Shown: piece by piece, positions 1 to 64,000 of the stretch | Position numbering within the stretch: the first letter of the stretch is position 1 | Layout of the letters: every line of letters starts with the position of its first letter | DNA from: Planctomycetia bacterium | Lineage (GTDB): Bacteria > Planctomycetota > Planctomycetia > Pirellulales > Thermoguttaceae | Direction: 5' to 3' | NCBI GenBank assembly: GCA_030539295.1 | Contig: JAUNSJ010000001.1 | Span: forward strand, 294,033 to 358,032 | Length of the DNA stretch: 64,000 nucleotides | The notes under the pieces: generated by a model | Seen by the model: only the letters and a program-made list of their open reading frames with translations | The model's database searches: none | What the model was told of the DNA's origin: nothing | Program-made: the position numbers and the translations under genes

Positions 1-427
1 TTAAATTAAGTTTTTTTGCAAAGTGACAAAAGTCGCGCAACTGCTCCATACGTTCTGCTCGTGTGGATTCCGGAACAAGCCCCACCGTTTCCGCAACAAG
101 AGGAATTGTTTTATAGCTTTCACCGGTGAACCCGCCTTGCATGGAGGTGATCCTTTTACCTGCGTCGGTAACTTTTTTCAGAATGTTCTCCGCATCTTGC
201 GGTGAACGATGTTCGGGAAATGGCGTCTTGATTTGGACCGCATCAATATCCAGGGTCAAGGCACGGTCCAGTTCAATTCCCGCACCATGTTCGTCGTACC
301 GTGCAATGACGCCAACCGGCCAATAGTCATTCGGCGCCTCCTGTCCGTATCCGTTCCAGCAATTCAGAGCGAAGCAGCAGGTTATTGCTGTCAAGAGCGT
401 GCAAAAAATTTTTTCATCTCGATTCAT
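1..427 (-). CDS. Exported sugar phosphate isomerase/epimerase-like protein, 5' part only
   Basis: The reading frame opens at an ATG at 427, preceded by a GGAAC/AGAG ribosome-binding region, and runs off the window at base 1, leaving about 142 codons. Residues 1-29 form a basic-hydrophobic signal peptide ending near GYGQ. The mature part (EAPNDYWPVGVIARYDEHGA onwards, then LDIDAVQIKTP and a helix beginning SPQDAENI) has the beta1-alpha1-beta2 look of xylose-isomerase-like TIM barrels (AP endonuclease 2 superfamily), a family abundant in Planctomycetes. Metal-binding residues would lie in the missing part. It is followed upstream by a XylR-type regulator on the same strand, which fits a sugar-catabolism role. 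The family call is inferred from fold-like pattern only. Confidence 0.6.
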   Translation of the reverse strand, partial: MNRDEKIFCTLLTAITCCFALNCWNGYGQEAPNDYWPVGVIARYDEHGAGIELDRALTLDIDAVQIKTPFPEHRSPQDAENILKKVTDAGKRITSMQGGFTGESYKTIPLVAETVGLVPESTRAERMEQLRDFCHFAKKLNL

Positions 428-649
428 CTCTTGTTCCTTTCCAAAGTGGGTGACTCTGTTCAGCCAATCAATACACAACAATATACATCCGAACAAACAA
501 AAAGTCAATGCTCAAATATCGTCAAAATAGGTACAAATTACGCCATAATTCCGCGGAATAAAAAAGACGAAAGTACCGCAAAATCCGGCAAAAATCAGCT
601 TGCCCGATCCAAAATATTTTATCTCAACTGCGAAGAAGCGGAAAAAAAT

Positions 650-1819
650 TCAAGAATGAAAGGTATTGCGGCGGTACATCGACGGCGTCATTCCGTGAAC
701 TTTACGGAAAGAATTAATGAAATATTTCAGAGACGCGAACCCACTGGCGAATGCGATTTCGTGAAGGTTCAATTGAGTTTCACGGAGCAACATACAGGCA
801 TGCTCCATTTTCAGACGAATAAGTTCCTGCTCAGGCGTGCGATTAAGAAGTTGCAGGAAAGCTCTTTGGAGAGTTCTGGCCGAGAGATTAACCGCGTTAA
901 GGACGTCAGCAACGCGAACGCCACTGGTCGCGTTATCCCTCATGAAACGAATCGCCTGAGCAATGTCAGGATTCGAGCAATGAATGATATTGGTCGACCC
1001 GCGTTCCACCAGTCCGACTGGGGTAACGCGAATGGGCGCTTGCGGCTGGTGATGGCGGCGGTCCATTTTTTCGTCCAGGAGCCGGGCTGCTTCGTAACCA
1101 ATTCCGTAAGAATTAATATTAATACTGGAAAGAGAGGGCGTTATGGCGTCGCAAAGGCAGTCATCGTTGCCAACGCCCAATACGGCAACCTCTTCGGGAA
1201 CAACGATCCCCAATTTTTGACAAGCGTTTATCACCCTTATGGCAGCGGCGTCAAATCCTGCCAAAATCCCAATGGGTTTCGGTAAGGTTTTAAGCCAGCG
1301 GAGGAGTCGTCGTTCGTCGTTTGAATCCCACTCGGGCGCGTTATCAATAAATTTTTCCGTTTCGAGGGGAGGCAAAAGATGAACATTGATTCCCGCATTC
1401 TGACAGCATTGAACGAAACTCTCCTGCCGCAGCCGAATCCACCAGGAATTACTGTGTGTGTAAAAGGCGATGTGACGCAGACCACAATTTTGGAAATGAG
1501 ACAGGGCAAGTTCCGCGGTCTTCATACGATCACAATAGACTTCACTGGGTATGTTGCTGTTATTACCGAACAGTTCGACCACAGGCACATCAAACCGCTG
1601 CAAAAAACGTATCATGGACGCGTTACCACTGCGAGAAATGATTCCGTGTCCTTTCCAATCTTTAAGCCAGGTTGGCAGTGGGTCAAAAAAACCACGGTTC
1701 TCAATATTGATCTGCCAGTGCTTGCGCTCTCTGACATAAGAGGTTATTCCCCGAAAGATTCCTCGACCGAATCCTGTCGTCGTCTCAATAATCAACAAAA
1801 TTTGTTTCCTCTGTCGCAC
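650..1819 (-). CDS. XylR-family (AraC-type) transcriptional regulator
   Basis: A 389-residue protein, matching the size of E. coli XylR (392). Residues about 6-275 form a LacI/ribose-binding-type ligand domain (ILLIIETTTGFGRGIFRGI at the start, ILAGFDAAAIRVINAC and VAVLGVGNDD later). Residues about 288-385 form an AraC HTH pair ending in FASLKYFINSFRKVHGMTP. I chose a GTG start at 1819, beside a GGGGG purine run, because the longer frame to 2005 adds 62 residues with no family match and runs into the neighbouring dehydrogenase gene. It probably senses a sugar and controls adjacent catabolic genes. It is a paralogue of the damaged gene at 54143-55341. Confidence 0.85.
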   Translation of the reverse strand: MRQRKQILLIIETTTGFGRGIFRGITSYVRERKHWQINIENRGFFDPLPTWLKDWKGHGIISRSGNASMIRFLQRFDVPVVELFGNNSNIPSEVYCDRMKTAELALSHFQNCGLRHIAFYTHSNSWWIRLRQESFVQCCQNAGINVHLLPPLETEKFIDNAPEWDSNDERRLLRWLKTLPKPIGILAGFDAAAIRVINACQKLGIVVPEEVAVLGVGNDDCLCDAITPSLSSININSYGIGYEAARLLDEKMDRRHHQPQAPIRVTPVGLVERGSTNIIHCSNPDIAQAIRFMRDNATSGVRVADVLNAVNLSARTLQRAFLQLLNRTPEQELIRLKMEHACMLLRETQLNLHEIAFASGFASLKYFINSFRKVHGMTPSMYRRNTFHS

Positions 1820-1875
1820 GAATGACCCCCCTGTTATTAGACCATTAAAACTGACCGGTAACGATTCCGCCTGTT

Positions 1876-1908
1876 CCCGGTTCCGTTTAAGTATGGCACG
1901 GAACCGGG
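1876..1908. terminator. Strong hairpin without U tract, 3' of the alcohol dehydrogenase gene
   Basis: CCCGGTTCCG (1876-1885) pairs perfectly with CGGAACCGGG (1899-1908) around a 13-nt loop, and three more outer pairs include one wobble. It lies between the end of the dehydrogenase gene and the start of the XylR gene, both on the minus strand. No T run follows on either strand. It could be a terminator, an mRNA 3'-end stabiliser or an attenuator for the regulator gene. Confidence 0.5.
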
Positions 1909-1955
1909 GACTGAGAAACAAACGTTGACTAAATTTTTCAACGCAGGAGCGGAAG

Positions 1956-3167
1956 TCAGGCCAAACGTTGGAGCGACTTCCGGTATATGTCACGAACCGT
2001 ATCACGCGTCGCCTCGGTGGGCGCCACGGAAAGCAAAACGGAGAGAGAAGGCGTGGCGAAAACCAACTCGGTCAACTCTTCCAGGTCGTTCTGCGTGAAA
2101 TTTTCGTCGGTAAGCTTACTCGTTGCGCCTTGGTCGAAGAGCCATTGCTCCACGGCATGAGCGGCCTTACGGGCATCGGCGGCCTCCGGCTTGAGATTCG
2201 GGGCAATAGGAGCGAGGATATCGGCGAGTACTTCCGCTCGGGCCGGATAAATATTTTCAAGGACCGCCGGTAAGAGAATAGCCAGACCGAGCCCGTGAGT
2301 AATTTCAGGTCGTGCTCCGGAAAGCGGATGCTCCAGAGCGTGCGTGTAATGAAGGAAGCCATTATCGAAAGACATGCCACCCAGGAGTGCGGCGTACGCG
2401 AGATGATAGCGAGCAATGCGGTCCTGCGGGTTCGCCATGGCCACAGGAAGATATTCGGCGACCAGAGCCACAACTTCGCGGGCAAGCGTTATGGCCAGTG
2501 GATTGGTGATCGTACTCGTGGCCGCTTCGACCACATGATTTAAGGCATCTATACTGGTATAGAGAATCTGCTTCGGTGGCAGAGACATCATGAGGTCCGG
2601 GTCGTCGATCGACCACGTCGGATAGAGGCATTCGCAGGCAATAGCCGGTTTGTATTTCTTACCCGAAACAGAGGCGACCGCCACACGATTGCCTTCGGAC
2701 CCGGTCCCGTGAGTTAAGTTAATGGCAATAATCGGCAGCGCACGTTCGGGCGTGAACTTCCACTCGAAGAGTTCCGCCCCCGTCTTGTCCGGGTACTCCA
2801 AGAGAATGGCCACACTTTTAGCCGTATCGATGGGACTGCCGCCACCAATACCGAGCACAGCCTGGGCACCGAATGCCCGTCCCTGCTGCGTTGCCTCATC
2901 GATAGCCACCGTTTCCGGATTGGGCGTAACGCGGTCGTAAAGCGACCACTGTATGCCCGCAGCGGACAGGGCCTTTTCCACCGGTGTCCAAGCGCCGGAA
3001 ACCTTGTACGCCGTTGGGGTTGAGACAACTAAAATGCGGGTAATCCCTTTGTCTTTAAGCTCCTTGGCAATATCAGCCATTTTCTCAATCGCACCAAAGC
3101 CGAAATGGACCAGAGCACGTCCACGAATTGTCGTAACAGAATCTATATTCATGTACTTATCAAACAT
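1956..3167 (-). CDS. Iron-containing alcohol dehydrogenase
   Basis: A 403-residue NAD(P)-dependent group III (Fe) alcohol dehydrogenase, cytoplasmic, of usual family length. The nucleotide-binding loop GGGSPIDTAK is at 108-117. Candidate metal ligands are D207 and H211 in SIDALNHVVEA, one of H276/H280 in THALEHPLSG, and H291 in ITHGLG. The ATG at 3167 follows a GGAG-like sequence (AAAAGAAGGAGTT). The exact alcohol or aldehyde cannot be read. The stretch 3168-3368 between this gene and the LysR gene holds no gene, only a short GGCCT/AGGCC hairpin at 3213-3228. Confidence 0.92.
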   Translation of the reverse strand: MFDKYMNIDSVTTIRGRALVHFGFGAIEKMADIAKELKDKGITRILVVSTPTAYKVSGAWTPVEKALSAAGIQWSLYDRVTPNPETVAIDEATQQGRAFGAQAVLGIGGGSPIDTAKSVAILLEYPDKTGAELFEWKFTPERALPIIAINLTHGTGSEGNRVAVASVSGKKYKPAIACECLYPTWSIDDPDLMMSLPPKQILYTSIDALNHVVEAATSTITNPLAITLAREVVALVAEYLPVAMANPQDRIARYHLAYAALLGGMSFDNGFLHYTHALEHPLSGARPEITHGLGLAILLPAVLENIYPARAEVLADILAPIAPNLKPEAADARKAAHAVEQWLFDQGATSKLTDENFTQNDLEELTELVFATPSLSVLLSVAPTEATRDTVRDIYRKSLQRLA

Positions 3168-3368
3168 AACTTAAACTCCTTCTTTTCCTTATGAAAATAG
3201 CGCTGCAGTCCGGGCCTCGTGAAAGGCCAAGACGCCCAAAAGCTTCCTCATTCTCTATTGTATCGCATGGACGATGAATTTCAAGAGGGCGCAATCACCG
3301 CCTTGGGACGCGGGGTGCGTGCCAAATTTTCTCGCGAAGATAGGGAGAGCCTGCTCGCCAGGGCCCTA

Positions 3369-4265
3369 TCAATTCTGGCCGTATTTTTTTGTAACTTTCT
3401 CCATAAAAATCGTGGCAGCCGGTGAAAAGACTTGGTATTTTTTCCAGACAATATCAAGTCCGCTTTCCAGTAAGGGCGAAAAGGGACGAAAACAGAGCGA
3501 ACTGTGCCTCGTGACGTTCACCAGCTTATCGATCGTTATGGCACAACCGAGTCCGGACTCCACAAGCAGGGCAGCGTTGTAAATTAAATTGAAAGTTGCA
3601 ACTACATTCAATTTTTCCAGATTGCCGCCGAACCAGTTTTGATACGGATTGCCGACACGATCCTGCCGTATCATGTATCGGGACGCGATCAGGGGCACAT
3701 CCAGCAGATCCCGGGGTGCAATCGTTTTTTTCGCGGCCAGCGGATGATCTTTACGCAGTACGATTCCCCAAACGTCTTTGTCCGGAAGACTGACACTGTT
3801 GTATTTTGAAATATCGACAGGCTGAATCACGACCCCGAAATCGATAAGACCTTTATCCAGACGGTCGATGACGTCCTCCGCATTGCCGCTGTAAAGGTCG
3901 TAATGAATGTCAGGATAGTCTTTTCTCATGTCGTGAAAGACTTCGGCAATCGCGTTCATGGCGTTACTTTCGCCGCCACCGATGTGAATTGTCCCGGAGA
4001 CACTTTCGCCCAGCGAATAGAATTCGTCTTCCGTTTTTTCCACGATCGCCATGATTTCCCCCGCCCGCTTACGAAGGAGCATGCCTTCCGGCGTCAGAGT
4101 AATATTGTGACTGCCGCGAATAAAAAGTTTTTGGCCCAATTCCTGCTCCAGGTCTTTCAACTGGCGGGATAACGTGGGTTGCGTAACCTGAAGCGACTGC
4201 GACGCTGCGGTAATGCTCCCTTCCCAAGCCACCTCAAGGAAATACTTTAAGACCCTTAATTCCAT
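3369..4265 (-). CDS. LysR-family transcriptional regulator
   Basis: A 298-residue LTTR. Residues 1-60 are the winged HTH (MELRVLKYFLEVAWEGSITA, then SLQVTQPTLSRQLKDLE) and residues about 90-298 the effector-binding domain (TIHIGGGESNAMNAIAEVFH onwards). It is transcribed divergently from the redox operon beginning at 4423. The 157-bp gap holds a promoter for each direction plus two dyads of LTTR type, so the simplest reading is autoregulation and control of the operon. The effector is unknown, but the reductase and hydrolase targets suggest a small aromatic or carbonyl compound. Confidence 0.93.
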   Translation of the reverse strand: MELRVLKYFLEVAWEGSITAASQSLQVTQPTLSRQLKDLEQELGQKLFIRGSHNITLTPEGMLLRKRAGEIMAIVEKTEDEFYSLGESVSGTIHIGGGESNAMNAIAEVFHDMRKDYPDIHYDLYSGNAEDVIDRLDKGLIDFGVVIQPVDISKYNSVSLPDKDVWGIVLRKDHPLAAKKTIAPRDLLDVPLIASRYMIRQDRVGNPYQNWFGGNLEKLNVVATFNLIYNAALLVESGLGCAITIDKLVNVTRHSSLCFRPFSPLLESGLDIVWKKYQVFSPAATIFMEKVTKKYGQN

Positions 4266-4295
4266 CGTTTTATCCTCCTCTTCTTCTACCTTGTC

Positions 4296-4323
4296 AGTAT
4301 ACCCAATTATTTATGCCTGTCAA
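4296..4323 (-). promoter_or_regulatory. Promoter of the LysR gene
   Basis: On the minus strand TTGACA (4323-4318), a 16-bp spacer and TATACT (4301-4296): a near-consensus sigma70 promoter reading into the regulator gene that starts at 4265. Confidence 0.75.
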
Positions 4324-4350
4324 GCATACCATACTATGCCATATAGGCAT
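4324..4350. promoter_or_regulatory. LysR-type binding dyads between divergent promoters
   Basis: Two dyads overlap here: GCATA-N6-TATGC at 4324-4339 and ATGCC-ATATA-GGCAT at 4336-4350. The second fits the T-N11-A rule for LTTR operators. They sit between the leftward promoter (4296-4323) and the rightward promoter (4351-4378), the classical position for a LysR activator that also represses itself. Confidence 0.65.
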
Positions 4351-4378
4351 TTGCTATTTCTTTAACTTGTGCTATACT
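4351..4378 (+). promoter_or_regulatory. Promoter of the redox operon
   Basis: TTGCTA (4351-4356), a 16-bp spacer and TATACT (4373-4378). The weak -35 box directly abuts the LysR dyad, as expected of an activator-dependent promoter. Transcription would begin near 4385, about 38 bases before the first gene. Confidence 0.65.
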
Positions 4379-4422
4379 GATGAAAAGTTGAACTTTCCAT
4401 CCAAGGAAAACAGAAAAAAACC

Positions 4423-4698
4423 ATGAAAACAAACGTAATCAACAGGAACTTCGGGATAAATCGGTGCTCGCTGGTTCAAAATTTATTTGACGCCGGCTGC
4501 GACACGGATGCGATTCAGAGGTACACCCAACTTCAAAAGGAAGGAAAAATGCGGGAACAGTTGCGTCTTCTTGCCCAGCAAAGAAGGAATCTGCTCCACG
4601 TCATTCGTGAAAATCAGAAACGACTCGATTGCCTGGATTACCTGATTCACTGTATCGAAACGGACGACCCCAGCACCAGTCAGGAGAAACAGTCATGA
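4423..4698 (+). CDS. Small coiled-coil protein resembling the C-terminal part of MerR regulators
   Basis: A 91-residue cytoplasmic protein. The segment LFDAGCDTDAIQRYTQLQKE, then an L/R/Q-rich helix (EQLRLLAQQRRNLLHVIREN) and a final LDCLDYLIHCIE helix, follows the heptad pattern of the dimerising coiled coil of MerR-family regulators, but no helix-turn-helix precedes it. Its TGA overlaps the ATG of the next gene (ATGA at 4695-4698), so the two are translationally coupled. It is the first gene of the operon. It may be an effector-sensing or dimerising partner; the function is not established. Confidence 0.65.
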   Translation: MKTNVINRNFGINRCSLVQNLFDAGCDTDAIQRYTQLQKEGKMREQLRLLAQQRRNLLHVIRENQKRLDCLDYLIHCIETDDPSTSQEKQS

Positions 4699-6074
4699 AA
4701 AACAGAACAAGTTTTGTTATAGGAATGATTTGCTCGGTATTTATAATGATAAACTCTGTGGAGGCCCAGGAAAAAATGAACGTGCTTAATGAGAAAGAAT
4801 CAATCATTGTTGCGGTAAGCGCCAGCGCAGCCCGAGGCGATCAGGCGGCGCTCAAGATGGCTCTTACAGACGGTTTGGATGCCGGCATTACGGTCAACGA
4901 ATTTAAGGAAATTTTGGTACAGGTTTACGCCTATTGCGGCTTTCCCCGAAGTCTTAACGCACTGGGAACCTATATGTCGCTGCTGGAAGAACGGGGAGGT
5001 AGCGATCTTGAAGGGAAGTTACCCAGTCCGCTCCCGGCGGGGAAAAGCATTGACTTCGGAACGGCCAACCAAACGCAACTTTGCGGAGCGCCGGTCGAAG
5101 GACCTCTGTTCGACTTTGCTCCCGCTATTGACGAATTTTTGAAGGCTCATCTTTTTGGCGATATTTTTGCCCGGGATAATCTTGACTGGCGGACACGTGA
5201 ACTGGCGACAATTGCCATGCTGACCGCCATGCCAGGCGTGGAAGCCCAGCAGAAAGCACACATCGCCATTGGCAAAAAGAACGGTCTGTCCGAGGAGCAG
5301 ATATGCGAGATAGTTGCCTTGGCTCAGAAAGGAAACAGGACTGCGTCCGACCGCGACTCTTTTCCTTTGGGTGAAGAGAACAGCGGCTATGCCCAGTATT
5401 TCAGCGGCAAATCGTGGCTGGCACCCCTGGCGACGGATCAATCGCTCAATACCCCCATCTTCAATGTGACCTTTGAACCGGACTGCCGCAATAACTGGCA
5501 CAAACATTCCGGCGGACAGATTTTGATTGCCGTCCGTGGCGTTGGATATTATCAGGAGCGAGGTAAGGCGGCCCGGCGTCTGGTAGAAGGCGACGTCGTT
5601 GAAATTCCCAAGAACGTGGAGCACTGGCATGGCGCGGCGCCCGGCCACTGGTTTTCCCATCTTGCGGTCGAGTGCAATCCACAGAGCAATAAAAACACCT
5701 GGCTGGAACCCGTCACCGAGGATGATTACAAGGCGGCAACGTCAGAAGACAGCGTTCCGGCAAAAACACAAATGATTCGACTTGCGAAAATTTGCGTGCA
5801 TGCCGAGCAGATAAAGTCGTATAACACTTTGTTGCAAGAGGAAATTGAAACCTCGCTGCGTGTGGAACCAGGCGTGCTTTCTCTGTACGCAGTGGCAGAG
5901 AAGAGTGACCCTGCCCGAATAACAATCGTGGAAATCTATGCCGATGAAGAGGCCTATAAGAGTCACCTCCAAACACCACATTTTCGAAAGTACAAGGAGG
6001 GCACGCGTGACATGATTAAAGAGCTTGAACTCCTCGACGTCGATTCGCTTATTCCAGACGTGAAAATGAAGTAA
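4695..6074 (+). CDS. Exported carboxymuconolactone decarboxylase-like / cupin / ABM-monooxygenase fusion
   Basis: A 459-residue multidomain protein. Residues 1-24 are a signal peptide (cut near VEAQ). Two CMD/AhpD-like helical units follow (about 30-105 and 130-215; the second carries LDWRTRELATIAMLTAM and EEQICEIVAL). A cupin barrel spans about 235-335 (WHKHSGGQILIAVRG, then EGDVVEIPKNVEHWHGA, with H269, H271 and H310 as likely metal ligands). An antibiotic-biosynthesis-monooxygenase-like ferredoxin fold spans about 358-455. The first CMD unit keeps only one Cys, so an AhpD CXXC peroxidase role is unlikely. I use the ATG at 4695 because it is coupled to the upstream stop. CMD-cupin fusions are common beside LysR genes; the added ABM domain is unusual. 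The substrate is unknown. Confidence 0.85.
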   Translation: MKNRTSFVIGMICSVFIMINSVEAQEKMNVLNEKESIIVAVSASAARGDQAALKMALTDGLDAGITVNEFKEILVQVYAYCGFPRSLNALGTYMSLLEERGGSDLEGKLPSPLPAGKSIDFGTANQTQLCGAPVEGPLFDFAPAIDEFLKAHLFGDIFARDNLDWRTRELATIAMLTAMPGVEAQQKAHIAIGKKNGLSEEQICEIVALAQKGNRTASDRDSFPLGEENSGYAQYFSGKSWLAPLATDQSLNTPIFNVTFEPDCRNNWHKHSGGQILIAVRGVGYYQERGKAARRLVEGDVVEIPKNVEHWHGAAPGHWFSHLAVECNPQSNKNTWLEPVTEDDYKAATSEDSVPAKTQMIRLAKICVHAEQIKSYNTLLQEEIETSLRVEPGVLSLYAVAEKSDPARITIVEIYADEEAYKSHLQTPHFRKYKEGTRDMIKELELLDVDSLIPDVKMK

Positions 6075-6183
6075 AAAACACAAAAAGTAAATTTAAATTA
6101 CTTGAAACCGTGACTATGAAGCCAAAAGTATTTTCCATTTTAGTAAAAAACAGATGGATCAGGACAACAAATAAGGAGAACTC

Positions 6184-7761
6184 ATGCTAAGAACCATTCG
6201 AATCCTGTTGGCCATTTTCTTTTTCACCTCAATCTCGCTGCTGTTCCTTGATTTTACCGGGACGGTTAACGACGGGGTGGGCTGGATGGCGAAGTTACAG
6301 TTGTTGCCAGCGGTACTGTCGCTGAATATTGCCGCGTTCCTGGGCATTGTGGTCACGACACTGCTTATGGGTCGATTCTACTGCTCCACGCTCTGTCCGC
6401 TGGGAATTTTTCAAGATATTGTTTCCTGGCTGGCTGGCAAAAGGAAGAAGAATCGTTTTGTCTGGCAGGCGGGGGGCCATGGGTTGCGTTACAGCGTTCT
6501 CTTCCTGTTTTGCGTGCTGATTGTCTCGGCGGTTGGAACCAGTATTTATGCCTTGGCTCTTTTAATCGAACCGTATAGCATTTTCGGACGTATGGTGTCA
6601 CAGTTCATGGCTCCGGTGGTGCTATGGGTGAATAACCTGTTCGCGTTTGTGGCGAATCAGATGGGCGGCTATCTTCCCGGACCGGTTGAACTTCGTCCTT
6701 TCAATGGCGCTATGTTCGCTATTGCCGCAGCGTCCCTGGCCATACTTTTTGTTATGGCGTGGCGCAGAGGCCGACTCTACTGCAATTCGATATGCCCTGT
6801 CGGAACGATGCTTGGACTTCTGTCGCCATTGGCTCTTTTTAAGCCACGGATTCACAACGAGCAATGTGTGCATTGCGGTTTGTGCGAAAAGAATTGCAAG
6901 TCCTCCTGCATTGATTCCAAACGAGGCCTGTTTGATTACAGTCGGTGTGTCGTGTGCGGTGATTGTATCAAGGCGTGTAAAACGCATGCGATTCAGTTCC
7001 AATTGCCGCAGGCAAAGTCGTCCGCAGTTTCTGTGACTCCAAGCGAACCGGCGGCAAAGGCTGTCGTGTCACAATCTCCTGGCGGTAAAACAAAAGAGAA
7101 ATCACAAGAGACGGCTTTGGCCCGACGCGGTTTTTTGACTACAGTTCTATGCCTGTTTGCGGTCAAGACGGTCCATGCGCAGACGCCGAAAGAAGAATTT
7201 ACCGAACGTGGCGATGGCGGACTTGCCCCGCTTAAAGACCGTGGAATTCCTCTGCGGAAAACAGCAATTGTCCCGCCGGGTGCCGCGAGTCTTCGCAATT
7301 TTCAACGGCGATGCACCGCATGCCAGCTTTGCATTTCCGCTTGTCCGAATCATGTTTTACAGCCTTCGTCTCATCTCAAGTCCATGATGAGACCGGAAAT
7401 GTCCTTCGAATACGGCTGGTGCCGACCCGAATGTACAGAATGTTCGCAAGTCTGTCCCACCGGTGCGATTCAGTTCCTGTCGACCGCGGATAAATCATCA
7501 CAAAAGATTGGACATTCCGTTTGGACAAAAGAACATTGTATTGTTCTGACCGACGATGTTCAGTGCGATAACTGTGCACGTCACTGCCCAACAGAAGCGA
7601 TTCAAATGGTCTTGCTCGACCCAAATCATCCAAATTCAAAAAAAATTCCGATCGTCGACGACGAGAAATGTATCGGGTGCGGCGCTTGTGAATTCCTCTG
7701 TCCGGCCCGGCCGGTCAGTGCCCTGCACGTCGAGGGCCACGAACGACATCGTACGATATAA
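6184..7761 (+). CDS. NapH-like membrane polyferredoxin (4Fe-4S binding protein)
   Basis: A 525-residue integral membrane iron-sulfur protein. The N-terminal half has four to five hydrophobic spans with CX3CP motifs of NapH/CcoG type (C67/C71 and C200/C204), followed by two 4Fe-4S motifs (C228-C238 and C255-C265). A basic twin-arginine-like stretch (ARRGFL near 314) and a further hydrophobic segment lead into a second ferredoxin-like region with four Cys groups (C377-C387, C413-C424, C461-C468, C496-C506). The start follows AAGGAG. It probably carries electrons between the cytoplasm and exported partners in this operon; the direction cannot be read from sequence. Confidence 0.88.
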   Translation: MLRTIRILLAIFFFTSISLLFLDFTGTVNDGVGWMAKLQLLPAVLSLNIAAFLGIVVTTLLMGRFYCSTLCPLGIFQDIVSWLAGKRKKNRFVWQAGGHGLRYSVLFLFCVLIVSAVGTSIYALALLIEPYSIFGRMVSQFMAPVVLWVNNLFAFVANQMGGYLPGPVELRPFNGAMFAIAAASLAILFVMAWRRGRLYCNSICPVGTMLGLLSPLALFKPRIHNEQCVHCGLCEKNCKSSCIDSKRGLFDYSRCVVCGDCIKACKTHAIQFQLPQAKSSAVSVTPSEPAAKAVVSQSPGGKTKEKSQETALARRGFLTTVLCLFAVKTVHAQTPKEEFTERGDGGLAPLKDRGIPLRKTAIVPPGAASLRNFQRRCTACQLCISACPNHVLQPSSHLKSMMRPEMSFEYGWCRPECTECSQVCPTGAIQFLSTADKSSQKIGHSVWTKEHCIVLTDDVQCDNCARHCPTEAIQMVLLDPNHPNSKKIPIVDDEKCIGCGACEFLCPARPVSALHVEGHERHRTI

Positions 7762-7826
7762 ACAGCTTCAGCGTGTAACAGATTAACGAAAAAACACAAA
7801 AACGCAAGGGTCATAAAGGAAGTAAG

Positions 7827-9233
7827 ATGAAAAACAAAAATCATGAATTTCGACAACATGAAATGGACCGCAGAAGCATATTGAAAATGTTTGGAACAGG
7901 AGCACTGGCCGCGGGGACCAGTATGCTCGGCTGCCGTCAGGAGCCAGGCATTTCGCCGGAAGGAACGGCAACAGGTCCGATTCCAACCGACAAAATGGAG
8001 TATCGAATCAATCCGAAGACCGGCGAAAAAGTTTCTCTGCTGGGATACGGCTGTATGCGTTGGCCGACGCGGCCGAAATCGGACGGAACTGGCGATGAAA
8101 TTGATCAGGAAGCGGTCAACGACATGATCGACTTTGCCATGGAGCACGGGGTGAACTATTACGACACCTCGCCTGTCTATGTTCAGGGATTGTCGGAAGA
8201 GGCAACCGGAATAGCTCTGGCACGTCATCCTCGTGATAAATATTTTATCGCTACAAAAATGTCCAATATGCGTATGAAAACCTTCGAACTTTCCGCTTGC
8301 CGCGCTATGTATGAAGAATCATTCAAACGTTTGCAAACCGATTACTTCGACTACTATCTGCTCCATGCGGTTGGTATGATGGGCTGGGACAAGTTCAAGG
8401 AACGAACCCTCGATAACGGTATTCTGGACTTTGTACTCAACGAGCGGGAAACAGGCCGAATTCGTAATCTCGGATTCTCCTACCATGGAGACATCAAAGC
8501 GTTCGACTATCTCTTGAATCGTGATGACATCAAATGGGATTTCGTTCAGATCCAACTCAATTACGTGGACTGGAAGCATGCGACCGGTCGCAATACGAAT
8601 GCGGAATACCTGCTGGGCGAACTGTCGAAACGCAACATTCCTGCGGTTATTATGGAGCCACTTCTCGGCGGTCGACTCTCGTCGCTTCCAACTTTTTTAA
8701 TGACCCGACTGAAACAACTTCGCCCGGAAGACAGTACCGCGTCCTGGGCATTCCGATTCGCCGGGTCGCATGCGGACGTTCTGACCGTGTTAAGCGGCAT
8801 GACCTATATGGAGCACGTGCAAGACAATGTGCGCACGTTCGCCCCATTCGAACCGCTTAATGACCAGGAAAAAATCCTCCTCGAAGAGATTGCCCAGCTC
8901 TATTTGGAATATCCCATTGTCGCCTGCAACGACTGCAAATATTGCATGCCGTGCCCCTACGGTATTGATATCCCGCGAATTCTGCTCCATTACAATAAAT
9001 GTGTCAATGAGGGGAACGTGCCCAAAAGTCAAGAAGCAGAAAATTATCGCCAGGCACGACGCGCCTTTCTGGTCGGATACGACCAAAGTGTGCCACGACT
9101 CCGACAGGCCAGCCATTGCACCGGCTGTAATAAGTGCACAGAGCACTGTCCTCAAAAGGTCGATATTGCCACAGAGATGGCGAAAATCGACCGGTTCGTC
9201 GAAGCCTTGAAACAGAATAAATTCGAAGGGTAA
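7827..9233 (+). CDS. TAT-exported aldo/keto reductase with C-terminal 4Fe-4S clusters
   Basis: A 468-residue protein. Residues 12-37 carry a twin-arginine signal (DRRSILKMFGTGALAAG) ending in LGC, possibly a lipobox. The AKR barrel covers about 60-350 with likely catalytic residues D113, Y118, K144 and H180 (YYDTSPVY, IATKMS, YYLLH). Two ferredoxin-type motifs close the protein (CNDCKYCMPCPYGID near 368, CTGCNKCTEHCP near 431). AKRs with this tail are widespread in anaerobes. TAT export suits a protein that must fold with its clusters before crossing the membrane. The start at 7827 has an AAAGGAAG ribosome site; an ATG at 7863 is the alternative. Confidence 0.88.
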   Translation: MKNKNHEFRQHEMDRRSILKMFGTGALAAGTSMLGCRQEPGISPEGTATGPIPTDKMEYRINPKTGEKVSLLGYGCMRWPTRPKSDGTGDEIDQEAVNDMIDFAMEHGVNYYDTSPVYVQGLSEEATGIALARHPRDKYFIATKMSNMRMKTFELSACRAMYEESFKRLQTDYFDYYLLHAVGMMGWDKFKERTLDNGILDFVLNERETGRIRNLGFSYHGDIKAFDYLLNRDDIKWDFVQIQLNYVDWKHATGRNTNAEYLLGELSKRNIPAVIMEPLLGGRLSSLPTFLMTRLKQLRPEDSTASWAFRFAGSHADVLTVLSGMTYMEHVQDNVRTFAPFEPLNDQEKILLEEIAQLYLEYPIVACNDCKYCMPCPYGIDIPRILLHYNKCVNEGNVPKSQEAENYRQARRAFLVGYDQSVPRLRQASHCTGCNKCTEHCPQKVDIATEMAKIDRFVEALKQNKFEG

Positions 9234-9386
9234 TCGGAATGTGTCTCACACCATCACTAAACGCGAATACTTTAATCCATTTCCCCGTAAAAAGACAAGG
9301 AATCCGGAACTCAATTGTTCAGGAGAATATACTGTATCGAAATTACTGTTTTTTGTGCGAGTACCGTGTTATGAAAGGAGTGTAGG

Positions 9387-10448
9387 ATGAAAATGACAGA
9401 AGGTTTTATACTGGCAGCTGTTCTTTTTACTGCATTGTTTAATGGAGTAAAGGAAATTAACGGTCAGGCAAACGAAATCAAGAAAGGAAACGACCTATCA
9501 ATGAAAACATTTGAAGTCAGTGAAAAAGTAACCGTTGAGAATGTGCGTTACAAGAACCGATACGGCATTACGATTGCAGCAGATTTATACACACCGAAAA
9601 ATATCGACAAAACGACGAAATATCCCGCGTTAGTGATCGGAACGCCCTACGGTGGTGTTAAAGAACAGGGAGCAGGCCTGTACGCCATGACTCTTGCCGA
9701 ACGCGGCTTCGTCACAATCGCTTTTGACGAATCCTATAATGGTGAAAGTTCCGGTGAGCCGCGTCATGTCTCCTCGCCGGATATCTTCGTCGAGGATTTC
9801 AGTGCCGGCGTCGATTATCTCGGAACACTTCCTTACGTTGACCGCGAAAAAATCGGCGCTATTGGTATTTGTGGCAGTGGCGGTTTTGCCGTTACCGCGG
9901 CGCAAGTCGATAAACGCATTAAAGCCGTGGCCACAGCAAGTATGTACGATATGAGTCGGGTCAATCATTACGGCTGGGAAGATTCCATGACAAAGGAGCA
10001 ATACAACACAATGCTCGACGAACTTGCAAAGCAGCGGTGGAACGATGTCGATAACGGATCGCCACAGTACAACCCCTCGTTTCCTGAAGATGAGGCCACC
10101 TCTATGCCGGAAGAATACGATCCGATTTACGGTGAATTTTGGGAATATTACGCGATGAAACGCGGCCATCATCCACGTGCCCGGGGCGGCTTTACCACGA
10201 CCAGCAATATGGCATTCATCAATTTTCCTCTGATGAATTCTATTGAAACCATTTCACCACGCCCGATCCTTTTCATCATTGGCGAAAAAGCACATTCCCG
10301 CTATTTTAGCGACGATGCTTTTAAGCGGGCCGCGGAACCAAAAGAACTTTACGTCGTGCCCGGTGCCCGGCATATCGACCTTTATGATCGCATGGATTGT
10401 ATCCCATTCGATAAACTTGCAGATTTCTTTCAGAAAAACCTCAAATAA
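9387..10448 (+). CDS. Exported alpha/beta hydrolase
   Basis: A 353-residue alpha/beta-hydrolase with a signal peptide (residues 1-27, ending INGQA). The nucleophile elbow GICGSGG puts Ser at 164. The acid is probably within RYFSDDAFKR and the base is His in VVPGARHIDLYDR near the C-terminus. The pattern resembles the YcjY/dienelactone-hydrolase-like group often linked to flavodoxin and CMD genes. Strong ribosome site GAAAGGAG. A 153-bp gap precedes it, so a secondary promoter is possible, but orientation and content tie it to the redox operon. The ester substrate is unknown. Confidence 0.88.
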   Translation: MKMTEGFILAAVLFTALFNGVKEINGQANEIKKGNDLSMKTFEVSEKVTVENVRYKNRYGITIAADLYTPKNIDKTTKYPALVIGTPYGGVKEQGAGLYAMTLAERGFVTIAFDESYNGESSGEPRHVSSPDIFVEDFSAGVDYLGTLPYVDREKIGAIGICGSGGFAVTAAQVDKRIKAVATASMYDMSRVNHYGWEDSMTKEQYNTMLDELAKQRWNDVDNGSPQYNPSFPEDEATSMPEEYDPIYGEFWEYYAMKRGHHPRARGGFTTTSNMAFINFPLMNSIETISPRPILFIIGEKAHSRYFSDDAFKRAAEPKELYVVPGARHIDLYDRMDCIPFDKLADFFQKNLK

Positions 10449-10474
10449 TTTATTTGCAACAAGGAGAAGACAAG

Positions 10475-10966
10475 ATGAGTTCAAAAACTTTGGTAGCCTG
10501 TTTTTCATGCAGTGGAGTAACCCGACAGGTTGCGGCAAAACTGGCCAAAGTGGCACAAGCCGACCTGTTCGAAATCATTCCGGAAGTCCCCTATTCCAAC
10601 GCGGATTTGAACTGGAATAATGCTCACAGCAGGAGTTCTGTCGAAATGAAGGACAAGACGTCACGGCCAGCCATTTCCACAAAAGTTAACGATATGGGTT
10701 CTTATGACACCGTCTTTGTCGGATTCCCCATATGGTGGTACGTCGCGCCAACTATTATTAATACATTTCTGGAGAGTTACGATTTTTCCGGAAAAACGAT
10801 TATTCTGTTCGCGACGTCCGGCGGAAGTGGATTCGGTAGAACCGTTGAGAATCTTAAAAACAGCGTCTCACCCACGGCGATCATTCAAGAAGGAAAGCTG
10901 CTCAACGGCAATCCTTCCGAAACCGACTTGACAAACTGGATCAAGAACCTCAAACTCGAAAACTAA
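10475..10966 (+). CDS. Flavodoxin, cytoplasmic
   Basis: A 163-residue FMN-binding flavodoxin. The N-terminal strand and loop (TLVACFSCSGVTRQVA) is the phosphate-binding P-loop equivalent, and YDTVFVGFPIWWYVAP is the loop with the isoalloxazine-stacking aromatics. No signal peptide is present. I start at 10475 because AAGGAGA lies 8 bases upstream; a longer frame from 10454 would include that site. It likely supplies low-potential electrons to the neighbouring redox proteins. Confidence 0.9.
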   Translation: MSSKTLVACFSCSGVTRQVAAKLAKVAQADLFEIIPEVPYSNADLNWNNAHSRSSVEMKDKTSRPAISTKVNDMGSYDTVFVGFPIWWYVAPTIINTFLESYDFSGKTIILFATSGGSGFGRTVENLKNSVSPTAIIQEGKLLNGNPSETDLTNWIKNLKLEN

Positions 10967-10984
10967 AATTCAAGGGACAATAAT

Positions 10985-11695
10985 ATGAAAAATGTCTATA
11001 CAATAATTTGTATGGCATTTGCGTTGCTGGCGTTCGCGTCGTTTACCGCTTGTAACGATGCGAAACCGGCAAATGCAACGCCTGATAATAGTGCCGTAAC
11101 AGAAAATAAAAATTCCGCGAATACGGACACAGTTACTGTAACAAAATCGGCCAATTCGAAAATCCTCATAATCTACTTCTCGAGGGTTGGAATTTCGGAA
11201 CCGTTCGACAAGGTCGATGCCGTTTCCTCCGCCAGCCTGCCCAACGGGAATACAATCGTTATCGCGAACGATATTAAGGAGATGACCGGCGGTGATATGT
11301 TTCAACTGATTACCGATAAAGTCTATCCGGCTGATTACGACGCGACGACAGATCTGGCCAAAAAGGAACAAAACAGCAACGAGCGTCCTACCCTTAAAAG
11401 TCAACCAGAAAATCTTGCGGACTATGACATCGTCTTTTTGGGCTATCCGAACTGGTGGGGTACGCTCCCCATGGCCCTTTTTACTTTTCTTGAAAACAAC
11501 GACCTGTCAGGAAAAACTATCATTCCTTTCTGTACCCATGAAGGAAGTGGATTGGGTGACAGTCAGCGGGATATTGCAAAACTTTGTCCCGAGTCAAAAA
11601 TCATTGACGGTCTTGCCGTTCGTGGCGGAAGTGTAACCAGTGCGAAGACAGATGTTGAAAAGTGGCTGCAAAAAATCGGACTTTATCAACAGTGA
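10985..11695 (+). CDS. Flavodoxin-family lipoprotein, exported
   Basis: A 236-residue protein with a lipoprotein signal peptide (lipobox FTAC, Cys about residue 23), a roughly 30-residue Asn/Thr/Lys-rich linker, then a flavodoxin domain (KILIIYFSRVG, DYDIVFLGYPNWWGTLPMAL, TIIPFCTHEGSGLGDS). It is a paralogue of the preceding cytosolic flavodoxin but anchored outside the cytoplasmic membrane. Folding with FMN outside the cytoplasm is uncommon; secreted flavodoxins of this type occur in gut anaerobes. It is a plausible partner of the exported AKR. Confidence 0.88.
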   Translation: MKNVYTIICMAFALLAFASFTACNDAKPANATPDNSAVTENKNSANTDTVTVTKSANSKILIIYFSRVGISEPFDKVDAVSSASLPNGNTIVIANDIKEMTGGDMFQLITDKVYPADYDATTDLAKKEQNSNERPTLKSQPENLADYDIVFLGYPNWWGTLPMALFTFLENNDLSGKTIIPFCTHEGSGLGDSQRDIAKLCPESKIIDGLAVRGGSVTSAKTDVEKWLQKIGLYQQ

Positions 11696-11725
11696 CTCCA
11701 AAGATAACAATTTGAACGACACAAA

Positions 11726-12376
11726 ATGAGTACACAGTTCTGGAAACGCACCGTCGACATCTTCATGATCGGGCTGTTCATTGCCCTGATGGGATGCTCA
11801 TTTACAGGCGACGTGGTTCATGAATGCCTGGGCATACTGCTCTTCGTTCTGTTCATAGCGCACCATGTTTTGAACAGAACCTGGTACCAGACTTTCATGA
11901 GCCGGCGTCGGTCGCCGCGGCAGCTTGCGTTTGCTTTGATGACTGTTCTCCTGTTTACCGTCGTAGTCTTTATGGCGATTAGTTCTATTCTTGTCTCAAG
12001 AACAATTTTCGCATTTATTGATTACGACGGTGGCCTGTTCTCGCGGCAATTGCACCAAATGACGACTCATCTGGCCTTGATGCTTGCTGCAATTCACTTT
12101 GGTCTTTATGGTAAAAGATTCTTTGGGAGATGGACGAGACTGAGCGGGACGAAACAAATATCAAAATGGTTTGCAGTGGCTGTTCCGCTTGCTGTGATTT
12201 GCCTTTATGGAATTTGGGCGTGTTATCGGCACGACGTCGGTCAAAAACTCTTAATGAGACAGGCCTATTCCTTTTGGAGCGGATCGCGTATCACTTTTTT
12301 TGTCGACTATACCGCGATCTTTATTTCCTGTTCGATTCTCGCCTTTTCTGTAGAACGTTTTACATCAAAAAAATGA
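11726..12376 (+). CDS. DUF4405 integral membrane protein
   Basis: A 216-residue protein with five to six hydrophobic spans. Histidines lie in or next to helices (VVHECLGILL, AHHVLNRTWY, QMTTHLALMLAAIHFGLYG), as in haem-b-binding four-helix membrane proteins, and DUF4405 is thought to be related to cytochrome b domains. It is the last gene of the redox operon. The ribosome site is weak (no clear GGAG), suggesting translational dependence on upstream genes. It could be a quinone- or haem-linked membrane partner for the ferredoxin and flavodoxin proteins; this is inferred. Confidence 0.8.
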   Translation: MSTQFWKRTVDIFMIGLFIALMGCSFTGDVVHECLGILLFVLFIAHHVLNRTWYQTFMSRRRSPRQLAFALMTVLLFTVVVFMAISSILVSRTIFAFIDYDGGLFSRQLHQMTTHLALMLAAIHFGLYGKRFFGRWTRLSGTKQISKWFAVAVPLAVICLYGIWACYRHDVGQKLLMRQAYSFWSGSRITFFVDYTAIFISCSILAFSVERFTSKK

Positions 12377-12448
12377 CCTTATGCCATAGTTTTGAAAGTC
12401 CACTGGCCTCGCAACGCAGGCAGGATACAAAATATTTGCTTCCCCCGC

Positions 12449-12477
12449 TTGACTCTTCCGTGCGACGAGGTTACACT
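12449..12477 (+). promoter_or_regulatory. Promoter of the immunity-like gene trio
   Basis: TTGACT (12449-12454), a 17-bp spacer and TACACT (12472-12477), about 60 bases before the first gene. The -10 box overlaps a small dyad, TTACACTGTAA (12471-12481). Confidence 0.55.
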
Positions 12478-12537
12478 GTAAGTAGATCAGGTTGTCACAC
12501 TTACGGAGTTGGCGTATCCTGAACAGGAGAGTGAAAA

Positions 12538-13098
12538 ATGCAATTGAGAACCACGAAATACGACCCCGCAAATCGCAACGAGCAAGGGTTTTACATTAAG
12601 GACGAATGGATTTCGATCGGCGATATAGGCCGTTCTTACGACGGAAAAATATTTACTGCGAGCGAATATTTTCGCGTCGAAGACGCCTATTGTGAAACCG
12701 TAAAACTATTGTTGGACGCCCAAAAAATTGATCATTTGATCATTTCCAACTGCGACTCAGAGAAACGTATTCCTAATTTCTTTACCTCTACAAAATATTA
12801 CGTAATTCAAAACGAACTTAAGGGCAAACTGTGTCCCGGCAGAAAATGCAACTGGCATGAAATTGATCTACTCATACGCCTGAACTTAAGAGAAGAATTT
12901 TGGTGCGTTTTTGAAGGAAAATATGGAACTTACCTCGAATTTGGTTATGATTATTATATGTTATATGGGAGTAAAAAAAACATTGACTTAAAAAAACTTA
13001 AATTCCCCAAGGAGATGTTTATCGAAGAAAATTGCCCTTGCGATGGTTTTGAAGACTATGACAAATATTCATCTGCCGTTGCACGCAAGAACAAATAA
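12538..13098 (+). CDS. Hypothetical protein, copy 1 of a tandem trio (immunity-protein-like)
   Basis: A 186-residue soluble, aromatic-rich protein with no signal peptide. It opens with LRTTKYDPANRNEQG, EWISIGDIG and a VEDAYCETVKLLLDAQKID helix, and ends with YGTYLEFGYDYYMLYGS and FIEEN. The opening pattern (KYDP..R..G.Y...EW.SI.DIG) recalls immunity proteins of polymorphic toxin systems, which often occur as tandem variants. This is recalled resemblance, not a verified hit. AGGAGAG precedes the ATG. It has a C-terminal tail (about 20 residues, DKYSSAVARKNK) absent from the other copies. Confidence 0.75.
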   Translation: MQLRTTKYDPANRNEQGFYIKDEWISIGDIGRSYDGKIFTASEYFRVEDAYCETVKLLLDAQKIDHLIISNCDSEKRIPNFFTSTKYYVIQNELKGKLCPGRKCNWHEIDLLIRLNLREEFWCVFEGKYGTYLEFGYDYYMLYGSKKNIDLKKLKFPKEMFIEENCPCDGFEDYDKYSSAVARKNK

Positions 13099-13155
13099 TT
13101 CACAAAATGTAAAACGGGACTTGAAATTACAATATAAATACAACAGGAGCCAGAA

Positions 13156-13674
13156 ATGAGACTAAGAATAACGAAATATGACCCGGCAAACCGCGACCAA
13201 CAGGGGCATTATACAAAGAATGACTGGATCTCTATTGGTGACATAGGGAATTCTTACGATGGGAAAATATTCACGGCTGCCGATTATTTTGCCATGGAAG
13301 ATGCCTATTGTGAGTCAGTAAAATTATTACTGCAAGCTCAAAAGATAGATCATCTTTTCATTTCCAGGTACAGTCGAACGGTATCAATTCCGAGTTTTTT
13401 TACTTCCACGAAATTTTATAACATGAGAGATGAACTTATACGACCTCTCCATCTCAGCCAGTCCTGGAATGCCATAGAAATTATGATTCGTTTAACCTTG
13501 CGGGAGGAATTTTGGTGTTCGTTTAAGGGAAAATATGGGACTTATCTTCACTTCGGTTATGGTTTCTATATGTTCTATGGCAGTAAACGCTCCGTGGATT
13601 TAAGCACGATTAACTTTCCGAAGTGCATTTTCATTGAGGAAAATTTTCCCTCTCCCTATCTGTCGGCAGAATAA
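13156..13674 (+). CDS. Hypothetical protein, copy 2 of the tandem trio
   Basis: A 172-residue paralogue of the genes on either side. It shares LRITKYDPANRDQQGHYTKN, DWISIGDIGNSYDGKIFTA, EDAYCESVKLLLQAQKIDHL and YGTYLHFGYGFYMFYGSK. Its central segment (RYSRTVSIPSFF) diverges most, matching the idea that variable middles confer partner specificity. CAGGAG precedes the ATG, and 57 bp separate it from copy 1. Confidence 0.75.
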   Translation: MRLRITKYDPANRDQQGHYTKNDWISIGDIGNSYDGKIFTAADYFAMEDAYCESVKLLLQAQKIDHLFISRYSRTVSIPSFFTSTKFYNMRDELIRPLHLSQSWNAIEIMIRLTLREEFWCSFKGKYGTYLHFGYGFYMFYGSKRSVDLSTINFPKCIFIEENFPSPYLSAE

Positions 13675-13787
13675 GAGGAATAAGGAAAAGAGCTTTCGTC
13701 TGCGGGATAACCGTCCTCACGTCTGACAAAAGAATTCCTTGGAATGAACCGTCATAATACAAGTACATGCCCAACAGGGGAATCAGA

Positions 13788-14306
13788 ATGCAACTTAGAA
13801 TATCGAAATATGACCCTTCCGACCGTAAGCAGCAAGAATTTTGCAATGACAATTACTGGTGTGCAATAAACGACGTAAATAATGACTACTACTCCAAAGG
13901 CATTACACTTAAACACTATTTCCAAATTGAGAATTCCTATTGTGAGTCAATCAGACTTTTGCTTGAATTCCAAAAAATTGATCATTTGATCATTTCCAGT
14001 TGCGACACAAAGCGGGATGTTCCAAAGTTCTTTATCTCGAAGCAGTATTGCCAAACTCGCGAAGACCTGAAAGGGAAACTGTATCTAGGCAGGCAATGTA
14101 CCTGGCATGAAACTGAACTGATAATGAGGGCAACGTTACGTAATGAATTTTGGTGCAATTTTAAGGGAATTTCCGGAACTTATCTGCATTTCGCTTATGA
14201 TTTTTACATGTTTTACGGCAGTAATCATTCGCTTGATTTACACAAATTACAATTCCCGGAAGGTATATTCATTGAGGAAAACTACCCATCTCCCTATCTT
14301 TTGTAG
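13788..14306 (+). CDS. Hypothetical protein, copy 3 of the tandem trio
   Basis: A 172-residue paralogue (LRISKYDPSDRKQQEF, YCESIRLLLEFQKIDHLIIS, FWCNFKGISGTYLHFAYDF, FIEENYPSPYLL). The start at 13788 follows AGGGGAATC; an ATG at 13767 lies upstream without a better site. Its EWISIGDIG box is replaced by WCAINDVN, so it is the most divergent N-terminally. It nevertheless shares a roughly 28-bp identical DNA patch with copy 1. No cognate toxin gene is visible nearby. Confidence 0.72.
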   Translation: MQLRISKYDPSDRKQQEFCNDNYWCAINDVNNDYYSKGITLKHYFQIENSYCESIRLLLEFQKIDHLIISSCDTKRDVPKFFISKQYCQTREDLKGKLYLGRQCTWHETELIMRATLRNEFWCNFKGISGTYLHFAYDFYMFYGSNHSLDLHKLQFPEGIFIEENYPSPYLL

Positions 14307-14399
14307 CAGGTCCTTCCCTACAAAGGAACTTTCTTGCGAAGAAAGGTAATTTATTAGAGAGCACGCATGGAGAGACGAGTAAGCGTGGTCAATAAATCT

Positions 14400-14850
14400 T
14401 CCTCGCCGTGATTTGCCAATTTACCATCATAATGTACCTGTTCTGGATTCGCCTACCGCTGTCACGCCATGAACCGGCGGCCTGAGAAGAGGGCGTGGTC
14501 TGACGCTCGACAATTAACTTAGTTTGCTCATTGCGTGTAATTTGTCTGTTATCGCAACCCGATTTGGCACGAACCCACTACAGAAAAACGCAAACAAAAG
14601 CGTCCCATGTACGTCTGAAAGTTCGGCAAGGCGATTCCTTAGTGAAGGACAGAGAGGATATCAATCACGGCGTTATGTGCCGGTTCGTCCCTTGTTCCTC
14701 TTCATTTCACCGACAATAGTGCCTCGATCAACGTCTGCGAGTTCAGCAATAAACGCGGGTTTTCGCTTGTTTTCAGACCGGATTTTTGTCAGGTACGTTT
14801 CCCACTGGTCGGCGTGACCTGTCTGTTCGTAATTTTTTAACTTTGGCAAG
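14400..14850 (-). pseudogene. Decayed IS30-like transposase remnant
   Basis: Read on the minus strand from about 14850, KNYEQTGHADQW, then KRKPAFIAELADVDRGTIVG and EMKRNKG resemble the N-terminal HTH of IS30-family transposases (IAxxLgvxxsTIsrEikRNkG). After a stop at 14673 the match continues in shifted frames: YPLCPSLRNRLAEL resembles GYRPxQAxxLAE, and VERQTTPSSQAAGSW resembles the WSPEQIAGRL region. Multiple stops and shifts show it is dead. Terminal inverted repeats and the DDE domain were not found. The stretch 14307-14973 holds nothing else I can support. Confidence 0.42.
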
Positions 14851-14973
14851 ACAGGAAACGGAAAACCTGCGTGCCGGAAGAACATACGCGCAAAGGCTGT
14901 ACGATGAAGCCCGGACGATAATAACGTGTTTCGATCAGGAAATTGAACTTGAGACAGGGCTCCTGCCAGAGAA

Positions 14974-15891
14974 TTACTTGAGCGACTTTTGGTAGTCTGT
15001 GAAAGAGACCTTTGGGAACTGGCGTGAGAAATGGAGTGCGCGGACAAGTCGTCCCTCGTCGCGTTCGGAAAGGCGACGCACAAGTGTATGGCGACTTTCA
15101 ATCTTAATGGTTCGGCCCAGGAACCACTTTCCTTTCGGCCAAATAGTCAAATGAAATTCGTCGGGAAATCGGGATCTTTCTTCCAGGATGCGATTGACTT
15201 CCATGCGGGCAAACGGCGTTGTTGAACCAGGATTAAGATAAATATTCAACTTACAATAGGCATTGGAAAAAAGGAAATAAGCCTGACTCAATTGTTCCTC
15301 TTCGAACAGTTTGGTCTTTAAGGTGTATTCAAGCCATTTACTCTGCAAGATGAGTTCCGATTCATCCTCACTGGCGGAAATATCGAAGGAGGGATTTAAA
15401 ACGAAAGCTTGAAATTTATCCTTTTTGGCAAGGAGCCGGTCGCGGATATTGGCGAGGAAGCTGTCGATTTCGGAGCAGGAGAGCTCCGTTTGCAATCGAT
15501 GGAGCGGGTCGAGCAGAGTAAAAATCTGCTGCTCCGGCCGGTAGATAATAATCTCGCCATAATCGCCGATAAAATCGAAGACGAGTCCGTCGGCGAAGAC
15601 GGTCGAGGTTTTAATTTCGAGGATTTCGTCGTTTTTTTCCATTTGAACGACGTTATCGACACGGAATTTGAGGGGTTCAGAGAGGTCCGGAGCGGCCGTT
15701 TCCTGGGCATTAAGGACAACGACCGGCGCAAGCCACAAGGCCAGCAGCAATATCAGAGTCGAGGACCACCGTGCGCGTGGTCTTCCCGTACGGCTGCAAC
15801 GAGCCAAGCATAAACAAAGTACTGGATTATTCATGGGACATGATCTGAACGTAGGAGCGGACCGACACGTAAGCCGGTCGCGGGACTTCAT
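14974..15891 (-). CDS. Exported protein of unknown function, coupled to infC
   Basis: A 305-residue protein if started at the ATG at 15891, whose ATGA overlaps the infC stop. A GTG at 15909 and an ATG at 15834 are alternatives, and none has a clear ribosome site, which supports coupling. A basic stretch (SRTGRPRARW) and hydrophobic core (STLILLLALWLAPVVVLNAQ) form a signal peptide cut before ETAAPDL. The mature part is mainly predicted beta with EVNRILEERSRFPDEFHLTI near the end, loosely recalling periplasmic lipid- or lipoprotein-carrier folds; I do not assign a family. Downstream of infC where rpmI-rplT often lie. Confidence 0.75.
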   Translation of the reverse strand: MKSRDRLTCRSAPTFRSCPMNNPVLCLCLARCSRTGRPRARWSSTLILLLALWLAPVVVLNAQETAAPDLSEPLKFRVDNVVQMEKNDEILEIKTSTVFADGLVFDFIGDYGEIIIYRPEQQIFTLLDPLHRLQTELSCSEIDSFLANIRDRLLAKKDKFQAFVLNPSFDISASEDESELILQSKWLEYTLKTKLFEEEQLSQAYFLFSNAYCKLNIYLNPGSTTPFARMEVNRILEERSRFPDEFHLTIWPKGKWFLGRTIKIESRHTLVRRLSERDEGRLVRALHFSRQFPKVSFTDYQKSLK

Positions 15892-16427
15892 CGTGGCGCC
15901 AAGGTACACAACAGTTTTTTACCCATTTGTTTCGGCGGAGCCTCTACTTTAGCCACGTCGCCGAGGAGCTGTAGCACACTTTCCAGTAGCTTTTCGCCTT
16001 CACTAATGTGTGCCATTTCCCGACCGCGGAACTGAATGGAGAGGAGCACTTTGTCCTTTTTGACCAGGAACTCGCGGGCCTTATTGATCTTGACCTGGAT
16101 ATCGTGGTCTCCCGTCTTGGGCCGCAGGCGTAACTCCTTAAGCTGAGGGCGGTTCGTCTGCTGTTTCGCGATTTTTTTCTTCTGTTCGTATTTAAATTTA
16201 CCGTAGTCCATGATACGGCAGACAGGTGGTTTGGCCGCGGCGGCGACCTCGACCAGGTCAAGCCCGACTTTTTTCGCCTGGGCCAGAGCTTCCGCCGGCG
16301 TCATAACGCCGAGCTGCGCCCCTTCTTCGGAAATAACGCGAATTTGTGGCGCTCGTATTGTTTCATTGACCCGCTGGGCCGGTCCCTTACTATTGGACGT
16401 CGTTGTTTCGATCCTCCTGGGTATCAT
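15888..16427 (-). CDS. infC: Translation initiation factor IF-3
   Basis: IF-3 with both domains. The N-terminal domain (VNETIRAPQIRVISEEGAQL, then MTPAEALAQAKKVGLDLVEV) is followed by PPVCRIMDYGKFKYEQKKK, and the C-terminal domain includes LKELRLRPKTGDHDIQVKIN and VLLSIQFRGREMAH. It binds 30S subunits and enforces start-codon fidelity. I list the ATG at 16427, but the strongest ribosome site, AGGAGG at 16413-16418, lies inside that reading frame. The real start may therefore be a non-AUG codon just after it, as in E. coli infC, which starts with AUU and regulates itself. rpmI and rplT are not adjacent. Confidence 0.93.
   Translation of the reverse strand: MIPRRIETTTSNSKGPAQRVNETIRAPQIRVISEEGAQLGVMTPAEALAQAKKVGLDLVEVAAAAKPPVCRIMDYGKFKYEQKKKIAKQQTNRPQLKELRLRPKTGDHDIQVKINKAREFLVKKDKVLLSIQFRGREMAHISEGEKLLESVLQLLGDVAKVEAPPKQMGKKLLCTLAPR
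16413..16418 (-). promoter_or_regulatory. Consensus ribosome-binding site inside the annotated infC start
   Basis: AGGAGG on the minus strand, within the fourth and fifth codons of the ATG-initiated frame. The next in-frame codons are ATC, GAA, ACA, ACG, ACG. An ACA or ACG would be 6 or 9 nt downstream and no AUG/GUG/UUG lies at a usual distance, so a rare start codon is implied. Confidence 0.5.
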
Positions 16428-16631
16428 ATAATTTCCGTAACGATCCTTAACCTTTCTCCCGAGTAAAAACTGGATTCTAACGTTCCTGCCAGGCACACCC
16501 GCTGACCAGGAACCCACGCAACCGATCGCGTATCAAAATAACCTCTTGTACAACGGTCCCGGTTTTACAGCCACATGGCTTTAGTCTCATTCTACCATCT
16601 TTATAACGAAACGGCAACACCTCTTGCAGAT

Positions 16632-17624
16632 TTATTGGCCTGATTTTTCCTGCTTTTCGTCAAAATTCGAACTTTTTCCTGATTTTCCAAGTCCTAACTC
16701 CCTGGTTTCCCTTTCTTTCTGCATGATTTCACCAAAGTCGGCAAACCGTTCAAAGGGTTCATCATGCTGCGTGACGAGCAGTCGAATAACGAGTACTTTT
16801 TGCTCGAAATCGTCGCTCCCCTTCGTGAAAAAGTACTTACCGAGTCCTTCTGCCGTAGGGCCACTAACGCCCATAACGAGAAATTGCCCCGGACGCAGGG
16901 GTACCGACGCGCGGAGTTCCTCAAACGTTTTTGTCGGCTGCTCCAGTGTATTGACCAGATGACCTCGCTCATATTTCGCCACCATGCGTCCTTCCCCAAA
17001 GCCGAATCTCAAAAATGGCGTTATCTCAAACTGCACAGAGCCGTCCGGAAGCGGTTTTGTACTCACCGCCAGCAACGTTTGCGCATCGGAATAGCTCTTG
17101 CCGGTCACCTGCCCGTTTTCCGACCTTATTACCGGAATGCTGGGAATAATCTCGTTTTCGTGGACATCTATATAAGTTTTATTACCGGTCTTGAGTGTTA
17201 TGGGCTTGGAAATGGCCATATGACGTGTCTCGTCCTGCCCCACCGCTACCGTTTCCTCCAGAGTGGTCCGCAGCGGACGCCCTTTCAGCAGTAAGAGGTC
17301 GGACAGCGATTCGGTCACGCTGGCACCCATAAGTCCAACGCGAAAACCCGATTCCGTCAATCGCACACGCATGGGCCACGGCAATTCCTGCTCATCAACG
17401 TCACTCCAGAGGCGCGAGACCAGTTCGCGGTCGGCGTAAGGGACCTGAATGAGTATCGCGTCAAAGCGGACACTGTCCGGAGGCACGGACGATTTTTGCC
17501 AGGTCGTGGGGGACGTTTGCGCAACGTACGTCTCGCGCAGAGGACTGCATGCCGCTATAATACCAAGCAAAAGCAGCAGGCATACAATTCGCGTCTTTCG
17601 TCCCATTTCTTTATTCAACCACAT
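16632..17624 (-). CDS. Planctomycete-type lipoprotein of unknown function
   Basis: A 330-residue exported lipoprotein: basic N-terminus, hydrophobic IVCLLLLLGIIAAC lipobox, mature protein beginning SPLRETY. The mature part has TYIDVHENEIIPSIPVIRSE and GQFLVMGVSGPTAEGLGKYF, and a charged C-terminus (FGEIMQKERETRELGLGK). The mid-region resembles the secretin-like 'GxFLVxG' strands of outer-membrane-associated proteins, but I cannot assign a family. Between it and infC (16428-16631) there is no gene. Confidence 0.78.
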   Translation of the reverse strand: MWLNKEMGRKTRIVCLLLLLGIIAACSPLRETYVAQTSPTTWQKSSVPPDSVRFDAILIQVPYADRELVSRLWSDVDEQELPWPMRVRLTESGFRVGLMGASVTESLSDLLLLKGRPLRTTLEETVAVGQDETRHMAISKPITLKTGNKTYIDVHENEIIPSIPVIRSENGQVTGKSYSDAQTLLAVSTKPLPDGSVQFEITPFLRFGFGEGRMVAKYERGHLVNTLEQPTKTFEELRASVPLRPGQFLVMGVSGPTAEGLGKYFFTKGSDDFEQKVLVIRLLVTQHDEPFERFADFGEIMQKERETRELGLGKSGKSSNFDEKQEKSGQ

Positions 17625-17767
17625 GTTCCATTTATGTTTCTACAAAAATCCCGGTCCGCTCATCAGACCCTTACTTGGGAAGCATAACAAAATTTCTCCA
17701 AGGTGTCAAGATTGATTTTGTCAAATCGGATCTCCAGCCGAAAATTGTAATGGAGGCCGGGCCGATA

Positions 17768-17781
17768 TTACAAAAATGTAA
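17768..17781. promoter_or_regulatory. Palindrome upstream of asnA shared with gltB
   Basis: TTACA-AAAA-TGTAA. It lies within a block running GATA...AAAAG at 17764-17784 that matches 43346-43366 upstream of gltB except for the four central bases. It is centred about 53 bp before the inferred asnA transcription start, a typical activator position. Confidence 0.55.
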
Positions 17782-17793
17782 AAGCATCAAGCC

Positions 17794-17821
17794 TTCACAA
17801 AGCCGGAATTTGCGTTATAAT
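17794..17821 (+). promoter_or_regulatory. asnA promoter
   Basis: TTCACA (17794-17799), a 16-bp spacer and a perfect TATAAT (17816-17821). Transcription from about 17828 gives a leader of about 125 nt before asnA. The rest of 17625-17952 holds no gene. Confidence 0.7.
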
Positions 17822-17952
17822 GGGTGTGAAATCATGTGGGAAAGCACTGGCACGGTTTTTGCAAAGTCTGCTACCGGTCGTCCTGTCCAGACGATTCGCC
17901 GGAGAAGAGGTTTTCCCGGCCATGAAAATCCGTTTCCCTAAGGAGTTTTATT

Positions 17953-18987
17953 ATGCGTTTGACTATACCGAGCGGTTACGTTCCGAAACTGGTATCAGAA
18001 ATGATGGAGCAGGCAATCCGGCTTTTAAAAGAAGATTTTCAGGAAAGCCTGGCAGCAAGATTGAATCTCCGGCGTGTGACCGCACCACTGTTCGTACTGT
18101 CCGGTACAGGCATAAACGACGACCTCAATGGCGTTGAGCGTGCGGTCTCCTTTCCGATCAAAGATATGGCGAACATGCGTGCGGAAGTGGTTCACTCGCT
18201 GGCGAAATGGAAGCGTATGAAACTGGGTGCGTACAAGATTCCGGCAGGCTACGGAATCTATACGGACATGAACGCGATTCGCGCCGACGAAGAACTTGAC
18301 AATATCCACTCGCTCTACGTGGACCAGTGGGACTGGGAAAAAACCATAACGGCCAGCGACCGCACTCTTGAGTATCTTCGGTCAACGGTGGAAGATATCT
18401 ATGAGTGTATCCTGGGAATTGAGCAGGACGTATATGCCCATTATCCCCACATTTTCCCTACGCTCCCTGACCGCATCGAATTTATTCATTCGGAGGATTT
18501 GCTCCGGGAATATCCCGACCTTACCCCAAAGGAGCGCGAGACAGAAGCCGCGAAAAAGTACGGGGCCCTGTTCCTTATGGGAATCGGAGGTAAACTGTCC
18601 GATGGTCAGAAGCACGACGGTCGCGCTCCGGACTACGACGACTGGAGCACGGAAACCTCGCCGGGCTATCACGGCTTAAATGGCGATATTATTCTGTGGA
18701 ACCCCGTTCTGAAACAGGCCTTTGAGATTTCCTCCATGGGTATACGGGTCGATAAAACGGCCCTATTGCGGCAGTTGATTCTCGAAGATTGCCAGGAGCG
18801 TAAAGAGCTTGAGTTCCACAAGGCTCTGCTGGAAGACAGAATCCCGCTCTCCATGGGCGGGGGAATCGGCCAGTCCCGACTCTGTATGTTCCTGCTGCGT
18901 TGTGCGCACATTGGTGAGGTTCAGGCCTCGCTCTGGCCCCACGAAATGATTGCCGAATGTATTAAGGGTGGGATCGCCCTTCGTTAA
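17953..18987 (+). CDS. asnA: Aspartate-ammonia ligase (asparagine synthetase A)
   Basis: A 344-residue AsnA (E. coli 330), making asparagine from aspartate, ammonia and ATP in the cytoplasm; structurally related to class II aminoacyl-tRNA synthetases. Diagnostic stretches are APLFVLSGTGINDDLNGVER, VVHSLAKWKRMKL, NAIRADEELDNIHSLYVDQW, GIGGKLSDGQKHDGRAPDYD and SMGGGIGQSRLCMFLL. The ATG follows AAGGAG. The ammonia-dependent enzyme suits an ammonia-rich anaerobic habitat. A promoter and a palindrome shared with gltB lie upstream. Confidence 0.97.
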   Translation: MRLTIPSGYVPKLVSEMMEQAIRLLKEDFQESLAARLNLRRVTAPLFVLSGTGINDDLNGVERAVSFPIKDMANMRAEVVHSLAKWKRMKLGAYKIPAGYGIYTDMNAIRADEELDNIHSLYVDQWDWEKTITASDRTLEYLRSTVEDIYECILGIEQDVYAHYPHIFPTLPDRIEFIHSEDLLREYPDLTPKERETEAAKKYGALFLMGIGGKLSDGQKHDGRAPDYDDWSTETSPGYHGLNGDIILWNPVLKQAFEISSMGIRVDKTALLRQLILEDCQERKELEFHKALLEDRIPLSMGGGIGQSRLCMFLLRCAHIGEVQASLWPHEMIAECIKGGIALR

Positions 18988-19020
18988 CATATCCCCTAAA
19001 CTATTAAAACGAGGTACTTT

Positions 19021-19617
19021 ATGAAAGCCCAAGAAACCGCCGTTATTTTTATTGAGTTCCAGAATGACTTTTGTTCCCCTGGTGGTAAATTATACGATCA
19101 GGTCGCGGACCAGATTGCGAAGACCGGCACGGTGCGTAACGCCAGTCGTCTACTCGCACTGGCACGGGAGAAAGGATGCAAAATCATTCACTGCCCTTTT
19201 ACTCTCGACCGCGAGTGGGTGGCGGAAATCAAGAGCGGCGGTACGCTCGCGGCAGGCGCGGAAGCCGGGCTGTTCGCGCCCGAAAGCTGGGGCCATGATA
19301 TTATTGACGAGCTGGCTCCGCTCGAAGGAGAAGTTGTCCTGGCGGGGAAACGTGCCTTGAGTGCATTTTCGCACACCAATCTTGCCCATCTTTTGCACTT
19401 TGCCGGCATAAAGAATCTGGTCGTTGCCGGGTTCCTCACGAACGTCTGTGCCCAGGCAACGGCGATGAGTGCTTACGATGCAGGCTACTCCGTGCGTATG
19501 GTCCCGGAAGCGTGCGGGGCCGTTAACCAAACGATCCAAGACTACGTAGAAAAAGACTTTGCGCCCCTGCTCGGCGGGTGTATGACCGTCGATGAGTTTG
19601 ACCGCGAAGTTCAGTAG
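19021..19617 (+). CDS. Isochorismatase-family cysteine hydrolase
   Basis: A 198-residue cytoplasmic hydrolase with the Asp-Lys-Cys triad of the family: IEFQNDF (Asp about 17), the Lys in VVLAGKRALSAF, and Cys in GFLTNVCAQATAMSAYDAGY with the usual cis-peptide before it. The family includes nicotinamidases, ureidoacrylate hydrolases and related amidases; the substrate cannot be read. 33 bp after asnA, so probably co-transcribed with it. It ends 6 bp from the convergent anti-sigma kinase gene. Confidence 0.9.
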   Translation: MKAQETAVIFIEFQNDFCSPGGKLYDQVADQIAKTGTVRNASRLLALAREKGCKIIHCPFTLDREWVAEIKSGGTLAAGAEAGLFAPESWGHDIIDELAPLEGEVVLAGKRALSAFSHTNLAHLLHFAGIKNLVVAGFLTNVCAQATAMSAYDAGYSVRMVPEACGAVNQTIQDYVEKDFAPLLGGCMTVDEFDREVQ

Positions 19618-19623
19618 ACGAGA

Positions 19624-20220
19624 TTAAATATCGCAACCGGAATGCGACTGCCCGCAGGAGGAGCTCGGCGTAAGTCGTGTTTCGGTCTCACTTTGACAGG
19701 TTTCGGGCTGGCTCTGACAAGGCGCGTCGCAAGACGTCTCGGCAGGAGCCGTATCAAGATGCTTTTCGATCGTCAAGATATTTTGGCCCTCGCAAAAATC
19801 GTAATCGACGAAATCCATGAGCTGTCGAACGATATAGATTCCCAAGCCGCCGATCGTCCGATGCTCCGAGGGCGCGGAAATATCGGGTGGCTCTTCTTTC
19901 AGCGGGTTGAACGGAATCCCGGAATCGATGAATCGTATGGCAATGGAGTTGCGAACACTGTCACAAGTCACTGCGATGCGGACCTGACCGCTGCCCTGCG
20001 GATAGGCATAATTAACAATGTTGGCAAAAGCTTCTTCGACGCACAGAGCCACGTGATATTGCGATTTAGCCGACAGTTTGGCAAAACAGGGTTCCCGGGC
20101 AACAAACAGCTGAATACCGTCCAACTGCTCCGCGCAGGACGGGACGACCATTTCATGACAGTTCATTGACCAACGTTCCACTGATGACTCTCCCTGGCAA
20201 ACAAGAAGTCGAAATTTCAT
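19624..20220 (-). CDS. Anti-sigma-factor-type serine kinase (HATPase_c_2)
   Basis: A 198-residue GHKL ATPase of the RsbW/SpoIIAB group. N box CVEEAFANIVNYAYP, G1 IRFIDSGIPFNP, G2 RTIGGLGIYIVRQLMD. It would phosphorylate or sequester the STAS partner encoded 7 bp upstream (20228-20530) in a partner-switching module. An unusual Cys/Ser/Glu-rich tail of about 45 residues (CDAPCQSQPETC to CGQSHSGCDI) follows the ATPase domain and contains six Cys. Start at 20220 with GGAAGA. No sigma factor gene is nearby. Confidence 0.87.
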   Translation of the reverse strand: MKFRLLVCQGESSVERWSMNCHEMVVPSCAEQLDGIQLFVAREPCFAKLSAKSQYHVALCVEEAFANIVNYAYPQGSGQVRIAVTCDSVRNSIAIRFIDSGIPFNPLKEEPPDISAPSEHRTIGGLGIYIVRQLMDFVDYDFCEGQNILTIEKHLDTAPAETSCDAPCQSQPETCQSETETRLTPSSSCGQSHSGCDI

Positions 20221-20227
20221 TCTTCCG

Positions 20228-20530
20228 CTATTTGATAATATTCAAAACGGCTGTAAATCCAGTTATTTCAAATATATCCATAATCTTTTCCTTAATGTTC
20301 ACCAGCTTCATCTCCCCTTGAGATGCGAACACTTTCTGTATGGTCAGCAGGGTTCGCAGACCGGCACTGGAAATGTACTCAAGTTCGCTCAGGTCAATCA
20401 GTAAACTGCTCACTCCGTTAAGCATACCCAATATTTTGCTCTCAATGTCTGACGAAGTATTTGTGTCAAGCCGACCGGATATGCTCACGGTTAATTTGTC
20501 GCCCTCTTTGAGTTCCCTGATTTCTGCCAT
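20228..20530 (-). CDS. STAS-domain anti-sigma factor antagonist
   Basis: A 100-residue STAS protein (RsbV/SpoIIAA type). It has LTVSISGRLDTNTSS, then LLIDLSELEYISSAGLRTLL, where the Ser pair before AGLR is the usual phosphorylation site, and ends FEITGFTAVLNIIK. Start at 20530, with AAGGAAC upstream. Partner of the adjacent kinase; together they release or hold a sigma factor or another target. Confidence 0.92.
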   Translation of the reverse strand: MAEIRELKEGDKLTVSISGRLDTNTSSDIESKILGMLNGVSSLLIDLSELEYISSAGLRTLLTIQKVFASQGEMKLVNIKEKIMDIFEITGFTAVLNIIK

Positions 20531-20568
20531 TCGTTCGTTCCTTGTGATAATTTTTATTAACAATTGCG

Positions 20569-20588
20569 GCCGTAACTTGCGTTACGGC
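20569..20588. terminator. Perfect short hairpin between the epimerase and STAS genes
   Basis: GCCGTAAC-TTGC-GTTACGGC, an 8-bp perfect stem with a four-base loop (GCAA on the transcribed minus strand, a stable GNRA loop). No T tract follows. It lies 3' of the epimerase gene and 38 bp before the STAS start. Confidence 0.45.
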
Positions 20589-20677
20589 ACGATTAAAGAG
20601 TGTTTTTGACCGACGCCCCAGATCCCCCACGGCGCCTTATTGCTAAGTGACCAAGGTTACCGCATGGCCCGGACCTG

Positions 20678-21715
20678 TTACCTCCAGCCCCAGTCGTTGC
20701 GTACCAGGAGCATGGTCTCCAGAATGTCATTCCAAGTGCCAGGCTTACGCATAACCTCGTTGGGGAACATACAGCCATCCCAACAAATATGGTTGAAACG
20801 CTTGAGAAGACCATCGGCATCGGCCAGCCAGAAACCGGCGTACTTGGGTACATTCAATTTTCCGTTCGGATCCTTGGCAAGACAATGGCGCCCCGTCTTG
20901 TCGTGGCTCCCGGAACCATAAACCGACCCGTCGTTTTGCGCTATGTGCAAGTCGACCGTCCAAGGTCGAAGTACATCCGTCATACGACGATAGGCCGCGT
21001 CGAACGTTGCCGTATCGCCCCAAACGAAATCCTCGGGCAAGATTCGGTCCTCCGGCGCATTATAACCCAGTAAATAGAGTAATGTGTGCGACATATCCGC
21101 TTGAAAGCCAAGAATTTGCGGTAAGTCAACCCGCTCAAGCAGTTCTACCATCCGCTTCCACGAATGCATACCTCCCCAGCATATCTCACCTTCCGCGGCG
21201 AGCACTTCACCATACTCCCCTGCTATTTCACAGGCCATGCGAAATGTGTCCGCAATGACTTTCTGATTATTTTCCGGGTCGCGTGCCCACAGGTCAACCG
21301 AACAGGAAGAATCAATTCGTACACACCCGCCCGGACGAACGCCTGCTTCCCGAAGCATCGCCGCCGCCTGGCAGGACTGCTTGACTGCGGTAAGGAATAT
21401 CTCACGCTTATGACCGGTATCCAACGCACTCCCCGACCAAACAGGAGCAACCAAAGATCCAATTTCCATATTGCGCGACTTTAACTTGTCAACGAGCACA
21501 GGCACCTCTTGACTCATCTTGGCAAGGTCGAGATGAGGCGCGGCCAAGAAGAGGTCAATTCCATCAAATTTTACTCCTTGTATTTCTGCAGCGCAGGTCA
21601 AATCAAGCATCTCGTCCAATTCCAGGCAAGGCTCGGAATCGGCCGTGCCCTTGCCCACAACCCCTGGCCACGTCGCATTGTGTATCTTGGGAAAAATATT
21701 GGATGGTGAAGTCAT
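20678..21715 (-). CDS. Sugar phosphate isomerase/epimerase (xylose-isomerase-like TIM barrel)
   Basis: A 345-residue cytoplasmic TIM-barrel protein of the IolE/hydroxypyruvate-isomerase-like superfamily. Likely metal or catalytic positions are in EICWGGMHSWKRMVELLERV (Glu), GFQADMSHTLLYLLG (Asp/His), TVDLHIAQNDGSVYG (His) and RHCLAKDPNGKLNVPKYAGF. It isomerises or epimerises a sugar or inositol derivative; the substrate is unknown. AAGGAGA precedes the ATG. A candidate promoter lies 190 bp upstream. Confidence 0.85.
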   Translation of the reverse strand: MTSPSNIFPKIHNATWPGVVGKGTADSEPCLELDEMLDLTCAAEIQGVKFDGIDLFLAAPHLDLAKMSQEVPVLVDKLKSRNMEIGSLVAPVWSGSALDTGHKREIFLTAVKQSCQAAAMLREAGVRPGGCVRIDSSCSVDLWARDPENNQKVIADTFRMACEIAGEYGEVLAAEGEICWGGMHSWKRMVELLERVDLPQILGFQADMSHTLLYLLGYNAPEDRILPEDFVWGDTATFDAAYRRMTDVLRPWTVDLHIAQNDGSVYGSGSHDKTGRHCLAKDPNGKLNVPKYAGFWLADADGLLKRFNHICWDGCMFPNEVMRKPGTWNDILETMLLVRNDWGWR

Positions 21716-21908
21716 GGTATGTCTCCTTGCTTCCTTAGGGTCCGTTTACTCATTCCATTTTACATAAATAAAAACACGATTATCTTTCACAAACCCCTTA
21801 ATTCAAAGGTGCGCAAAATTTCTTTGCGTCTCGCGTTCCGACCTCAAAATCAGCCACAAACGACATCATTGAGCGTCTGGTCAGCAAAAATCGCGTTCAT
21901 AATAATCT

Positions 21909-21936
21909 ATTATAACAACTTTTTGAGATAATGCAA
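21909..21936 (-). promoter_or_regulatory. Candidate promoter of the epimerase gene
   Basis: On the minus strand TTGCAT (21936-21931), a 16-bp spacer and TATAAT (21914-21909), giving a leader of about 190 nt. Confidence 0.5.
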
Positions 21937-22029
21937 TTTTAATTAAAAAATTTTTTGCGAATATATTCATGAAAACGAATGTTCGGGCGGCATGAGCGAG
22001 GTTTCCGGCGAAAAAAATGGAAGATCCAC

Positions 22030-22057
22030 TTGATTTTCTCTCACAAAAGGGCATAAT
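22030..22057 (+). promoter_or_regulatory. Candidate promoter of the prolyl oligopeptidase gene
   Basis: TTGATT (22030-22035), a 16-bp spacer and CATAAT (22052-22057), about 80 bp before the gene. Confidence 0.4.
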
Positions 22058-22144
22058 AAGGATTATTGAGAATCCGAAAAATATTTTCCTTCCTGTTTTT
22101 TCGGTTCACCTGTTTTACCATCGTTACAGGAATCTAACATTGCT

Positions 22145-24670
22145 ATGGATAAAGAAAGAGTGACAATGCGGTTAAAACCTTTGTTTACAAATTTAACTAT
22201 ATTACACATACTAACTAACCTTTCTTTTTTACCTATTTTCTTTCTGCTTACATTCAACGTCGCGGCACAGGACGAACCGCCGCGATCCATGCCTCCTGTT
22301 CCCCGGTATCCCCGGACGAATCAGGGGCAAGAGCGGGACGACTACTTTACAACCGTGGTGCGTGACCCGTATCGCTGGATGGAATCGGATCGGTCGAGTC
22401 AGTTGGAGAACTGGATTCGTGCTCAAAACACGATCACGAAAAAATATTTGGAGCAGATTCCCTATCGGCGTCTGCTTCGCAACGAGATTCGTGCCCGCTC
22501 GAACTATCCCCGCTATTCCATTCCGGTAAAAAAGAATGACCACTACTTTTACTCGCATAACAGCGGCTTGCAAAATCAGTCTGTTCTTTATATGTGTCAG
22601 TCCTTTAACGAAGAACCGGTTAAACTGATTGACCCGAACCAGATGTCCGAGGACGGGACCTCGTCGCTGGGCACGGTCGCCATTTCGAAGGACGGGCGTT
22701 ACCTGGCATGGGCTTTGTCTCGCGCCGGCAGTGATTGGCAGGAAGTTTCTTTCACAGACATGACAACCGGCGAGCAACTGGAAGATGTCTTGAAGTGGTT
22801 AAAGTTTTCCAATATTGCCTGGTTTGAAGACGGAATCTTTTACAGTCGCTACGACGAGCCGAAACAGGGCAAGGAATTAGTGGCCAGGAATGAATTCCAG
22901 AAGGTCTATTACCACAAACTGGGCGAGCCGCAAGAGAAAGACCGGCTGGTTTTTCAAAATGTGGACGAAGCGCAGCGCAACTTTACGGCAGAGGTGGACG
23001 AAGAAGAGAATTGGCTCTTTCTCTATGAGACGGAGTCGACGTATGGTAACTGCCTCTACGCACAGAATTTGCGAGAGCAAGACGCCCCTTTGATAACGAT
23101 TTTCCCCGATTTTTCCGCCGAGACTACTCTTGTTACCGTGAAAGACGGCAAGTTCTATTTGAAGACCGACTATCAGGCGCCAAACGGGCGATTGGTGGAA
23201 GTGGACCCGTCCCATCCTGAGCCGCAGAACTGGAAAGACATTTTAGCGGAACGGGACTCCCTCCTGGAAAACGTTACGCGAACGGGCGACCGTCTGCTGG
23301 CAACGTGGCTGGTGGACGCAAGCTCTTCAGGTGCCTTTTTTGACTTTTCGGGCAAGGAGTTGCAACAGCTGCAGTTGCCCGGGCTGGGCGTCTGCTCGGT
23401 TTCGGGCAGTGGCGCCAGTGACGAATATTTTTTCAGCTTTACCTCCTATACGCAGCCGGGCATCATCTACCGCGGGACAGGGACCGCTCCGCCTGACGTC
23501 TTGTTCAATACGTTACCGAAAGACTACAACTCCGGCGATTATGAAACGACCCGCGTTTGGTTCACGAGTAAGGACGGTACCCGCTGCCCCATGTTTATCA
23601 CCATGCGTAAGGGGCTTGATCGCAATGGTACGAATCCGACTCTGCTTTACGGATACGGCGGATTCAATATATGTATGAAGCCATCGTTCTCGGCGCCACG
23701 CACTGTGTTTCTCGACCATGGGGGTATCCTGGCCGTACCCATTCTGCGCGGGGGCGGTGAGTACGGTAAGAGTTGGCATGAAGCCGGAACGAAACTGCAA
23801 AAGCAAAACGTGTTCGACGATTGCATTGCAGCTGCGGAATACCTTATTGCGGAGAAATACACCTCGAACCAACATCTGGCCATTCACGGTGGTTCCAACG
23901 GTGGTTTACTGGTCGGAGCCGTTATGACACAACGCCCTGACCTGTTCAAGGCGGCCGTTCCAGTCGTCGGTGTTTTGGACATGTTACGCTATCAGAAATT
24001 CACTATTGGCTGGGCCTGGGCCGACGACTATGGTACGAGCGACGACAATCGCGAAATGTTCGAATACCTCTATGCTTATTCCCCACTGCACAACGTCAAG
24101 AAGGGGGTTGAGTATCCCGCCACACTCGCGATTACAGGCGACCACGATGATCGCGTCGTCCCCGCTCATTCCTATAAATTCATCGCGACACTCCAGGCTA
24201 ACGGCGGCCGCGCCAATCCCTATCTGCTCCGGGTCGACACGCGAACCGGACATGGCCGCGGCAAGCCCCTGTCCAAGATTATCGATGAGTCGGCCGACAT
24301 GTTTTCTTTCATTCTCTTCCAGCTCGGTGCCTCAATTGAGACTTCCTTTGAGAACAGAGCCATTGAGGAACTGGTTGAGCAACTTACCACAGCGACGAAA
24401 GAGAATGCAGACAAGCCTGCTGAAGTTAAGCTCTTTGACGAACTGACGACAAACGCAACCGACGCAGAGGAAGCGGGAAAACTTTCGCAAGAGCCGCCGG
24501 ACAGTATCACCAACCCGGACGGCAACACCAGCGATGACGGCGAAGCATCACAAGAGTCCGCAGAAACAGCGGACGCGGAAAATCATCAGGAGAACTCAAA
24601 CGACAACTCCGGGCAAACGGATCCTTCTGACGAAATTAAACCCATTAACGTCGAGCAGCCTGAATTATAA
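22145..24670 (+). CDS. Exported prolyl oligopeptidase family (S9A) serine peptidase
   Basis: An 841-residue peptidase. Signal peptide within residues 1-41 (hydrophobic, cut near NVAAQ). A beta-propeller (about 60-430) precedes the alpha/beta-hydrolase domain with Ser about 583 (AIHGGSNGGLLVGAVM), Asp in TGDHDDRVVPAHSYKF and His in RTGHGRGKP. Typical S9A proteins are about 700 residues. The excess is a C-terminal low-complexity tail of about 90 residues rich in Glu/Asp/Ser/Asn/Thr. An internal ATG at 22166 is an alternative start. It cleaves proline-containing peptides outside the cytoplasm. Confidence 0.93.
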   Translation: MDKERVTMRLKPLFTNLTILHILTNLSFLPIFFLLTFNVAAQDEPPRSMPPVPRYPRTNQGQERDDYFTTVVRDPYRWMESDRSSQLENWIRAQNTITKKYLEQIPYRRLLRNEIRARSNYPRYSIPVKKNDHYFYSHNSGLQNQSVLYMCQSFNEEPVKLIDPNQMSEDGTSSLGTVAISKDGRYLAWALSRAGSDWQEVSFTDMTTGEQLEDVLKWLKFSNIAWFEDGIFYSRYDEPKQGKELVARNEFQKVYYHKLGEPQEKDRLVFQNVDEAQRNFTAEVDEEENWLFLYETESTYGNCLYAQNLREQDAPLITIFPDFSAETTLVTVKDGKFYLKTDYQAPNGRLVEVDPSHPEPQNWKDILAERDSLLENVTRTGDRLLATWLVDASSSGAFFDFSGKELQQLQLPGLGVCSVSGSGASDEYFFSFTSYTQPGIIYRGTGTAPPDVLFNTLPKDYNSGDYETTRVWFTSKDGTRCPMFITMRKGLDRNGTNPTLLYGYGGFNICMKPSFSAPRTVFLDHGGILAVPILRGGGEYGKSWHEAGTKLQKQNVFDDCIAAAEYLIAEKYTSNQHLAIHGGSNGGLLVGAVMTQRPDLFKAAVPVVGVLDMLRYQKFTIGWAWADDYGTSDDNREMFEYLYAYSPLHNVKKGVEYPATLAITGDHDDRVVPAHSYKFIATLQANGGRANPYLLRVDTRTGHGRGKPLSKIIDESADMFSFILFQLGASIETSFENRAIEELVEQLTTATKENADKPAEVKLFDELTTNATDAEEAGKLSQEPPDSITNPDGNTSDDGEASQESAETADAENHQENSNDNSGQTDPSDEIKPINVEQPEL

Positions 24671-24774
24671 GACAAGTCCGACGTCAGATTTTGTTTTTGA
24701 AACACAACACAACGTCCGTTAATAACCGTCCGTTGGTAATGAAGTAAAAGAAAAAGTAAAGGAAAAGAAATTTT

Positions 24775-26280
24775 ATGTATACGCAGGATAAACGCATGAT
24801 CATCGCCTGGTCGGGTCAGGACCCCTTGTGCCTTGAGGGACGCATGGCAAACCGACACGGGCTCGTCGCGGGAGCAACGGGGACTGGAAAGACGGTCTCT
24901 CTACAGGTCCTGGCGGAAACGTTCTCCGCAGCCGGAGTGCCGTGCTTCATGGCCGACGTCAAGGGCGACCTCTCGGGAATTTCCCAGCCGGGTAAAGTGA
25001 CCGATTTCATTGCGGAACGGGCCGATGAATTCGGACTTAAGTCGAACGATGTTACCTTTGCCGGCTGCCCGACGCGTTTTTTTGACGTCTTCGGCGAAAA
25101 GGGGCACCCGTTGCGGACCACCATTTCCGATATGGGGCCACTGCTCCTGGCTCGCACTCTCGATCTGAACGAGACACAGACGGCAATCTTAAACGTCATT
25201 TTCCATATTGCCGACGCGGAAGGCCTTTTGCTCATTGATACAAAAGATTTACGCCTTATGCTCGATTATGTTTCGAAAAATGCAAAGACGCTCGGGTCAA
25301 TCTATGGAAATATGCCCCCTCAAAGTATCGCGGCCATTCAAAGGTCGCTCACAATGCTCAATTCGCAAGGCGGTGACTACTTCTTTGGCGAGCCGGCCTT
25401 TAACTGTCTGGACCTGATTAAGCAGGAGAACGGTCGCGGGGTTGTGAATCTGCTCGCCGCTGACAAACTTTTGCAAAATCCACTCCTGTATTCTTCTTTC
25501 CTGCTCTGGCTCTTGTCCGAACTCTACACGCATTTGCCGGAAGTGGGTGATATGCAATTGCCAAAGCTTGTCTTCTTCTTCGACGAGGCGCACACCCTGT
25601 TTAAAGGCACGCCCAAGGTTCTGGTCGATAAGGTGGAGCAGGTCGTACGCCTGGTCCGTTCCAAAGGCGTTGGGGTTTACTTCGTTACACAAATACCAGG
25701 CGATATCCCCGATGCCGTTTTGGGGCAATTGGGTAATCGGATCCAGCATGCGTTGCGTGCCTTTACACCCAAGGATCAGAAATTGGTCCGTGCCGCCGCG
25801 GAAACGTTCCGTGCCAACCCGGATCTCGACACAGCCGAAGCTATTATGCAATTGGCAACCGGCGAGGCCATTGTCTCCTTTCTGGACGAACAGGGAGCCC
25901 CTTCCATTGCAAAAAAAGCTAAGGTAATGTTCCCGTTCAGTTCTATCGGACCTGTCACTGACGACGTTCGCAATACCATAATTCGTACTTCGCCTCTGTT
26001 CGATGTCTATAATAAAACAGTCGACCGTGAAAGTGCGTACGAAGTTCTGACCGATCGTAATGAGCGGGAGGCCGAAGAGGAAACAGAAAAGAACACGGAC
26101 ACAGGCCGCAAAGGTACTCGCTCTTCACGGCGTGGGTCGTCGCTTGGCAATACGATCATGAAGACTGCCGAGCGGGAAGCTCTGCAACAGATTTTCGGCC
26201 GTCGCACTCGTAAAGGAGCCGCCAGTAGTTTCGGGGCCTCCATTATTCGCGGCATTCTGGGCAGTATTTTTCGCAAATAA
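24775..26280 (+). CDS. HerA-like ATPase of the DUF853 family
   Basis: A 501-residue P-loop ATPase similar to E. coli YjgR. Walker A GATGTGKT at 33-40, Walker B LVFFFDEAHTLF near 263, and an arginine-containing GVYFVTQIPGDIPDAVLGQL segment typical of the FtsK/HerA group. The C-terminus is basic (GTRSSRRGSSLG, RTRKGAASSFG). Family members are thought to be DNA or protein translocases; no NurA nuclease gene is adjacent, so a repair role is not supported here. Confidence 0.92.
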   Translation: MYTQDKRMIIAWSGQDPLCLEGRMANRHGLVAGATGTGKTVSLQVLAETFSAAGVPCFMADVKGDLSGISQPGKVTDFIAERADEFGLKSNDVTFAGCPTRFFDVFGEKGHPLRTTISDMGPLLLARTLDLNETQTAILNVIFHIADAEGLLLIDTKDLRLMLDYVSKNAKTLGSIYGNMPPQSIAAIQRSLTMLNSQGGDYFFGEPAFNCLDLIKQENGRGVVNLLAADKLLQNPLLYSSFLLWLLSELYTHLPEVGDMQLPKLVFFFDEAHTLFKGTPKVLVDKVEQVVRLVRSKGVGVYFVTQIPGDIPDAVLGQLGNRIQHALRAFTPKDQKLVRAAAETFRANPDLDTAEAIMQLATGEAIVSFLDEQGAPSIAKKAKVMFPFSSIGPVTDDVRNTIIRTSPLFDVYNKTVDRESAYEVLTDRNEREAEEETEKNTDTGRKGTRSSRRGSSLGNTIMKTAEREALQQIFGRRTRKGAASSFGASIIRGILGSIFRK

Positions 26281-26304
26281 AATAATTTGCTCCCTTTTGT
26301 TGTG

Positions 26305-26343
26305 CCGGGTTCTCGCTCGTGTTTACACATTTCGAAAACCCGG
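26305..26343. terminator. Hairpin 3' of the HerA-like gene
   Basis: CCGGGTT (26305-26311) pairs with AACCCGG (26337-26343) around a 25-nt loop. No T tract. Confidence 0.4.
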
Positions 26344-26453
26344 TTCTCAACACCCCACAATACTGCCCTCTCTCATTCCACTCCATTTCGCTTTCGCATT
26401 AAACCACCATAGCCACCAAGCAGATCGGCTTCATCCATTTTCCAGAGGTTAAC

Positions 26454-29400
26454 ATGTCTAAAAACAGAATTGCGTTCCTGTTAAAATATTTTGCAATAAG
26501 TTGCCTACTGCCTGTATTTGCACAAAATGCAACACAAGTCCAGGCGGAAGCTCACCGCGTGCCTGAACTGATCTTCCACGCGACGTTCGACGGCAGTGCC
26601 GAAGCGGAAACCGCCGCCGGCGTGAAAACTCCGACCCGAGCGGAAAATCTGGCCTTCGATACGGGACTGCAAGGCCAGGCACTGCGCCTTAACGCCGACG
26701 CCGCATCTCTCCTTGAATACAAAACACAGGGAAATCTGCGGGGCGAACGTGGGTGCATCAGTATGTGGATAAAACGTGACCTGTCCAAAGAGATTCCCTG
26801 GCAGGTCTTATTGACTCAACCGTGGCAGGAAGAAACACGAATCGGATCCGGGGCTCTTTGGTTCTGGCTTTATGAGGGGGCCCTTCGTGCCGATACCAGT
26901 GACGGTCAGGACCGTTATCTTAGCCACATGCTGAACAGGGACGAACGCTGGCATCTGGTAGCCATGACCTGGGATGAATGTAAAAAAGGTCTCTATCTCG
27001 ATGGTCAGCTCGTTCGGGAAGTGTTCAATCGTGAGGGCAATCTGGCGGCACCGGTTACGCCGTTCGAATACGAGCGTATCCCTTACGACTCTTTCCTCAT
27101 CGGTAATTATAAAGGCTGGTCGTTTAACGGACTGATCGATGACCTTAAAATCTGGTCCGAGCCGCTGGACGATGAGACGGTCAAAAGCATGTACCAAGAG
27201 CATGGCGTTTCCATCACGTTTCGATTGGACAATCGTTATCAATTTCAGGGCGAGCCAATTCACTTCCCGGTCGTCGCGAATAACTCCGGGTCCCAACCGG
27301 TAAAAGTAACCTTCGTTCTCACTGATACCAAGAAGGAGAAACAGAGCGAGTTAACGCTCGACGCCGTCCCGGGGGAAACGCCTTGTCAGGTTCCCGGCGA
27401 CGGACTTGGCCCAGGCGTCTATTATCTGGAAATCTTCGTTAACGGGGAATTCGCGTCTCGCGAGCCTTTATGGGTCTTTCATGCCACGGTTCCAAATAAT
27501 TCAAATAATTCACAAAATGAGTATGCCTCGTCACCCTGGTCTTCACCCCTGAATCTCAAACTCATTGAAGATATGGATATGACCGCGATTCCCCCGGAGC
27601 GGTTTTCCTCTGTCGGGCAACTGCATACAGGGGAGCTTAACGGTGTACCTTATCTGGAAACGAGTAATGAGTCGGGCAGTCGCTTCGCCTTTCGTCTGCA
27701 CACCCTTGATGTAACCAAACTGTATTGTCTGGAATTCGACTGGCCGGACGATAAGCAGCGTACAATCGACGTTGTGGTTCAAAGTCCACGTCTGATCGAC
27801 GGACCGGACGAGGACGAATATGAGTTTCAAGTCGGGTGCGTTATGGGCGACGAATATCGCAATAGTAACAAGATAATAACACAACGTTGTCTGCTGCATC
27901 CGCGAAGCAGCGATGAATCCATTTTGTTCATGTGTGCCAGGAACACCGAAGGCGGCGCGGCCATAGCCAGAGTTCGTCTTTATGAAGTTGTTGGTGGACT
28001 CCCCCCGGCGAACGAAGAGCCGGCATCACCCGTGAACGATTGGACCCGCACTGTCGGTATCTATTTCGAAGACCCGGCCCTGGGCTACGACTTCGGCAAT
28101 TTCGGCTATGACCCGGAGAACTATGAAGGTATGATCGACCGCCTGATCGACTATATGAAATACAGCGGTCAGAACATGCTCGCCTATCCTCTGGTCTGGT
28201 ATAACGGCTATATAGGAGACATCGACAACCCGCGCCAGCATCCGGCAGACTTCATTGAAGGAATACTGGCCAAATTCGATCGTGCCGGGCTGGAGTTCAT
28301 GGCTACAATTAATCAGAACAATTTCGTCGGAATCAGACCCACTCGCAATTTCACCATGAGTGAGTCTGTTCCCGCGGCGGTCCGCCCCTACATAAATGGC
28401 ATGCCTCTGTTTACTCAAGAGGAGATTGATTCCGGGTCCTTGCATGATTCACCCTTGACCATACAGAATACAGGTCTGCCGCATCCTTCTTACGGCTGGC
28501 ACGATTCCTCACCCATTTTCAATCCGTTGCACCCCGCGGTTCAGCAGATGACGAAAAATAATTTTCGCGAGATTCTGCAACGCTGCAAGGATCATCCATC
28601 CTTTAAAGGAATCATTTTGCATCTACCGCGCCATTCTCTCAATTCGTTCGGCGATGTGGAATCGGGTTATAACGACTACATAATAAACGCCTTTGAGAAA
28701 GCGACTGGACATAAGGTCGAAGTCGATCGTGAGGTGCCCATGCGCGGTCAACTGTACTACGAATGGCTCAAGGAAAATGCGTGGGACGACTGGCTCAACT
28801 GGCGATGTCAGGCACTGGGCAACTGGTATAAAGAATTGGCCGCTATGCTAAAAGAGGCCAGGCACGACCTGAAACTCGGAATAAACGCCATGACACCAAT
28901 CCTCTATTCCCAAAGCCATTTTGACGCAACCGACTGCCGTGACTTCTGGGGCGAGATCAATCGCGAGGCGGGTATTGACGCCGCCTGCTTTGCGGATGTG
29001 GACAATATGTTTATTGAGCAGACTCTCTTTCCCGCAGATTATCGGTGGTTGCAAGATCGTCAGGACCCCAAAATCCGCGAACGACTCCGCAATACAGAAG
29101 AAACCCGGGGACAATACGCATCCCTGCTGCGAGGGCACAACGCCTGGGTCCATCAGCACGACCGCTATTGGGAATCCCCGATCGGAAAAGAATCACGCGG
29201 TGCGAATAATCCCGCGCAATCTCTTGACACTCCTTGGCTTAAAGAGCATCCCTGGCACGTCACGACGCTCAATCCGCTTGCCTTTCACGCCATGAAACAC
29301 TATATCATGCCTCTGCGATATAAAGACGTTCAGGGACTCTCCAAAGGCGGCTTTCTCATCGGAAGCTACGGCATGGAAGAGTATTTAACGCCGTTTATCC

Positions 29401-29705
29401 GCGCGTTTCGTGCACTGCCTGCCGCGGAGTTTACCGAACTGCCCGGGTCGTCCGAGACGGTCAAAGCTCGTCTTTACTCCGACAGCCAGTCAACCTGGTT
29501 CTACTTCGCCAATACGAACGCCGAACCCGTTGAAATCGAGTTTCAGGTACCTCAAGGCGGGACTGCTACTTGCTGGGCTCAAACCCGTTTTACTGCTGAC
29601 CTGTCTTCAAAACAACACATGACGCTCGCTCCTTATTCCCTAACGGTTTTTCGTCTCGAAGGCTCGCATACGCTCCTCGTGCACGCCATTGATTCATGCC
29701 CCTGA
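26454..29705 (+). CDS. Large exported LamG-domain protein, putative glycoside hydrolase
   Basis: A 1083-residue secreted protein. Signal peptide about 1-32. A LamG/concanavalin-like domain lies at about 40-245 (CISMWIKRDLS, WHLVAMTWDECKKGLYLDGQ, NGLIDDLKIWSEPLDDETVK). A beta-rich linker follows to about 520. A probable TIM-barrel covers about 535-950 (VGIYFEDPALGYDFGNFGYD, NMLAYPLVWYNGYIGD, FKGIILHLPRH), and the C-terminal beta-domain begins near SDSQSTWFYFANTN. Aromatic-rich barrel strands and the lectin-like domain suggest polysaccharide or glycan cleavage, but I do not recognise a GH family or catalytic acids. Confidence 0.75.
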   Translation: MSKNRIAFLLKYFAISCLLPVFAQNATQVQAEAHRVPELIFHATFDGSAEAETAAGVKTPTRAENLAFDTGLQGQALRLNADAASLLEYKTQGNLRGERGCISMWIKRDLSKEIPWQVLLTQPWQEETRIGSGALWFWLYEGALRADTSDGQDRYLSHMLNRDERWHLVAMTWDECKKGLYLDGQLVREVFNREGNLAAPVTPFEYERIPYDSFLIGNYKGWSFNGLIDDLKIWSEPLDDETVKSMYQEHGVSITFRLDNRYQFQGEPIHFPVVANNSGSQPVKVTFVLTDTKKEKQSELTLDAVPGETPCQVPGDGLGPGVYYLEIFVNGEFASREPLWVFHATVPNNSNNSQNEYASSPWSSPLNLKLIEDMDMTAIPPERFSSVGQLHTGELNGVPYLETSNESGSRFAFRLHTLDVTKLYCLEFDWPDDKQRTIDVVVQSPRLIDGPDEDEYEFQVGCVMGDEYRNSNKIITQRCLLHPRSSDESILFMCARNTEGGAAIARVRLYEVVGGLPPANEEPASPVNDWTRTVGIYFEDPALGYDFGNFGYDPENYEGMIDRLIDYMKYSGQNMLAYPLVWYNGYIGDIDNPRQHPADFIEGILAKFDRAGLEFMATINQNNFVGIRPTRNFTMSESVPAAVRPYINGMPLFTQEEIDSGSLHDSPLTIQNTGLPHPSYGWHDSSPIFNPLHPAVQQMTKNNFREILQRCKDHPSFKGIILHLPRHSLNSFGDVESGYNDYIINAFEKATGHKVEVDREVPMRGQLYYEWLKENAWDDWLNWRCQALGNWYKELAAMLKEARHDLKLGINAMTPILYSQSHFDATDCRDFWGEINREAGIDAACFADVDNMFIEQTLFPADYRWLQDRQDPKIRERLRNTEETRGQYASLLRGHNAWVHQHDRYWESPIGKESRGANNPAQSLDTPWLKEHPWHVTTLNPLAFHAMKHYIMPLRYKDVQGLSKGGFLIGSYGMEEYLTPFIRAFRALPAAEFTELPGSSETVKARLYSDSQSTWFYFANTNAEPVEIEFQVPQGGTATCWAQTRFTADLSSKQHMTLAPYSLTVFRLEGSHTLLVHAIDSCP

Positions 29706-29995
29706 ATCTACCCTGTCCCGGACTACGCCGTTCTTGGCCAACTGCGTCTTTCCGGGACCTTCTTTTCTATAGCATGACTGCAATACTTCCCTCTACCCTT
29801 TTGCAACACTGCTATAAAAGCTCACTCCCTCATTTTTGGATGAAATATATACAAGTACTTATAAAACAAGGAGATAAAATTATTTTTGGTTTTTTATAAA
29901 CTTTGGCACGCTTGTTGCTTTATATATCCTACGTAAGACGAAAAAAATAATCGATGCCAACTCTTCAGTTTGGCCTTCGATTTACCCCATACCCG

Positions 29996-30040
29996 GGGGG
30001 GAGATGTGGCAGATAGTGGAATTAATGCCCATCTCCCCCC
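29996..30040. terminator. G-run/C-run hairpin 3' of the LamG gene
   Basis: GGGGGGAGATG (29996-30006) pairs perfectly with CATCTCCCCCC (30030-30040), 11 bp, loop 23 nt, with further GGC/GCC pairing inside. No T tract. About 290 bp after the LamG gene. Confidence 0.5.
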
Positions 30041-30140
30041 TCCCCCCTCTCAAGCTGGTCGTTCTCTCCTCGTTTTCTGATTCCCTTTCGCCGCTTGCTT
30101 CGTAATTTTATGATTTTTCTTGAAACCAGAAAAAAAACAC

Positions 30141-30169
30141 TTGACAAAAAGGAAATTTTTGTGTAGAAT
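30141..30169 (+). promoter_or_regulatory. Promoter of the GntR/ABC operon
   Basis: Perfect TTGACA (30141-30146), a 17-bp spacer and TAGAAT (30164-30169). Strong sigma70 promoter; transcription would start near 30176, inside the operator. Confidence 0.85.
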
Positions 30170-30170
30170 G

Positions 30171-30203
30171 AGTGTACTATCGTACTAGTACAGTAGTCAC
30201 ACT
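30171..30203. promoter_or_regulatory. GntR (YtrA-type) operator
   Basis: An imperfect palindrome: AGTGT and ACACT at the ends, ACTA/TAGT inside, and a perfect 10-bp GTACTAGTAC core (30182-30191). YtrA-type GntR repressors are known to bind AGTGTA/TACACT dyads. The site covers the inferred start point, so it fits repression by the GntR encoded 23 bp downstream. Confidence 0.75.
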
Positions 30204-30225
30204 AAAAACGTTCAGGTTTGGCGCC

Positions 30226-30636
30226 ATGTTTTTCGAAATTGACATCAACGGACTGGTTCCGGTTTACGAACAGATCATAATCCAGATCAAACTGGCCATA
30301 GCGACCGGATCAATTCGCGCCGGGGAACGGATTCCGTCCGTGCGAGAACAGGCACGCCGATTGGCGGTGAACCCAAACACGGTTGCGAGGGCGTATCGTG
30401 AACTGCAGCAGGAAGGCATGGTCTACAGCAATCGCGGCACAGGCCTTGCAGTCGCAGACGACGCGGCAGCACTATGTCAGCAGTGGCGATTAAAATATTT
30501 TCGCGACCGACTCGCTTCCGTACTGGAGGACGCGCTGGCATGCCAGCTGCCGTCTTCCGAATTAACGGAACTTTTTCAGACTCTTCTTGAGCAAAAAACA
30601 CCGCACAACGACCACAACAAAGGAGAGACAAAATGA
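30226..30636 (+). CDS. GntR-family regulator, YtrA subfamily
   Basis: A 136-residue regulator. N-terminal winged HTH (VPVYEQIIIQIKLAIATGSI, then IPSVREQARRLAVNPNTVAR, AYRELQQEGMVYSNRGTG) and a short C-terminal helical dimerisation tail. This is the YtrA layout, usually controlling ABC transporters. I use the ATG at 30226; an upstream start at 30172 would place the operator within the coding region. The stop overlaps the ATG of the permease gene (ATGA at 30633-30636). Confidence 0.92.
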   Translation: MFFEIDINGLVPVYEQIIIQIKLAIATGSIRAGERIPSVREQARRLAVNPNTVARAYRELQQEGMVYSNRGTGLAVADDAAALCQQWRLKYFRDRLASVLEDALACQLPSSELTELFQTLLEQKTPHNDHNKGETK

Positions 30637-33600
30637 CTCCGGTACAAAAACACGAAAAACTTCCCAAAAAGGATTGGGGCCAACGAATGCTCTCGATGTT
30701 TCTGCGCCTTCATCAGTCCCATCAAACAGATTCGCACCAAGAGCAACTGGTTGGAAAGAGCAAACGCAGATGGCATTCCAACGCTATTGTTGCAATTTTT
30801 TGGAAAGATTGTCGGGAATTGAGGCCCGTCTGGATGACCCTCTGGCTCCTCTTTAGCTTTGTCTGGGTCAGCACCGCAATATTCACGTCAGGAAGCGAGT
30901 TCGCGGGAACAGGTTTTCCCGTACTGACAGCGATCGGAACGACGATTACAACGTTCGTCCTGCTCGCCGCGGCCATCTCCTACGCTCGTGAAGTCGACGA
31001 GAAGCATTACGACTTTTTACGCCGCTTTCCCGTCACTCAATGCCAACTTCTCTACGGTAAAGTCCTGGCGATCATGCTCTCAACGGCCATTCTCATAATG
31101 TTGACAACGATCACAGGTTATCTGTTTTCTTTTTTTGACGCGATAACATTGCAAGAGGACGTTGTCCGCACCGTGTCATTATTCACCATTGCCTCATGTG
31201 AGTCCATGTGTATCGGATTGTTCGTTTCAACACGAAGTCGCGACACACTGCACGCGATCGTAACAAGTTTTCTCTTGTTTCTCCTATGTGAAGTTTTTCT
31301 CGGGCAATTTTTCAGTGTGAATTTGGCTTCGTGGCTCGGACGCGTTTTCGTCCCGACGGAAAGTCTGTTTCTCCCGGAAGCCTTGACGCTAAGATTCCTG
31401 TTCCTCGCAGGACTTGCTAGTCATTTTTTCGGAACCTTAAAATGGTATCGAATACACGACGGCTCAATTAAAAATATTGGCACTCCGCCGGCCTTCTCCA
31501 AAGGCGATCAGTCTCAAGTCCCCGCGGAAGCCGCCACACATCGCAAAATACATCAGCCTTTTATTGCCTTAATGAATCAGACAATGCAATCACCCAGAAA
31601 ATTGCATCCCGTGTTTTTTATTATAAGTTTCACATGCCTTGCGATTTTGTATTTTGCACTGCCTGTTGTCTTCAGTCGTTCGAACTGGTTTCCTGAAACG
31701 GAAGCTTTTTCCATGATTCCAACGATCACTATTTGTGCATTGTTTTGGATGATCATGAACCTCATAGTACAATATTTAGTGTTGTCAGCAAGCACAATTT
31801 TTACCAGTGATATTCGAGAGGAAAAGACCGGCCTGTTAACAATCCATGGTGTATCGCCTGCAAAAATGTGGTTAAGTCGAATCCTTGTCAATGGAATACA
31901 CGCACTAATAACTCTATGTGCTGCTTTCGTGGTACTGCTGCCAATTGTATTTCCAGAAATTTTCCGCTGGGGAGAGAACAACTATTACACGTTTTTTCTA
32001 GGTTCCTCAACGCAATCATACCTCCTCTCAATCCCGGCAAAAGCATACATTTTGGGAACCGCCGCGTTTATAATGCAGCTGTATTGTTCCGGGGCAGTCG
32101 CCACCGCAACGTTTCGCAGCAGAATTATCTCGTGGATGGCCATAATGATTCTCACTGCTGTTCCGATCATGTTTTTATTCGTTCTCGATCCTGTGCCTTG
32201 GGAGGCGGTTCCCTTTGCGGCTATTCTGCTCTGGTCGATCATGCTCGTGGTCTCTTTTCGTAATTTTACACGGCATATGCGTAAGCGAAAAATCTCGCTG
32301 ACCTCACCAGTTTTTATGGCTTTTATCATCGTTCCGTGGCTTCTCTACTTCTGGTTTTTACCGTGGATTTCAGCTTGGTCAATCCATCGCGAGCCCGCTT
32401 TCTTTGTGCCAGATGAAAAAATAATGAATGACCCCTACAACCCAAGCTTCGGCGAGGACAAAATCGCTCTGCAACTGGAACGGGACACTCTTCCCTGGGC
32501 ACGTAACGCGAACACTTTCGAAGCTTTGGACGCATGGGGCGTGTCAAAGAATAATGTTTTAGATACAAAAGGACCGTGGGGAATTCCAAAAGAAATCTCT
32601 TTATCGTCCAATAATTTTGCGCACGATATTGCCAATAATCTGGAATCTTCCTGGCGCAACCATATCCGTTTATGGAATGAGAATCGTCGTGCCTGTTGCG
32701 GCTATTCCACAAATTTTGAAGCAAGACTGCTAGTTAATATGTACTTTTTTTGTGAATATTTCAGCGACGTCGACCTTGAAATGCTTATCAATCTTCTTCA
32801 TCGCATTCCAGACGAACGTCCTCCGATAAAAGAACAGGCAAAAAGAATCTGGCAACTGGCCGTGCGGGCGTCACGAGTTCAGGATTCCCATCTTCAGTAT
32901 CCTCTGGCACCGTTATTTTATACCGATCAAAACGCAGTTCGACTCCAGTTCGAGCGTTGGCTCTGGAATCAGAATCAGGCCGTCGCCGAATGGGGAACAC
33001 TTCAGGAGCAGTATTATCTCAAAGGAAACCGTCTTGCCGACCCCACAAAAAAACTTAAACAGCTCAGAAAGAGAATCACTCTGTGGTCCAACCGTCTTAA
33101 ACGGATTACGGACCTACCTCTCCCATGTGTTGTGTTCTCTTCAAAAGGCGAACATTTGCACTCTATCGTCTCTGTCGAAAACTTGCGACGTACTCTCCTG
33201 ATTCAACTTGCCATATTGAGGTATTATTATCGCCATAACGATTTCCCTCCGCAACTCAACTCCCTCGTTGATGAGGGTTTTCTTCAAAAGGTTCCAGAGC
33301 CAATACAAATCGATCCTGGTCCCGGCAAACATATTCCATTTTATTATTCACAAAAAAATACTTCCGCCACGAAAAACAGCGAGCGGGAAGAATCTCAGTC
33401 ACATTGTCAACAATTCTCCTCTGGCAGTGATTTTGATGGGAAAGTCACAAATGAAAAAGAACCTAAGATCAGCCAATACACCCTATTAATTACCACGGAA
33501 AACGGGACAGCGTTCTGTGATTCAACTCCCAATCGCTCCGTGTTTACTGAAGTACCGAATGAATTGGCAATTTTACATTGGATTTTGTCAGGGGGGGCGC

Positions 33601-33710
33601 CGTTAAAAATTGTCAGCCAGAATCCGATCCTTTACAATCCACATACGGGCGAATTCCTTGATTTAAAAAAACCGAATCACAAAATGGAAATCAAATGCAA
33701 TTCACACTAA
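30633..33710 (+). CDS. ABC-transporter permease-like membrane protein with a pseudopilin-like C-terminus
   Basis: A 1025-residue protein. Residues about 70-270 and 325-580 contain two groups of about six hydrophobic spans each, the pattern of an ABC-2-type permease duplicated in one chain. The remaining 430 residues are soluble and charged. Near the end, AILRYYYRHNDFPPQLNSLV, DEGFLQKVPEPIQIDP and FYYSQ match the C-terminal pattern of GspG-like pseudopilins (PxxLxxLvxxxyLxxxPxDPxxxxxxY). Translationally coupled to the GntR gene. The ATPase is encoded two genes downstream. The substrate is unknown. Confidence 0.8.
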   Translation: MTPVQKHEKLPKKDWGQRMLSMFLRLHQSHQTDSHQEQLVGKSKRRWHSNAIVAIFWKDCRELRPVWMTLWLLFSFVWVSTAIFTSGSEFAGTGFPVLTAIGTTITTFVLLAAAISYAREVDEKHYDFLRRFPVTQCQLLYGKVLAIMLSTAILIMLTTITGYLFSFFDAITLQEDVVRTVSLFTIASCESMCIGLFVSTRSRDTLHAIVTSFLLFLLCEVFLGQFFSVNLASWLGRVFVPTESLFLPEALTLRFLFLAGLASHFFGTLKWYRIHDGSIKNIGTPPAFSKGDQSQVPAEAATHRKIHQPFIALMNQTMQSPRKLHPVFFIISFTCLAILYFALPVVFSRSNWFPETEAFSMIPTITICALFWMIMNLIVQYLVLSASTIFTSDIREEKTGLLTIHGVSPAKMWLSRILVNGIHALITLCAAFVVLLPIVFPEIFRWGENNYYTFFLGSSTQSYLLSIPAKAYILGTAAFIMQLYCSGAVATATFRSRIISWMAIMILTAVPIMFLFVLDPVPWEAVPFAAILLWSIMLVVSFRNFTRHMRKRKISLTSPVFMAFIIVPWLLYFWFLPWISAWSIHREPAFFVPDEKIMNDPYNPSFGEDKIALQLERDTLPWARNANTFEALDAWGVSKNNVLDTKGPWGIPKEISLSSNNFAHDIANNLESSWRNHIRLWNENRRACCGYSTNFEARLLVNMYFFCEYFSDVDLEMLINLLHRIPDERPPIKEQAKRIWQLAVRASRVQDSHLQYPLAPLFYTDQNAVRLQFERWLWNQNQAVAEWGTLQEQYYLKGNRLADPTKKLKQLRKRITLWSNRLKRITDLPLPCVVFSSKGEHLHSIVSVENLRRTLLIQLAILRYYYRHNDFPPQLNSLVDEGFLQKVPEPIQIDPGPGKHIPFYYSQKNTSATKNSEREESQSHCQQFSSGSDFDGKVTNEKEPKISQYTLLITTENGTAFCDSTPNRSVFTEVPNELAILHWILSGGAPLKIVSQNPILYNPHTGEFLDLKKPNHKMEIKCNSH

Positions 33711-33731
33711 CAAATTTCTGAAAGGTACCCC

Positions 33732-35630
33732 ATGAAAAGCAAATTACGGCTAAAGTTGACGCTGATAATCTGTTCACTTTTGTTTATCGCTACTTTATTA
33801 GTGATAATTCGTTATATATTATTTGTTTCAATTCCCATCGACATTACTACAATTCCGGAATGTCGCGACTTACCACTAACGGAAACGGGAAACCAACTTG
33901 ACATGCAACAGGCAATCCGAAATATCCGATCCCAGAAGCTGGATGCGAAAGAAAATGGATTTCGCCTGCTTCTCAGTCGATTACCCTATCAGGAAGTCAT
34001 TGAACATTCTTACCTCGTCAGGGAAAAAATCCCACTGGGCGAAGATATTTTTACCGCGGTGAATTTTCCGCGCACCCAACATGACACTCTGCACTGGGAT
34101 TCAATAAATAATTATTTAGCACAATTAGAATCAGAACTGCGTAATGTCTGCACGAACTGGTTAATCGGATCGTTTAAAGCACCTGTTTCCGGTAGCTCCT
34201 GTCCTGATTACTTTATTACAACCGCTCGAGAATGGTTAGAAAGGAACCGACCTGTTTTTGACCTTGTGAAAAAAGCTGTCGAGTCGGATGTATTTGAGGT
34301 ACCCATTATTGTTTACGATGACAACTATCCAGTCGTTCACAGCTTAAATTTTATTTTCGCCAGAGACGTCTGTTTCGGTTTCCGGCTACGCGACCTCATC
34401 GACGGGGCTGATACCGCCATTGACAGCAGAATACTGATTATTCGACTCTGTGAAGCCGTTCACAAGTCTCCTAAAGGCGATAATAATGTATACGAGGCAC
34501 ACGCTCTGTTAAACTTGACGTTTCAATTAGATTCAACGCTCATGGCTGAAATCCCGGCAGACGATTGGCTCACGCTTCAAGACGCCTTAAAAGAATTTGA
34601 AGACAAGATTTTATGTGATAATCCGAATCGTACATTTTTACAAAAACTTCACAAAATACACTGGCTTACTAAAATATCCACGAACCAAACAGACGATTAT
34701 TACAATGGGTATGTACTTGGTGGTCTTGATCAATTCCTGCGAGAGCTGGGTTTCGATTGGAATATCGTTTGCCAGGAAATGTTGCGACCTGAAGACAAAA
34801 GAACAACCTGGCCCGCGTGGAATCGAACGAGGCCGGAATTGTATCCCCCAACGAGTTGGCTACGTGAGAACCTGTCGCTGATAAGTCGGACAACCCGATC
34901 ACATTTTCTTGGAAAACTTATACACGCCCGAATTAACGAACTTTCCACTCCAATAACAGAGCAAAAAATTTGCAAGATTCGAATGCTGCGATTAACCGCG
35001 GCACTGTGGGGATATCAGGCAACGCATGGCCACTTGCCGCCTCTATTTACCACTAACGAAAAGGGGGAACGTCTTCACAGTTGGCGTGTCCTGATTTTGC
35101 CCTGGCTCGGGGAGCAGGAACTTTATGAAAAAATACGACTCGACGAACCTTGGGACAGTGAATATAACCTGCAGTTTCATGACCAGGTTCAAAAGGTTTG
35201 GTTCTGCCCCTCAACAAATCTCAATGACAGTGGTTCAGTCGGTCTGTATCAGCCGATTGTAGGCCCAAACGCTTTGTTCGATCTTTCCGGCCAGGGCAAA
35301 AGTACGCAGGACTTCTTCGCGAGTCATCCGCAATGTGATTTAAAAAGGGTCGCCTTACTCGTTGAAACTTCGCAAAAGACACCTCGCTGTTGGATGGAGC
35401 CGGACGATGGCGTCGATATGGACCTGCTGGTCGCCGCCGGAAATTCACCATATTGCGGATCTCTAAAGCTCTTCTGCGAACACGAAAATTACAATATAAT
35501 AACATCTGACATGACCATTATGCCAGGCACTATTCAGAACGAATCCCTTTTTCGCTATGCCTGTATTACAGGGATATCAACACGACAGATTACAAAAAAG
35601 GAGAATAACCATGACACAACCATCGAATGA
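33732..35630 (+). CDS. Membrane-anchored protein with a DUF1559-like C-terminus
   Basis: A 632-residue protein with one N-terminal membrane anchor (about 8-33) and a long extracytoplasmic part. Residues about 430-500 (GYQATHGHLPPLFTTNEKGE, LHSWRVLILPWLGEQELYEK, DEPWDSEYNLQFHDQVQKVW, FCPS) match the central region of planctomycete DUF1559 proteins, but there is no prepilin motif. It sits between permease and ATPase genes and its end overlaps the ATPase start by 20 bp, so it is likely a dedicated component of this system. Otherwise unrecognised. Confidence 0.75.
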   Translation: MKSKLRLKLTLIICSLLFIATLLVIIRYILFVSIPIDITTIPECRDLPLTETGNQLDMQQAIRNIRSQKLDAKENGFRLLLSRLPYQEVIEHSYLVREKIPLGEDIFTAVNFPRTQHDTLHWDSINNYLAQLESELRNVCTNWLIGSFKAPVSGSSCPDYFITTAREWLERNRPVFDLVKKAVESDVFEVPIIVYDDNYPVVHSLNFIFARDVCFGFRLRDLIDGADTAIDSRILIIRLCEAVHKSPKGDNNVYEAHALLNLTFQLDSTLMAEIPADDWLTLQDALKEFEDKILCDNPNRTFLQKLHKIHWLTKISTNQTDDYYNGYVLGGLDQFLRELGFDWNIVCQEMLRPEDKRTTWPAWNRTRPELYPPTSWLRENLSLISRTTRSHFLGKLIHARINELSTPITEQKICKIRMLRLTAALWGYQATHGHLPPLFTTNEKGERLHSWRVLILPWLGEQELYEKIRLDEPWDSEYNLQFHDQVQKVWFCPSTNLNDSGSVGLYQPIVGPNALFDLSGQGKSTQDFFASHPQCDLKRVALLVETSQKTPRCWMEPDDGVDMDLLVAAGNSPYCGSLKLFCEHENYNIITSDMTIMPGTIQNESLFRYACITGISTRQITKKENNHDTTIE

Positions 35631-36525
35631 TCAAGCCGTTATTACGTTGTCCGGAATTACAAAAAAGTTTAATAAACAACTTGCACTCGATAATGTATCC
35701 TATACAGTCAAGCCGGGCCAGGTTTTCGCGTTACTCGGCGAAAATGGTGCCGGTAAGACAACGACCATTCGCATCCTGCTCGGACTCCTTCGTCCGGACC
35801 AGGGCGAAGTGCAAGTTCTCGGTATGAATCCTCTTAAAAAAGATTTGGAACTTCGGCGTCAGGTAGGCTACGTCCCGGACTCACCGTCACTTTATGAATG
35901 GATGACCGTTGACGCCATTGGCCAATTCATTGCGTCCTTTCATTCGGAGCAATACTGGCAGGAATATCGACGCATGACGGATTCTTTCGGACTTCCCGGA
36001 CGTGCAAAAATCGCTACCTTGTCGAAAGGAATGAAAGCGGAAGTCTCTCTTGCTCTCGCGCTGGCGAGTGATCCGCAATTATTGATTTTGGATGAGCCGA
36101 CGTCCGGACTCGACGCTGTTGTCCGTCGTCGCTTTCTGGAAAGCATGGTGGACCGCGCCGCCGTTGGTAAAACGGTCTTTCTTTCAAGTCATCAAATAGC
36201 TGAAGTCGAGCGTGTGGCCGATACTGTCGCAATTATGAAGCAGAGTCACGTCGTCTTCACGGCTCCGGTCGATACCCTCAAAGCGACTAGTCGAAGTGTA
36301 ACCCTCGTCTGCGACAGTATTCCGGAAAACTTGGAGAACAGACTCACTTCACTCTGTGAAACTCTGTACAATTGCGAAATTGCCGGTCGCGAAATTCATT
36401 TTCTTGCGCGTAATGGCGTTGCGAATTTGTCCGATCGATTAGCCGCGTTGCCCGGCGTGGTATCGGTCACGGAAAAAATACCATCCCTGGAGGAGATCTT
36501 TATCGCCGTTATGAAAACAAAATGA
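35611..36525 (+). CDS. ABC transporter ATP-binding protein
   Basis: A 304-residue ABC ATPase (ABC-2/YtrB-like). Walker A GENGAGKTTT at 43-52, signature LSKGMKAEVSLALALA, Walker B LLILDEPTSGLD, H-loop in VFLSSHQIAEVERVADT. The C-terminal 80 residues form the usual accessory domain of drug or antibiotic-export type ATPases. Start at 35611 with AAAAAGGAG, overlapping the previous gene. Powers the permease encoded at 30633. Confidence 0.95.
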   Translation: MTQPSNDQAVITLSGITKKFNKQLALDNVSYTVKPGQVFALLGENGAGKTTTIRILLGLLRPDQGEVQVLGMNPLKKDLELRRQVGYVPDSPSLYEWMTVDAIGQFIASFHSEQYWQEYRRMTDSFGLPGRAKIATLSKGMKAEVSLALALASDPQLLILDEPTSGLDAVVRRRFLESMVDRAAVGKTVFLSSHQIAEVERVADTVAIMKQSHVVFTAPVDTLKATSRSVTLVCDSIPENLENRLTSLCETLYNCEIAGREIHFLARNGVANLSDRLAALPGVVSVTEKIPSLEEIFIAVMKTK

Positions 36526-36553
36526 ATCACAATATAATTTATCTCGTTTTCGA

Positions 36554-36581
36554 TTGACATGAAGCGAGTTTGTGGTATACT
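36554..36581 (+). promoter_or_regulatory. Promoter of the YbaK-like gene
   Basis: Perfect TTGACA (36554-36559), a 16-bp spacer and TATACT (36576-36581); leader about 65 nt. Confidence 0.75.
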
Positions 36582-36653
36582 GGTTATTTTAAAAGAGACA
36601 GGCAGCGTCGCCTGCCTCGGTCCCCGCAACACACCGCCCAACTCCCCTGTGCC

Positions 36654-37145
36654 ATGAAATCCGAAAACAAAACAAACGTTATGCGACTGCTCGATCGTGA
36701 CAATGTTTCCTACCAGGCAGTCAAAGTCGATGATGTTCACGATGAAGACTGGTCGAGTCTTCGCACCTCGCAAATCCTCGGGGTGGAACCGGAATGCATT
36801 TTTAAAACACTCGTTTTGCGCGGCGACGTCAATCGCTTTCTTGTTTGTTGTATCCCGTCGAATGACGAACTCGACCTGAAAAAAGTCGCGCGAGCTTCCG
36901 GTGACAAAAAAGTTGAAATGATTCACGTCCGCGAAATACGTGAAATCACAGGATATGTTCGCGGTGGATGCTCTCCGATCGGTATGAAGAAAGTTTTCCC
37001 AACCTTTTTCGACGAAACAATTCTTCTTTTCGAGCATGTCTATATCAACGCTGGCGCTCTGGACACCATGCTCTTTATCGAGCCATCCAAATTACTTGAA
37101 TTTGTACATGCACACACAGCGGATCTCGTCAAGTCAATGCGATAA
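36654..37145 (+). CDS. ybaK: YbaK/EbsC-family Cys-tRNA(Pro)/Cys-tRNA(Cys) deacylase
   Basis: A 163-residue trans-acting editing enzyme that removes cysteine mischarged on tRNA-Pro. Conserved features are ECIFKTLVLRG (the catalytic Lys region), FLVCCIPSNDELDLKKVARA and GYVRGGCSPIGMKKVFPTFF. The ATG at 36654 has no clear ribosome site. A longer frame to 36570 would begin inside the -10 box of the promoter, so it is rejected. Convergent with gltD: the coding regions overlap by 12 bp at their 3' ends. Confidence 0.92.
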   Translation: MKSENKTNVMRLLDRDNVSYQAVKVDDVHDEDWSSLRTSQILGVEPECIFKTLVLRGDVNRFLVCCIPSNDELDLKKVARASGDKKVEMIHVREIREITGYVRGGCSPIGMKKVFPTFFDETILLFEHVYINAGALDTMLFIEPSKLLEFVHAHTADLVKSMR

Positions 37146-38501
37146 TCCGACTTGAAGTCCATCGGCTATAGCCCGGACGACCAGAGAAGGACCGTGCGCA
37201 GCGTCGCCCACAAACGCAATATTCTCAGCCTCGTGCACCCCAAAATCCGACAGTTGCTCCTGCCGCGTCCTTTTGAGAAAGCCCAAGGCGAGCAGGACAA
37301 GGTCACAATCAATTGTCTCCCCCTCACCTCGACGCTCGAAGGAGACCGGGCGACCAACGTCGTTGTATTTCCAGACAACCGGAACGACTTCGACGCCGGT
37401 AACGCGTCCTTCCCGCCCGATAAAACGTAAGCTCTCAAGCGACCAACGACGCAAACAACCTTCCTCATGACTTGAGGATGTTCGCAATTGCCACGGCCAC
37501 ATCGGCCACGGCGTCGATTCGGATCGATGGATCGGTGGGCGCGGCATAATTTCAATTTGTTCAACGGCACGAGCACCCTGTCGTATCGCTGTACCCACGC
37601 AATCGCTACCCGTATCGCCACCGCCTATAACCAGAACGCGGAGTCCCTGCGCGGATATTGTGCACTTTTTGCATTCGTGGCCCACGACCCGATTCTGACT
37701 GGTTAAAAAATCCAGGGCCAGATAAATACCCGATAAATTGCGACCTTCTATGTCAAGATCACGGGCAATCGGCGTCCCGGTGGCAAAAACAAGTCGGTCA
37801 TTCGTTCTCGCTATGTACTCGGCAGCAGCGTCCGAACCAATTTCCGTGGCGCATACAAACTGAATTCCCTCGTCCTGTAACAACTGAATTCGCCGTGATA
37901 CAATTTTTTTGCTAAGTTTAAAATCCGGAATACCGTAGCGAAGCAGCCCACCCGGCTCCTGATTCTTTTCATAGACGGTTACGGTATCTCCGTGACGATT
38001 CAGCTGATACGCGGCTGCCAGTCCCGCAGGCCCGGACCCTATAACAGCGGCGCGGCGTCCGGACCGTTCCTTCGGCGGACAAGGCGAAACAAGTCCGTTC
38101 TCCCAGGCATAATCGACAACGTTACGTTCGATTTGTCGAACCGCGACGGGATGATAATCTATACCCTCCGTACAACTTCCTTCACACAAGGCAGGGCAAA
38201 GGCGTGAAGTGAATTCCGGAAATGGACTCCTTTGCGCAAGGAGTTCCCACGCACGACGCCATTGCCCTCGCGCAACAGCCCGGTTTATGTCCGGGATAAG
38301 ATTACCCAGTGGACACCCAACCCCGTGGCAAAATGGAATACCACAGTTTAGGCAGCGACTCGCCTGTACACGCGATTCCTCTCGCGTTATGGGAACTTCC
38401 ACTTCGAGAAAATCATGCTTCCTCTGGCCAATGGAGCGATATTGGTGATCAGCACGTGGAATCTCGCGAAACGCTTTCGGCGAACTGATGATTCCTGCCA
38501 T
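37134..38501 (-). CDS. gltD: Glutamate synthase (NADPH), small subunit
   Basis: A 455-residue flavoprotein that passes electrons from NAD(P)H to GltB. N-terminal Cys-cluster region (SRCLNCGIPFCHGVGCPLGN), FAD-binding GSGPAGLAAAYQL, NADP-binding VIGGGDTGSDCVG, and LLALGFLKRTRQEQL near the end. AAGGAGAAG precedes the ATG. It lies 119 bp downstream of gltB in the same orientation, with an AT-rich linker. Together they form GOGAT, central to ammonia assimilation. Confidence 0.96.
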   Translation of the reverse strand: MAGIISSPKAFREIPRADHQYRSIGQRKHDFLEVEVPITREESRVQASRCLNCGIPFCHGVGCPLGNLIPDINRAVARGQWRRAWELLAQRSPFPEFTSRLCPALCEGSCTEGIDYHPVAVRQIERNVVDYAWENGLVSPCPPKERSGRRAAVIGSGPAGLAAAYQLNRHGDTVTVYEKNQEPGGLLRYGIPDFKLSKKIVSRRIQLLQDEGIQFVCATEIGSDAAAEYIARTNDRLVFATGTPIARDLDIEGRNLSGIYLALDFLTSQNRVVGHECKKCTISAQGLRVLVIGGGDTGSDCVGTAIRQGARAVEQIEIMPRPPIHRSESTPWPMWPWQLRTSSSHEEGCLRRWSLESLRFIGREGRVTGVEVVPVVWKYNDVGRPVSFERRGEGETIDCDLVLLALGFLKRTRQEQLSDFGVHEAENIAFVGDAAHGPSLVVRAIADGLQVGLSH

Positions 38502-38620
38502 GTTTCTTCTCCTTATTCTCTATTAAATATTCTACTATTGTGTATTTGTATTTCTATTCTGTGGTATCTGCACGTTTTTGCTCTTTTTATGCAGTGCATT
38601 TTGTATTTTTTGGTATTATT

Positions 38621-41600
38621 CTATTTTATAGGAATAACCTGGACAAAACAACCGCGGCAGTCCTCCCACCGGTCGAGGATATCTTTGGCAAAAGCACTAC
38701 CAGTTCTATTTACATGTTCCTGAATAAGAGTCAGGAGTTCCGATTCCTCCTGCGAACCGCAAACGACGCTGGCCAAATCCACTGTGTCCACATTGCACTT
38801 CAAATCAAAATCATTGGCAACGTCATACACCCAGGCTGTGCCGCCTGTCATTCCGGCGGCGAAGTTCACGCCCGTTGGTCCAAGAATAACGACGCGACCG
38901 CCAGTCATATATTCACAGCCGTGATCTCCAACGCCCTCCACAACAGCGTCGAAACCACTGTTTCGGATCGCGAATCGCTCACCCGCCTGTCCGCAGAAAA
39001 ACATTTTTCCCGAAGTACCACCGTATCCGGTAACGTTACCCACAATGACATTTTCATTCGGTTTGTAGCTGGTATCGCGAGACGGTTTAACGACAATTAT
39101 CCCACCAGACAGTCCCTTCCCCACATAGTCATTTGCTTCTCCTTCGAGTTCCAAAAGCAGGCCGCGTGCCAAAAAGGCACCGAAACTCTGCCCTGCTGTG
39201 CCCGTAAAATGCGCGAGAATTGTTTCCGGCGGCAGGCCTTCTGGACCGTAGCGTCGGACAAGTTGTGAGGACAGAACGGTCCCAACGGCGCGGTCGACAC
39301 TTTGCAGTGTGCAGGCCACATCACACGCTTTACCCGCAGCTAGCGCGGTTGCGACTTTTGGAATCAGAACAGTTTCATCGAATGTCTGTTCCGCAAGGTA
39401 CGGTTGTGCAAATCGAACCGCGTCGCCCGGTACATATTCAAAAATTTTGGAAAAATCCAAATGGCGTGTCTTGTAAAAATCAATCGCTCTATTTTTTTGC
39501 AATAAATCGGATCGTCCGACTGCTTCGTCGAGCGAACGCAAACCGAGCGAAGCCAGATATTCCCGGACTTCCTGCGCAAGCAATCGCAGAAAGTTTTCGA
39601 TCGATTCCGGCTTGCCGTGAAAACATTTGCGCAATTCCGGATCCTGGGTCGTTATACCAACCGGACAACAATTATCATGACATCGACGGAGCATAACACA
39701 ACCGAGGCAAACGAGCAACGTCGTCGCGAACCCGAATTCTTCCGCTCCGAGCAGCGCCGCAATAACAACGTCGCGCCCAGTCTTGATCTGGCCATCTACC
39801 TGAAGGCGAACGCGGTCGCGAAGACGATTCAGGACGAGCGTCTGATGTGTTTCCGCAAGTCCAAGCTCCCACGGCATACCCGCATGCTTTATACTTGTCA
39901 GTGGCGCCGCTCCTGTGCCACCATCGTGACCACTAATCAAGATAACGTCCGCATGCGCTTTCGCAACGCCTGCGGCAACCGTACCAACTCCGGATTCCGA
40001 GACCAGTTTGACACTGATTCGAGCTTCACGATTCGATGCACGTAAATCATAAATTAATTGGGCAAGATCCTCTATCGAATAGATATCGTGATGCGGGGGC
40101 GGCGAAATAAGGGTAACGCCCGGTGTGCTGTGTCGTACTCGCGCGATATGCTCATCCACCTTACGACCTGGCAGTTGTCCCCCTTCGCCCGGCTTGGCCC
40201 CTTGCGCCATTTTTATCTGCAATTCCTTCGCACCAGCCAAATAATCAATGGTCACGCCAAAACGACCACTCGCGATTTGACGTATCGCACTTGCCCGTAC
40301 TTCTCCCTTTTCGTTCGGCGTATTGCGATAGGGGTCTTCTCCGCCTTCGCCACAATTGCTCCTGGCACCAAGTCGGTTCATGGCAATTGCGATTGCTTCG
40401 TGTGCCTCCGGGCTAAGCGAACCAAGGCTCATCGCGCCCGACACAAAATGACGTACAATCGAGTCAACCGATTCGACGTCTTCAATCGGGACAGGTTCAG
40501 TTTTTTTGAATTCGAAGAGTCCGCGAAGGGTGCACAGGTGATTTGCCTGTTCGTTAATGCGCGACGCGTATTGACGATACAGTTGCATATCGTTATTTTG
40601 AACCGCCTGACGGAATAGATTCAGCGTTTCAGGCGTCCATAAATGATGCTCACCTGTTCGCCGATATTTATACTGGCCCGCCATGGGGAGCATGTTCGCC
40701 GGTTCCGACATTGCAATACGGCGTGACTTGACTTCCTGGGCAATTTCCGTCAATTTTATCCCACCCACATTGGAGGTTGTCCCCTTGAAATAATGTTCGA
40801 TAACAGAGGAATCCAGACCAACGGCCTCGAAAATTTGTGCCCCACGATAGCTTCGTAACGTGCTGATACCCATTTTCGACATGACCTTGAGTAAGCCCAT
40901 ATCAACGGCTTTTATATAGTTTTCTGTTGCCGTTACGCTATCAAGCGGAATTTCTTTATTATCGACCAGAGCAGCAATCGACTCCAGCGCAAGCCAGGGA
41001 TGAATTGCCGTAGCACCGTACCCCAACAAAATCGCATAGTGCATAATTTCTCGCACTTCTCCTGATTGCACAATCAGACCAACAGAAGGCCGCTTACCCA
41101 CATCTGTCAGTCGGCGATTAACAGCCGCGGTCGCCAGCAAAGAAGGAATCGGCAAACAGTCCTCATCCAGGTCACGATCACTTAAAATTAAAATTTTGCA
41201 ATCGTCATTAACGAGTTCGACAGCCCGATCCTGCAAGTCGTCCAGAGCCGTCTTCAAATCGAGAGGCGAACCGTAATCGTGCCAGGCAAGAGGAAGCACC
41301 GCTTTTTTGAGCGGGACAGAATCAGCACTAAGTCGAGCCAAGTCTTCGCCGGTCAAAACGGGCCGCGGTAATTTTATCAGATGGGCGCACTGCGCGGCAT
41401 CGTCGAGAATATTACCACTATTGCCAATATAGGTTGTCAGACTCATAACGAGTTCTTCGCGTATGGGGTCAATTGGCGGATTGGTAACCTGTGCGAAATG
41501 CTGTTTAAAATAATTGAACAATAATTGTGGTTTATCGGAAAGAACGGCCAAAGCAGCGTCATTTCCCATGGACCCGATCGGTTCATGACCCGTCTCGGCC

Positions 41601-43153
41601 ATAGGCTCAAGAATCATCTCCAGATCTTCTGCTGTCCACCCGAACCGCCGCTGACGTCCAATGAGATTCGGACAAACCCGCTCCGGTACAACGGAGTCGA
41701 ACAGACCATTAACGACAATTTTATTCTCCTGCGACCATCTGCGGTATGGTTTCTGTCTCGCTATTCTGTTTTTTATCTCGGCATCGTAAACGACTCGATG
41801 ATTCGTCAGGTCACACCAGATGATTTCGCCTGGTCGCAAACGCCCCTTGCGAACGATTTTTTTCGGGTCCATATCGAGCACGCCGGTTTCCGAGGCCAGG
41901 ACAAACAAACCATCGTCAGTAATCGTGTATCGCGCCGGACGCAGACCGTTGCGATCGAGCATCGCACCCAAATTAACACCATCGGAAAAGGCAACCGCAG
42001 CCGGCCCGTCCCAAGGCTCCATTTGTGCCGAATGATAATCAAAGAAGCCTCGCACATCGCTCCCCAAATGATACTTCTTACCCCAGGCGCCGGGCATGAG
42101 CATGAGCATGGCGTGCGGCAGGGACCGACCGGCGGCGACAAGGAGTTCGAGCATGTTATCCAGGCACGCCGAATCGTTCTGCCGGTCATCAATGAGCGGC
42201 AGAAGTTTCTTCAGGTCGTCGCCAAACAAGTCGCTGACGAGGAACGGTTCACGACTGCGCAGTTGATTCAAATTCCCGCGAAGTGTATTAATTTCACCAT
42301 TATGTGCCAAGTATCGAAATGGATGAGCGAGCTGCCAAGTCGGAAACGTATTGGTACTGTATCGCTGATGCACAACAGCCAGCGGGCTGGCCAGAAGGGG
42401 ATGCGAGAGATCGGGATAGAATCGGTCGAGTTGGGTTGCCAGTAAGAGTCCCTTATAGACGATACTTCGACTCGAAAAACTGGGCAGATAGCAATCCGCC
42501 ACTTCCTTTTCAATCACGCGACGCATAACGAACAGCTTGCGTTCAAAAGCCGCCTGGTCCGCGAAATCTTCCCCGGCAACGAAAAGCTGACGTATTTTCG
42601 GGCAGCTTGTCTGCGCCGACTTGCCAATAAACTGCGGGGCAGTCGGGACATCACGCCAATAGAGGACCCTTCCCCCTTCCCGACGCACGACCGCTTCGAT
42701 CCGTTGTTCGTCCTGCTCGCCGCCAAAGATCATGGCCACCGCGTATTGACCTGCCGGCGGAAGTGGAATCGGGAGGACATCGCGGAAGAACGCGTCCGGA
42801 ATAGCAAAAAGAATCCCAGCCCCATCCCCGGTCTCCGGGTCACCGCCAGCCGCTCCCCGATGCATAAGGCGGCGCAAAACCGTCAGCCCGTTCTCGATAA
42901 TACGGTGGTCCGGCTGATTCGTCAAAGTAGCAACCATGCCAACGCCACAGGCGTCATGTTCATTCGCAAAGCTATACAAACCTTTATCTTGCGGCAGGCG
43001 AAGTGTCGACGAAGTGCGGAGATATCCTCCCGGAACGTCGCGGTCTGGTCCTTTGTGCCCACACTCGTTTTTTCGCGTCAGGACAGACTTCTGCTCTTGC
43101 ACGCACAAGCTTCTCTCACTCTTGCAAACGCATCGCTGACCACTCGGTTCCAT
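38621..43153 (-). CDS. gltB: Glutamate synthase (NADPH), large subunit
   Basis: A 1510-residue GOGAT large subunit. The glutaminase domain begins at the processed Cys of ACGVGMVATLTNQPDH (Cys 69 from the chosen start). Central and FMN domains follow (GAMSLGSLSPEAHEAIAIAM, ISGHDGGTGAAPLTSIKHAG), then the 3Fe-4S motif CLGCVMLRRCHDNCCPVGIT and the C-terminal GXGXG beta-helix (GKGLSGGIIVVKP). The start at 43153 has a textbook GGAGGAGAAGT site; a longer frame to 43231 lacks one. The 68-residue propeptide is longer than the usual 10-45 and Cys-rich. Confidence 0.96.
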   Translation of the reverse strand: MEPSGQRCVCKSERSLCVQEQKSVLTRKNECGHKGPDRDVPGGYLRTSSTLRLPQDKGLYSFANEHDACGVGMVATLTNQPDHRIIENGLTVLRRLMHRGAAGGDPETGDGAGILFAIPDAFFRDVLPIPLPPAGQYAVAMIFGGEQDEQRIEAVVRREGGRVLYWRDVPTAPQFIGKSAQTSCPKIRQLFVAGEDFADQAAFERKLFVMRRVIEKEVADCYLPSFSSRSIVYKGLLLATQLDRFYPDLSHPLLASPLAVVHQRYSTNTFPTWQLAHPFRYLAHNGEINTLRGNLNQLRSREPFLVSDLFGDDLKKLLPLIDDRQNDSACLDNMLELLVAAGRSLPHAMLMLMPGAWGKKYHLGSDVRGFFDYHSAQMEPWDGPAAVAFSDGVNLGAMLDRNGLRPARYTITDDGLFVLASETGVLDMDPKKIVRKGRLRPGEIIWCDLTNHRVVYDAEIKNRIARQKPYRRWSQENKIVVNGLFDSVVPERVCPNLIGRQRRFGWTAEDLEMILEPMAETGHEPIGSMGNDAALAVLSDKPQLLFNYFKQHFAQVTNPPIDPIREELVMSLTTYIGNSGNILDDAAQCAHLIKLPRPVLTGEDLARLSADSVPLKKAVLPLAWHDYGSPLDLKTALDDLQDRAVELVNDDCKILILSDRDLDEDCLPIPSLLATAAVNRRLTDVGKRPSVGLIVQSGEVREIMHYAILLGYGATAIHPWLALESIAALVDNKEIPLDSVTATENYIKAVDMGLLKVMSKMGISTLRSYRGAQIFEAVGLDSSVIEHYFKGTTSNVGGIKLTEIAQEVKSRRIAMSEPANMLPMAGQYKYRRTGEHHLWTPETLNLFRQAVQNNDMQLYRQYASRINEQANHLCTLRGLFEFKKTEPVPIEDVESVDSIVRHFVSGAMSLGSLSPEAHEAIAIAMNRLGARSNCGEGGEDPYRNTPNEKGEVRASAIRQIASGRFGVTIDYLAGAKELQIKMAQGAKPGEGGQLPGRKVDEHIARVRHSTPGVTLISPPPHHDIYSIEDLAQLIYDLRASNREARISVKLVSESGVGTVAAGVAKAHADVILISGHDGGTGAAPLTSIKHAGMPWELGLAETHQTLVLNRLRDRVRLQVDGQIKTGRDVVIAALLGAEEFGFATTLLVCLGCVMLRRCHDNCCPVGITTQDPELRKCFHGKPESIENFLRLLAQEVREYLASLGLRSLDEAVGRSDLLQKNRAIDFYKTRHLDFSKIFEYVPGDAVRFAQPYLAEQTFDETVLIPKVATALAAGKACDVACTLQSVDRAVGTVLSSQLVRRYGPEGLPPETILAHFTGTAGQSFGAFLARGLLLELEGEANDYVGKGLSGGIIVVKPSRDTSYKPNENVIVGNVTGYGGTSGKMFFCGQAGERFAIRNSGFDAVVEGVGDHGCEYMTGGRVVILGPTGVNFAAGMTGGTAWVYDVANDFDLKCNVDTVDLASVVCGSQEESELLTLIQEHVNRTGSAFAKDILDRWEDCRGCFVQVIPIK

Positions 43154-43349
43154 ACTTCTCCTCCAACCTTTTCTCTGCATGCCCACACTTGGCCCGGGCG
43201 ACCGCTCTGGACGCCTGGAAAAACCGCTCACTTATACTGCAAAACGCATGCCAAACAGATTTAATCGCCCTCTCGCCCTATATTTTCCCAGAAAACTCGC
43301 TCACATCACTCTTCAACACCGTTCTTTTCGCCACTTCTCGAAAAAGATA

Positions 43350-43363
43350 TTACATTTTTGTAA
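43350..43363. promoter_or_regulatory. Palindrome upstream of gltB shared with asnA
   Basis: TTACA-TTTT-TGTAA, embedded in the same GATA...AAAAG context (43346-43366) as the asnA site at 17764-17784, differing only in the four central bases. It lies about 190 bp before the gltB start codon. Likely a binding site for a dimeric nitrogen-responsive regulator. Confidence 0.55.
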
Positions 43364-43445
43364 AAGTATCCCCCGGACATTTTACATTTACGTCCCCTCG
43401 CCTTCGCTTTTTGCTATTTTTTCTCCGTAAAAACCAAAAAGAGAC

Positions 43446-43474
43446 TTGCGAAACGCCATAAATGGGACTAAAAT
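43446..43474 (+). promoter_or_regulatory. Candidate promoter of the MarR gene
   Basis: TTGCGA (43446-43451), a 17-bp spacer and TAAAAT (43469-43474); leader about 110 nt. Confidence 0.45.
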
Positions 43475-43588
43475 AGAATTAAGTGGGGTGCTTTTTGGCC
43501 CCCGTGCGCTCATGTCCCGCTCGCTCCGTCCGATTTTCACCTACGGCAGACGCGTGCCGGTGCCGTCCGGACCTAAGGAGATTTACCC

Positions 43589-44071
43589 ATGGATAACAAC
43601 GACAAACTCGACCAGTCTTTCCTTAAACTCTTTAAACTACTCGACATGCTACGCGATTGCGGTGCGAAACATCTGGGTAAAAAGAAACTCGAATTCCTTG
43701 TAACTCTCTCCTATCGTCAGGAGCGATCTCTTTTTATTGTGGACAACGCCGCGAAGGAGCATCCGGACGGAATATGCCAGAAGGACCTTGCTCGCGAACT
43801 CAAAACGACCATGCCAGCCACCTCGGTCCTCGTCGAAAGCATGATTAAAAAGAATCTTTTCGTCCGAACTCGAAGCGAACGCGACCGACGCAGCTACTGC
43901 CTCCACCTGACTCCGTTCGGCCAGCAAACTCTTGAACTCATCAAAACAAATATCCATAATCTCACCTCCTGCGTCACCGAAGGCATCAGCCACAGCGACC
44001 TTGAATGCTTTTGTAATTCCGTCGACCACATCTCCGACCGACTCGAAGTTTTTATTCGAAAACGTACCTGA
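43589..44071 (+). CDS. MarR-family transcriptional regulator
   Basis: A 160-residue winged-HTH regulator. The DNA-binding core spans about 45-110 (GICQKDLARELKTTMPATSV, VESMIKKNLFVRTRSERDRR, SYCLHLTPFGQQTLELI, including the typical wing D/R-rich DRRS). AAGGAG precedes the ATG. It follows a divergent arrangement with gltB and precedes the IclR gene. Target and ligand unknown. Confidence 0.9.
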   Translation: MDNNDKLDQSFLKLFKLLDMLRDCGAKHLGKKKLEFLVTLSYRQERSLFIVDNAAKEHPDGICQKDLARELKTTMPATSVLVESMIKKNLFVRTRSERDRRSYCLHLTPFGQQTLELIKTNIHNLTSCVTEGISHSDLECFCNSVDHISDRLEVFIRKRT

Positions 44072-44168
44072 CCCCAGCCTGCCCCGCCCCCCGCAACTGT
44101 CCTCACAACGACTCACGCAGAAATCTTTGGCTTTTTTGAACTTTTTTAGAAAAAAAAACATTTTTCGC

Positions 44169-44197
44169 TTGACAAATTTTTCTTTTGCCGATATACT
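44169..44197 (+). promoter_or_regulatory. Promoter of the IclR gene
   Basis: Perfect TTGACA (44169-44174), a 17-bp spacer and TATACT (44192-44197). Start point about 44204. Confidence 0.8.
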
Positions 44198-44209
44198 CAA
44201 AATACACGT

Positions 44210-44226
44210 GTGAACAAAAGGTTCAC
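44210..44226. promoter_or_regulatory. Candidate IclR operator
   Basis: GTGAAC-AAAAG-GTTCAC, a perfect 6-bp dyad just after the inferred start point and 21 bp before the IclR ATG; placed for autorepression. Confidence 0.6.
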
Positions 44227-44247
44227 CCATATTTTTTCGAGAGAGCA

Positions 44248-45051
44248 ATGACAAGCAAGAAAACGGTTATGCCTGCGGCGGACCTGACCCTTCGGCTCAT
44301 TAAGTTATTTGCATCGGAACAGTGTCCGTTGCGACTTAAGGAGATTGTCGAAGGGCTTGAAACGAACCAGGCAACGGCAATTCGATTAATATCCGTGTTG
44401 GAAGAACAGGGATGGATGCAGCGGATCGGGGCAAAAGGCCCGTATCAGCTGACGTACCTCCCCTTATATTATATAGGACAGGCATTGAGCGGGAGTCGTC
44501 TGGCGAAACTGGCGGCGCCGCTGATAAAGAATCTTGCCCGGGAAACGAATACGCTGGCGGTACTTTCCGTTCCGGACGAGCGTCAGGTAACGTGCGTCGT
44601 TTGCGAGAATTCGACGCACCCGATTCGCGTCTCCTCGGAAATTGGCTGTTCCTATCAATATCACTGCGACGCCGCCGGCAAAGCCGTAATTCCCTGGCTC
44701 GGCACGGAGTTTATCGATCGTGTACTTTCGGAAAAGTTGGAAAAATACGGTCCGAACACCATAACCGCCCCGGACAAACTCCGGAGCGAATTTAGTAAGA
44801 TCCGCAAACTCGGGTACGCACTCGACCAGGAAGAACATTATTCCGGTGTCGTTTGTATTGGCGTGCCTGTGTTTGATTATCGCAATACATGTATCGCGTC
44901 CATTACTCTTGGTTCTTTGACTTTTTACGATACAACCAAGACACTTGTATCCAACAAGAAAGAAGCGATCATGGCCGCCGGCGAATCGGTGAGTCGCATT
45001 ATGGGCTACGCCGGTCCTTACCCGACCGACGACCCAAACAAAACCGCGTAA
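44248..45051 (+). CDS. IclR-family transcriptional regulator
   Basis: A 267-residue regulator: N-terminal winged HTH (LRLIKLFASEQCPLRLKEIV, TNQATAIRLISVLEEQGWMQ) and the GAF-like IclR effector domain (TNTLAVLSVPDERQVTCVVC, YHCDAAGKAVIPWL, GYALDQEEHYSGVVCIGVPV). I start at 44248 (GAGAG site) because an earlier ATG-like start at 44185 falls before the -10 box. It precedes the DUF1559/SUMF1/oxidoreductase operon by 138 bp and is the best candidate for its regulator, probably sensing a sugar-derived metabolite. Confidence 0.93.
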   Translation: MTSKKTVMPAADLTLRLIKLFASEQCPLRLKEIVEGLETNQATAIRLISVLEEQGWMQRIGAKGPYQLTYLPLYYIGQALSGSRLAKLAAPLIKNLARETNTLAVLSVPDERQVTCVVCENSTHPIRVSSEIGCSYQYHCDAAGKAVIPWLGTEFIDRVLSEKLEKYGPNTITAPDKLRSEFSKIRKLGYALDQEEHYSGVVCIGVPVFDYRNTCIASITLGSLTFYDTTKTLVSNKKEAIMAAGESVSRIMGYAGPYPTDDPNKTA

Positions 45052-45189
45052 CAAGCAACCTTTGTCACCGCTCGTTACACCCGACACATCTTATTATGTG
45101 TCACAACAGAACGTATCCTCACCGTCCGGCCGCGTGACCGTAGACGTGCGGATGCATAAACAACAAATTTTTGTGAAAGGAACCTGACA

Positions 45190-46349
45190 ATGAAAAAGAT
45201 TGATCATGTTTTGACGGGCCGCGTTGCTAACCCTGATGATAATTTGCGGGGGGGGGGGGATTTAAAAGGTTTATAAGGAAAGCGTTTAATCTCGTTGAAC
45301 TTCTGGTGGTTATAGCGATCATCGGAATCTTGATTGCCCTTCTCTTACCCGCCGTTCAGGCCGCACGCGAAGCGGCACGACGCATGCAGTGCACCAACAA
45401 TCTTAAACAGATTGGTCTTGCTGTTCACAATTTTCACGATACGCGACAAGGCTTGCCGCCTCTTCACATTGCCCCGTTTCATATGTCGATTTTCCCGCTG
45501 CTCTTTCCTTATATGGAACAGACCGCGTTATGGGACCTGGTCGATAAAACCAAAGATGCTGCCGGTTGGACGTCGCGAACTGGCGATGGCTGGTTTTATG
45601 CCAGTTATGGTGGGAAACAAGTACTGACGGAAGAGGAACGAAACGCGCTGGGTAGTGTTCCCACATATTTCTGTCCCTCAAGTACGAGGAGCCTTCCCGC
45701 CGTTAATACCAACGGAGATTGGAAAGGAGGCCCCATGACCGATTATGCCGTCGTTATGGTGTCCGCAAAGTTAATCGCCTGTAAAAAGGATGATAGTCCT
45801 GCCACTACCACAGACCCCGAATCAATGTGGTTCTATTTTATCTATGCGGATGACGGCAGTTCGGCAAATACAAAATTAACGAAACCGTGGGGCGCCGGCC
45901 CGTTCCGCGTCGCGGTCAGTGACTTCACTCCCTGGCACATAACCACCTGGAAGCCCCGGGATACCATGGCTTGGTGGCAGGATGGGTCTTCTAATCAGTT
46001 CCTGTTTGGCGAAAAGCATTACAGCAATGACTACGATATGAACGATATGAATACCGATGCCCAATTTACCTACATGGCATTCACCGGCGCCGGAGGTCCT
46101 TGCGGTATTGTTCGAACATTCTTTGACAACCGCACAGACGCTGGCACCATGGGATATATCCCACAAGGGCGCAAAGACTATACGAATCACGAAGCACATG
46201 GTGGAGTCGTTTATTTCGGCCCGATCCATCCCGGAGTGATCAATATGCTTATGGGCGACGGTTCCGTCCGCGCTCTTGCTGTTACGACGAAGCCGGCCAT
46301 TGCCACGTATTTGTCGCACGTCAACGATGGCAATAATGTTTCGCTGTAA
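45190..46349 (+). CDS. DUF1559 prepilin-like protein, frame broken at a 12-G tract
   Basis: An ATG at 45190 (ribosome site AAAGGAAC) opens [20 protein letters not shown], then enters 12 G (45248-45259) and stops at 45274-45276 after 28 codons. Shifted by the equivalent of two fewer or one more G, the frame continues as [35 protein letters not shown] and a full DUF1559 domain, ending [19 protein letters not shown]: about 385 residues. Without the shift, translation could begin only at GTG 45306, losing the basic leader of the type IV-pilin-like signal. The sister gene at 55581 has 10 G and is in frame. Exported pseudopilin-like protein of unknown role. Confidence 0.85.
45248..45259 (+). repeat. 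Homopolymer tract of 12 G in a prepilin leader
   Basis: Twelve consecutive G inside the coding region, between the basic leader and the hydrophobic segment. Frame is kept only with 4+3k G (10 or 13), so the assembled 12 G is out of phase. Confidence 0.9.
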
Positions 46350-46372
46350 AGAAGAAATCAAGAGGATAGCTT

Positions 46373-46861
46373 ATGAAAAAATTTCTCTGCACCATGATTG
46401 TCGTGACCGCTGCCATGTGTTGCGGTTGCGGTAACAACATGCGTGTTTCCGGCAAGGTCACCTTTGACGACGGCTCCCCTTTAACAACAGGGACCGTACT
46501 CTTTCAAGGGGAAAAGACAACCGCACGCGGTCAACTTGAAAAAGACGGAACCTTTACACTCGGCGCGACTAAAGAAAACGATGGTCTGCCGAGAGGGGAA
46601 ACCTATTCCGTCTGCATAATCGGGGCAAACGAACCACTCCCGACCAAGGGGGGAATGAACATGGCACTTCCCCTGATTGCCGATAAATACACGTCGTTCG
46701 AAAAGTCCGGTTTGACCTTTGTGGCCGATGGTAAAACAAAAGAAATGAATTTCGTTGTGGAACGTCCTGACGAAAAATATATTGAGAAGCTGAAGAAAAA
46801 CGCGCAAAGCGGGCCTGACCGCAAGCCTCCTGTCAGTCCTTTTGCCAAGCCTGGAAAATAA
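46373..46861 (+). CDS. Small transthyretin-like lipoprotein paired with DUF1559
   Basis: A 162-residue lipoprotein: hydrophobic signal and Cys lipobox (AMCCGCG), then a beta-sandwich of the carboxypeptidase-regulatory/transthyretin-like type seen in planctomycetes (NMRVSGKVTFDDGSPLTTGT, VLFQGEKTTARGQLEKDGTF, GLPRGETYSVCIIG), and a charged Pro/Lys-rich tail. It sits 23 bp after the DUF1559 gene. The same gene pair recurs at 55581-57359, so the two products probably work together. Confidence 0.82.
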   Translation: MKKFLCTMIVVTAAMCCGCGNNMRVSGKVTFDDGSPLTTGTVLFQGEKTTARGQLEKDGTFTLGATKENDGLPRGETYSVCIIGANEPLPTKGGMNMALPLIADKYTSFEKSGLTFVADGKTKEMNFVVERPDEKYIEKLKKNAQSGPDRKPPVSPFAKPGK

Positions 46862-46891
46862 TCGAAGACAGATTTAACTCAAGGAGTTTTT

Positions 46892-47917
46892 ATGAAGAAA
46901 TGCATGTCTTTCAAAATGTTTGCAGCCGCTTGTGCTGTCCTGTTGGCGTTCCCATTCGCAAGCCAGGCAGACGATGCAAAATTTGTTGAAGGAAAAGATG
47001 TCCCCCAGGAATACGTCAATGGACAGGGGACTCCTTTCGTCCTGATTCCTGCCGGTGAGTTTATGATGGGTTCGGATATTCACGCCCGGAACGCGGAAAA
47101 TTATTGTAGCAATACAGGTCCGTGCCACCTCGTCAAGCATTCAAAACCTTTTTATATGGGGAAGTTCGTCGTTACGCACGAAGAATATGAAAAATTTGTG
47201 AATGCGACGGGCTATGAAACCGCGGCCGAAAAGGCAGGGATCGGCTCCACATATCGCGTAGAAGAAAGAGACGGGGGGCGATACGGAAACTGGGGTATGA
47301 TCGAAGGCTGCACCTGGCGTACTCCCGGCATAGACATTTCGCCACGGCACCCGGCATGCACAATCAACTTCTTTGATGTCAAAGCCTATATTGACTGGCT
47401 CAACACCGTTGAAAAACCGGAAAACGACTTCGGCGTTCCCTGTGTTTATCGATTACCGACAGAAGCGGAATGGGAATACGCATGCAGGGCAGGAACAACG
47501 ACCGATTTCTTTTGGGGCGACCGGGCCGAAGATGGAAAAGGGTATCTCTGCTGCGCGGGGACGGAAGGAGCGCCCTTGGACGCGGTCTGGGGCGAACATT
47601 TTCCTTTTGACGACGGCTTTATCGCCAGTGCTCCCGTCGGTAGTTTTAAACCGAATCCATTCGGGCTATACGACATGCTCGGTCTGGTTTGGGAATGGGT
47701 TGGCGATTATTACGCCCCTGATTATTTCCAACACTCGCCCGAAGTCGATCCCAAAGGGCCGGAAAAAGGTGACGAGAAAGGGACCGTTATAGCACGCGGC
47801 GGATGCTGGGGCCAAGACCAATTCTACAATAATTGCTGGGCCAGGCGACCGATCGATCCGCATTACGGCGGGTGTGCTCTCGGGTTTCGACTTGTCCTGG
47901 TCCCTTGCGATCGCTAA
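46892..47917 (+). CDS. SUMF1/formylglycine-generating-enzyme-like protein, exported
   Basis: A 341-residue protein with a signal peptide (1-26, ending SQADDAK) and an FGE-sulfatase/C-type-lectin-like domain: FVLIPAGEFMMGSDIHARNA, YRLPTEAEWEYACRAGTTTD, GLYDMLGLVWEWVGDYYAPD, ARGGCWGQDQFYNNCWARRP, CALGFRLVLV. In Planctomycetes many such proteins are not known to modify sulfatases. The usual CRSA near the C-terminus is replaced by NNCWARR, so catalytic FGE activity is uncertain. AAGGAG ribosome site; operon member. Confidence 0.9.
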   Translation: MKKCMSFKMFAAACAVLLAFPFASQADDAKFVEGKDVPQEYVNGQGTPFVLIPAGEFMMGSDIHARNAENYCSNTGPCHLVKHSKPFYMGKFVVTHEEYEKFVNATGYETAAEKAGIGSTYRVEERDGGRYGNWGMIEGCTWRTPGIDISPRHPACTINFFDVKAYIDWLNTVEKPENDFGVPCVYRLPTEAEWEYACRAGTTTDFFWGDRAEDGKGYLCCAGTEGAPLDAVWGEHFPFDDGFIASAPVGSFKPNPFGLYDMLGLVWEWVGDYYAPDYFQHSPEVDPKGPEKGDEKGTVIARGGCWGQDQFYNNCWARRPIDPHYGGCALGFRLVLVPCDR

Positions 47918-47938
47918 ACAAACAGTCAGGAGATTAAG

Positions 47939-49288
47939 ATGACCTTGCTCACAAGACGCAAATTTTTGAAACAGACGTTATCAGGCACCGCAGTAATTTC
48001 CTTGCCACTTTTGGTTTCCGCCAAAGCGCTCGGTTTGGACGGCGGTACCCCGGCCAACGACCGTATTGTCATGGGTATGGTGGGCCAGGGTATCCAGGGT
48101 CGAATCGATACGCAAGGGTTTCTGTGCTATCCGCAGTGCCAGATCGTCACCGTTTGCGACGCCGTTGACAAGCACGCGGAGATGGCCGCCAGTCTTGTGA
48201 ACAAGGCCTATGCCAATTCCGACTGCAAAACAACCTGGATGTTCGAAGATGTTTTAAACGACGAAAAAATAGACGCCGTCTTTATAGGTACGAACGAACA
48301 TTGGCACACCTATATTGCCGTACACGCCATGCGAAACGGGAAAGATGTTTATTGCGAAAAACCGGAAACGCTGACAATCCGCGAAGGACAGTTGCTTCGG
48401 GAAACGGCACGACACTGTAAACGCGTCTTTTCCGGCGGCTCGCAACGTGTGGTCGCTGACTACCAGACCATGCACAAAATCATTCGCGCCGGTCTGATCG
48501 GCAAGGTCTTGATCGGACATGGAAACGCTGGTTGCTACTGGGGGGCCAACGACCCGCTCCCGGGCCAACCCGTGCCCGATGGCGTTCATTGGGACCGCTG
48601 GCTCGGCCCGGCACCTGTTCGTCCTTTTCACCCGGGCTACCTCTCTTGCGGCTGCGGAAACGGATATATGGATTTTTCGGGCGGCGGACTTGTCAGTTGG
48701 GGCGCTCATTGCTGGGGCGCTATTATGTACGCCATGCACCTGGACTATACCGGTCCAACAAAAATCACTCCGCCTGGCGTAAACGGCGAACAATGTCTGA
48801 CCTGGGAATTCGCAAATGGTATGAAAATTATGGAAGGAAACGCCTGGGGACAGCATGCGGGCTTACGCAAAGGTCTTCCGCCAGGGGGAGGATTCATCTC
48901 GTTTACCGGAGAACTGGGAACCGTTTCGGAACAGGATATATTTAACGAAAAATATCCGCTTCCCGATATGGAGCTGGAAGTCTTCAAAGGGGAGCCGGCT
49001 TCCAAATCGTCGGAGCATGACCCTGTCGGCATAGGCGGCACGCTGTACTACGCCGGTAGGCCGACAATCTTTGGCGATTTCCTTCATTGTGTCAAAACGC
49101 GTGAGGTGCCGTTCCGGAACGTTGAACGTGCCCATCGCGTCTGTTCCCTGGCCCACTTGGGAAATATTGCATTGCACTTAAGACGCGAACTGCATTTCGA
49201 CCCGGTCAAAGAAGAGATTATCGGAGATGAAACGGCAGCCCGAATGCTTGACCGCCCCCGTCGCTCGCCCTGGATTTTGGATACCTGA
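47939..49288 (+). CDS. Gfo/Idh/MocA-family oxidoreductase, TAT-exported
   Basis: A 449-residue NAD(P)-dependent dehydrogenase-like protein. Twin-arginine signal (TRRKFLKQTLSGTAVISLPL), then the Rossmann fold (MGMVGQGIQGRIDTQGF), YCEKPETLTIREG (the family EKP motif) and the C-terminal alpha/beta domain (GYMDFSGGGLVSWGAHCWGA). The exported form is frequent in Planctomycetes and linked to sugar or cyclitol processing. It lies 21 bp after the SUMF1 gene, in the IclR-linked operon. Confidence 0.92.
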   Translation: MTLLTRRKFLKQTLSGTAVISLPLLVSAKALGLDGGTPANDRIVMGMVGQGIQGRIDTQGFLCYPQCQIVTVCDAVDKHAEMAASLVNKAYANSDCKTTWMFEDVLNDEKIDAVFIGTNEHWHTYIAVHAMRNGKDVYCEKPETLTIREGQLLRETARHCKRVFSGGSQRVVADYQTMHKIIRAGLIGKVLIGHGNAGCYWGANDPLPGQPVPDGVHWDRWLGPAPVRPFHPGYLSCGCGNGYMDFSGGGLVSWGAHCWGAIMYAMHLDYTGPTKITPPGVNGEQCLTWEFANGMKIMEGNAWGQHAGLRKGLPPGGGFISFTGELGTVSEQDIFNEKYPLPDMELEVFKGEPASKSSEHDPVGIGGTLYYAGRPTIFGDFLHCVKTREVPFRNVERAHRVCSLAHLGNIALHLRRELHFDPVKEEIIGDETAARMLDRPRRSPWILDT

Positions 49289-49333
49289 TATTCTTGACCT
49301 ACAGATTGTTGACTTACAGATAATGAGATCACA

Positions 49334-51778
49334 ATGAAAAAATATATTCTGACTCTGATACTATTGCTTGGGAGTGCTCTTTGCTTCTCCCAAGAGCCTG
49401 CCACACAACAGCTGCAACTCGATTTCAACGCTATTACAACCTGTCAAGCGGGTGCCGACAATGGCTTGCGTAGCCGGCTGGAAACACTTCTCTATACGCA
49501 GGAGCTGAACGACGAAGGCAAAGCGGAACTACGCCGAAATCTGGTCGCCATCTTCCGCGATTCCACTTTGGACGGCCAGAGATTGCTCTATCGTGTACTC
49601 TGGCCTTCACTGGACGAAGAGACGGCGTTGCCTTTACTGCCCCTGCTTACCGATGCGTCCGTCGACCCGGAAACTGCTAAAATGACGCTGATGATGCTGC
49701 AAACCATACCTGGTGAAAAGATCGACGCCGCTCTGCTCCAGGCAACGAATCAGGTCCAAGGGGATTTGCTCATTGGACTTATTGGGGCGTTGGGATCTCG
49801 TAAAATGAATGCCGCTGTCCCGCGACTGGCCGAGTTGATCCAGCAGAGCACGAACGAAAAAAACACGCTCACTACTGCCCCGCTCATCGTCGACGCCGCG
49901 ATTCACGCCTTGACGCAAATGGGCTCCGACGAGGCACTGAACCTCCTCGAAATACTCGACTCGCAAAAAAAACTGCCTCTTACTGCAAACGACGCCTTGG
50001 TTCGTATTCGTGAATCGAAGCAGCCGGAGCTACAGGAAACATTTCTCCCCGCTCCTTACGACCCCGATCTCTGGCCTGGTGACGTCCAAGGCAAGCAAAT
50101 GAGCGTCGATTTTAATCAAGTCGTGGCCGAGCGACAGGCAGCCTTCCTTGCCGAAACAGACCCGGTAAAAAAGAACGAGCTTGCACTGCTGTTCGCCAGT
50201 AAAGCGGCTCTCCTGACCGAACCGGCGCCCGCATTTACCATCGCACTTCAAAAATCACAAAATTTGAATGAGCAAAAAACCATCATTACGGCCATGGGTG
50301 AAAAATGCTATACGCCGGACGTGATTGACCTTGCAAAATCTTTAATGAAAGACAATCGCGCACTCCGACCCGCGGCCGGACTCGCACTCGTTCGCATGGC
50401 CAATAGTTTGCGACGAACCGATTCCGCCACCGCTAAAGACATTCTCAATACGGTTCGGCAGCAGGTTCAAAACGACGATATAATCAAGCGGGCCTCCGCC
50501 GTTCTCTCGACGATCGGACGCAACGAAGGCTCAATTCGAAACTGGCTCTATACAGGTCCCTTTACAATCGAAGGAAAATCGGGCGAAGAAGTCTTTCGTC
50601 ACACTTTCCCCGCCGAAGCGGACCGCCCGGAAACGCCATGGCAACTCTTGGTACTTGGATGGCAGGGAGGAAATCGCTGGAATCTCGAGGTCGGTATTGA
50701 ACCCTGTCCGCACGCCGCTGCCTGTCTCAAAACCTATATCTGGTCCGACATTGAACAGGAACTCGTCTTCCAGGCCGCCAGTACAGGCGGGGTCGCCGCA
50801 TGGTGTGATAAAAATTTAATTGTGAATCAATGGTACGATGGCCCCTTTGAACAATGGACCTTTTCCGCACCAATCCATTTAAAAAAAGGCTATAATACAC
50901 TTGTCGTCAAAACGATGTGTACCGATAAAGGCTGGAATTTCTCCGCACGACTCCGCACAAAGGACGATCAAAATCCGGATAATATTCGCATCGAGAGTAC
51001 GCGAAAAGAGACACTGCCCAAAGTCCTCCTTTTTACCGGAACACAAAGCTGGGTACACGCCCCCACCGCCGCTGGCCCTCACGGCAATAGTTGCGCCGAG
51101 CTTACACTCAAGGAGGTCTGCCGCGAACTCGGCTTCCAACTTGTGTGGACCGACTCCGGCGAGATCTTCAACTGCCCGCTCGACGATTACGCCGCTTTTA
51201 TCTTCTATACCTGTGGCGAACTCAATGAAGAGGGAAACAATGGCCTTACCCCGGTCAATAAGGACGGCATGCTCGCATTCCTGAACGCCATTCGTGAACG
51301 CGGTACCGGACTGCTCGCCATCCATTCCGCGTCCGATAGCTGGCACAAATGGCCCGAGTATATCACCCTGATCGGCGCGGAGTTCGTCCAACACGGTATG
51401 CAACAGGAAGCTGCGGTCAATATTGTTACCGACTCACTTCCCAATTTTGAGTCCATTCTGGGAAAATCATTTCGACATTTCGAGGAATGGTACTCATTTC
51501 GCAACTTCAATCCGGATATCCACGTGCTCATGATGCAAGATACCGCTGGCATGAATACAGACGGAATGAGTGAATGCTATAAGCAGGCGCCCTACCCATG
51601 CACCTGGACTCGCGCCGAAGGCAACGGCATTGTCGCGTTTACTTCGCTCGGCCATTCCTGCGAGGTTTGGCGAACCGCTGAATATCGCGCCTTACTCACC
51701 GATTTACTCTCCATTGTAACCCACAAACATGCCACCGATCTCACCCCCAATTTCAATTCATTCATGAATAAGGAATAG
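49334..51778 (+). CDS. Exported HEAT-repeat / beta-sandwich / ThuA-domain protein
   Basis: An 814-residue secreted protein. Signal peptide 1-18 (ILTLILLLGSALCFS). Helical HEAT-like repeats at about 60-395 (AAVPRLAELIQQSTNEKN, VDAAIHALTQMGSDEALNLL). A beta-sandwich of PA14/GH-accessory type at about 395-545 (NWLYTGPFTIEGKSG, IHLKKGYNTLVVK). A C-terminal ThuA/glutamine-amidotransferase-like domain at about 555-795 (KVLLFTGTQSWVHAPTAAG, GTGLLAIHSASDSW, GNGIVAFTSLGHSCEVW). ThuA domains in Planctomycetes accompany oxidoreductases and sugar catabolism; the enzyme role here is unknown. Confidence 0.85.
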   Translation: MKKYILTLILLLGSALCFSQEPATQQLQLDFNAITTCQAGADNGLRSRLETLLYTQELNDEGKAELRRNLVAIFRDSTLDGQRLLYRVLWPSLDEETALPLLPLLTDASVDPETAKMTLMMLQTIPGEKIDAALLQATNQVQGDLLIGLIGALGSRKMNAAVPRLAELIQQSTNEKNTLTTAPLIVDAAIHALTQMGSDEALNLLEILDSQKKLPLTANDALVRIRESKQPELQETFLPAPYDPDLWPGDVQGKQMSVDFNQVVAERQAAFLAETDPVKKNELALLFASKAALLTEPAPAFTIALQKSQNLNEQKTIITAMGEKCYTPDVIDLAKSLMKDNRALRPAAGLALVRMANSLRRTDSATAKDILNTVRQQVQNDDIIKRASAVLSTIGRNEGSIRNWLYTGPFTIEGKSGEEVFRHTFPAEADRPETPWQLLVLGWQGGNRWNLEVGIEPCPHAAACLKTYIWSDIEQELVFQAASTGGVAAWCDKNLIVNQWYDGPFEQWTFSAPIHLKKGYNTLVVKTMCTDKGWNFSARLRTKDDQNPDNIRIESTRKETLPKVLLFTGTQSWVHAPTAAGPHGNSCAELTLKEVCRELGFQLVWTDSGEIFNCPLDDYAAFIFYTCGELNEEGNNGLTPVNKDGMLAFLNAIRERGTGLLAIHSASDSWHKWPEYITLIGAEFVQHGMQQEAAVNIVTDSLPNFESILGKSFRHFEEWYSFRNFNPDIHVLMMQDTAGMNTDGMSECYKQAPYPCTWTRAEGNGIVAFTSLGHSCEVWRTAEYRALLTDLLSIVTHKHATDLTPNFNSFMNKE

Positions 51779-51795
51779 TCCCAAAGGAGTCTCTC

Positions 51796-52647
51796 ATGCT
51801 ATTTGAGTTTCGCAAAAAAATATCGCCGGTCATTGTTTTACTTTTAACCTTTACCGCAAACGCTTGCGCCGCGTACGGTCAGGAATCGGCACTGAAACAC
51901 CAAGGCACAGAGCCGGGCGAACGTGTCACATTAGATTACGAAGGGGTGGAACTTGCGTTTCGATGGTGTCCCGTCGGCTCCTTTACGATGGGCAGTCCGG
52001 AATCTGAATCGCACCGGTTTCCGGACCCTTGGGAAAAACCGCATAACGTCACGCTCACCTCCGGATTCTGGATGCTCGAAACGGAAGTAACGCAAAAACT
52101 TTTTCAGCTCGTTTTAAATTCCAATCCGTCTTTTTGGAAAGCCGACGATCGACCGGTGGAAATGATTGGAATGCCAACCTGTGTTCATTTCTGCCATCTC
52201 TTTGCCGAAAAGACCGGGCTCGACGCGAAGTTGCCCACGGAAGCACAATGGGAATACGCATGCCGGGCAGGTACCTCTACCGCCTACTCATGGGGCGACT
52301 CGCCAAACGCCGCAAACTTATGCTGCCGCAAAGCCGGTCCGAATCCGGAAAACCAGACCGCAGGAACCGTTCCCGTGCGTTCCTTTGCTCCCAATCCCTG
52401 GGGGCTTTGCGACATGCACGGCAACGTTGCCGAGTGGGTTATTGACCCCTTTGACCCCGAATATTACTCAATCGCTCCGGAAACGGACCCCACGGGCCCC
52501 ACGGCTGGAGCCGACCGAATCGTACGCGGCGGCGGCTGGTCCTCCTTACCCGAATTCTGCCGGTCCGCTTCGCGTAACCTTGACGTGGAACCCTATTCCC
52601 TTTCTTCTTCCTATGGCTTCCGCTTTATCGTCGTTCCCAAACCGTAA
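51796..52647 (+). CDS. SUMF1/formylglycine-generating-enzyme-like protein, exported (second copy)
   Basis: A 283-residue exported protein with signal peptide 1-31 and an FGE-like domain nearer the canonical form: LAFRWCPVGSFTMGSPESES, LPTEAQWEYACRAGTSTAYS, GLCDMHGNVAEWVIDPFDPE, RIVRGGGWSSLPEFCRSASR, SSYGFRFIVV. It keeps the CRSA motif lost in the copy at 46892. AAGGAG ribosome site, 17 bp after the ThuA gene; last gene of the operon. Confidence 0.92.
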   Translation: MLFEFRKKISPVIVLLLTFTANACAAYGQESALKHQGTEPGERVTLDYEGVELAFRWCPVGSFTMGSPESESHRFPDPWEKPHNVTLTSGFWMLETEVTQKLFQLVLNSNPSFWKADDRPVEMIGMPTCVHFCHLFAEKTGLDAKLPTEAQWEYACRAGTSTAYSWGDSPNAANLCCRKAGPNPENQTAGTVPVRSFAPNPWGLCDMHGNVAEWVIDPFDPEYYSIAPETDPTGPTAGADRIVRGGGWSSLPEFCRSASRNLDVEPYSLSSSYGFRFIVVPKP

Positions 52648-53209
52648 CCCTTAAGTTCAGTAAACTTTGCTTTCAACGCAAATAACGCAATTTAAAAATC
52701 TATTAACAAAATCAGGTGACCTGTTGACCTTGATCACGAATTGCTCATCAAAGTCCCGTAAAAAAGGGGCTTTGATGAGAAAGGGTGCAATTTTGGTTCA
52801 AGACACTCCTGGTTTAATGATCATGCCATCAAATGGACCTGTAAGTCTATTTTTTTGATTCTCGTGACATTACAACAGCAAGCAAAAGATTCTATGTCCA
52901 TCTTTCCTTTTCCTTCTTTAAGGTTATAATAGAGGTGTTCGCCAAGTGTGGAAACAGGCAGGACTGGGAAACCTCCTGCCAGCGACTGGCAAACCAACAA
53001 AGTGCGTTTCCGCTCCATTTCCGGCTTCTGCCGAGGGGTCCGAAACTCGTTTGTCCTCTTGCTTTGTTGCCAAACTTAAATCATCCCAAAACGAACTGAA
53101 CCCGACTATGTTTATCCCACTGCCACTCGGCGTGACCTGGAGTTCGCGACCGAGTGCCCTGGAAAGCAGCTGGAAAATAGGTCGATTGGCCGAAAGGAAA
53201 AGGAGAATT
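52648..53209 (+). other. Long leader/intergenic region before the CDF transporter gene
   Basis: 562 bp without a convincing gene. A hairpin at 52744-52779 is followed by a -10 box TATAAT (52925-52930), with no good -35. The 270-nt leader from about 52937 can form a GGCAGGA/TCCTGCC stem (about 52951-52980), a GGAAAC/GTTTCC long-range pairing and a CAACAAAG/CTTTGTTG pairing. It could be a structured regulator, but no known riboswitch was recognised. Confidence 0.4.
52744..52779. terminator. 14-bp hairpin 3' of the SUMF1 operon
   Basis: CTCATCAAAGTCCC (52744-52757) pairs with GGGGCTTTGATGAG (52766-52779), one wobble, loop 8 nt. No T tract. About 97 bp after the last operon gene. Confidence 0.6.
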
Positions 53210-54106
53210 ATGCATCATCATAATCATGCGACAGGAGAATCCAATTCCACTCTTAAAACAACTTTTCTCATTGGCATTATCTTAAATTCTTTGTTTGTTG
53301 TCACGGAATTTATTCTCGGCTTCGTGTACCACTCAATGGGACTATTGGCCGACGCGGGGCATAATCTTGGCGATATTGGCGGACTTTTAATTTCACTGGC
53401 TGCCTTTCAACTCGCGAGCAAACGCCGGACAAGGAACTTTACTTACGGATTTCGGAAAGCGACCGTTATGGCGTCCTTAATCAACGCGGTTGTTTTATTT
53501 ATCGTCGTTGGCGCGATTGTCGTTGAATGCGTTCCGAAATTCTTTCATCCGGTCGACGTCGGCGGATGGCCCATTATTTGGGCCGCTGGAACAGGGATTT
53601 TCGTCAATGGGTTCACTGCCCTTTTGCTCCGTCACAATAAGGAAAAAGACCTCAATGTTAAAGGGGCCTATCTGCATATGTTCGGCGATACCCTCGTTTC
53701 CGTTGGCGTTGTTCTCTCGGGAATCCTTCTTCTTACAACCGGTTGGACCTTTTGGGATCCGCTGGTTGGTCTTGTCGTTGCGTTCGTTATCCTTCTTTCT
53801 GGTTGGGACCTCTTGCGTGAAAGCGTTCGCCTTTCGCTCGACGGCGTTCCAAGCGGAATTGACGTTGACCAAATTCGTCACGCCATCTCTGACACGCCAA
53901 ACGTTACCGCGGTGCATCATCTTCACATTTGGCCGATCAGCACAACGGAAAACGCGCTGACTTCTCACGTCGCTCTCGAAGATTTGACAAAGATGGAAGA
54001 AACGAAAAAATCCATTCGCGAGAAATTGCACGAACTTGGCGTAACCCACTCAACCCTGGAGTTTGAATCCGCGCAAGTCAATTGTTCCGATTCGCACATC
54101 GTTTAA
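53210..54106 (+). CDS. Cation diffusion facilitator (CDF) family metal exporter
   Basis: A 298-residue inner-membrane metal/proton antiporter of CzcD/ZitB type. His-rich N-terminus (MHHHNHA), six transmembrane spans with metal site residues in GLLADAGHNLGDIGGLLISL and YLHMFGDTLVSVGVVLSG, and a C-terminal ferredoxin-like domain (TAVHHLHIWPISTTENALTS). I start at 53210 (AAGGAG site); the longer frame to 52946 has no family match and crosses the leader. Likely zinc export. Its unusually long leader may sense the metal. Confidence 0.94.
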   Translation: MHHHNHATGESNSTLKTTFLIGIILNSLFVVTEFILGFVYHSMGLLADAGHNLGDIGGLLISLAAFQLASKRRTRNFTYGFRKATVMASLINAVVLFIVVGAIVVECVPKFFHPVDVGGWPIIWAAGTGIFVNGFTALLLRHNKEKDLNVKGAYLHMFGDTLVSVGVVLSGILLLTTGWTFWDPLVGLVVAFVILLSGWDLLRESVRLSLDGVPSGIDVDQIRHAISDTPNVTAVHHLHIWPISTTENALTSHVALEDLTKMEETKKSIREKLHELGVTHSTLEFESAQVNCSDSHIV

Positions 54107-54142
54107 AAACTTGCATTTTCGTGCATGTTTTAGCAAAACCCG

Positions 54143-55341
54143 TTATCCACGATATTCCTTGCGATACCGGCGACGATAGCTGTCCATAGTCATGCCGAAT
54201 TTCTTCCTGAAGATTTGACCAAGATAGCTGTCGTCACTAAAGCCACTCTCCTCGGCCACCTGCTGCAGTGGCATACTCGTATCCGTTAAAAATCTCTTGA
54301 CCGCATCCAGTTTTAAACGCAAAATGGCGTCATGGACCGTTTCGCCTGTCGCCGCCTTGAATCGCGTCTCGACCACACGCCGCGATTTCCTTATCGCACG
54401 CACCACGTCCGACACATTGATTGCCGAATTCGTATTCGCTCGAAGATAATCAAATATCTCCACCACCATCGGATCGCTAAAATGGTCCATATTCGTCGAT
54501 TGTCGTTCATGTATCATAATCGGTTCCAGTGGAATGATTCCTGGCTTTAGTTCCGGGTCATAAGGATCATTCATCATGCGGTCCAGTATGCCCGCCGCTC
54601 GAAAGCCCGCTCCTTCCGCGTCAATAGAAATACTCGAAAGCGGCGGCGTCGACGATACACACAAAAGATCATCGTTATCTATCCCCAGCACGGATACCTC
54701 TTCCGGGACCTTTATATACTGCGAGGAACAGCACTCAATCAGCTTCTGACCGTCCTGATCCGACGCCGCAAGAACAGAAATCGGCTTCGGTAAGTTTTTC
54801 AGCATTTTACGAAACGACCGGTTAAATTCAATCCCGCCCCGGTTCAGACGCGCATAGAGCGAAAAAATGGCATCTTCCGGCACCCCTTCCTCACAAAGCC
54901 GGGCACGAAACCCCTTCTCCCGCTCTTGCGACCAGATCAAGTCCGGCATAGGCGTAAAATAACCGAACCGCGATACTCCCTTCTTTAAGAAAAAATCCGC
55001 CGACATTCGCCCTAACTTCTCATTCGCCATACAGATATGATAGTAAGGGCCGTGACTCTTGAACCGTTCCTGCTGTGAACCCGGTGTCCCAGAAGAATCA
55101 GCGGTAAATTCTTCTCCAAAAGTGACGTGGCAAGTTCATCGTTTAAAACTCGGGCAATAATACCATCTCCATTCCACTTGCTCAGCGACGACGCCTGCTG
55201 TTTCTCGTTACTGGGCGTAATGCGGAAATCCCATAAGCCATAAAGGTTTGCGTAGCGTATTATACCGCGTATTATGGCCCGGCCCCGCTCTTGGGACGTC
55301 TCTATTAACAGCGCGACCCGACGACGTTCACGTACGATCAT
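54143..55341 (-). pseudogene. XylR-family regulator interrupted by a frameshift
   Basis: Two overlapping frames make one regulator. The 5' part (from ATG 55341: MIVRERRRVALLIETSQERG, RAIIRGIIRYANLYGLWDF, LPLILLGHRVHS) runs into a stop at 55012. The rest (CMANEKLGRMSADFFLKKG, LGIDNDDLLC, then AraC HTH QQVAEESGFSDDSYLGQIFR and MTMDSYRRRYRKEYRG) reads in another frame to 54143. The switch lies about 55040-55090, where the second frame reads GSQQERFKSHGPYYHI. The full-length fit to XylR (about 390 residues) is good, so a single recent indel or a sequencing error is likely. It is divergent from the second DUF1559 pair. Confidence 0.82.
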
Positions 55342-55580
55342 GGCCAATCCCCACTCTCTTTTTCAAAAATAGCGCAAAATTAAGGTAATATACGCATTTT
55401 TACTCTTTACAATCCTTTTGTCAAGTGGTATACTCCAAAAGGAATAAAGAATTTGGGGGCGACTCTTTTTGGAGTCCATTCCCATGTTCCGTTTCTTCAT
55501 CACTTCCGGCGTGAGCCTTGAAAGGAAGATGACTTTCAACCGCTTATGCCCCACAATTTTCACTGCAAGGAGACACAACC

Positions 55581-56783
55581 ATGAAAAAACTTTTGACCAA
55601 CAGCAATAATGTTAACCTGCGGGGGGGGGGATTTAAACGGTTTCTAAAAAAAGCCTTTACTCTCGTCGAACTCCTGGTGGTCATTGCTATTATTGGCATT
55701 TTGATTGCCCTGCTCTTACCTGCCGTTCAGGCCGCACGCGAGGCCGCACGCCGCATGCAATGCACCAACCATCAGAAGCAGTATCTGCTCGCATTGCATA
55801 ACTATCACGACACCTACAATGCCCTGCCCGCGTCTCGCTGCTCCACCGGTGGACTCACCGCTCCTGATTCCACAAGCTGGGTAAGTAATGGGAATTTAGG
55901 CGGCGTTATGAGCACGACCTGCGTCCTTCTCCCCTTCATGGAACAGGCATCCCGCTGGTCCGATATTATGACCTACGCCAACGCCACCATCGGCTGGGCC
56001 GCTCCCGGCTGTTGGGCTATGTCTACTGACGCCTGGCCCATTGAAGAAGCGTTCGAAGGCGTTATCCCAACCCTCCTGTGCCCCTCTGACCCCGACAAGG
56101 ACACCCCCTATTTTTGCAATAATGCCCGGTGTAACTATATGACCTGCCGCGGCGACAGCGGCTATGCCGGCGACGTCAACGACCGGCAGCACAAGTACGC
56201 TGGTCTCAAGGTAGGCTCCCGCTCTCTCTTCTCGCCCCAGGAATGGAAAGCCATGGCCTTTTGTATCGATGGGACAAGTAATACGATCGTTCTAAGCGAG
56301 TCGAACGGCCCAGGTGATTACAGTACGGAAGTACGCGGCGGAGTTACGGACGCTATCCATATGACCGGCGATAATCCCGACGGCTATTGCCGACCGAGTC
56401 TCTGTCTCAACGGTGCCCTGTCACCAGGCGACCCGACCAAGCTCGTCTCCGGCACGGTAAATAACCGGGGAAAGATTATGAGCGACGGACGCATGACCGT
56501 TTCCGGATTCCACACCATTCTCCCGCCCAACTCGCCTTCTTGCATGACCGTCAGTGACAATGACGCTGGCAGTCCTGCCTGCTGGGGGGTTATGTCGGCC
56601 AACAGCTTTCATTCAGGAGGCGTTAATACAGGCCTTATGGACGGGTCTGTCCGCTTTGTCAGTAATACAATCGACGCCGGAAACGCCGCGGACTTCGTCA
56701 AGCCCGGTATAACGACCGCGAGTCCCTACGGCGTCTGGGGCGCTATGGGCACGCCCGCCGGTGGCGAATCCAAAACTCTATAG
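55581..56783 (+). CDS. DUF1559 prepilin-like protein with an in-frame G tract
   Basis: A 400-residue DUF1559 protein. Leader [20 protein letters not shown], then [39 protein letters not shown], the DUF1559 body and the C-terminal motif [20 protein letters not shown]. The prepilin-peptidase site is Ala-Phe (KKA/FTLVEL) where Gly-Phe is usual. Ten G (55621-55630) encode RGGG and keep the frame. Strong AAGGAG site. Followed by a small lipoprotein gene 21 bp on, as at 46373. Confidence 0.92.
55621..55630 (+). repeat. Homopolymer tract of 10 G in a prepilin leader
   Basis: Ten G flanked by the same bases as the 12-G tract at 45248 (TGC before, ATTTAAA after). In-frame state. Confidence 0.9.
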
Positions 56784-56804
56784 CCGAAAGGACACAATAA
56801 CAAC

Positions 56805-57359
56805 ATGATGAAAGTGAATCCATTTTTTGTTATGCGGAACCGCAACCTTTCACGCGGGCTGCCTCTGCACAGTGTCCTTACTCTGCTTTGCGCGTTTACT
56901 CTGCTTTCCGGACCCGGCTGTGGCGGCCCAGACCGACCGGCCGACATGCCCAAGTTGCACAAAATCAGTATTAAACTGACGCAAAACGGACAGCCCGTCG
57001 ACGGTGCGCAAGTCAGTCTCCAGCCGCAGTCCCCCTCAAAATGGAGCTCCGGCGGACTCTCCGACACGTCCGGAATATGCCGCCCCCGCACTCAAGGCAA
57101 GTTCGACGGCGTTCCACAAGGCTCCTACGATGTCACCGTGAGCAAGATCGACTCCGTGGAAACCGGGAAAATGCTGCCCGGCGCCCTCCCTGGCAAGGAA
57201 GTGCCCGAAGTCAAACGGACGCGGGTAATTGATCCCAAATTCTCGACCCCCGGCCAGCTATCCCTTGACGTCACTACCGCCGGACCGACCGAATTCTCCT
57301 TCGAACTCGGCGAACCGGTCAGTCTCCCCTTGGAAAATACGCCCCCCGGCAAAAAGTAA
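56805..57359 (+). CDS. Small lipoprotein paired with the second DUF1559 gene
   Basis: A 184-residue lipoprotein with a long basic N-terminus (RNRNLSRG), hydrophobic core and lipobox LSGPGC near residue 44, and a transthyretin-like beta-sandwich (ISIKLTQNGQPVDGAQVSLQ, GVPQGSYDVTVSKID). An alternative start is the Met at residue 2 or 10. Distant paralogue of 46373-46861. Confidence 0.78.
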   Translation: MMKVNPFFVMRNRNLSRGLPLHSVLTLLCAFTLLSGPGCGGPDRPADMPKLHKISIKLTQNGQPVDGAQVSLQPQSPSKWSSGGLSDTSGICRPRTQGKFDGVPQGSYDVTVSKIDSVETGKMLPGALPGKEVPEVKRTRVIDPKFSTPGQLSLDVTTAGPTEFSFELGEPVSLPLENTPPGKK

Positions 57360-57378
57360 CCCGACAGGGCCGCACATT

Positions 57379-57407
57379 GGTTCCCGACTGCTTACAGGTC
57401 GGGAACC
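57379..57407. terminator. Perfect 10-bp hairpin 3' of the DUF1559 pair
   Basis: GGTTCCCGAC (57379-57388) pairs perfectly with GTCGGGAACC (57398-57407), loop 9 nt. No T tract. Confidence 0.6.
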
Positions 57408-57672
57408 CAGCAATAACGTTCCCCGAACTGCCAACCAACCTAAAAACGCCCCTTCTCCCCTCAGATCGCAACAGCCCCGGATCCGTATCTCTATGCCAAC
57501 AGCGTGCCGGAATGAAGGAGCGGCGTCCGTTTTGTTCCTCATCCCCCCGCAAATCGGTCATTGCCCGATTATTATAGAGTTTTTTTGACATTCAAACTTA
57601 CCGTAACTCATTCCATTCTGACAGGATAGAGAAGCACCCGCAAAAAAATCCTCTTTTTCCCCAAACTGGTCC

Positions 57673-57700
57673 TTGACGAAACGTGATTTTATGGCATACT
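57673..57700 (+). promoter_or_regulatory. Promoter of the tRNA-Val gene
   Basis: TTGACG (57673-57678), a 16-bp spacer and CATACT (57695-57700), about 45 bp before the tRNA. Confidence 0.6.
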
Positions 57701-57751
57701 TACACTGTCTTTTATGTTGATGGTGTTTTTCACCGTCATCCGTAAGTACCC

Positions 57752-57826
57752 GGGCGGCTAGCTCAGTTTGGTTAGAGCACTAGCTCGACAAGCTAGGGGT
57801 CACAGGTTCGAGTCCCGTGCCGCCCA
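57752..57826 (+). tRNA. tRNA-Val, anticodon GAC
   Basis: A 75-base cloverleaf: acceptor GGGCGGC/GCCGCCC, D arm GCTC/GAGC, anticodon arm CTAGC-TCGACAA-GCTAG, five-base variable loop GGGTC, T arm ACAGG-TTCGAGT-CCCGT, discriminator A. The 3' CCA is not encoded (TTA follows). Two oddities are visible: position 33 is C where U is nearly universal, and the T stem has an A-C mismatch (51-63). It has its own promoter and a true U-tract terminator, so it looks like a live gene. Confidence 0.85.
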
Positions 57827-57828
57827 TT

Positions 57829-57868
57829 AGGCCATTTTTGAAGTCAAATTCAAAAGTGGCCTTTTTTA
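57829..57868 (+). terminator. Rho-independent terminator of the tRNA gene
   Basis: AGGCCA plus TTTTTGAA pairs with TTCAAAAG plus TGGCCT, a 14-bp stem with a 6-base loop, followed by TTTTTT. The only classical terminator recognised in the window. Confidence 0.9.
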
Positions 57869-58341
57869 TTGCTTTTCCCGCATTTTACGGGCTTTATGGC
57901 CTTTTTAACACACTGTGGTTCCTATTGACAACCAGGCTGGCCACCCCACTGGCACAATGGGAAGTAACAGTCCCGGTCGTTCCGCTAAGTTGTTTTCAAA
58001 AAAAATCTCCAACAGAGTGCTTCTCATACCTTGAATCGCCGCCTGAACGTGGTAAAATAGAGGAGTCGTGGTGGACCTTAAACCATAATAGAAAAAAATC
58101 ACATCATGCCTATATTGAAAAACGTCACAACGAGGGTCGGAATCGGCGGGACGATACGAATCTGCTCTTGTGGGGAACGGTGGTGTCTTTCGCAAGCCTG
58201 TTGTGAGTTGCCCTATTTGCCGTCTGACAATGGGCTTATGTTCATTTGACCGGCATACATGCAAGTGGGGGGAGCTTTGAGGTCGAGTCAGGTCATTGAG
58301 GCCGAAATTAATGTAGAATAAGAGAATGCAATGGGGGGTCT
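57869..58341. other. Intergenic region after tRNA-Val
   Basis: About 470 bp with no supported gene. A candidate promoter (TTGAAT-16-TAAAAT, 58031-58058) and a 47-codon frame at 58106 lacking any recognised pattern are present. The position after a tRNA suggests looking for attachment-site remnants; none was found. Confidence 0.4.
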
Positions 58342-58584
58342 ATGGATAGAATTGGGCGAATGGTCAGGTTAATGAAATTACTGAACATGCTTACAAACGA
58401 CAGTCGAACAATCCACAGCATCGCAATAACGCTTGGCGTCTCGATTCGCACGGTAGAGCGAGACATGGAGATACTCCGGATCTCAGGATATCCCCTGGTA
58501 ATAAACGAGAAGAATGAATACACTCTTTTGAGTGGTAGCGAGGTCCCGATGCGTTCCTATTTTAATGATGCCGAGACCATTTAA
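58342..58584 (+). CDS. Small stand-alone HTH protein (HTH_11 / WYL N-terminus-like)
   Basis: An 80-residue protein: RMVRLMKLLNMLTNDSRTIH, then SIAITLGVSIRTVERDMEIL and RISGYPLVINEKNEYTL form the winged HTH that begins WYL/DeoR-type regulators, without the ligand domain. A G-rich stretch precedes the ATG. Either a genuine minimal regulator or the stub of a truncated one. It is followed within 60 bp by the convergent DUF4139 gene. Confidence 0.65.
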   Translation: MDRIGRMVRLMKLLNMLTNDSRTIHSIAITLGVSIRTVERDMEILRISGYPLVINEKNEYTLLSGSEVPMRSYFNDAETI

Positions 58585-58626
58585 GGCACATCCTGCAAGG
58601 CCGGTACAAAACCGGGGAGACTGTGT

Positions 58627-60471
58627 TCAAATTTGAATCAGAACCTGATAGTAAAATTCTACCGTTCTGGTTTCGCCGGGAGTGAGGGTGAGCGTCCAGC
58701 TTATTTCGTGGCGACGATTGACACCATTTACCTGGTCGGTAACGATCGTGGTTTTCGCTGCCGGATTGGTATCCGGGGAAGAGTTTACGCTCTCTGCGGG
58801 AACAGGTTCACCGGAGAAACGACGCGTTACAACGACCGTGGCTTCTTCCTCCCGATGATTCTCAACGGTCATTTCTGCCTTAATGGTCGCGATTCGATAA
58901 TAGTCACCGTAGATTCGCACGGTCTGCGTGTCAGACGTGTTCCCTTTCTCATCGGCCTGGTTAACAGGCACGTCTGAAGGAGCGAGTATCGGCCGCGCAT
59001 TATTTGCAATATTTTGCATCGGAGCAGCAGGCGAAATTTCCTCCTCTCTGTTCGCTACAGAAATACTCAAGGCCTTATTAACAATGGCGGACGTTTCGCT
59101 GTCCGGATTGACCCAGAAGAGCGTGCCTTGCCCGCGAAATTTTTCCGTTTCAAAGAAGGAAATGACGCCGGTCGTTATGGGGAAGTCGAAGGGATTACAG
59201 AATTGAATTGTATCTTGCGGGTCGCGGCACTCGCTGAAAAGTGTGTCCTCGTGCGCGGCTCCATAGCGATTCATCCGACGCTGAAGATAGTCGTCATAAG
59301 ACAAACTCCTGCCCCGTTCGTCACGCAGGTCCGGAATATTCCAACGAACAACTTTTTTCCACGGCGTTTCCTTTTTTGCAATCGAGAGAACAAGACGATC
59401 GCCTTGAGCGAGCGTATGACGGCCAATCGGCTGATAAAAAGTGTCGAGCGTGTCCGCGGACAGAGAGGCCGTAACTTCGTCAATGGCCGATTCGGTTTGG
59501 CCCTGATTCGGGTACGCTTGATTGAACACGACTGCCTGTTGCATAGTAACGGCACCGCCCTGCAACTGATTTTGTCCGGCCGTGAGCGATTGAAAAAAGT
59601 TTGCAAGAGAAGTCTTCGGGTCAACGGGCGAAGTAACATTACCAAAGGGAATCTGCGGAAAACCACTTATAAGATAAAAGTCGACATCGGTCAGGTCGCG
59701 AGCTTCGTTAATCAGCACAGCCGTCTGCTCAAGCAGAATTTTTTCACGGTTCACAATATTAATACGATAAGAAGGGGCCCAGCTTATTCCTTTGGCCAGC
59801 CAGGTCATACGCACGGTAACCGGCATTGGTGCAGTCGTCGAATCGTCCTCGGGCACGGTAAAGATGAGGACCGGGTTTGGTCGTTTTACCGATTGCATTT
59901 TTTGGGAATCAAGAACTTCGACGCTGGAAATATCGGCCTTGCGAGAAAGGAAGAGGAGTTCTCCTGATTCCTTACGAAACACGAGCGGAGCCGACGTAGA
60001 GTTGCTGACTTCGCCTGGCGACAAACGGTTGGAATAGGGACCGTACGCGGTCGCCGGCGTGTCAAGGGAGTTACCTCCTTCGGTACCCTCGCCTGTGCCG
60101 AGAAACTCGCCCACGACGCGCTCGCCGCCGAAGCTTATTGCCACCTTGTGACCAGCGAAGTCTCGCGACCAGTCCATAGTCTCAACTTGATTTAGAGGGA
60201 CGTCAACCTCGCGTATCGCCGACTGCACGGACACCGGCACGGGACTCTCCAAAAAGAACGTGCCATGAATCGGTTTCGGCGGATTGGCCAGAATCCACGT
60301 TCCACCCCCTGGCAGAGTCACCGTCTCGTGAACTACGAAAATGCCATTTTTAAAGACCCCTATAGAGTTAATGGTGCTCTGACACGAACGCTCATCACCC
60401 CGCGCGGCGATCGATAATGCAAAAAACAGAATCAGATACAAAAAGAACCCTCGTCTCAAGTTTAAATTCAT
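58627..60471 (-). CDS. Exported DUF4139-domain protein
   Basis: A 614-residue secreted protein started at 60471 (GGAGAAAAAGA site); the longer frame to 60528 adds 19 unlikely residues. Signal peptide 1-25 (FFLYLILFFALSIAARG). N-terminal beta region (INSIGVFKNGIFVVHETVTL, PGGGTWILANPP), and a C-terminal DUF4139 half (VRMTWLAKGISWAPSYRINI, NPFDFPITTGVISFFETEKF, NRRHEISWTLTLTPGETRTV). Related proteins are mucoidy-inhibitor-A-like. Function unknown. Confidence 0.85.
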   Translation of the reverse strand: MNLNLRRGFFLYLILFFALSIAARGDERSCQSTINSIGVFKNGIFVVHETVTLPGGGTWILANPPKPIHGTFFLESPVPVSVQSAIREVDVPLNQVETMDWSRDFAGHKVAISFGGERVVGEFLGTGEGTEGGNSLDTPATAYGPYSNRLSPGEVSNSTSAPLVFRKESGELLFLSRKADISSVEVLDSQKMQSVKRPNPVLIFTVPEDDSTTAPMPVTVRMTWLAKGISWAPSYRINIVNREKILLEQTAVLINEARDLTDVDFYLISGFPQIPFGNVTSPVDPKTSLANFFQSLTAGQNQLQGGAVTMQQAVVFNQAYPNQGQTESAIDEVTASLSADTLDTFYQPIGRHTLAQGDRLVLSIAKKETPWKKVVRWNIPDLRDERGRSLSYDDYLQRRMNRYGAAHEDTLFSECRDPQDTIQFCNPFDFPITTGVISFFETEKFRGQGTLFWVNPDSETSAIVNKALSISVANREEEISPAAPMQNIANNARPILAPSDVPVNQADEKGNTSDTQTVRIYGDYYRIATIKAEMTVENHREEEATVVVTRRFSGEPVPAESVNSSPDTNPAAKTTIVTDQVNGVNRRHEISWTLTLTPGETRTVEFYYQVLIQI

Positions 60472-60644
60472 TCTTTTTCTCCACGTCGCGTGTTTTATAC
60501 TCATGCCACAGGCACAATCCGTTTGCACCCCGGTTCACATTAACTATACAGACGAACAACCCGCAAAAGAAATAGTAAATATTTATTCAGAGCGTCCCAT
60601 GCCGTTCGAGCGACACGGGAACGCGTTTTCTGTTGTGTTGAGAA

Positions 60645-62021
60645 TCAGTCGAGCTGGCCGAGTTCATTCCAGAGTTGGGCACTGGCTTCCATCCCGCGAT
60701 AGAAGCAGTTGAGCGGGAATTTTTCGTTGGGCGAATGTATCGCATCGTCGAGCAGACCCAGCCCCATGAGAAGCACGTCAGCCCCGAGCGACTGATTCAG
60801 AGCGGCAACGACCGGAATGGAACCACCGTCTCGCACGAAGACCGGCCTCTTGCCAAACGCCTTTTTTAACGCATTTGCACCCGCTTTTATGAACCGGCTT
60901 TCCAGCGGGATGACCATGCCAGGCGCCCCTTCACTAGCGGTCAATTTCATTTTCAGACCGGCGGGGACAAGGCGTCGAATGAATTTTCGAACGGCTGGAA
61001 TGAGAATTTTCGGGTCCTGATTCGGAACGAGTCGAAACGTGAATTTCGCACTCGCACTGGCCGGAATAATCGTCTTGCCACCGGTACCCTGATAGCCGCT
61101 GGTCAGACCGTTAATGTCGAAAGAAGGACGGGCACCGCGGCGCTCCAGCACGGTAAAGTTGGGGTCGCCAAAGGGCTTGCTCAGACCAATTGCGGCCAGG
61201 TCATCCGCTTCGTTAAAGGGGAGCTGCGCGGTCGCCTTATGTTCAAAGTCGGAAATCTCCAAGACACTGTCGTAGAAGCCGGGGACCTGTATGATGCCGT
61301 TCTCGTCCACGATTTCCGCAAGTATTTTGGACAGGGCAATGGCCGGATTGCAGACGCTACCGCCGTAAATACCGCTGTGCAAATCGCGCGACGGCCCAGT
61401 CAGCGTAAGCTCAAAACCCATCAGACCGCGCAGACCATAACAGATCGCCGGGGCGTTGGGACCGGCCATTGTATTGTCACTAACAACGACCACATCGGCC
61501 GCGAGCATATCGCGATTCTCTTGCGACTTCAGGAAATTGACAAAGGAGCCGCTCCCGATTTCCTCTTCCCCTTCATAAATATACTTAATATTAATGGGTA
61601 AGTTTTTACCGGCAGCTTTCCACGCCTTGAGACTGAACATGTGGCAGAGGAGCTGGCCCTTATCGTCGTCGGCGCCACGGGCATAGACGTTATCGTCGCG
61701 AATGGCAGGCTCAAACGGAGGCGTAATCCACTGGTCAAGCGGGTCCGGCGGCTGCACGTCGTAGTGACCATAGACCAAAGCCGTCGGCGCCCCGGGGATG
61801 TGCGGCGTCTGTCCGAAGACAAGAGGATTCCCCTTGGTCGGAACGAGACAGGCGTCGATTTCAAGCTCTTCCACCATGTAGGTCGCAAGCCAGTCGGCCA
61901 TACGCTTCATATCGCCCTTATGCTCCGAAAGAGCGCTGATACTCGGTATGCGTAAGGCGTCGAACCACGTCTCGCGAAAGGCGTTACGATTTTTGCGAAT
62001 GTAAGACAGAACGGATTTCAT
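60645..62021 (-). CDS. M20-family metallopeptidase (dipeptidase-like)
   Basis: A 458-residue cytoplasmic zinc peptidase of the CNDP/PepV group. Metal and catalytic motifs are ALVYGHYDVQPPDP (His), ARGADDDKGQLLCH (Asp), KYIYEGEEEIGSGSF (Glu pair), VVVSDNTMAG (Asp) and LLDDAIHSPNEKFPL (His). A dimerisation lid lies between (GFELTLTGPSRDLHSGIYGG). AAGGAG site. It cleaves dipeptides or acylated amino acids; the exact substrate cannot be read. Confidence 0.94.
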   Translation of the reverse strand: MKSVLSYIRKNRNAFRETWFDALRIPSISALSEHKGDMKRMADWLATYMVEELEIDACLVPTKGNPLVFGQTPHIPGAPTALVYGHYDVQPPDPLDQWITPPFEPAIRDDNVYARGADDDKGQLLCHMFSLKAWKAAGKNLPINIKYIYEGEEEIGSGSFVNFLKSQENRDMLAADVVVVSDNTMAGPNAPAICYGLRGLMGFELTLTGPSRDLHSGIYGGSVCNPAIALSKILAEIVDENGIIQVPGFYDSVLEISDFEHKATAQLPFNEADDLAAIGLSKPFGDPNFTVLERRGARPSFDINGLTSGYQGTGGKTIIPASASAKFTFRLVPNQDPKILIPAVRKFIRRLVPAGLKMKLTASEGAPGMVIPLESRFIKAGANALKKAFGKRPVFVRDGGSIPVVAALNQSLGADVLLMGLGLLDDAIHSPNEKFPLNCFYRGMEASAQLWNELGQLD

Positions 62022-62059
62022 GAGAGGACTCCTTTGGAAACGAGGACGAGTGAAAGACG

Positions 62060-62084
62060 CCCGGCCCGCAAGGTACGGGTCGGG
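62060..62084. terminator. GC-rich hairpin between the GGGtGRT and M20 genes
   Basis: CCCGGCCCG (62060-62068) pairs with CGGGTCGGG (62076-62084), one wobble, loop 7 nt, no T tract. Confidence 0.5.
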
Positions 62085-62101
62085 ACAATTTGCCGCTTCT
62101 T

Positions 62102-63100
62102 TTATTTCATCGCTTCTTCACAAGCGACGGCAACGGCCACCGTGGCACCCACCATGGGATTGTTGCCCATACCGATCAGGCCCATCATTTCGACGTGAGC
62201 CGGAACGGAGGACGAGCCTGCGAACTGCGCGTCCGAATGCATACGACCCATTGTGTCGGTCATACCGTAAGAGGCCGGTCCGGCAGCCATGTTATCCGGA
62301 TGAAGTGTACGCCCGGTCCCGCCGCCACTGGCAACGGAGAAATACTTCTTGCCTGTATCGACAGACCATTTCTTGTACGTTCCCGCGACCGGATGCTGAA
62401 ATCGCGTCGGATTGGTCGAGTTTCCGGTTATGGAAACGTCCACATCTTCATGACGCATAATGGCAACGCCTTCACAAACGTCGTCGGCTCCGAAACAGCG
62501 AACGAGTGAGCGTTCCCCGGTGGAATAGGCTTTTTCCTGTACGATTGTCAGGTTGCCCGTGGCGTAGTCGTACTTCGTTTGCACATAGGTAAAGCCGTTA
62601 ATACGGCTAATAATCATAGCAGCGTCTTTTCCCAGGCCATTGAGAATGACCTTAAGCGGCTGCTTGCGTACCTTATTGGCCGTGCGTGCAATGCCAATCG
62701 CACCTTCGGCGGCGGCGAACGATTCGTGACCTGCCAGGAAGCAGAAGCATTTCGTCTCTTCGCGAAGGAGCATGGCACCGAGATTACCGTGGCCCAAACC
62801 TACCTGACGCTGGTCAGCGACGGAGCCTGGTATGCAAAATGCCTGAAGACCCAATCCGATCGCTTCCGCGGCATCGGCCGCCTTTACACAATTTTTCTTC
62901 AGGGCAATAGCGGCCCCGAGCGTATAAGCCCAAACGGCGTTTTCAAACGCAATCGGCTGTATCGAACGAACGATCGCACCCGCGTCCACACCTTTGGCAA
63001 GGCAGAAATCGCGCGCTTCTTCCAGATCAGCGAAACCATACTGCTTCAGAACCGGTTCGATCTGATTGACCCGTCTGGCGTAGCTTTCAAATTGTACCAT
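62102..63100 (-). CDS. GGGtGRT protein
   Basis: A 332-residue protein of the anaerobe-specific GGGtGRT family, named for its motif (SVASGGGTGRTLHPDNMAAG), followed by SYGMTDTMGRMHSDAQFAGS and a conserved C-terminus (GLIGMGNNPMVGATVAVAVA). Earlier, RTANKVRKQPLKVILNGLGK and GFTYVQTKYDYATGNLT. It is typically encoded next to a NifU-like scaffold, as here (83 bp downstream of it). The molecular function is not established; a role with Fe-S clusters is inferred. Start at 63100 with AAAGG. Confidence 0.93.
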   Translation of the reverse strand: MVQFESYARRVNQIEPVLKQYGFADLEEARDFCLAKGVDAGAIVRSIQPIAFENAVWAYTLGAAIALKKNCVKAADAAEAIGLGLQAFCIPGSVADQRQVGLGHGNLGAMLLREETKCFCFLAGHESFAAAEGAIGIARTANKVRKQPLKVILNGLGKDAAMIISRINGFTYVQTKYDYATGNLTIVQEKAYSTGERSLVRCFGADDVCEGVAIMRHEDVDVSITGNSTNPTRFQHPVAGTYKKWSVDTGKKYFSVASGGGTGRTLHPDNMAAGPASYGMTDTMGRMHSDAQFAGSSSVPAHVEMMGLIGMGNNPMVGATVAVAVACEEAMK

Positions 63101-63183
63101 TATATTCACCTTTCCTGAATCCGACTACAGACGACGCAAACCGAAGAGTCGCAGTCCGGGTCGGAGTGTTTGTCTTTGATGGG

Positions 63184-63876
63184 TTACTCTTTACGGGGAT
63201 CAATCGTCTTGACCGCGTCGGCAAAACGACCATACGTACCGGTATTCTTTTCGAGGGCTTCCTGAGCGGACATGCCTTTCTTTATGGCTTCCATCATTTT
63301 GCCAAGATTGACGAACTTATACCCGATCACCTGATCGTCCGCGTCGAGTCCGATTTCCAGAACGTACCCTTCGGCCATTTCCAGATAGCGAACCCCTTTG
63401 ACTTTCGTACTGTACATGGTTCCGATCTGGGAGCGAAGTCCTTTTCCGAGGTCTTCCAGCCCGGCACCCACGGTCAAACCATCTTCGGAGAACGCCGACT
63501 GCGACCGGCCGTACACGATCTGAAGGAAAAGTTCTCGCATGGCCGTATTAATCGCGTCGCATACGAGGTCGGTATTGAGCGCTTCGAGAATCGTTTTGCC
63601 CGGCAGAATTTCCGAGGCCATCGCCGCCGAATGCGTCATGCCGGAGCAGCCCAAGGTTTCTACGAGTGCTTCCTGAATTATACCATCTTTAACGTTCAGG
63701 GTCAGCTTGCACGCTCCCTGCTGCGGGGCACACCAGCCGATACCGTGCGTAAAGCCCGAAATATCCTGTATTTGTGTGACTTGTACCCAGCGACCTTCCT
63801 CCGGAATCGGAGCCGGGCCATGATTCGGGCCCTTGGCGACACAGGTCATCTGTTCGACTTCATGAGAATACTGCAT
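63184..63876 (-). CDS. NifU-like iron-sulfur cluster assembly scaffold
   Basis: A 230-residue protein of the NifU-N/IscU fold: GIGWCAPQQGACKLTLNV, LGCSGMTHSAAMASEI and FLQIVYGRSQSAF carry the candidate cluster-binding Cys (no third Cys at the usual IscU site, as in this subgroup). It is 83 bp upstream of the GGGtGRT gene and probably co-transcribed. GGAGA precedes the ATG. The last 124 bp of the window hold no gene. Confidence 0.92.
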   Translation of the reverse strand: MQYSHEVEQMTCVAKGPNHGPAPIPEEGRWVQVTQIQDISGFTHGIGWCAPQQGACKLTLNVKDGIIQEALVETLGCSGMTHSAAMASEILPGKTILEALNTDLVCDAINTAMRELFLQIVYGRSQSAFSEDGLTVGAGLEDLGKGLRSQIGTMYSTKVKGVRYLEMAEGYVLEIGLDADDQVIGYKFVNLGKMMEAIKKGMSAQEALEKNTGTYGRFADAVKTIDPRKE

Positions 63877-64000
63877 TTAACTGCTCTCCAATTAGGTTGA
63901 CTTCTGTAACAGACCGGCCGGAGACGCCCTTCTTCAAGAACCAGATCCGGCAACGCCTTTCCACTCCTAAAGCACCACCGTGCCAACAGGTCATGGAAAT

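Follow-up and report, generated by a model that had tools for sequence, protein, structure and literature searches.

A palindrome upstream of ammonia-assimilation genes in a planctomycete as the likely enhancer site of a NifA-related one-component sigma-54 activator

The palindrome TTACA-N4-TGTAA, which precedes asnA and gltB in a planctomycete genome (G000, the source genome of the DNA analysed here), is very likely the enhancer site of a NifA-related one-component sigma-54 activator of the GAF-AAA+-HTH type, which is predicted to be encoded on C83 of the same genome and to control a nitrogen-assimilation regulon. Most probably, this is a small ammonia-assimilation regulon of a gut-type planctomycete that, judged from site occurrence, is also present in Victivallaceae and Fibrobacter. 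The evidence is comparative throughout and consists of the conserved site, its spacing and its promoter, the presence of sigma-54, and the co-occurrence and co-location of the regulator gene.

In the window, i.e. the whole stretch of 64,000 nucleotides that was analysed, TTACA-N4-TGTAA occurs in exactly two copies (17768-17781 and 43350-43363). The 21-bp block that the sequence-only reading had reported as shared between asnA and gltB was confirmed, since GATATTACAAAAATGTAAAAG at 17764-17784 and GATATTACATTTTTGTAAAAG at 43346-43366 differ solely in the 4-bp spacer. The same 25-bp context surrounds both palindromes, so that the predicted upstream activator sites extend over 17764-17788 on the plus strand for asnA (GATATTACAAAAATGTAAAAGCATC) and over 43346-43370, with no strand assigned, for gltB (GATATTACATTTTTGTAAAAGTATC). 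When up to three mismatches were allowed, pattern searches of the 4.13-Mb genome returned this context at these two loci only, and the control returned none. The bare palindrome is not over-represented, because its four genomic copies equal the four copies of the reversed control pattern. Three of the four copies have an all-A/T spacer (TTACA-WWWW-TGTAA), and these precede asnA, gltB and glnN; the third is located about 140 bp before glnN, the gene of a type III glutamine synthetase, with carA and then carB behind it. Each palindrome in the window is accompanied by an exact half-site. The half-copy that had been noticed near gltB is a real TTACA at 43382-43386 (plus strand), 32 bp from the main site, and asnA has one as well, a TGTAA at 17746-17750 (plus strand), 31 bp from the main TGTAA.

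The gene asnA (17953-18987, plus strand) encodes an aspartate-ammonia ligase (PF03590, E 1.2e-104) and is preceded by a perfect sigma-54 box, TGGCACGGTTTTTGCA, at 17848-17863 (plus strand). The palindrome therefore lies about 100 bp before the start belonging to this promoter, and its distance from the asnA ATG is about 170 bp. A strong sigma-70-like promoter, TTCACA-N16-TATAAT, at 17794-17821 (plus strand) begins 12 bp past the palindrome and ahead of the sigma-54 promoter; it is a consensus match only (11 of 12 positions) and a possible second asnA promoter. The gene asnA may have two promoters, as glnA has in E. coli. The earlier statement that the palindrome lies 53 bp before the asnA start point holds for the sigma-70-like promoter but not for the perfect sigma-54 promoter further downstream. 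The open frame of gltB, the large subunit of glutamate synthase with the domains GATase_2, Glu_syn_central, Glu_synthase and GXGXG, covers 38621-43231 on the minus strand, and its perfect sigma-54 box, TGGCATGCGTTTTGCA, is found at 43238-43253 (minus strand). The GTG at 43231 with which this frame starts is too far upstream; the true start is probably near 43030 or below, because the Pfam domain begins only at residue 95. The small subunit is encoded directly downstream by gltD (37134-38501, minus strand; Pfam Fer4_20 and Pyr_redox_2). The sigma-54 promoter of glnN in the same genome is TGGCATGGTTTTTGCT. Perfect sigma-54 boxes number four in the window, compared with 0.13 expected. Besides those of asnA and gltB, a perfect box, TGGCACGCTTGTTGCT, is located at 29904-29919 (plus strand), between a frame ending at 29705 and one starting at 30172.

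The arrangement of sites and promoters recurs in other regions. In 17 of 20 regions, the palindrome has an exact half-site at a distance of 29-33 bp, compared with six matches over 50 other offsets. Among 40 target upstream regions, which were partly selected for carrying the site and come in part from related, non-independent genomes, 16 contain a perfect sigma-54 box and 26 a box with no more than a single mismatch; for 160 further upstream regions taken from these loci, the corresponding numbers are two and six. A search for sigma-54 (RpoN) was positive in 11 of 12 genomes. The palindrome and its second site form a tandem with a spacing of about three helical turns, for the most part 90-280 bp upstream of a sigma-54 promoter. 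Judged by sequence, this is the anatomy of an enhancer. The sequence-only reading had seen no known regulator that fits; this did not hold, as the site is built like a pair of sigma-54 enhancers and the likely activator belongs to a known kind of protein.

The suggestion that the site serves nitrogen assimilation is borne out by the third copy before glnN and by the copies in relatives, which precede glnN, gltB, asnA and carA and, in degenerate form, amtB; G020 and G022 are among the relatives with the site upstream of asnA. Perfect sites with an A/T spacer were counted in ten genomes of the family: four in G002, three each in G000, G020 and G098, two each in G097, G099 and G100, and one each in G003, G022 and G095. 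These counts are lower bounds, as the genomes are incomplete, and relatives do not amount to independent observations. With a single exception, the 22 sites precede glnN, gltB, asnA or carA; the exception, at position 1501 of L030 in G002, is found before a nuoE-like gene and has no sigma-54 promoter. In the five genomes of genus g52 with matches, ten sites face none of the reversed control. In the remaining relatives, the total number of sites is close to that of the control, and therefore it is the position that is telling and not the number. The grounds that had been named for rejecting the site, random scatter or absence before orthologous genes, largely do not apply, although many asnA orthologs, those of G001-G003 among them, lack the site.

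The core locus of the family consists of carB-carA-glnN facing gltB-gltD with the site in between, and glnN is divergent from gltB in G003, G020, G022, G095 and G099. A search for the ammonium transporter gene amtB (PF00909) was negative in G000, G002 and G020; where the gene is present, it is preceded by sites with one or two mismatches in four genomes (G095, G100, G003 and G001), and these four and G097 have a sigma-54 box there with one mismatch at most. In g52, the palindrome of carA is located 20-36 bp before the start codon and is not accompanied by a sigma-54 promoter (L092 2669, L093 10044, L094 10888); these sites match an enhancer role poorly. A regulon confined to planctomycetes had been proposed, which is too narrow: in a scan of named genomes, TTACA-N4-TGTAA was also found upstream of glnN at two loci of Victivallaceae/Lentisphaeria and at five of Fibrobacter. 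No sigma-54 promoter is recognisable downstream of the Fibrobacter N4 sites. The scan also included a Thermoguttaceae genome whose glnN is identical to the one in family member G023, which gives the family its name.

In Fibrobacter, the site separates glnN from a divergent gene for a short AAA+ activator. Orthologs with 52-57% identity to this activator are encoded in ten of the 11 motif-bearing genomes of the family (G000-G003, G020, G022, G095, G097, G099 and G100); none was found in G098, which is 73% complete and has the site. Four motif-free relatives have best matches of at most 47%. The candidate activator gene of G000 (C83, about 31594-33108) stands by itself, and no site accompanies it. 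Its product, like the orthologs in the family, has a GAF domain, an AAA+ sigma-54 interaction domain (PF00158, E 1.1e-70) and a Fis-type HTH (PF02954, E 2.2e-11). With this protein as query, matches of 68-69% were obtained in both Victivallaceae/Lentisphaeria genomes and of 58-60% in Fibrobacter. The regulator gene adjoins gltBD in G002, G095, G097, G099 and G100 and amtB in G001, and the regulators form one clade with a support of 100/99, apart from response-regulator and FHA-type activators. In genus g21, which is nested within the glnN tree, there is no site, and the regulator is absent from both genomes searched. Among genomes whose examined glnN has no site, G142, G144 and G146 gave nothing above 48%, G143, G145 and G147 gave one match each at 57-59%, and the Fibrobacter genome G141 gave one at 59%. 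G143, G145 and G147, with a related regulator but a siteless glnN, speak against the enhancer model; their recognition helix reads SPRMMNYR, as in the long Fibrobacter proteins, whereas it reads SPRxxHYK, HYN or LYK in the presence of the N4 site.

Other assignments of the site were weighed against activation by this protein. It is unlikely that the sigma-54-type protein binds the site mainly as a repressor or road-block at some genes while another protein activates. The carA sites of g52 close to the start codon and the Fibrobacter N4 sites without sigma-54 promoters would suit such a role, as would the one Fibrobacter protein with GAFIGA. In planctomycetes, however, most sites of glnN, gltB and asnA are followed by good sigma-54 promoters at a distance of about 90-280 bp; the loop motif is GAFTGA in the G000 regulator, and each planctomycete ortholog has either GAFTGA or GSFTGA. 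The Fibrobacter protein in question is the short activator at 6797-8008 (minus strand) of L103, in which GAFIGA replaces GAFTGA; it may no longer contact sigma-54.

Binding by the product of the MarR-type gene that is divergent from gltB in the window (43589-44071), with asnA as a secondary target, is less likely still. MarR proteins bind to palindromes between divergent genes and the gene is adjacent, with a weak MarR domain, but in the five relatives named above for their divergent arrangement it is glnN and not a MarR gene that is divergent from gltB, and the tandem spacing of 29-33 bp together with the sigma-54 promoters suits an enhancer-binding protein. An NtcA-like regulator of the CRP/FNR family that would act next to the asnA sigma-70 promoter can be given hardly any weight. 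The half-site ATTACA resembles GTAACA of NtcA, ACA-N4-TGT agrees with the central portion of the NtcA box, and the sigma-70-like promoter follows the palindrome closely; however, the targets have sigma-54 promoters, and no CRP-family HTH above the cut-off was found in eight genomes by a search that was positive in 14 of 14 control genomes. This regulator is refuted unless its gene lies in the missing part of G000 and, in every relative, falls within a gap. An Lrp/AsnC regulator, considered for the 31-bp spacing and the asnA target, was rejected, as an AsnC-type effector domain was found in none of 20 genomes.

The preferred reading, an enhancer site bound by the C83 protein, resembles the NtrC regulon of enterobacteria in its tandem palindromic sites about three turns apart, in the sigma-54 promoters of ammonia-assimilation genes and in an AAA+ activator with GAFTGA. 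In glnAp2, the NtrC sites are located at about -108 and -140. The site differs from the TGCAC-type site of NtrC, and the targets include a type III glutamine synthetase and asnA. The regulator itself has a GAF and no receiver domain; it is not NtrC because the receiver domain is absent, and phosphorylation by NtrB is therefore not expected. With NifA, it shares the GAF-AAA+-HTH architecture over the full length; NifA is also the best NCBIfam match and the nearest solved structure (PDB 9qq6). However, the G000 regulator reaches 462.6 bits, below the equivalog cut-off of TIGR01817 (528.85), the site is TTACA-N4-TGTAA and not the UAS TGT-N10-ACA, and the targets belong to ammonia assimilation and not to nitrogenase. 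For DVU1949 of Desulfovibrio vulgaris, a one-component sigma-54 activator, a regulon of nitrogen metabolism and transport with nine operons has been predicted by comparative genomics (PMC4641369); compared by description only, it is likewise a one-component sigma-54 nitrogen regulon but belongs to a different phylum. In a survey of sigma-54 promoters, glutamine-synthetase-like proteins are mentioned in general terms among planctomycete targets (PMC12316311). The open literature searched contains no report of the motif, of a NifA-like regulator with glutamate synthase or of NifA with type III glutamine synthetase, and hardly any description of nitrogen control in Planctomycetota.

From these comparisons, we infer direct binding by the C83 protein, activation and not repression, and nitrogen limitation as the signal. 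Dimers of the activator would bind the strong palindrome and the second site about three helical turns away and oligomerise; the DNA would then loop to sigma-54 polymerase at a TGGCAY-N5-TTGCW promoter about 100-130 bp downstream, which would be opened by ATP hydrolysis of the activator. In this way, asnA, gltBD and glnN could be turned on for ammonia assimilation under nitrogen shortage, which might be sensed by binding of 2-oxoglutarate to the GAF domain or via a PII protein. Nitrogen control in Planctomycetota thus has a ready hypothesis in which operator, promoter, regulator gene and targets are all named.

Beyond this, an evolutionary scenario can be offered tentatively, as one that may well be wrong. 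In three gut-dwelling groups, an activator of the NifA lineage would have been recruited as a one-component master regulator of ammonia assimilation in the role of NtrBC, and horizontal transfer may have carried the operator, the regulator and the type III glutamine synthetase together. The HYK/HYN/LYK helix would read TTACA-N4-TGTAA, and the NYR paralogs of Fibrobacter would read an N5 site. That the type of recognition helix sets the N4 or N5 spacing is a prediction from a correlation in few lineages. The enhancer hypothesis itself suggests a route by which a one-component NifA-like protein could take over the role of NtrBC, and nature offers two comparison series for it, namely a genus without the regulator that is also siteless and another recognition helix that goes with another spacing.

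Glutamine synthetase paralogs (glnN) of Fibrobacter are preceded by pairs of the TTACA-N5-TGTAA type, 29-30 bp apart and before sigma-54 promoters. Relative to glnN, they are located at -188 and -158 in L111 and at -192 and -163 in L143, and a paralogous regulator with the other recognition helix is encoded alongside.
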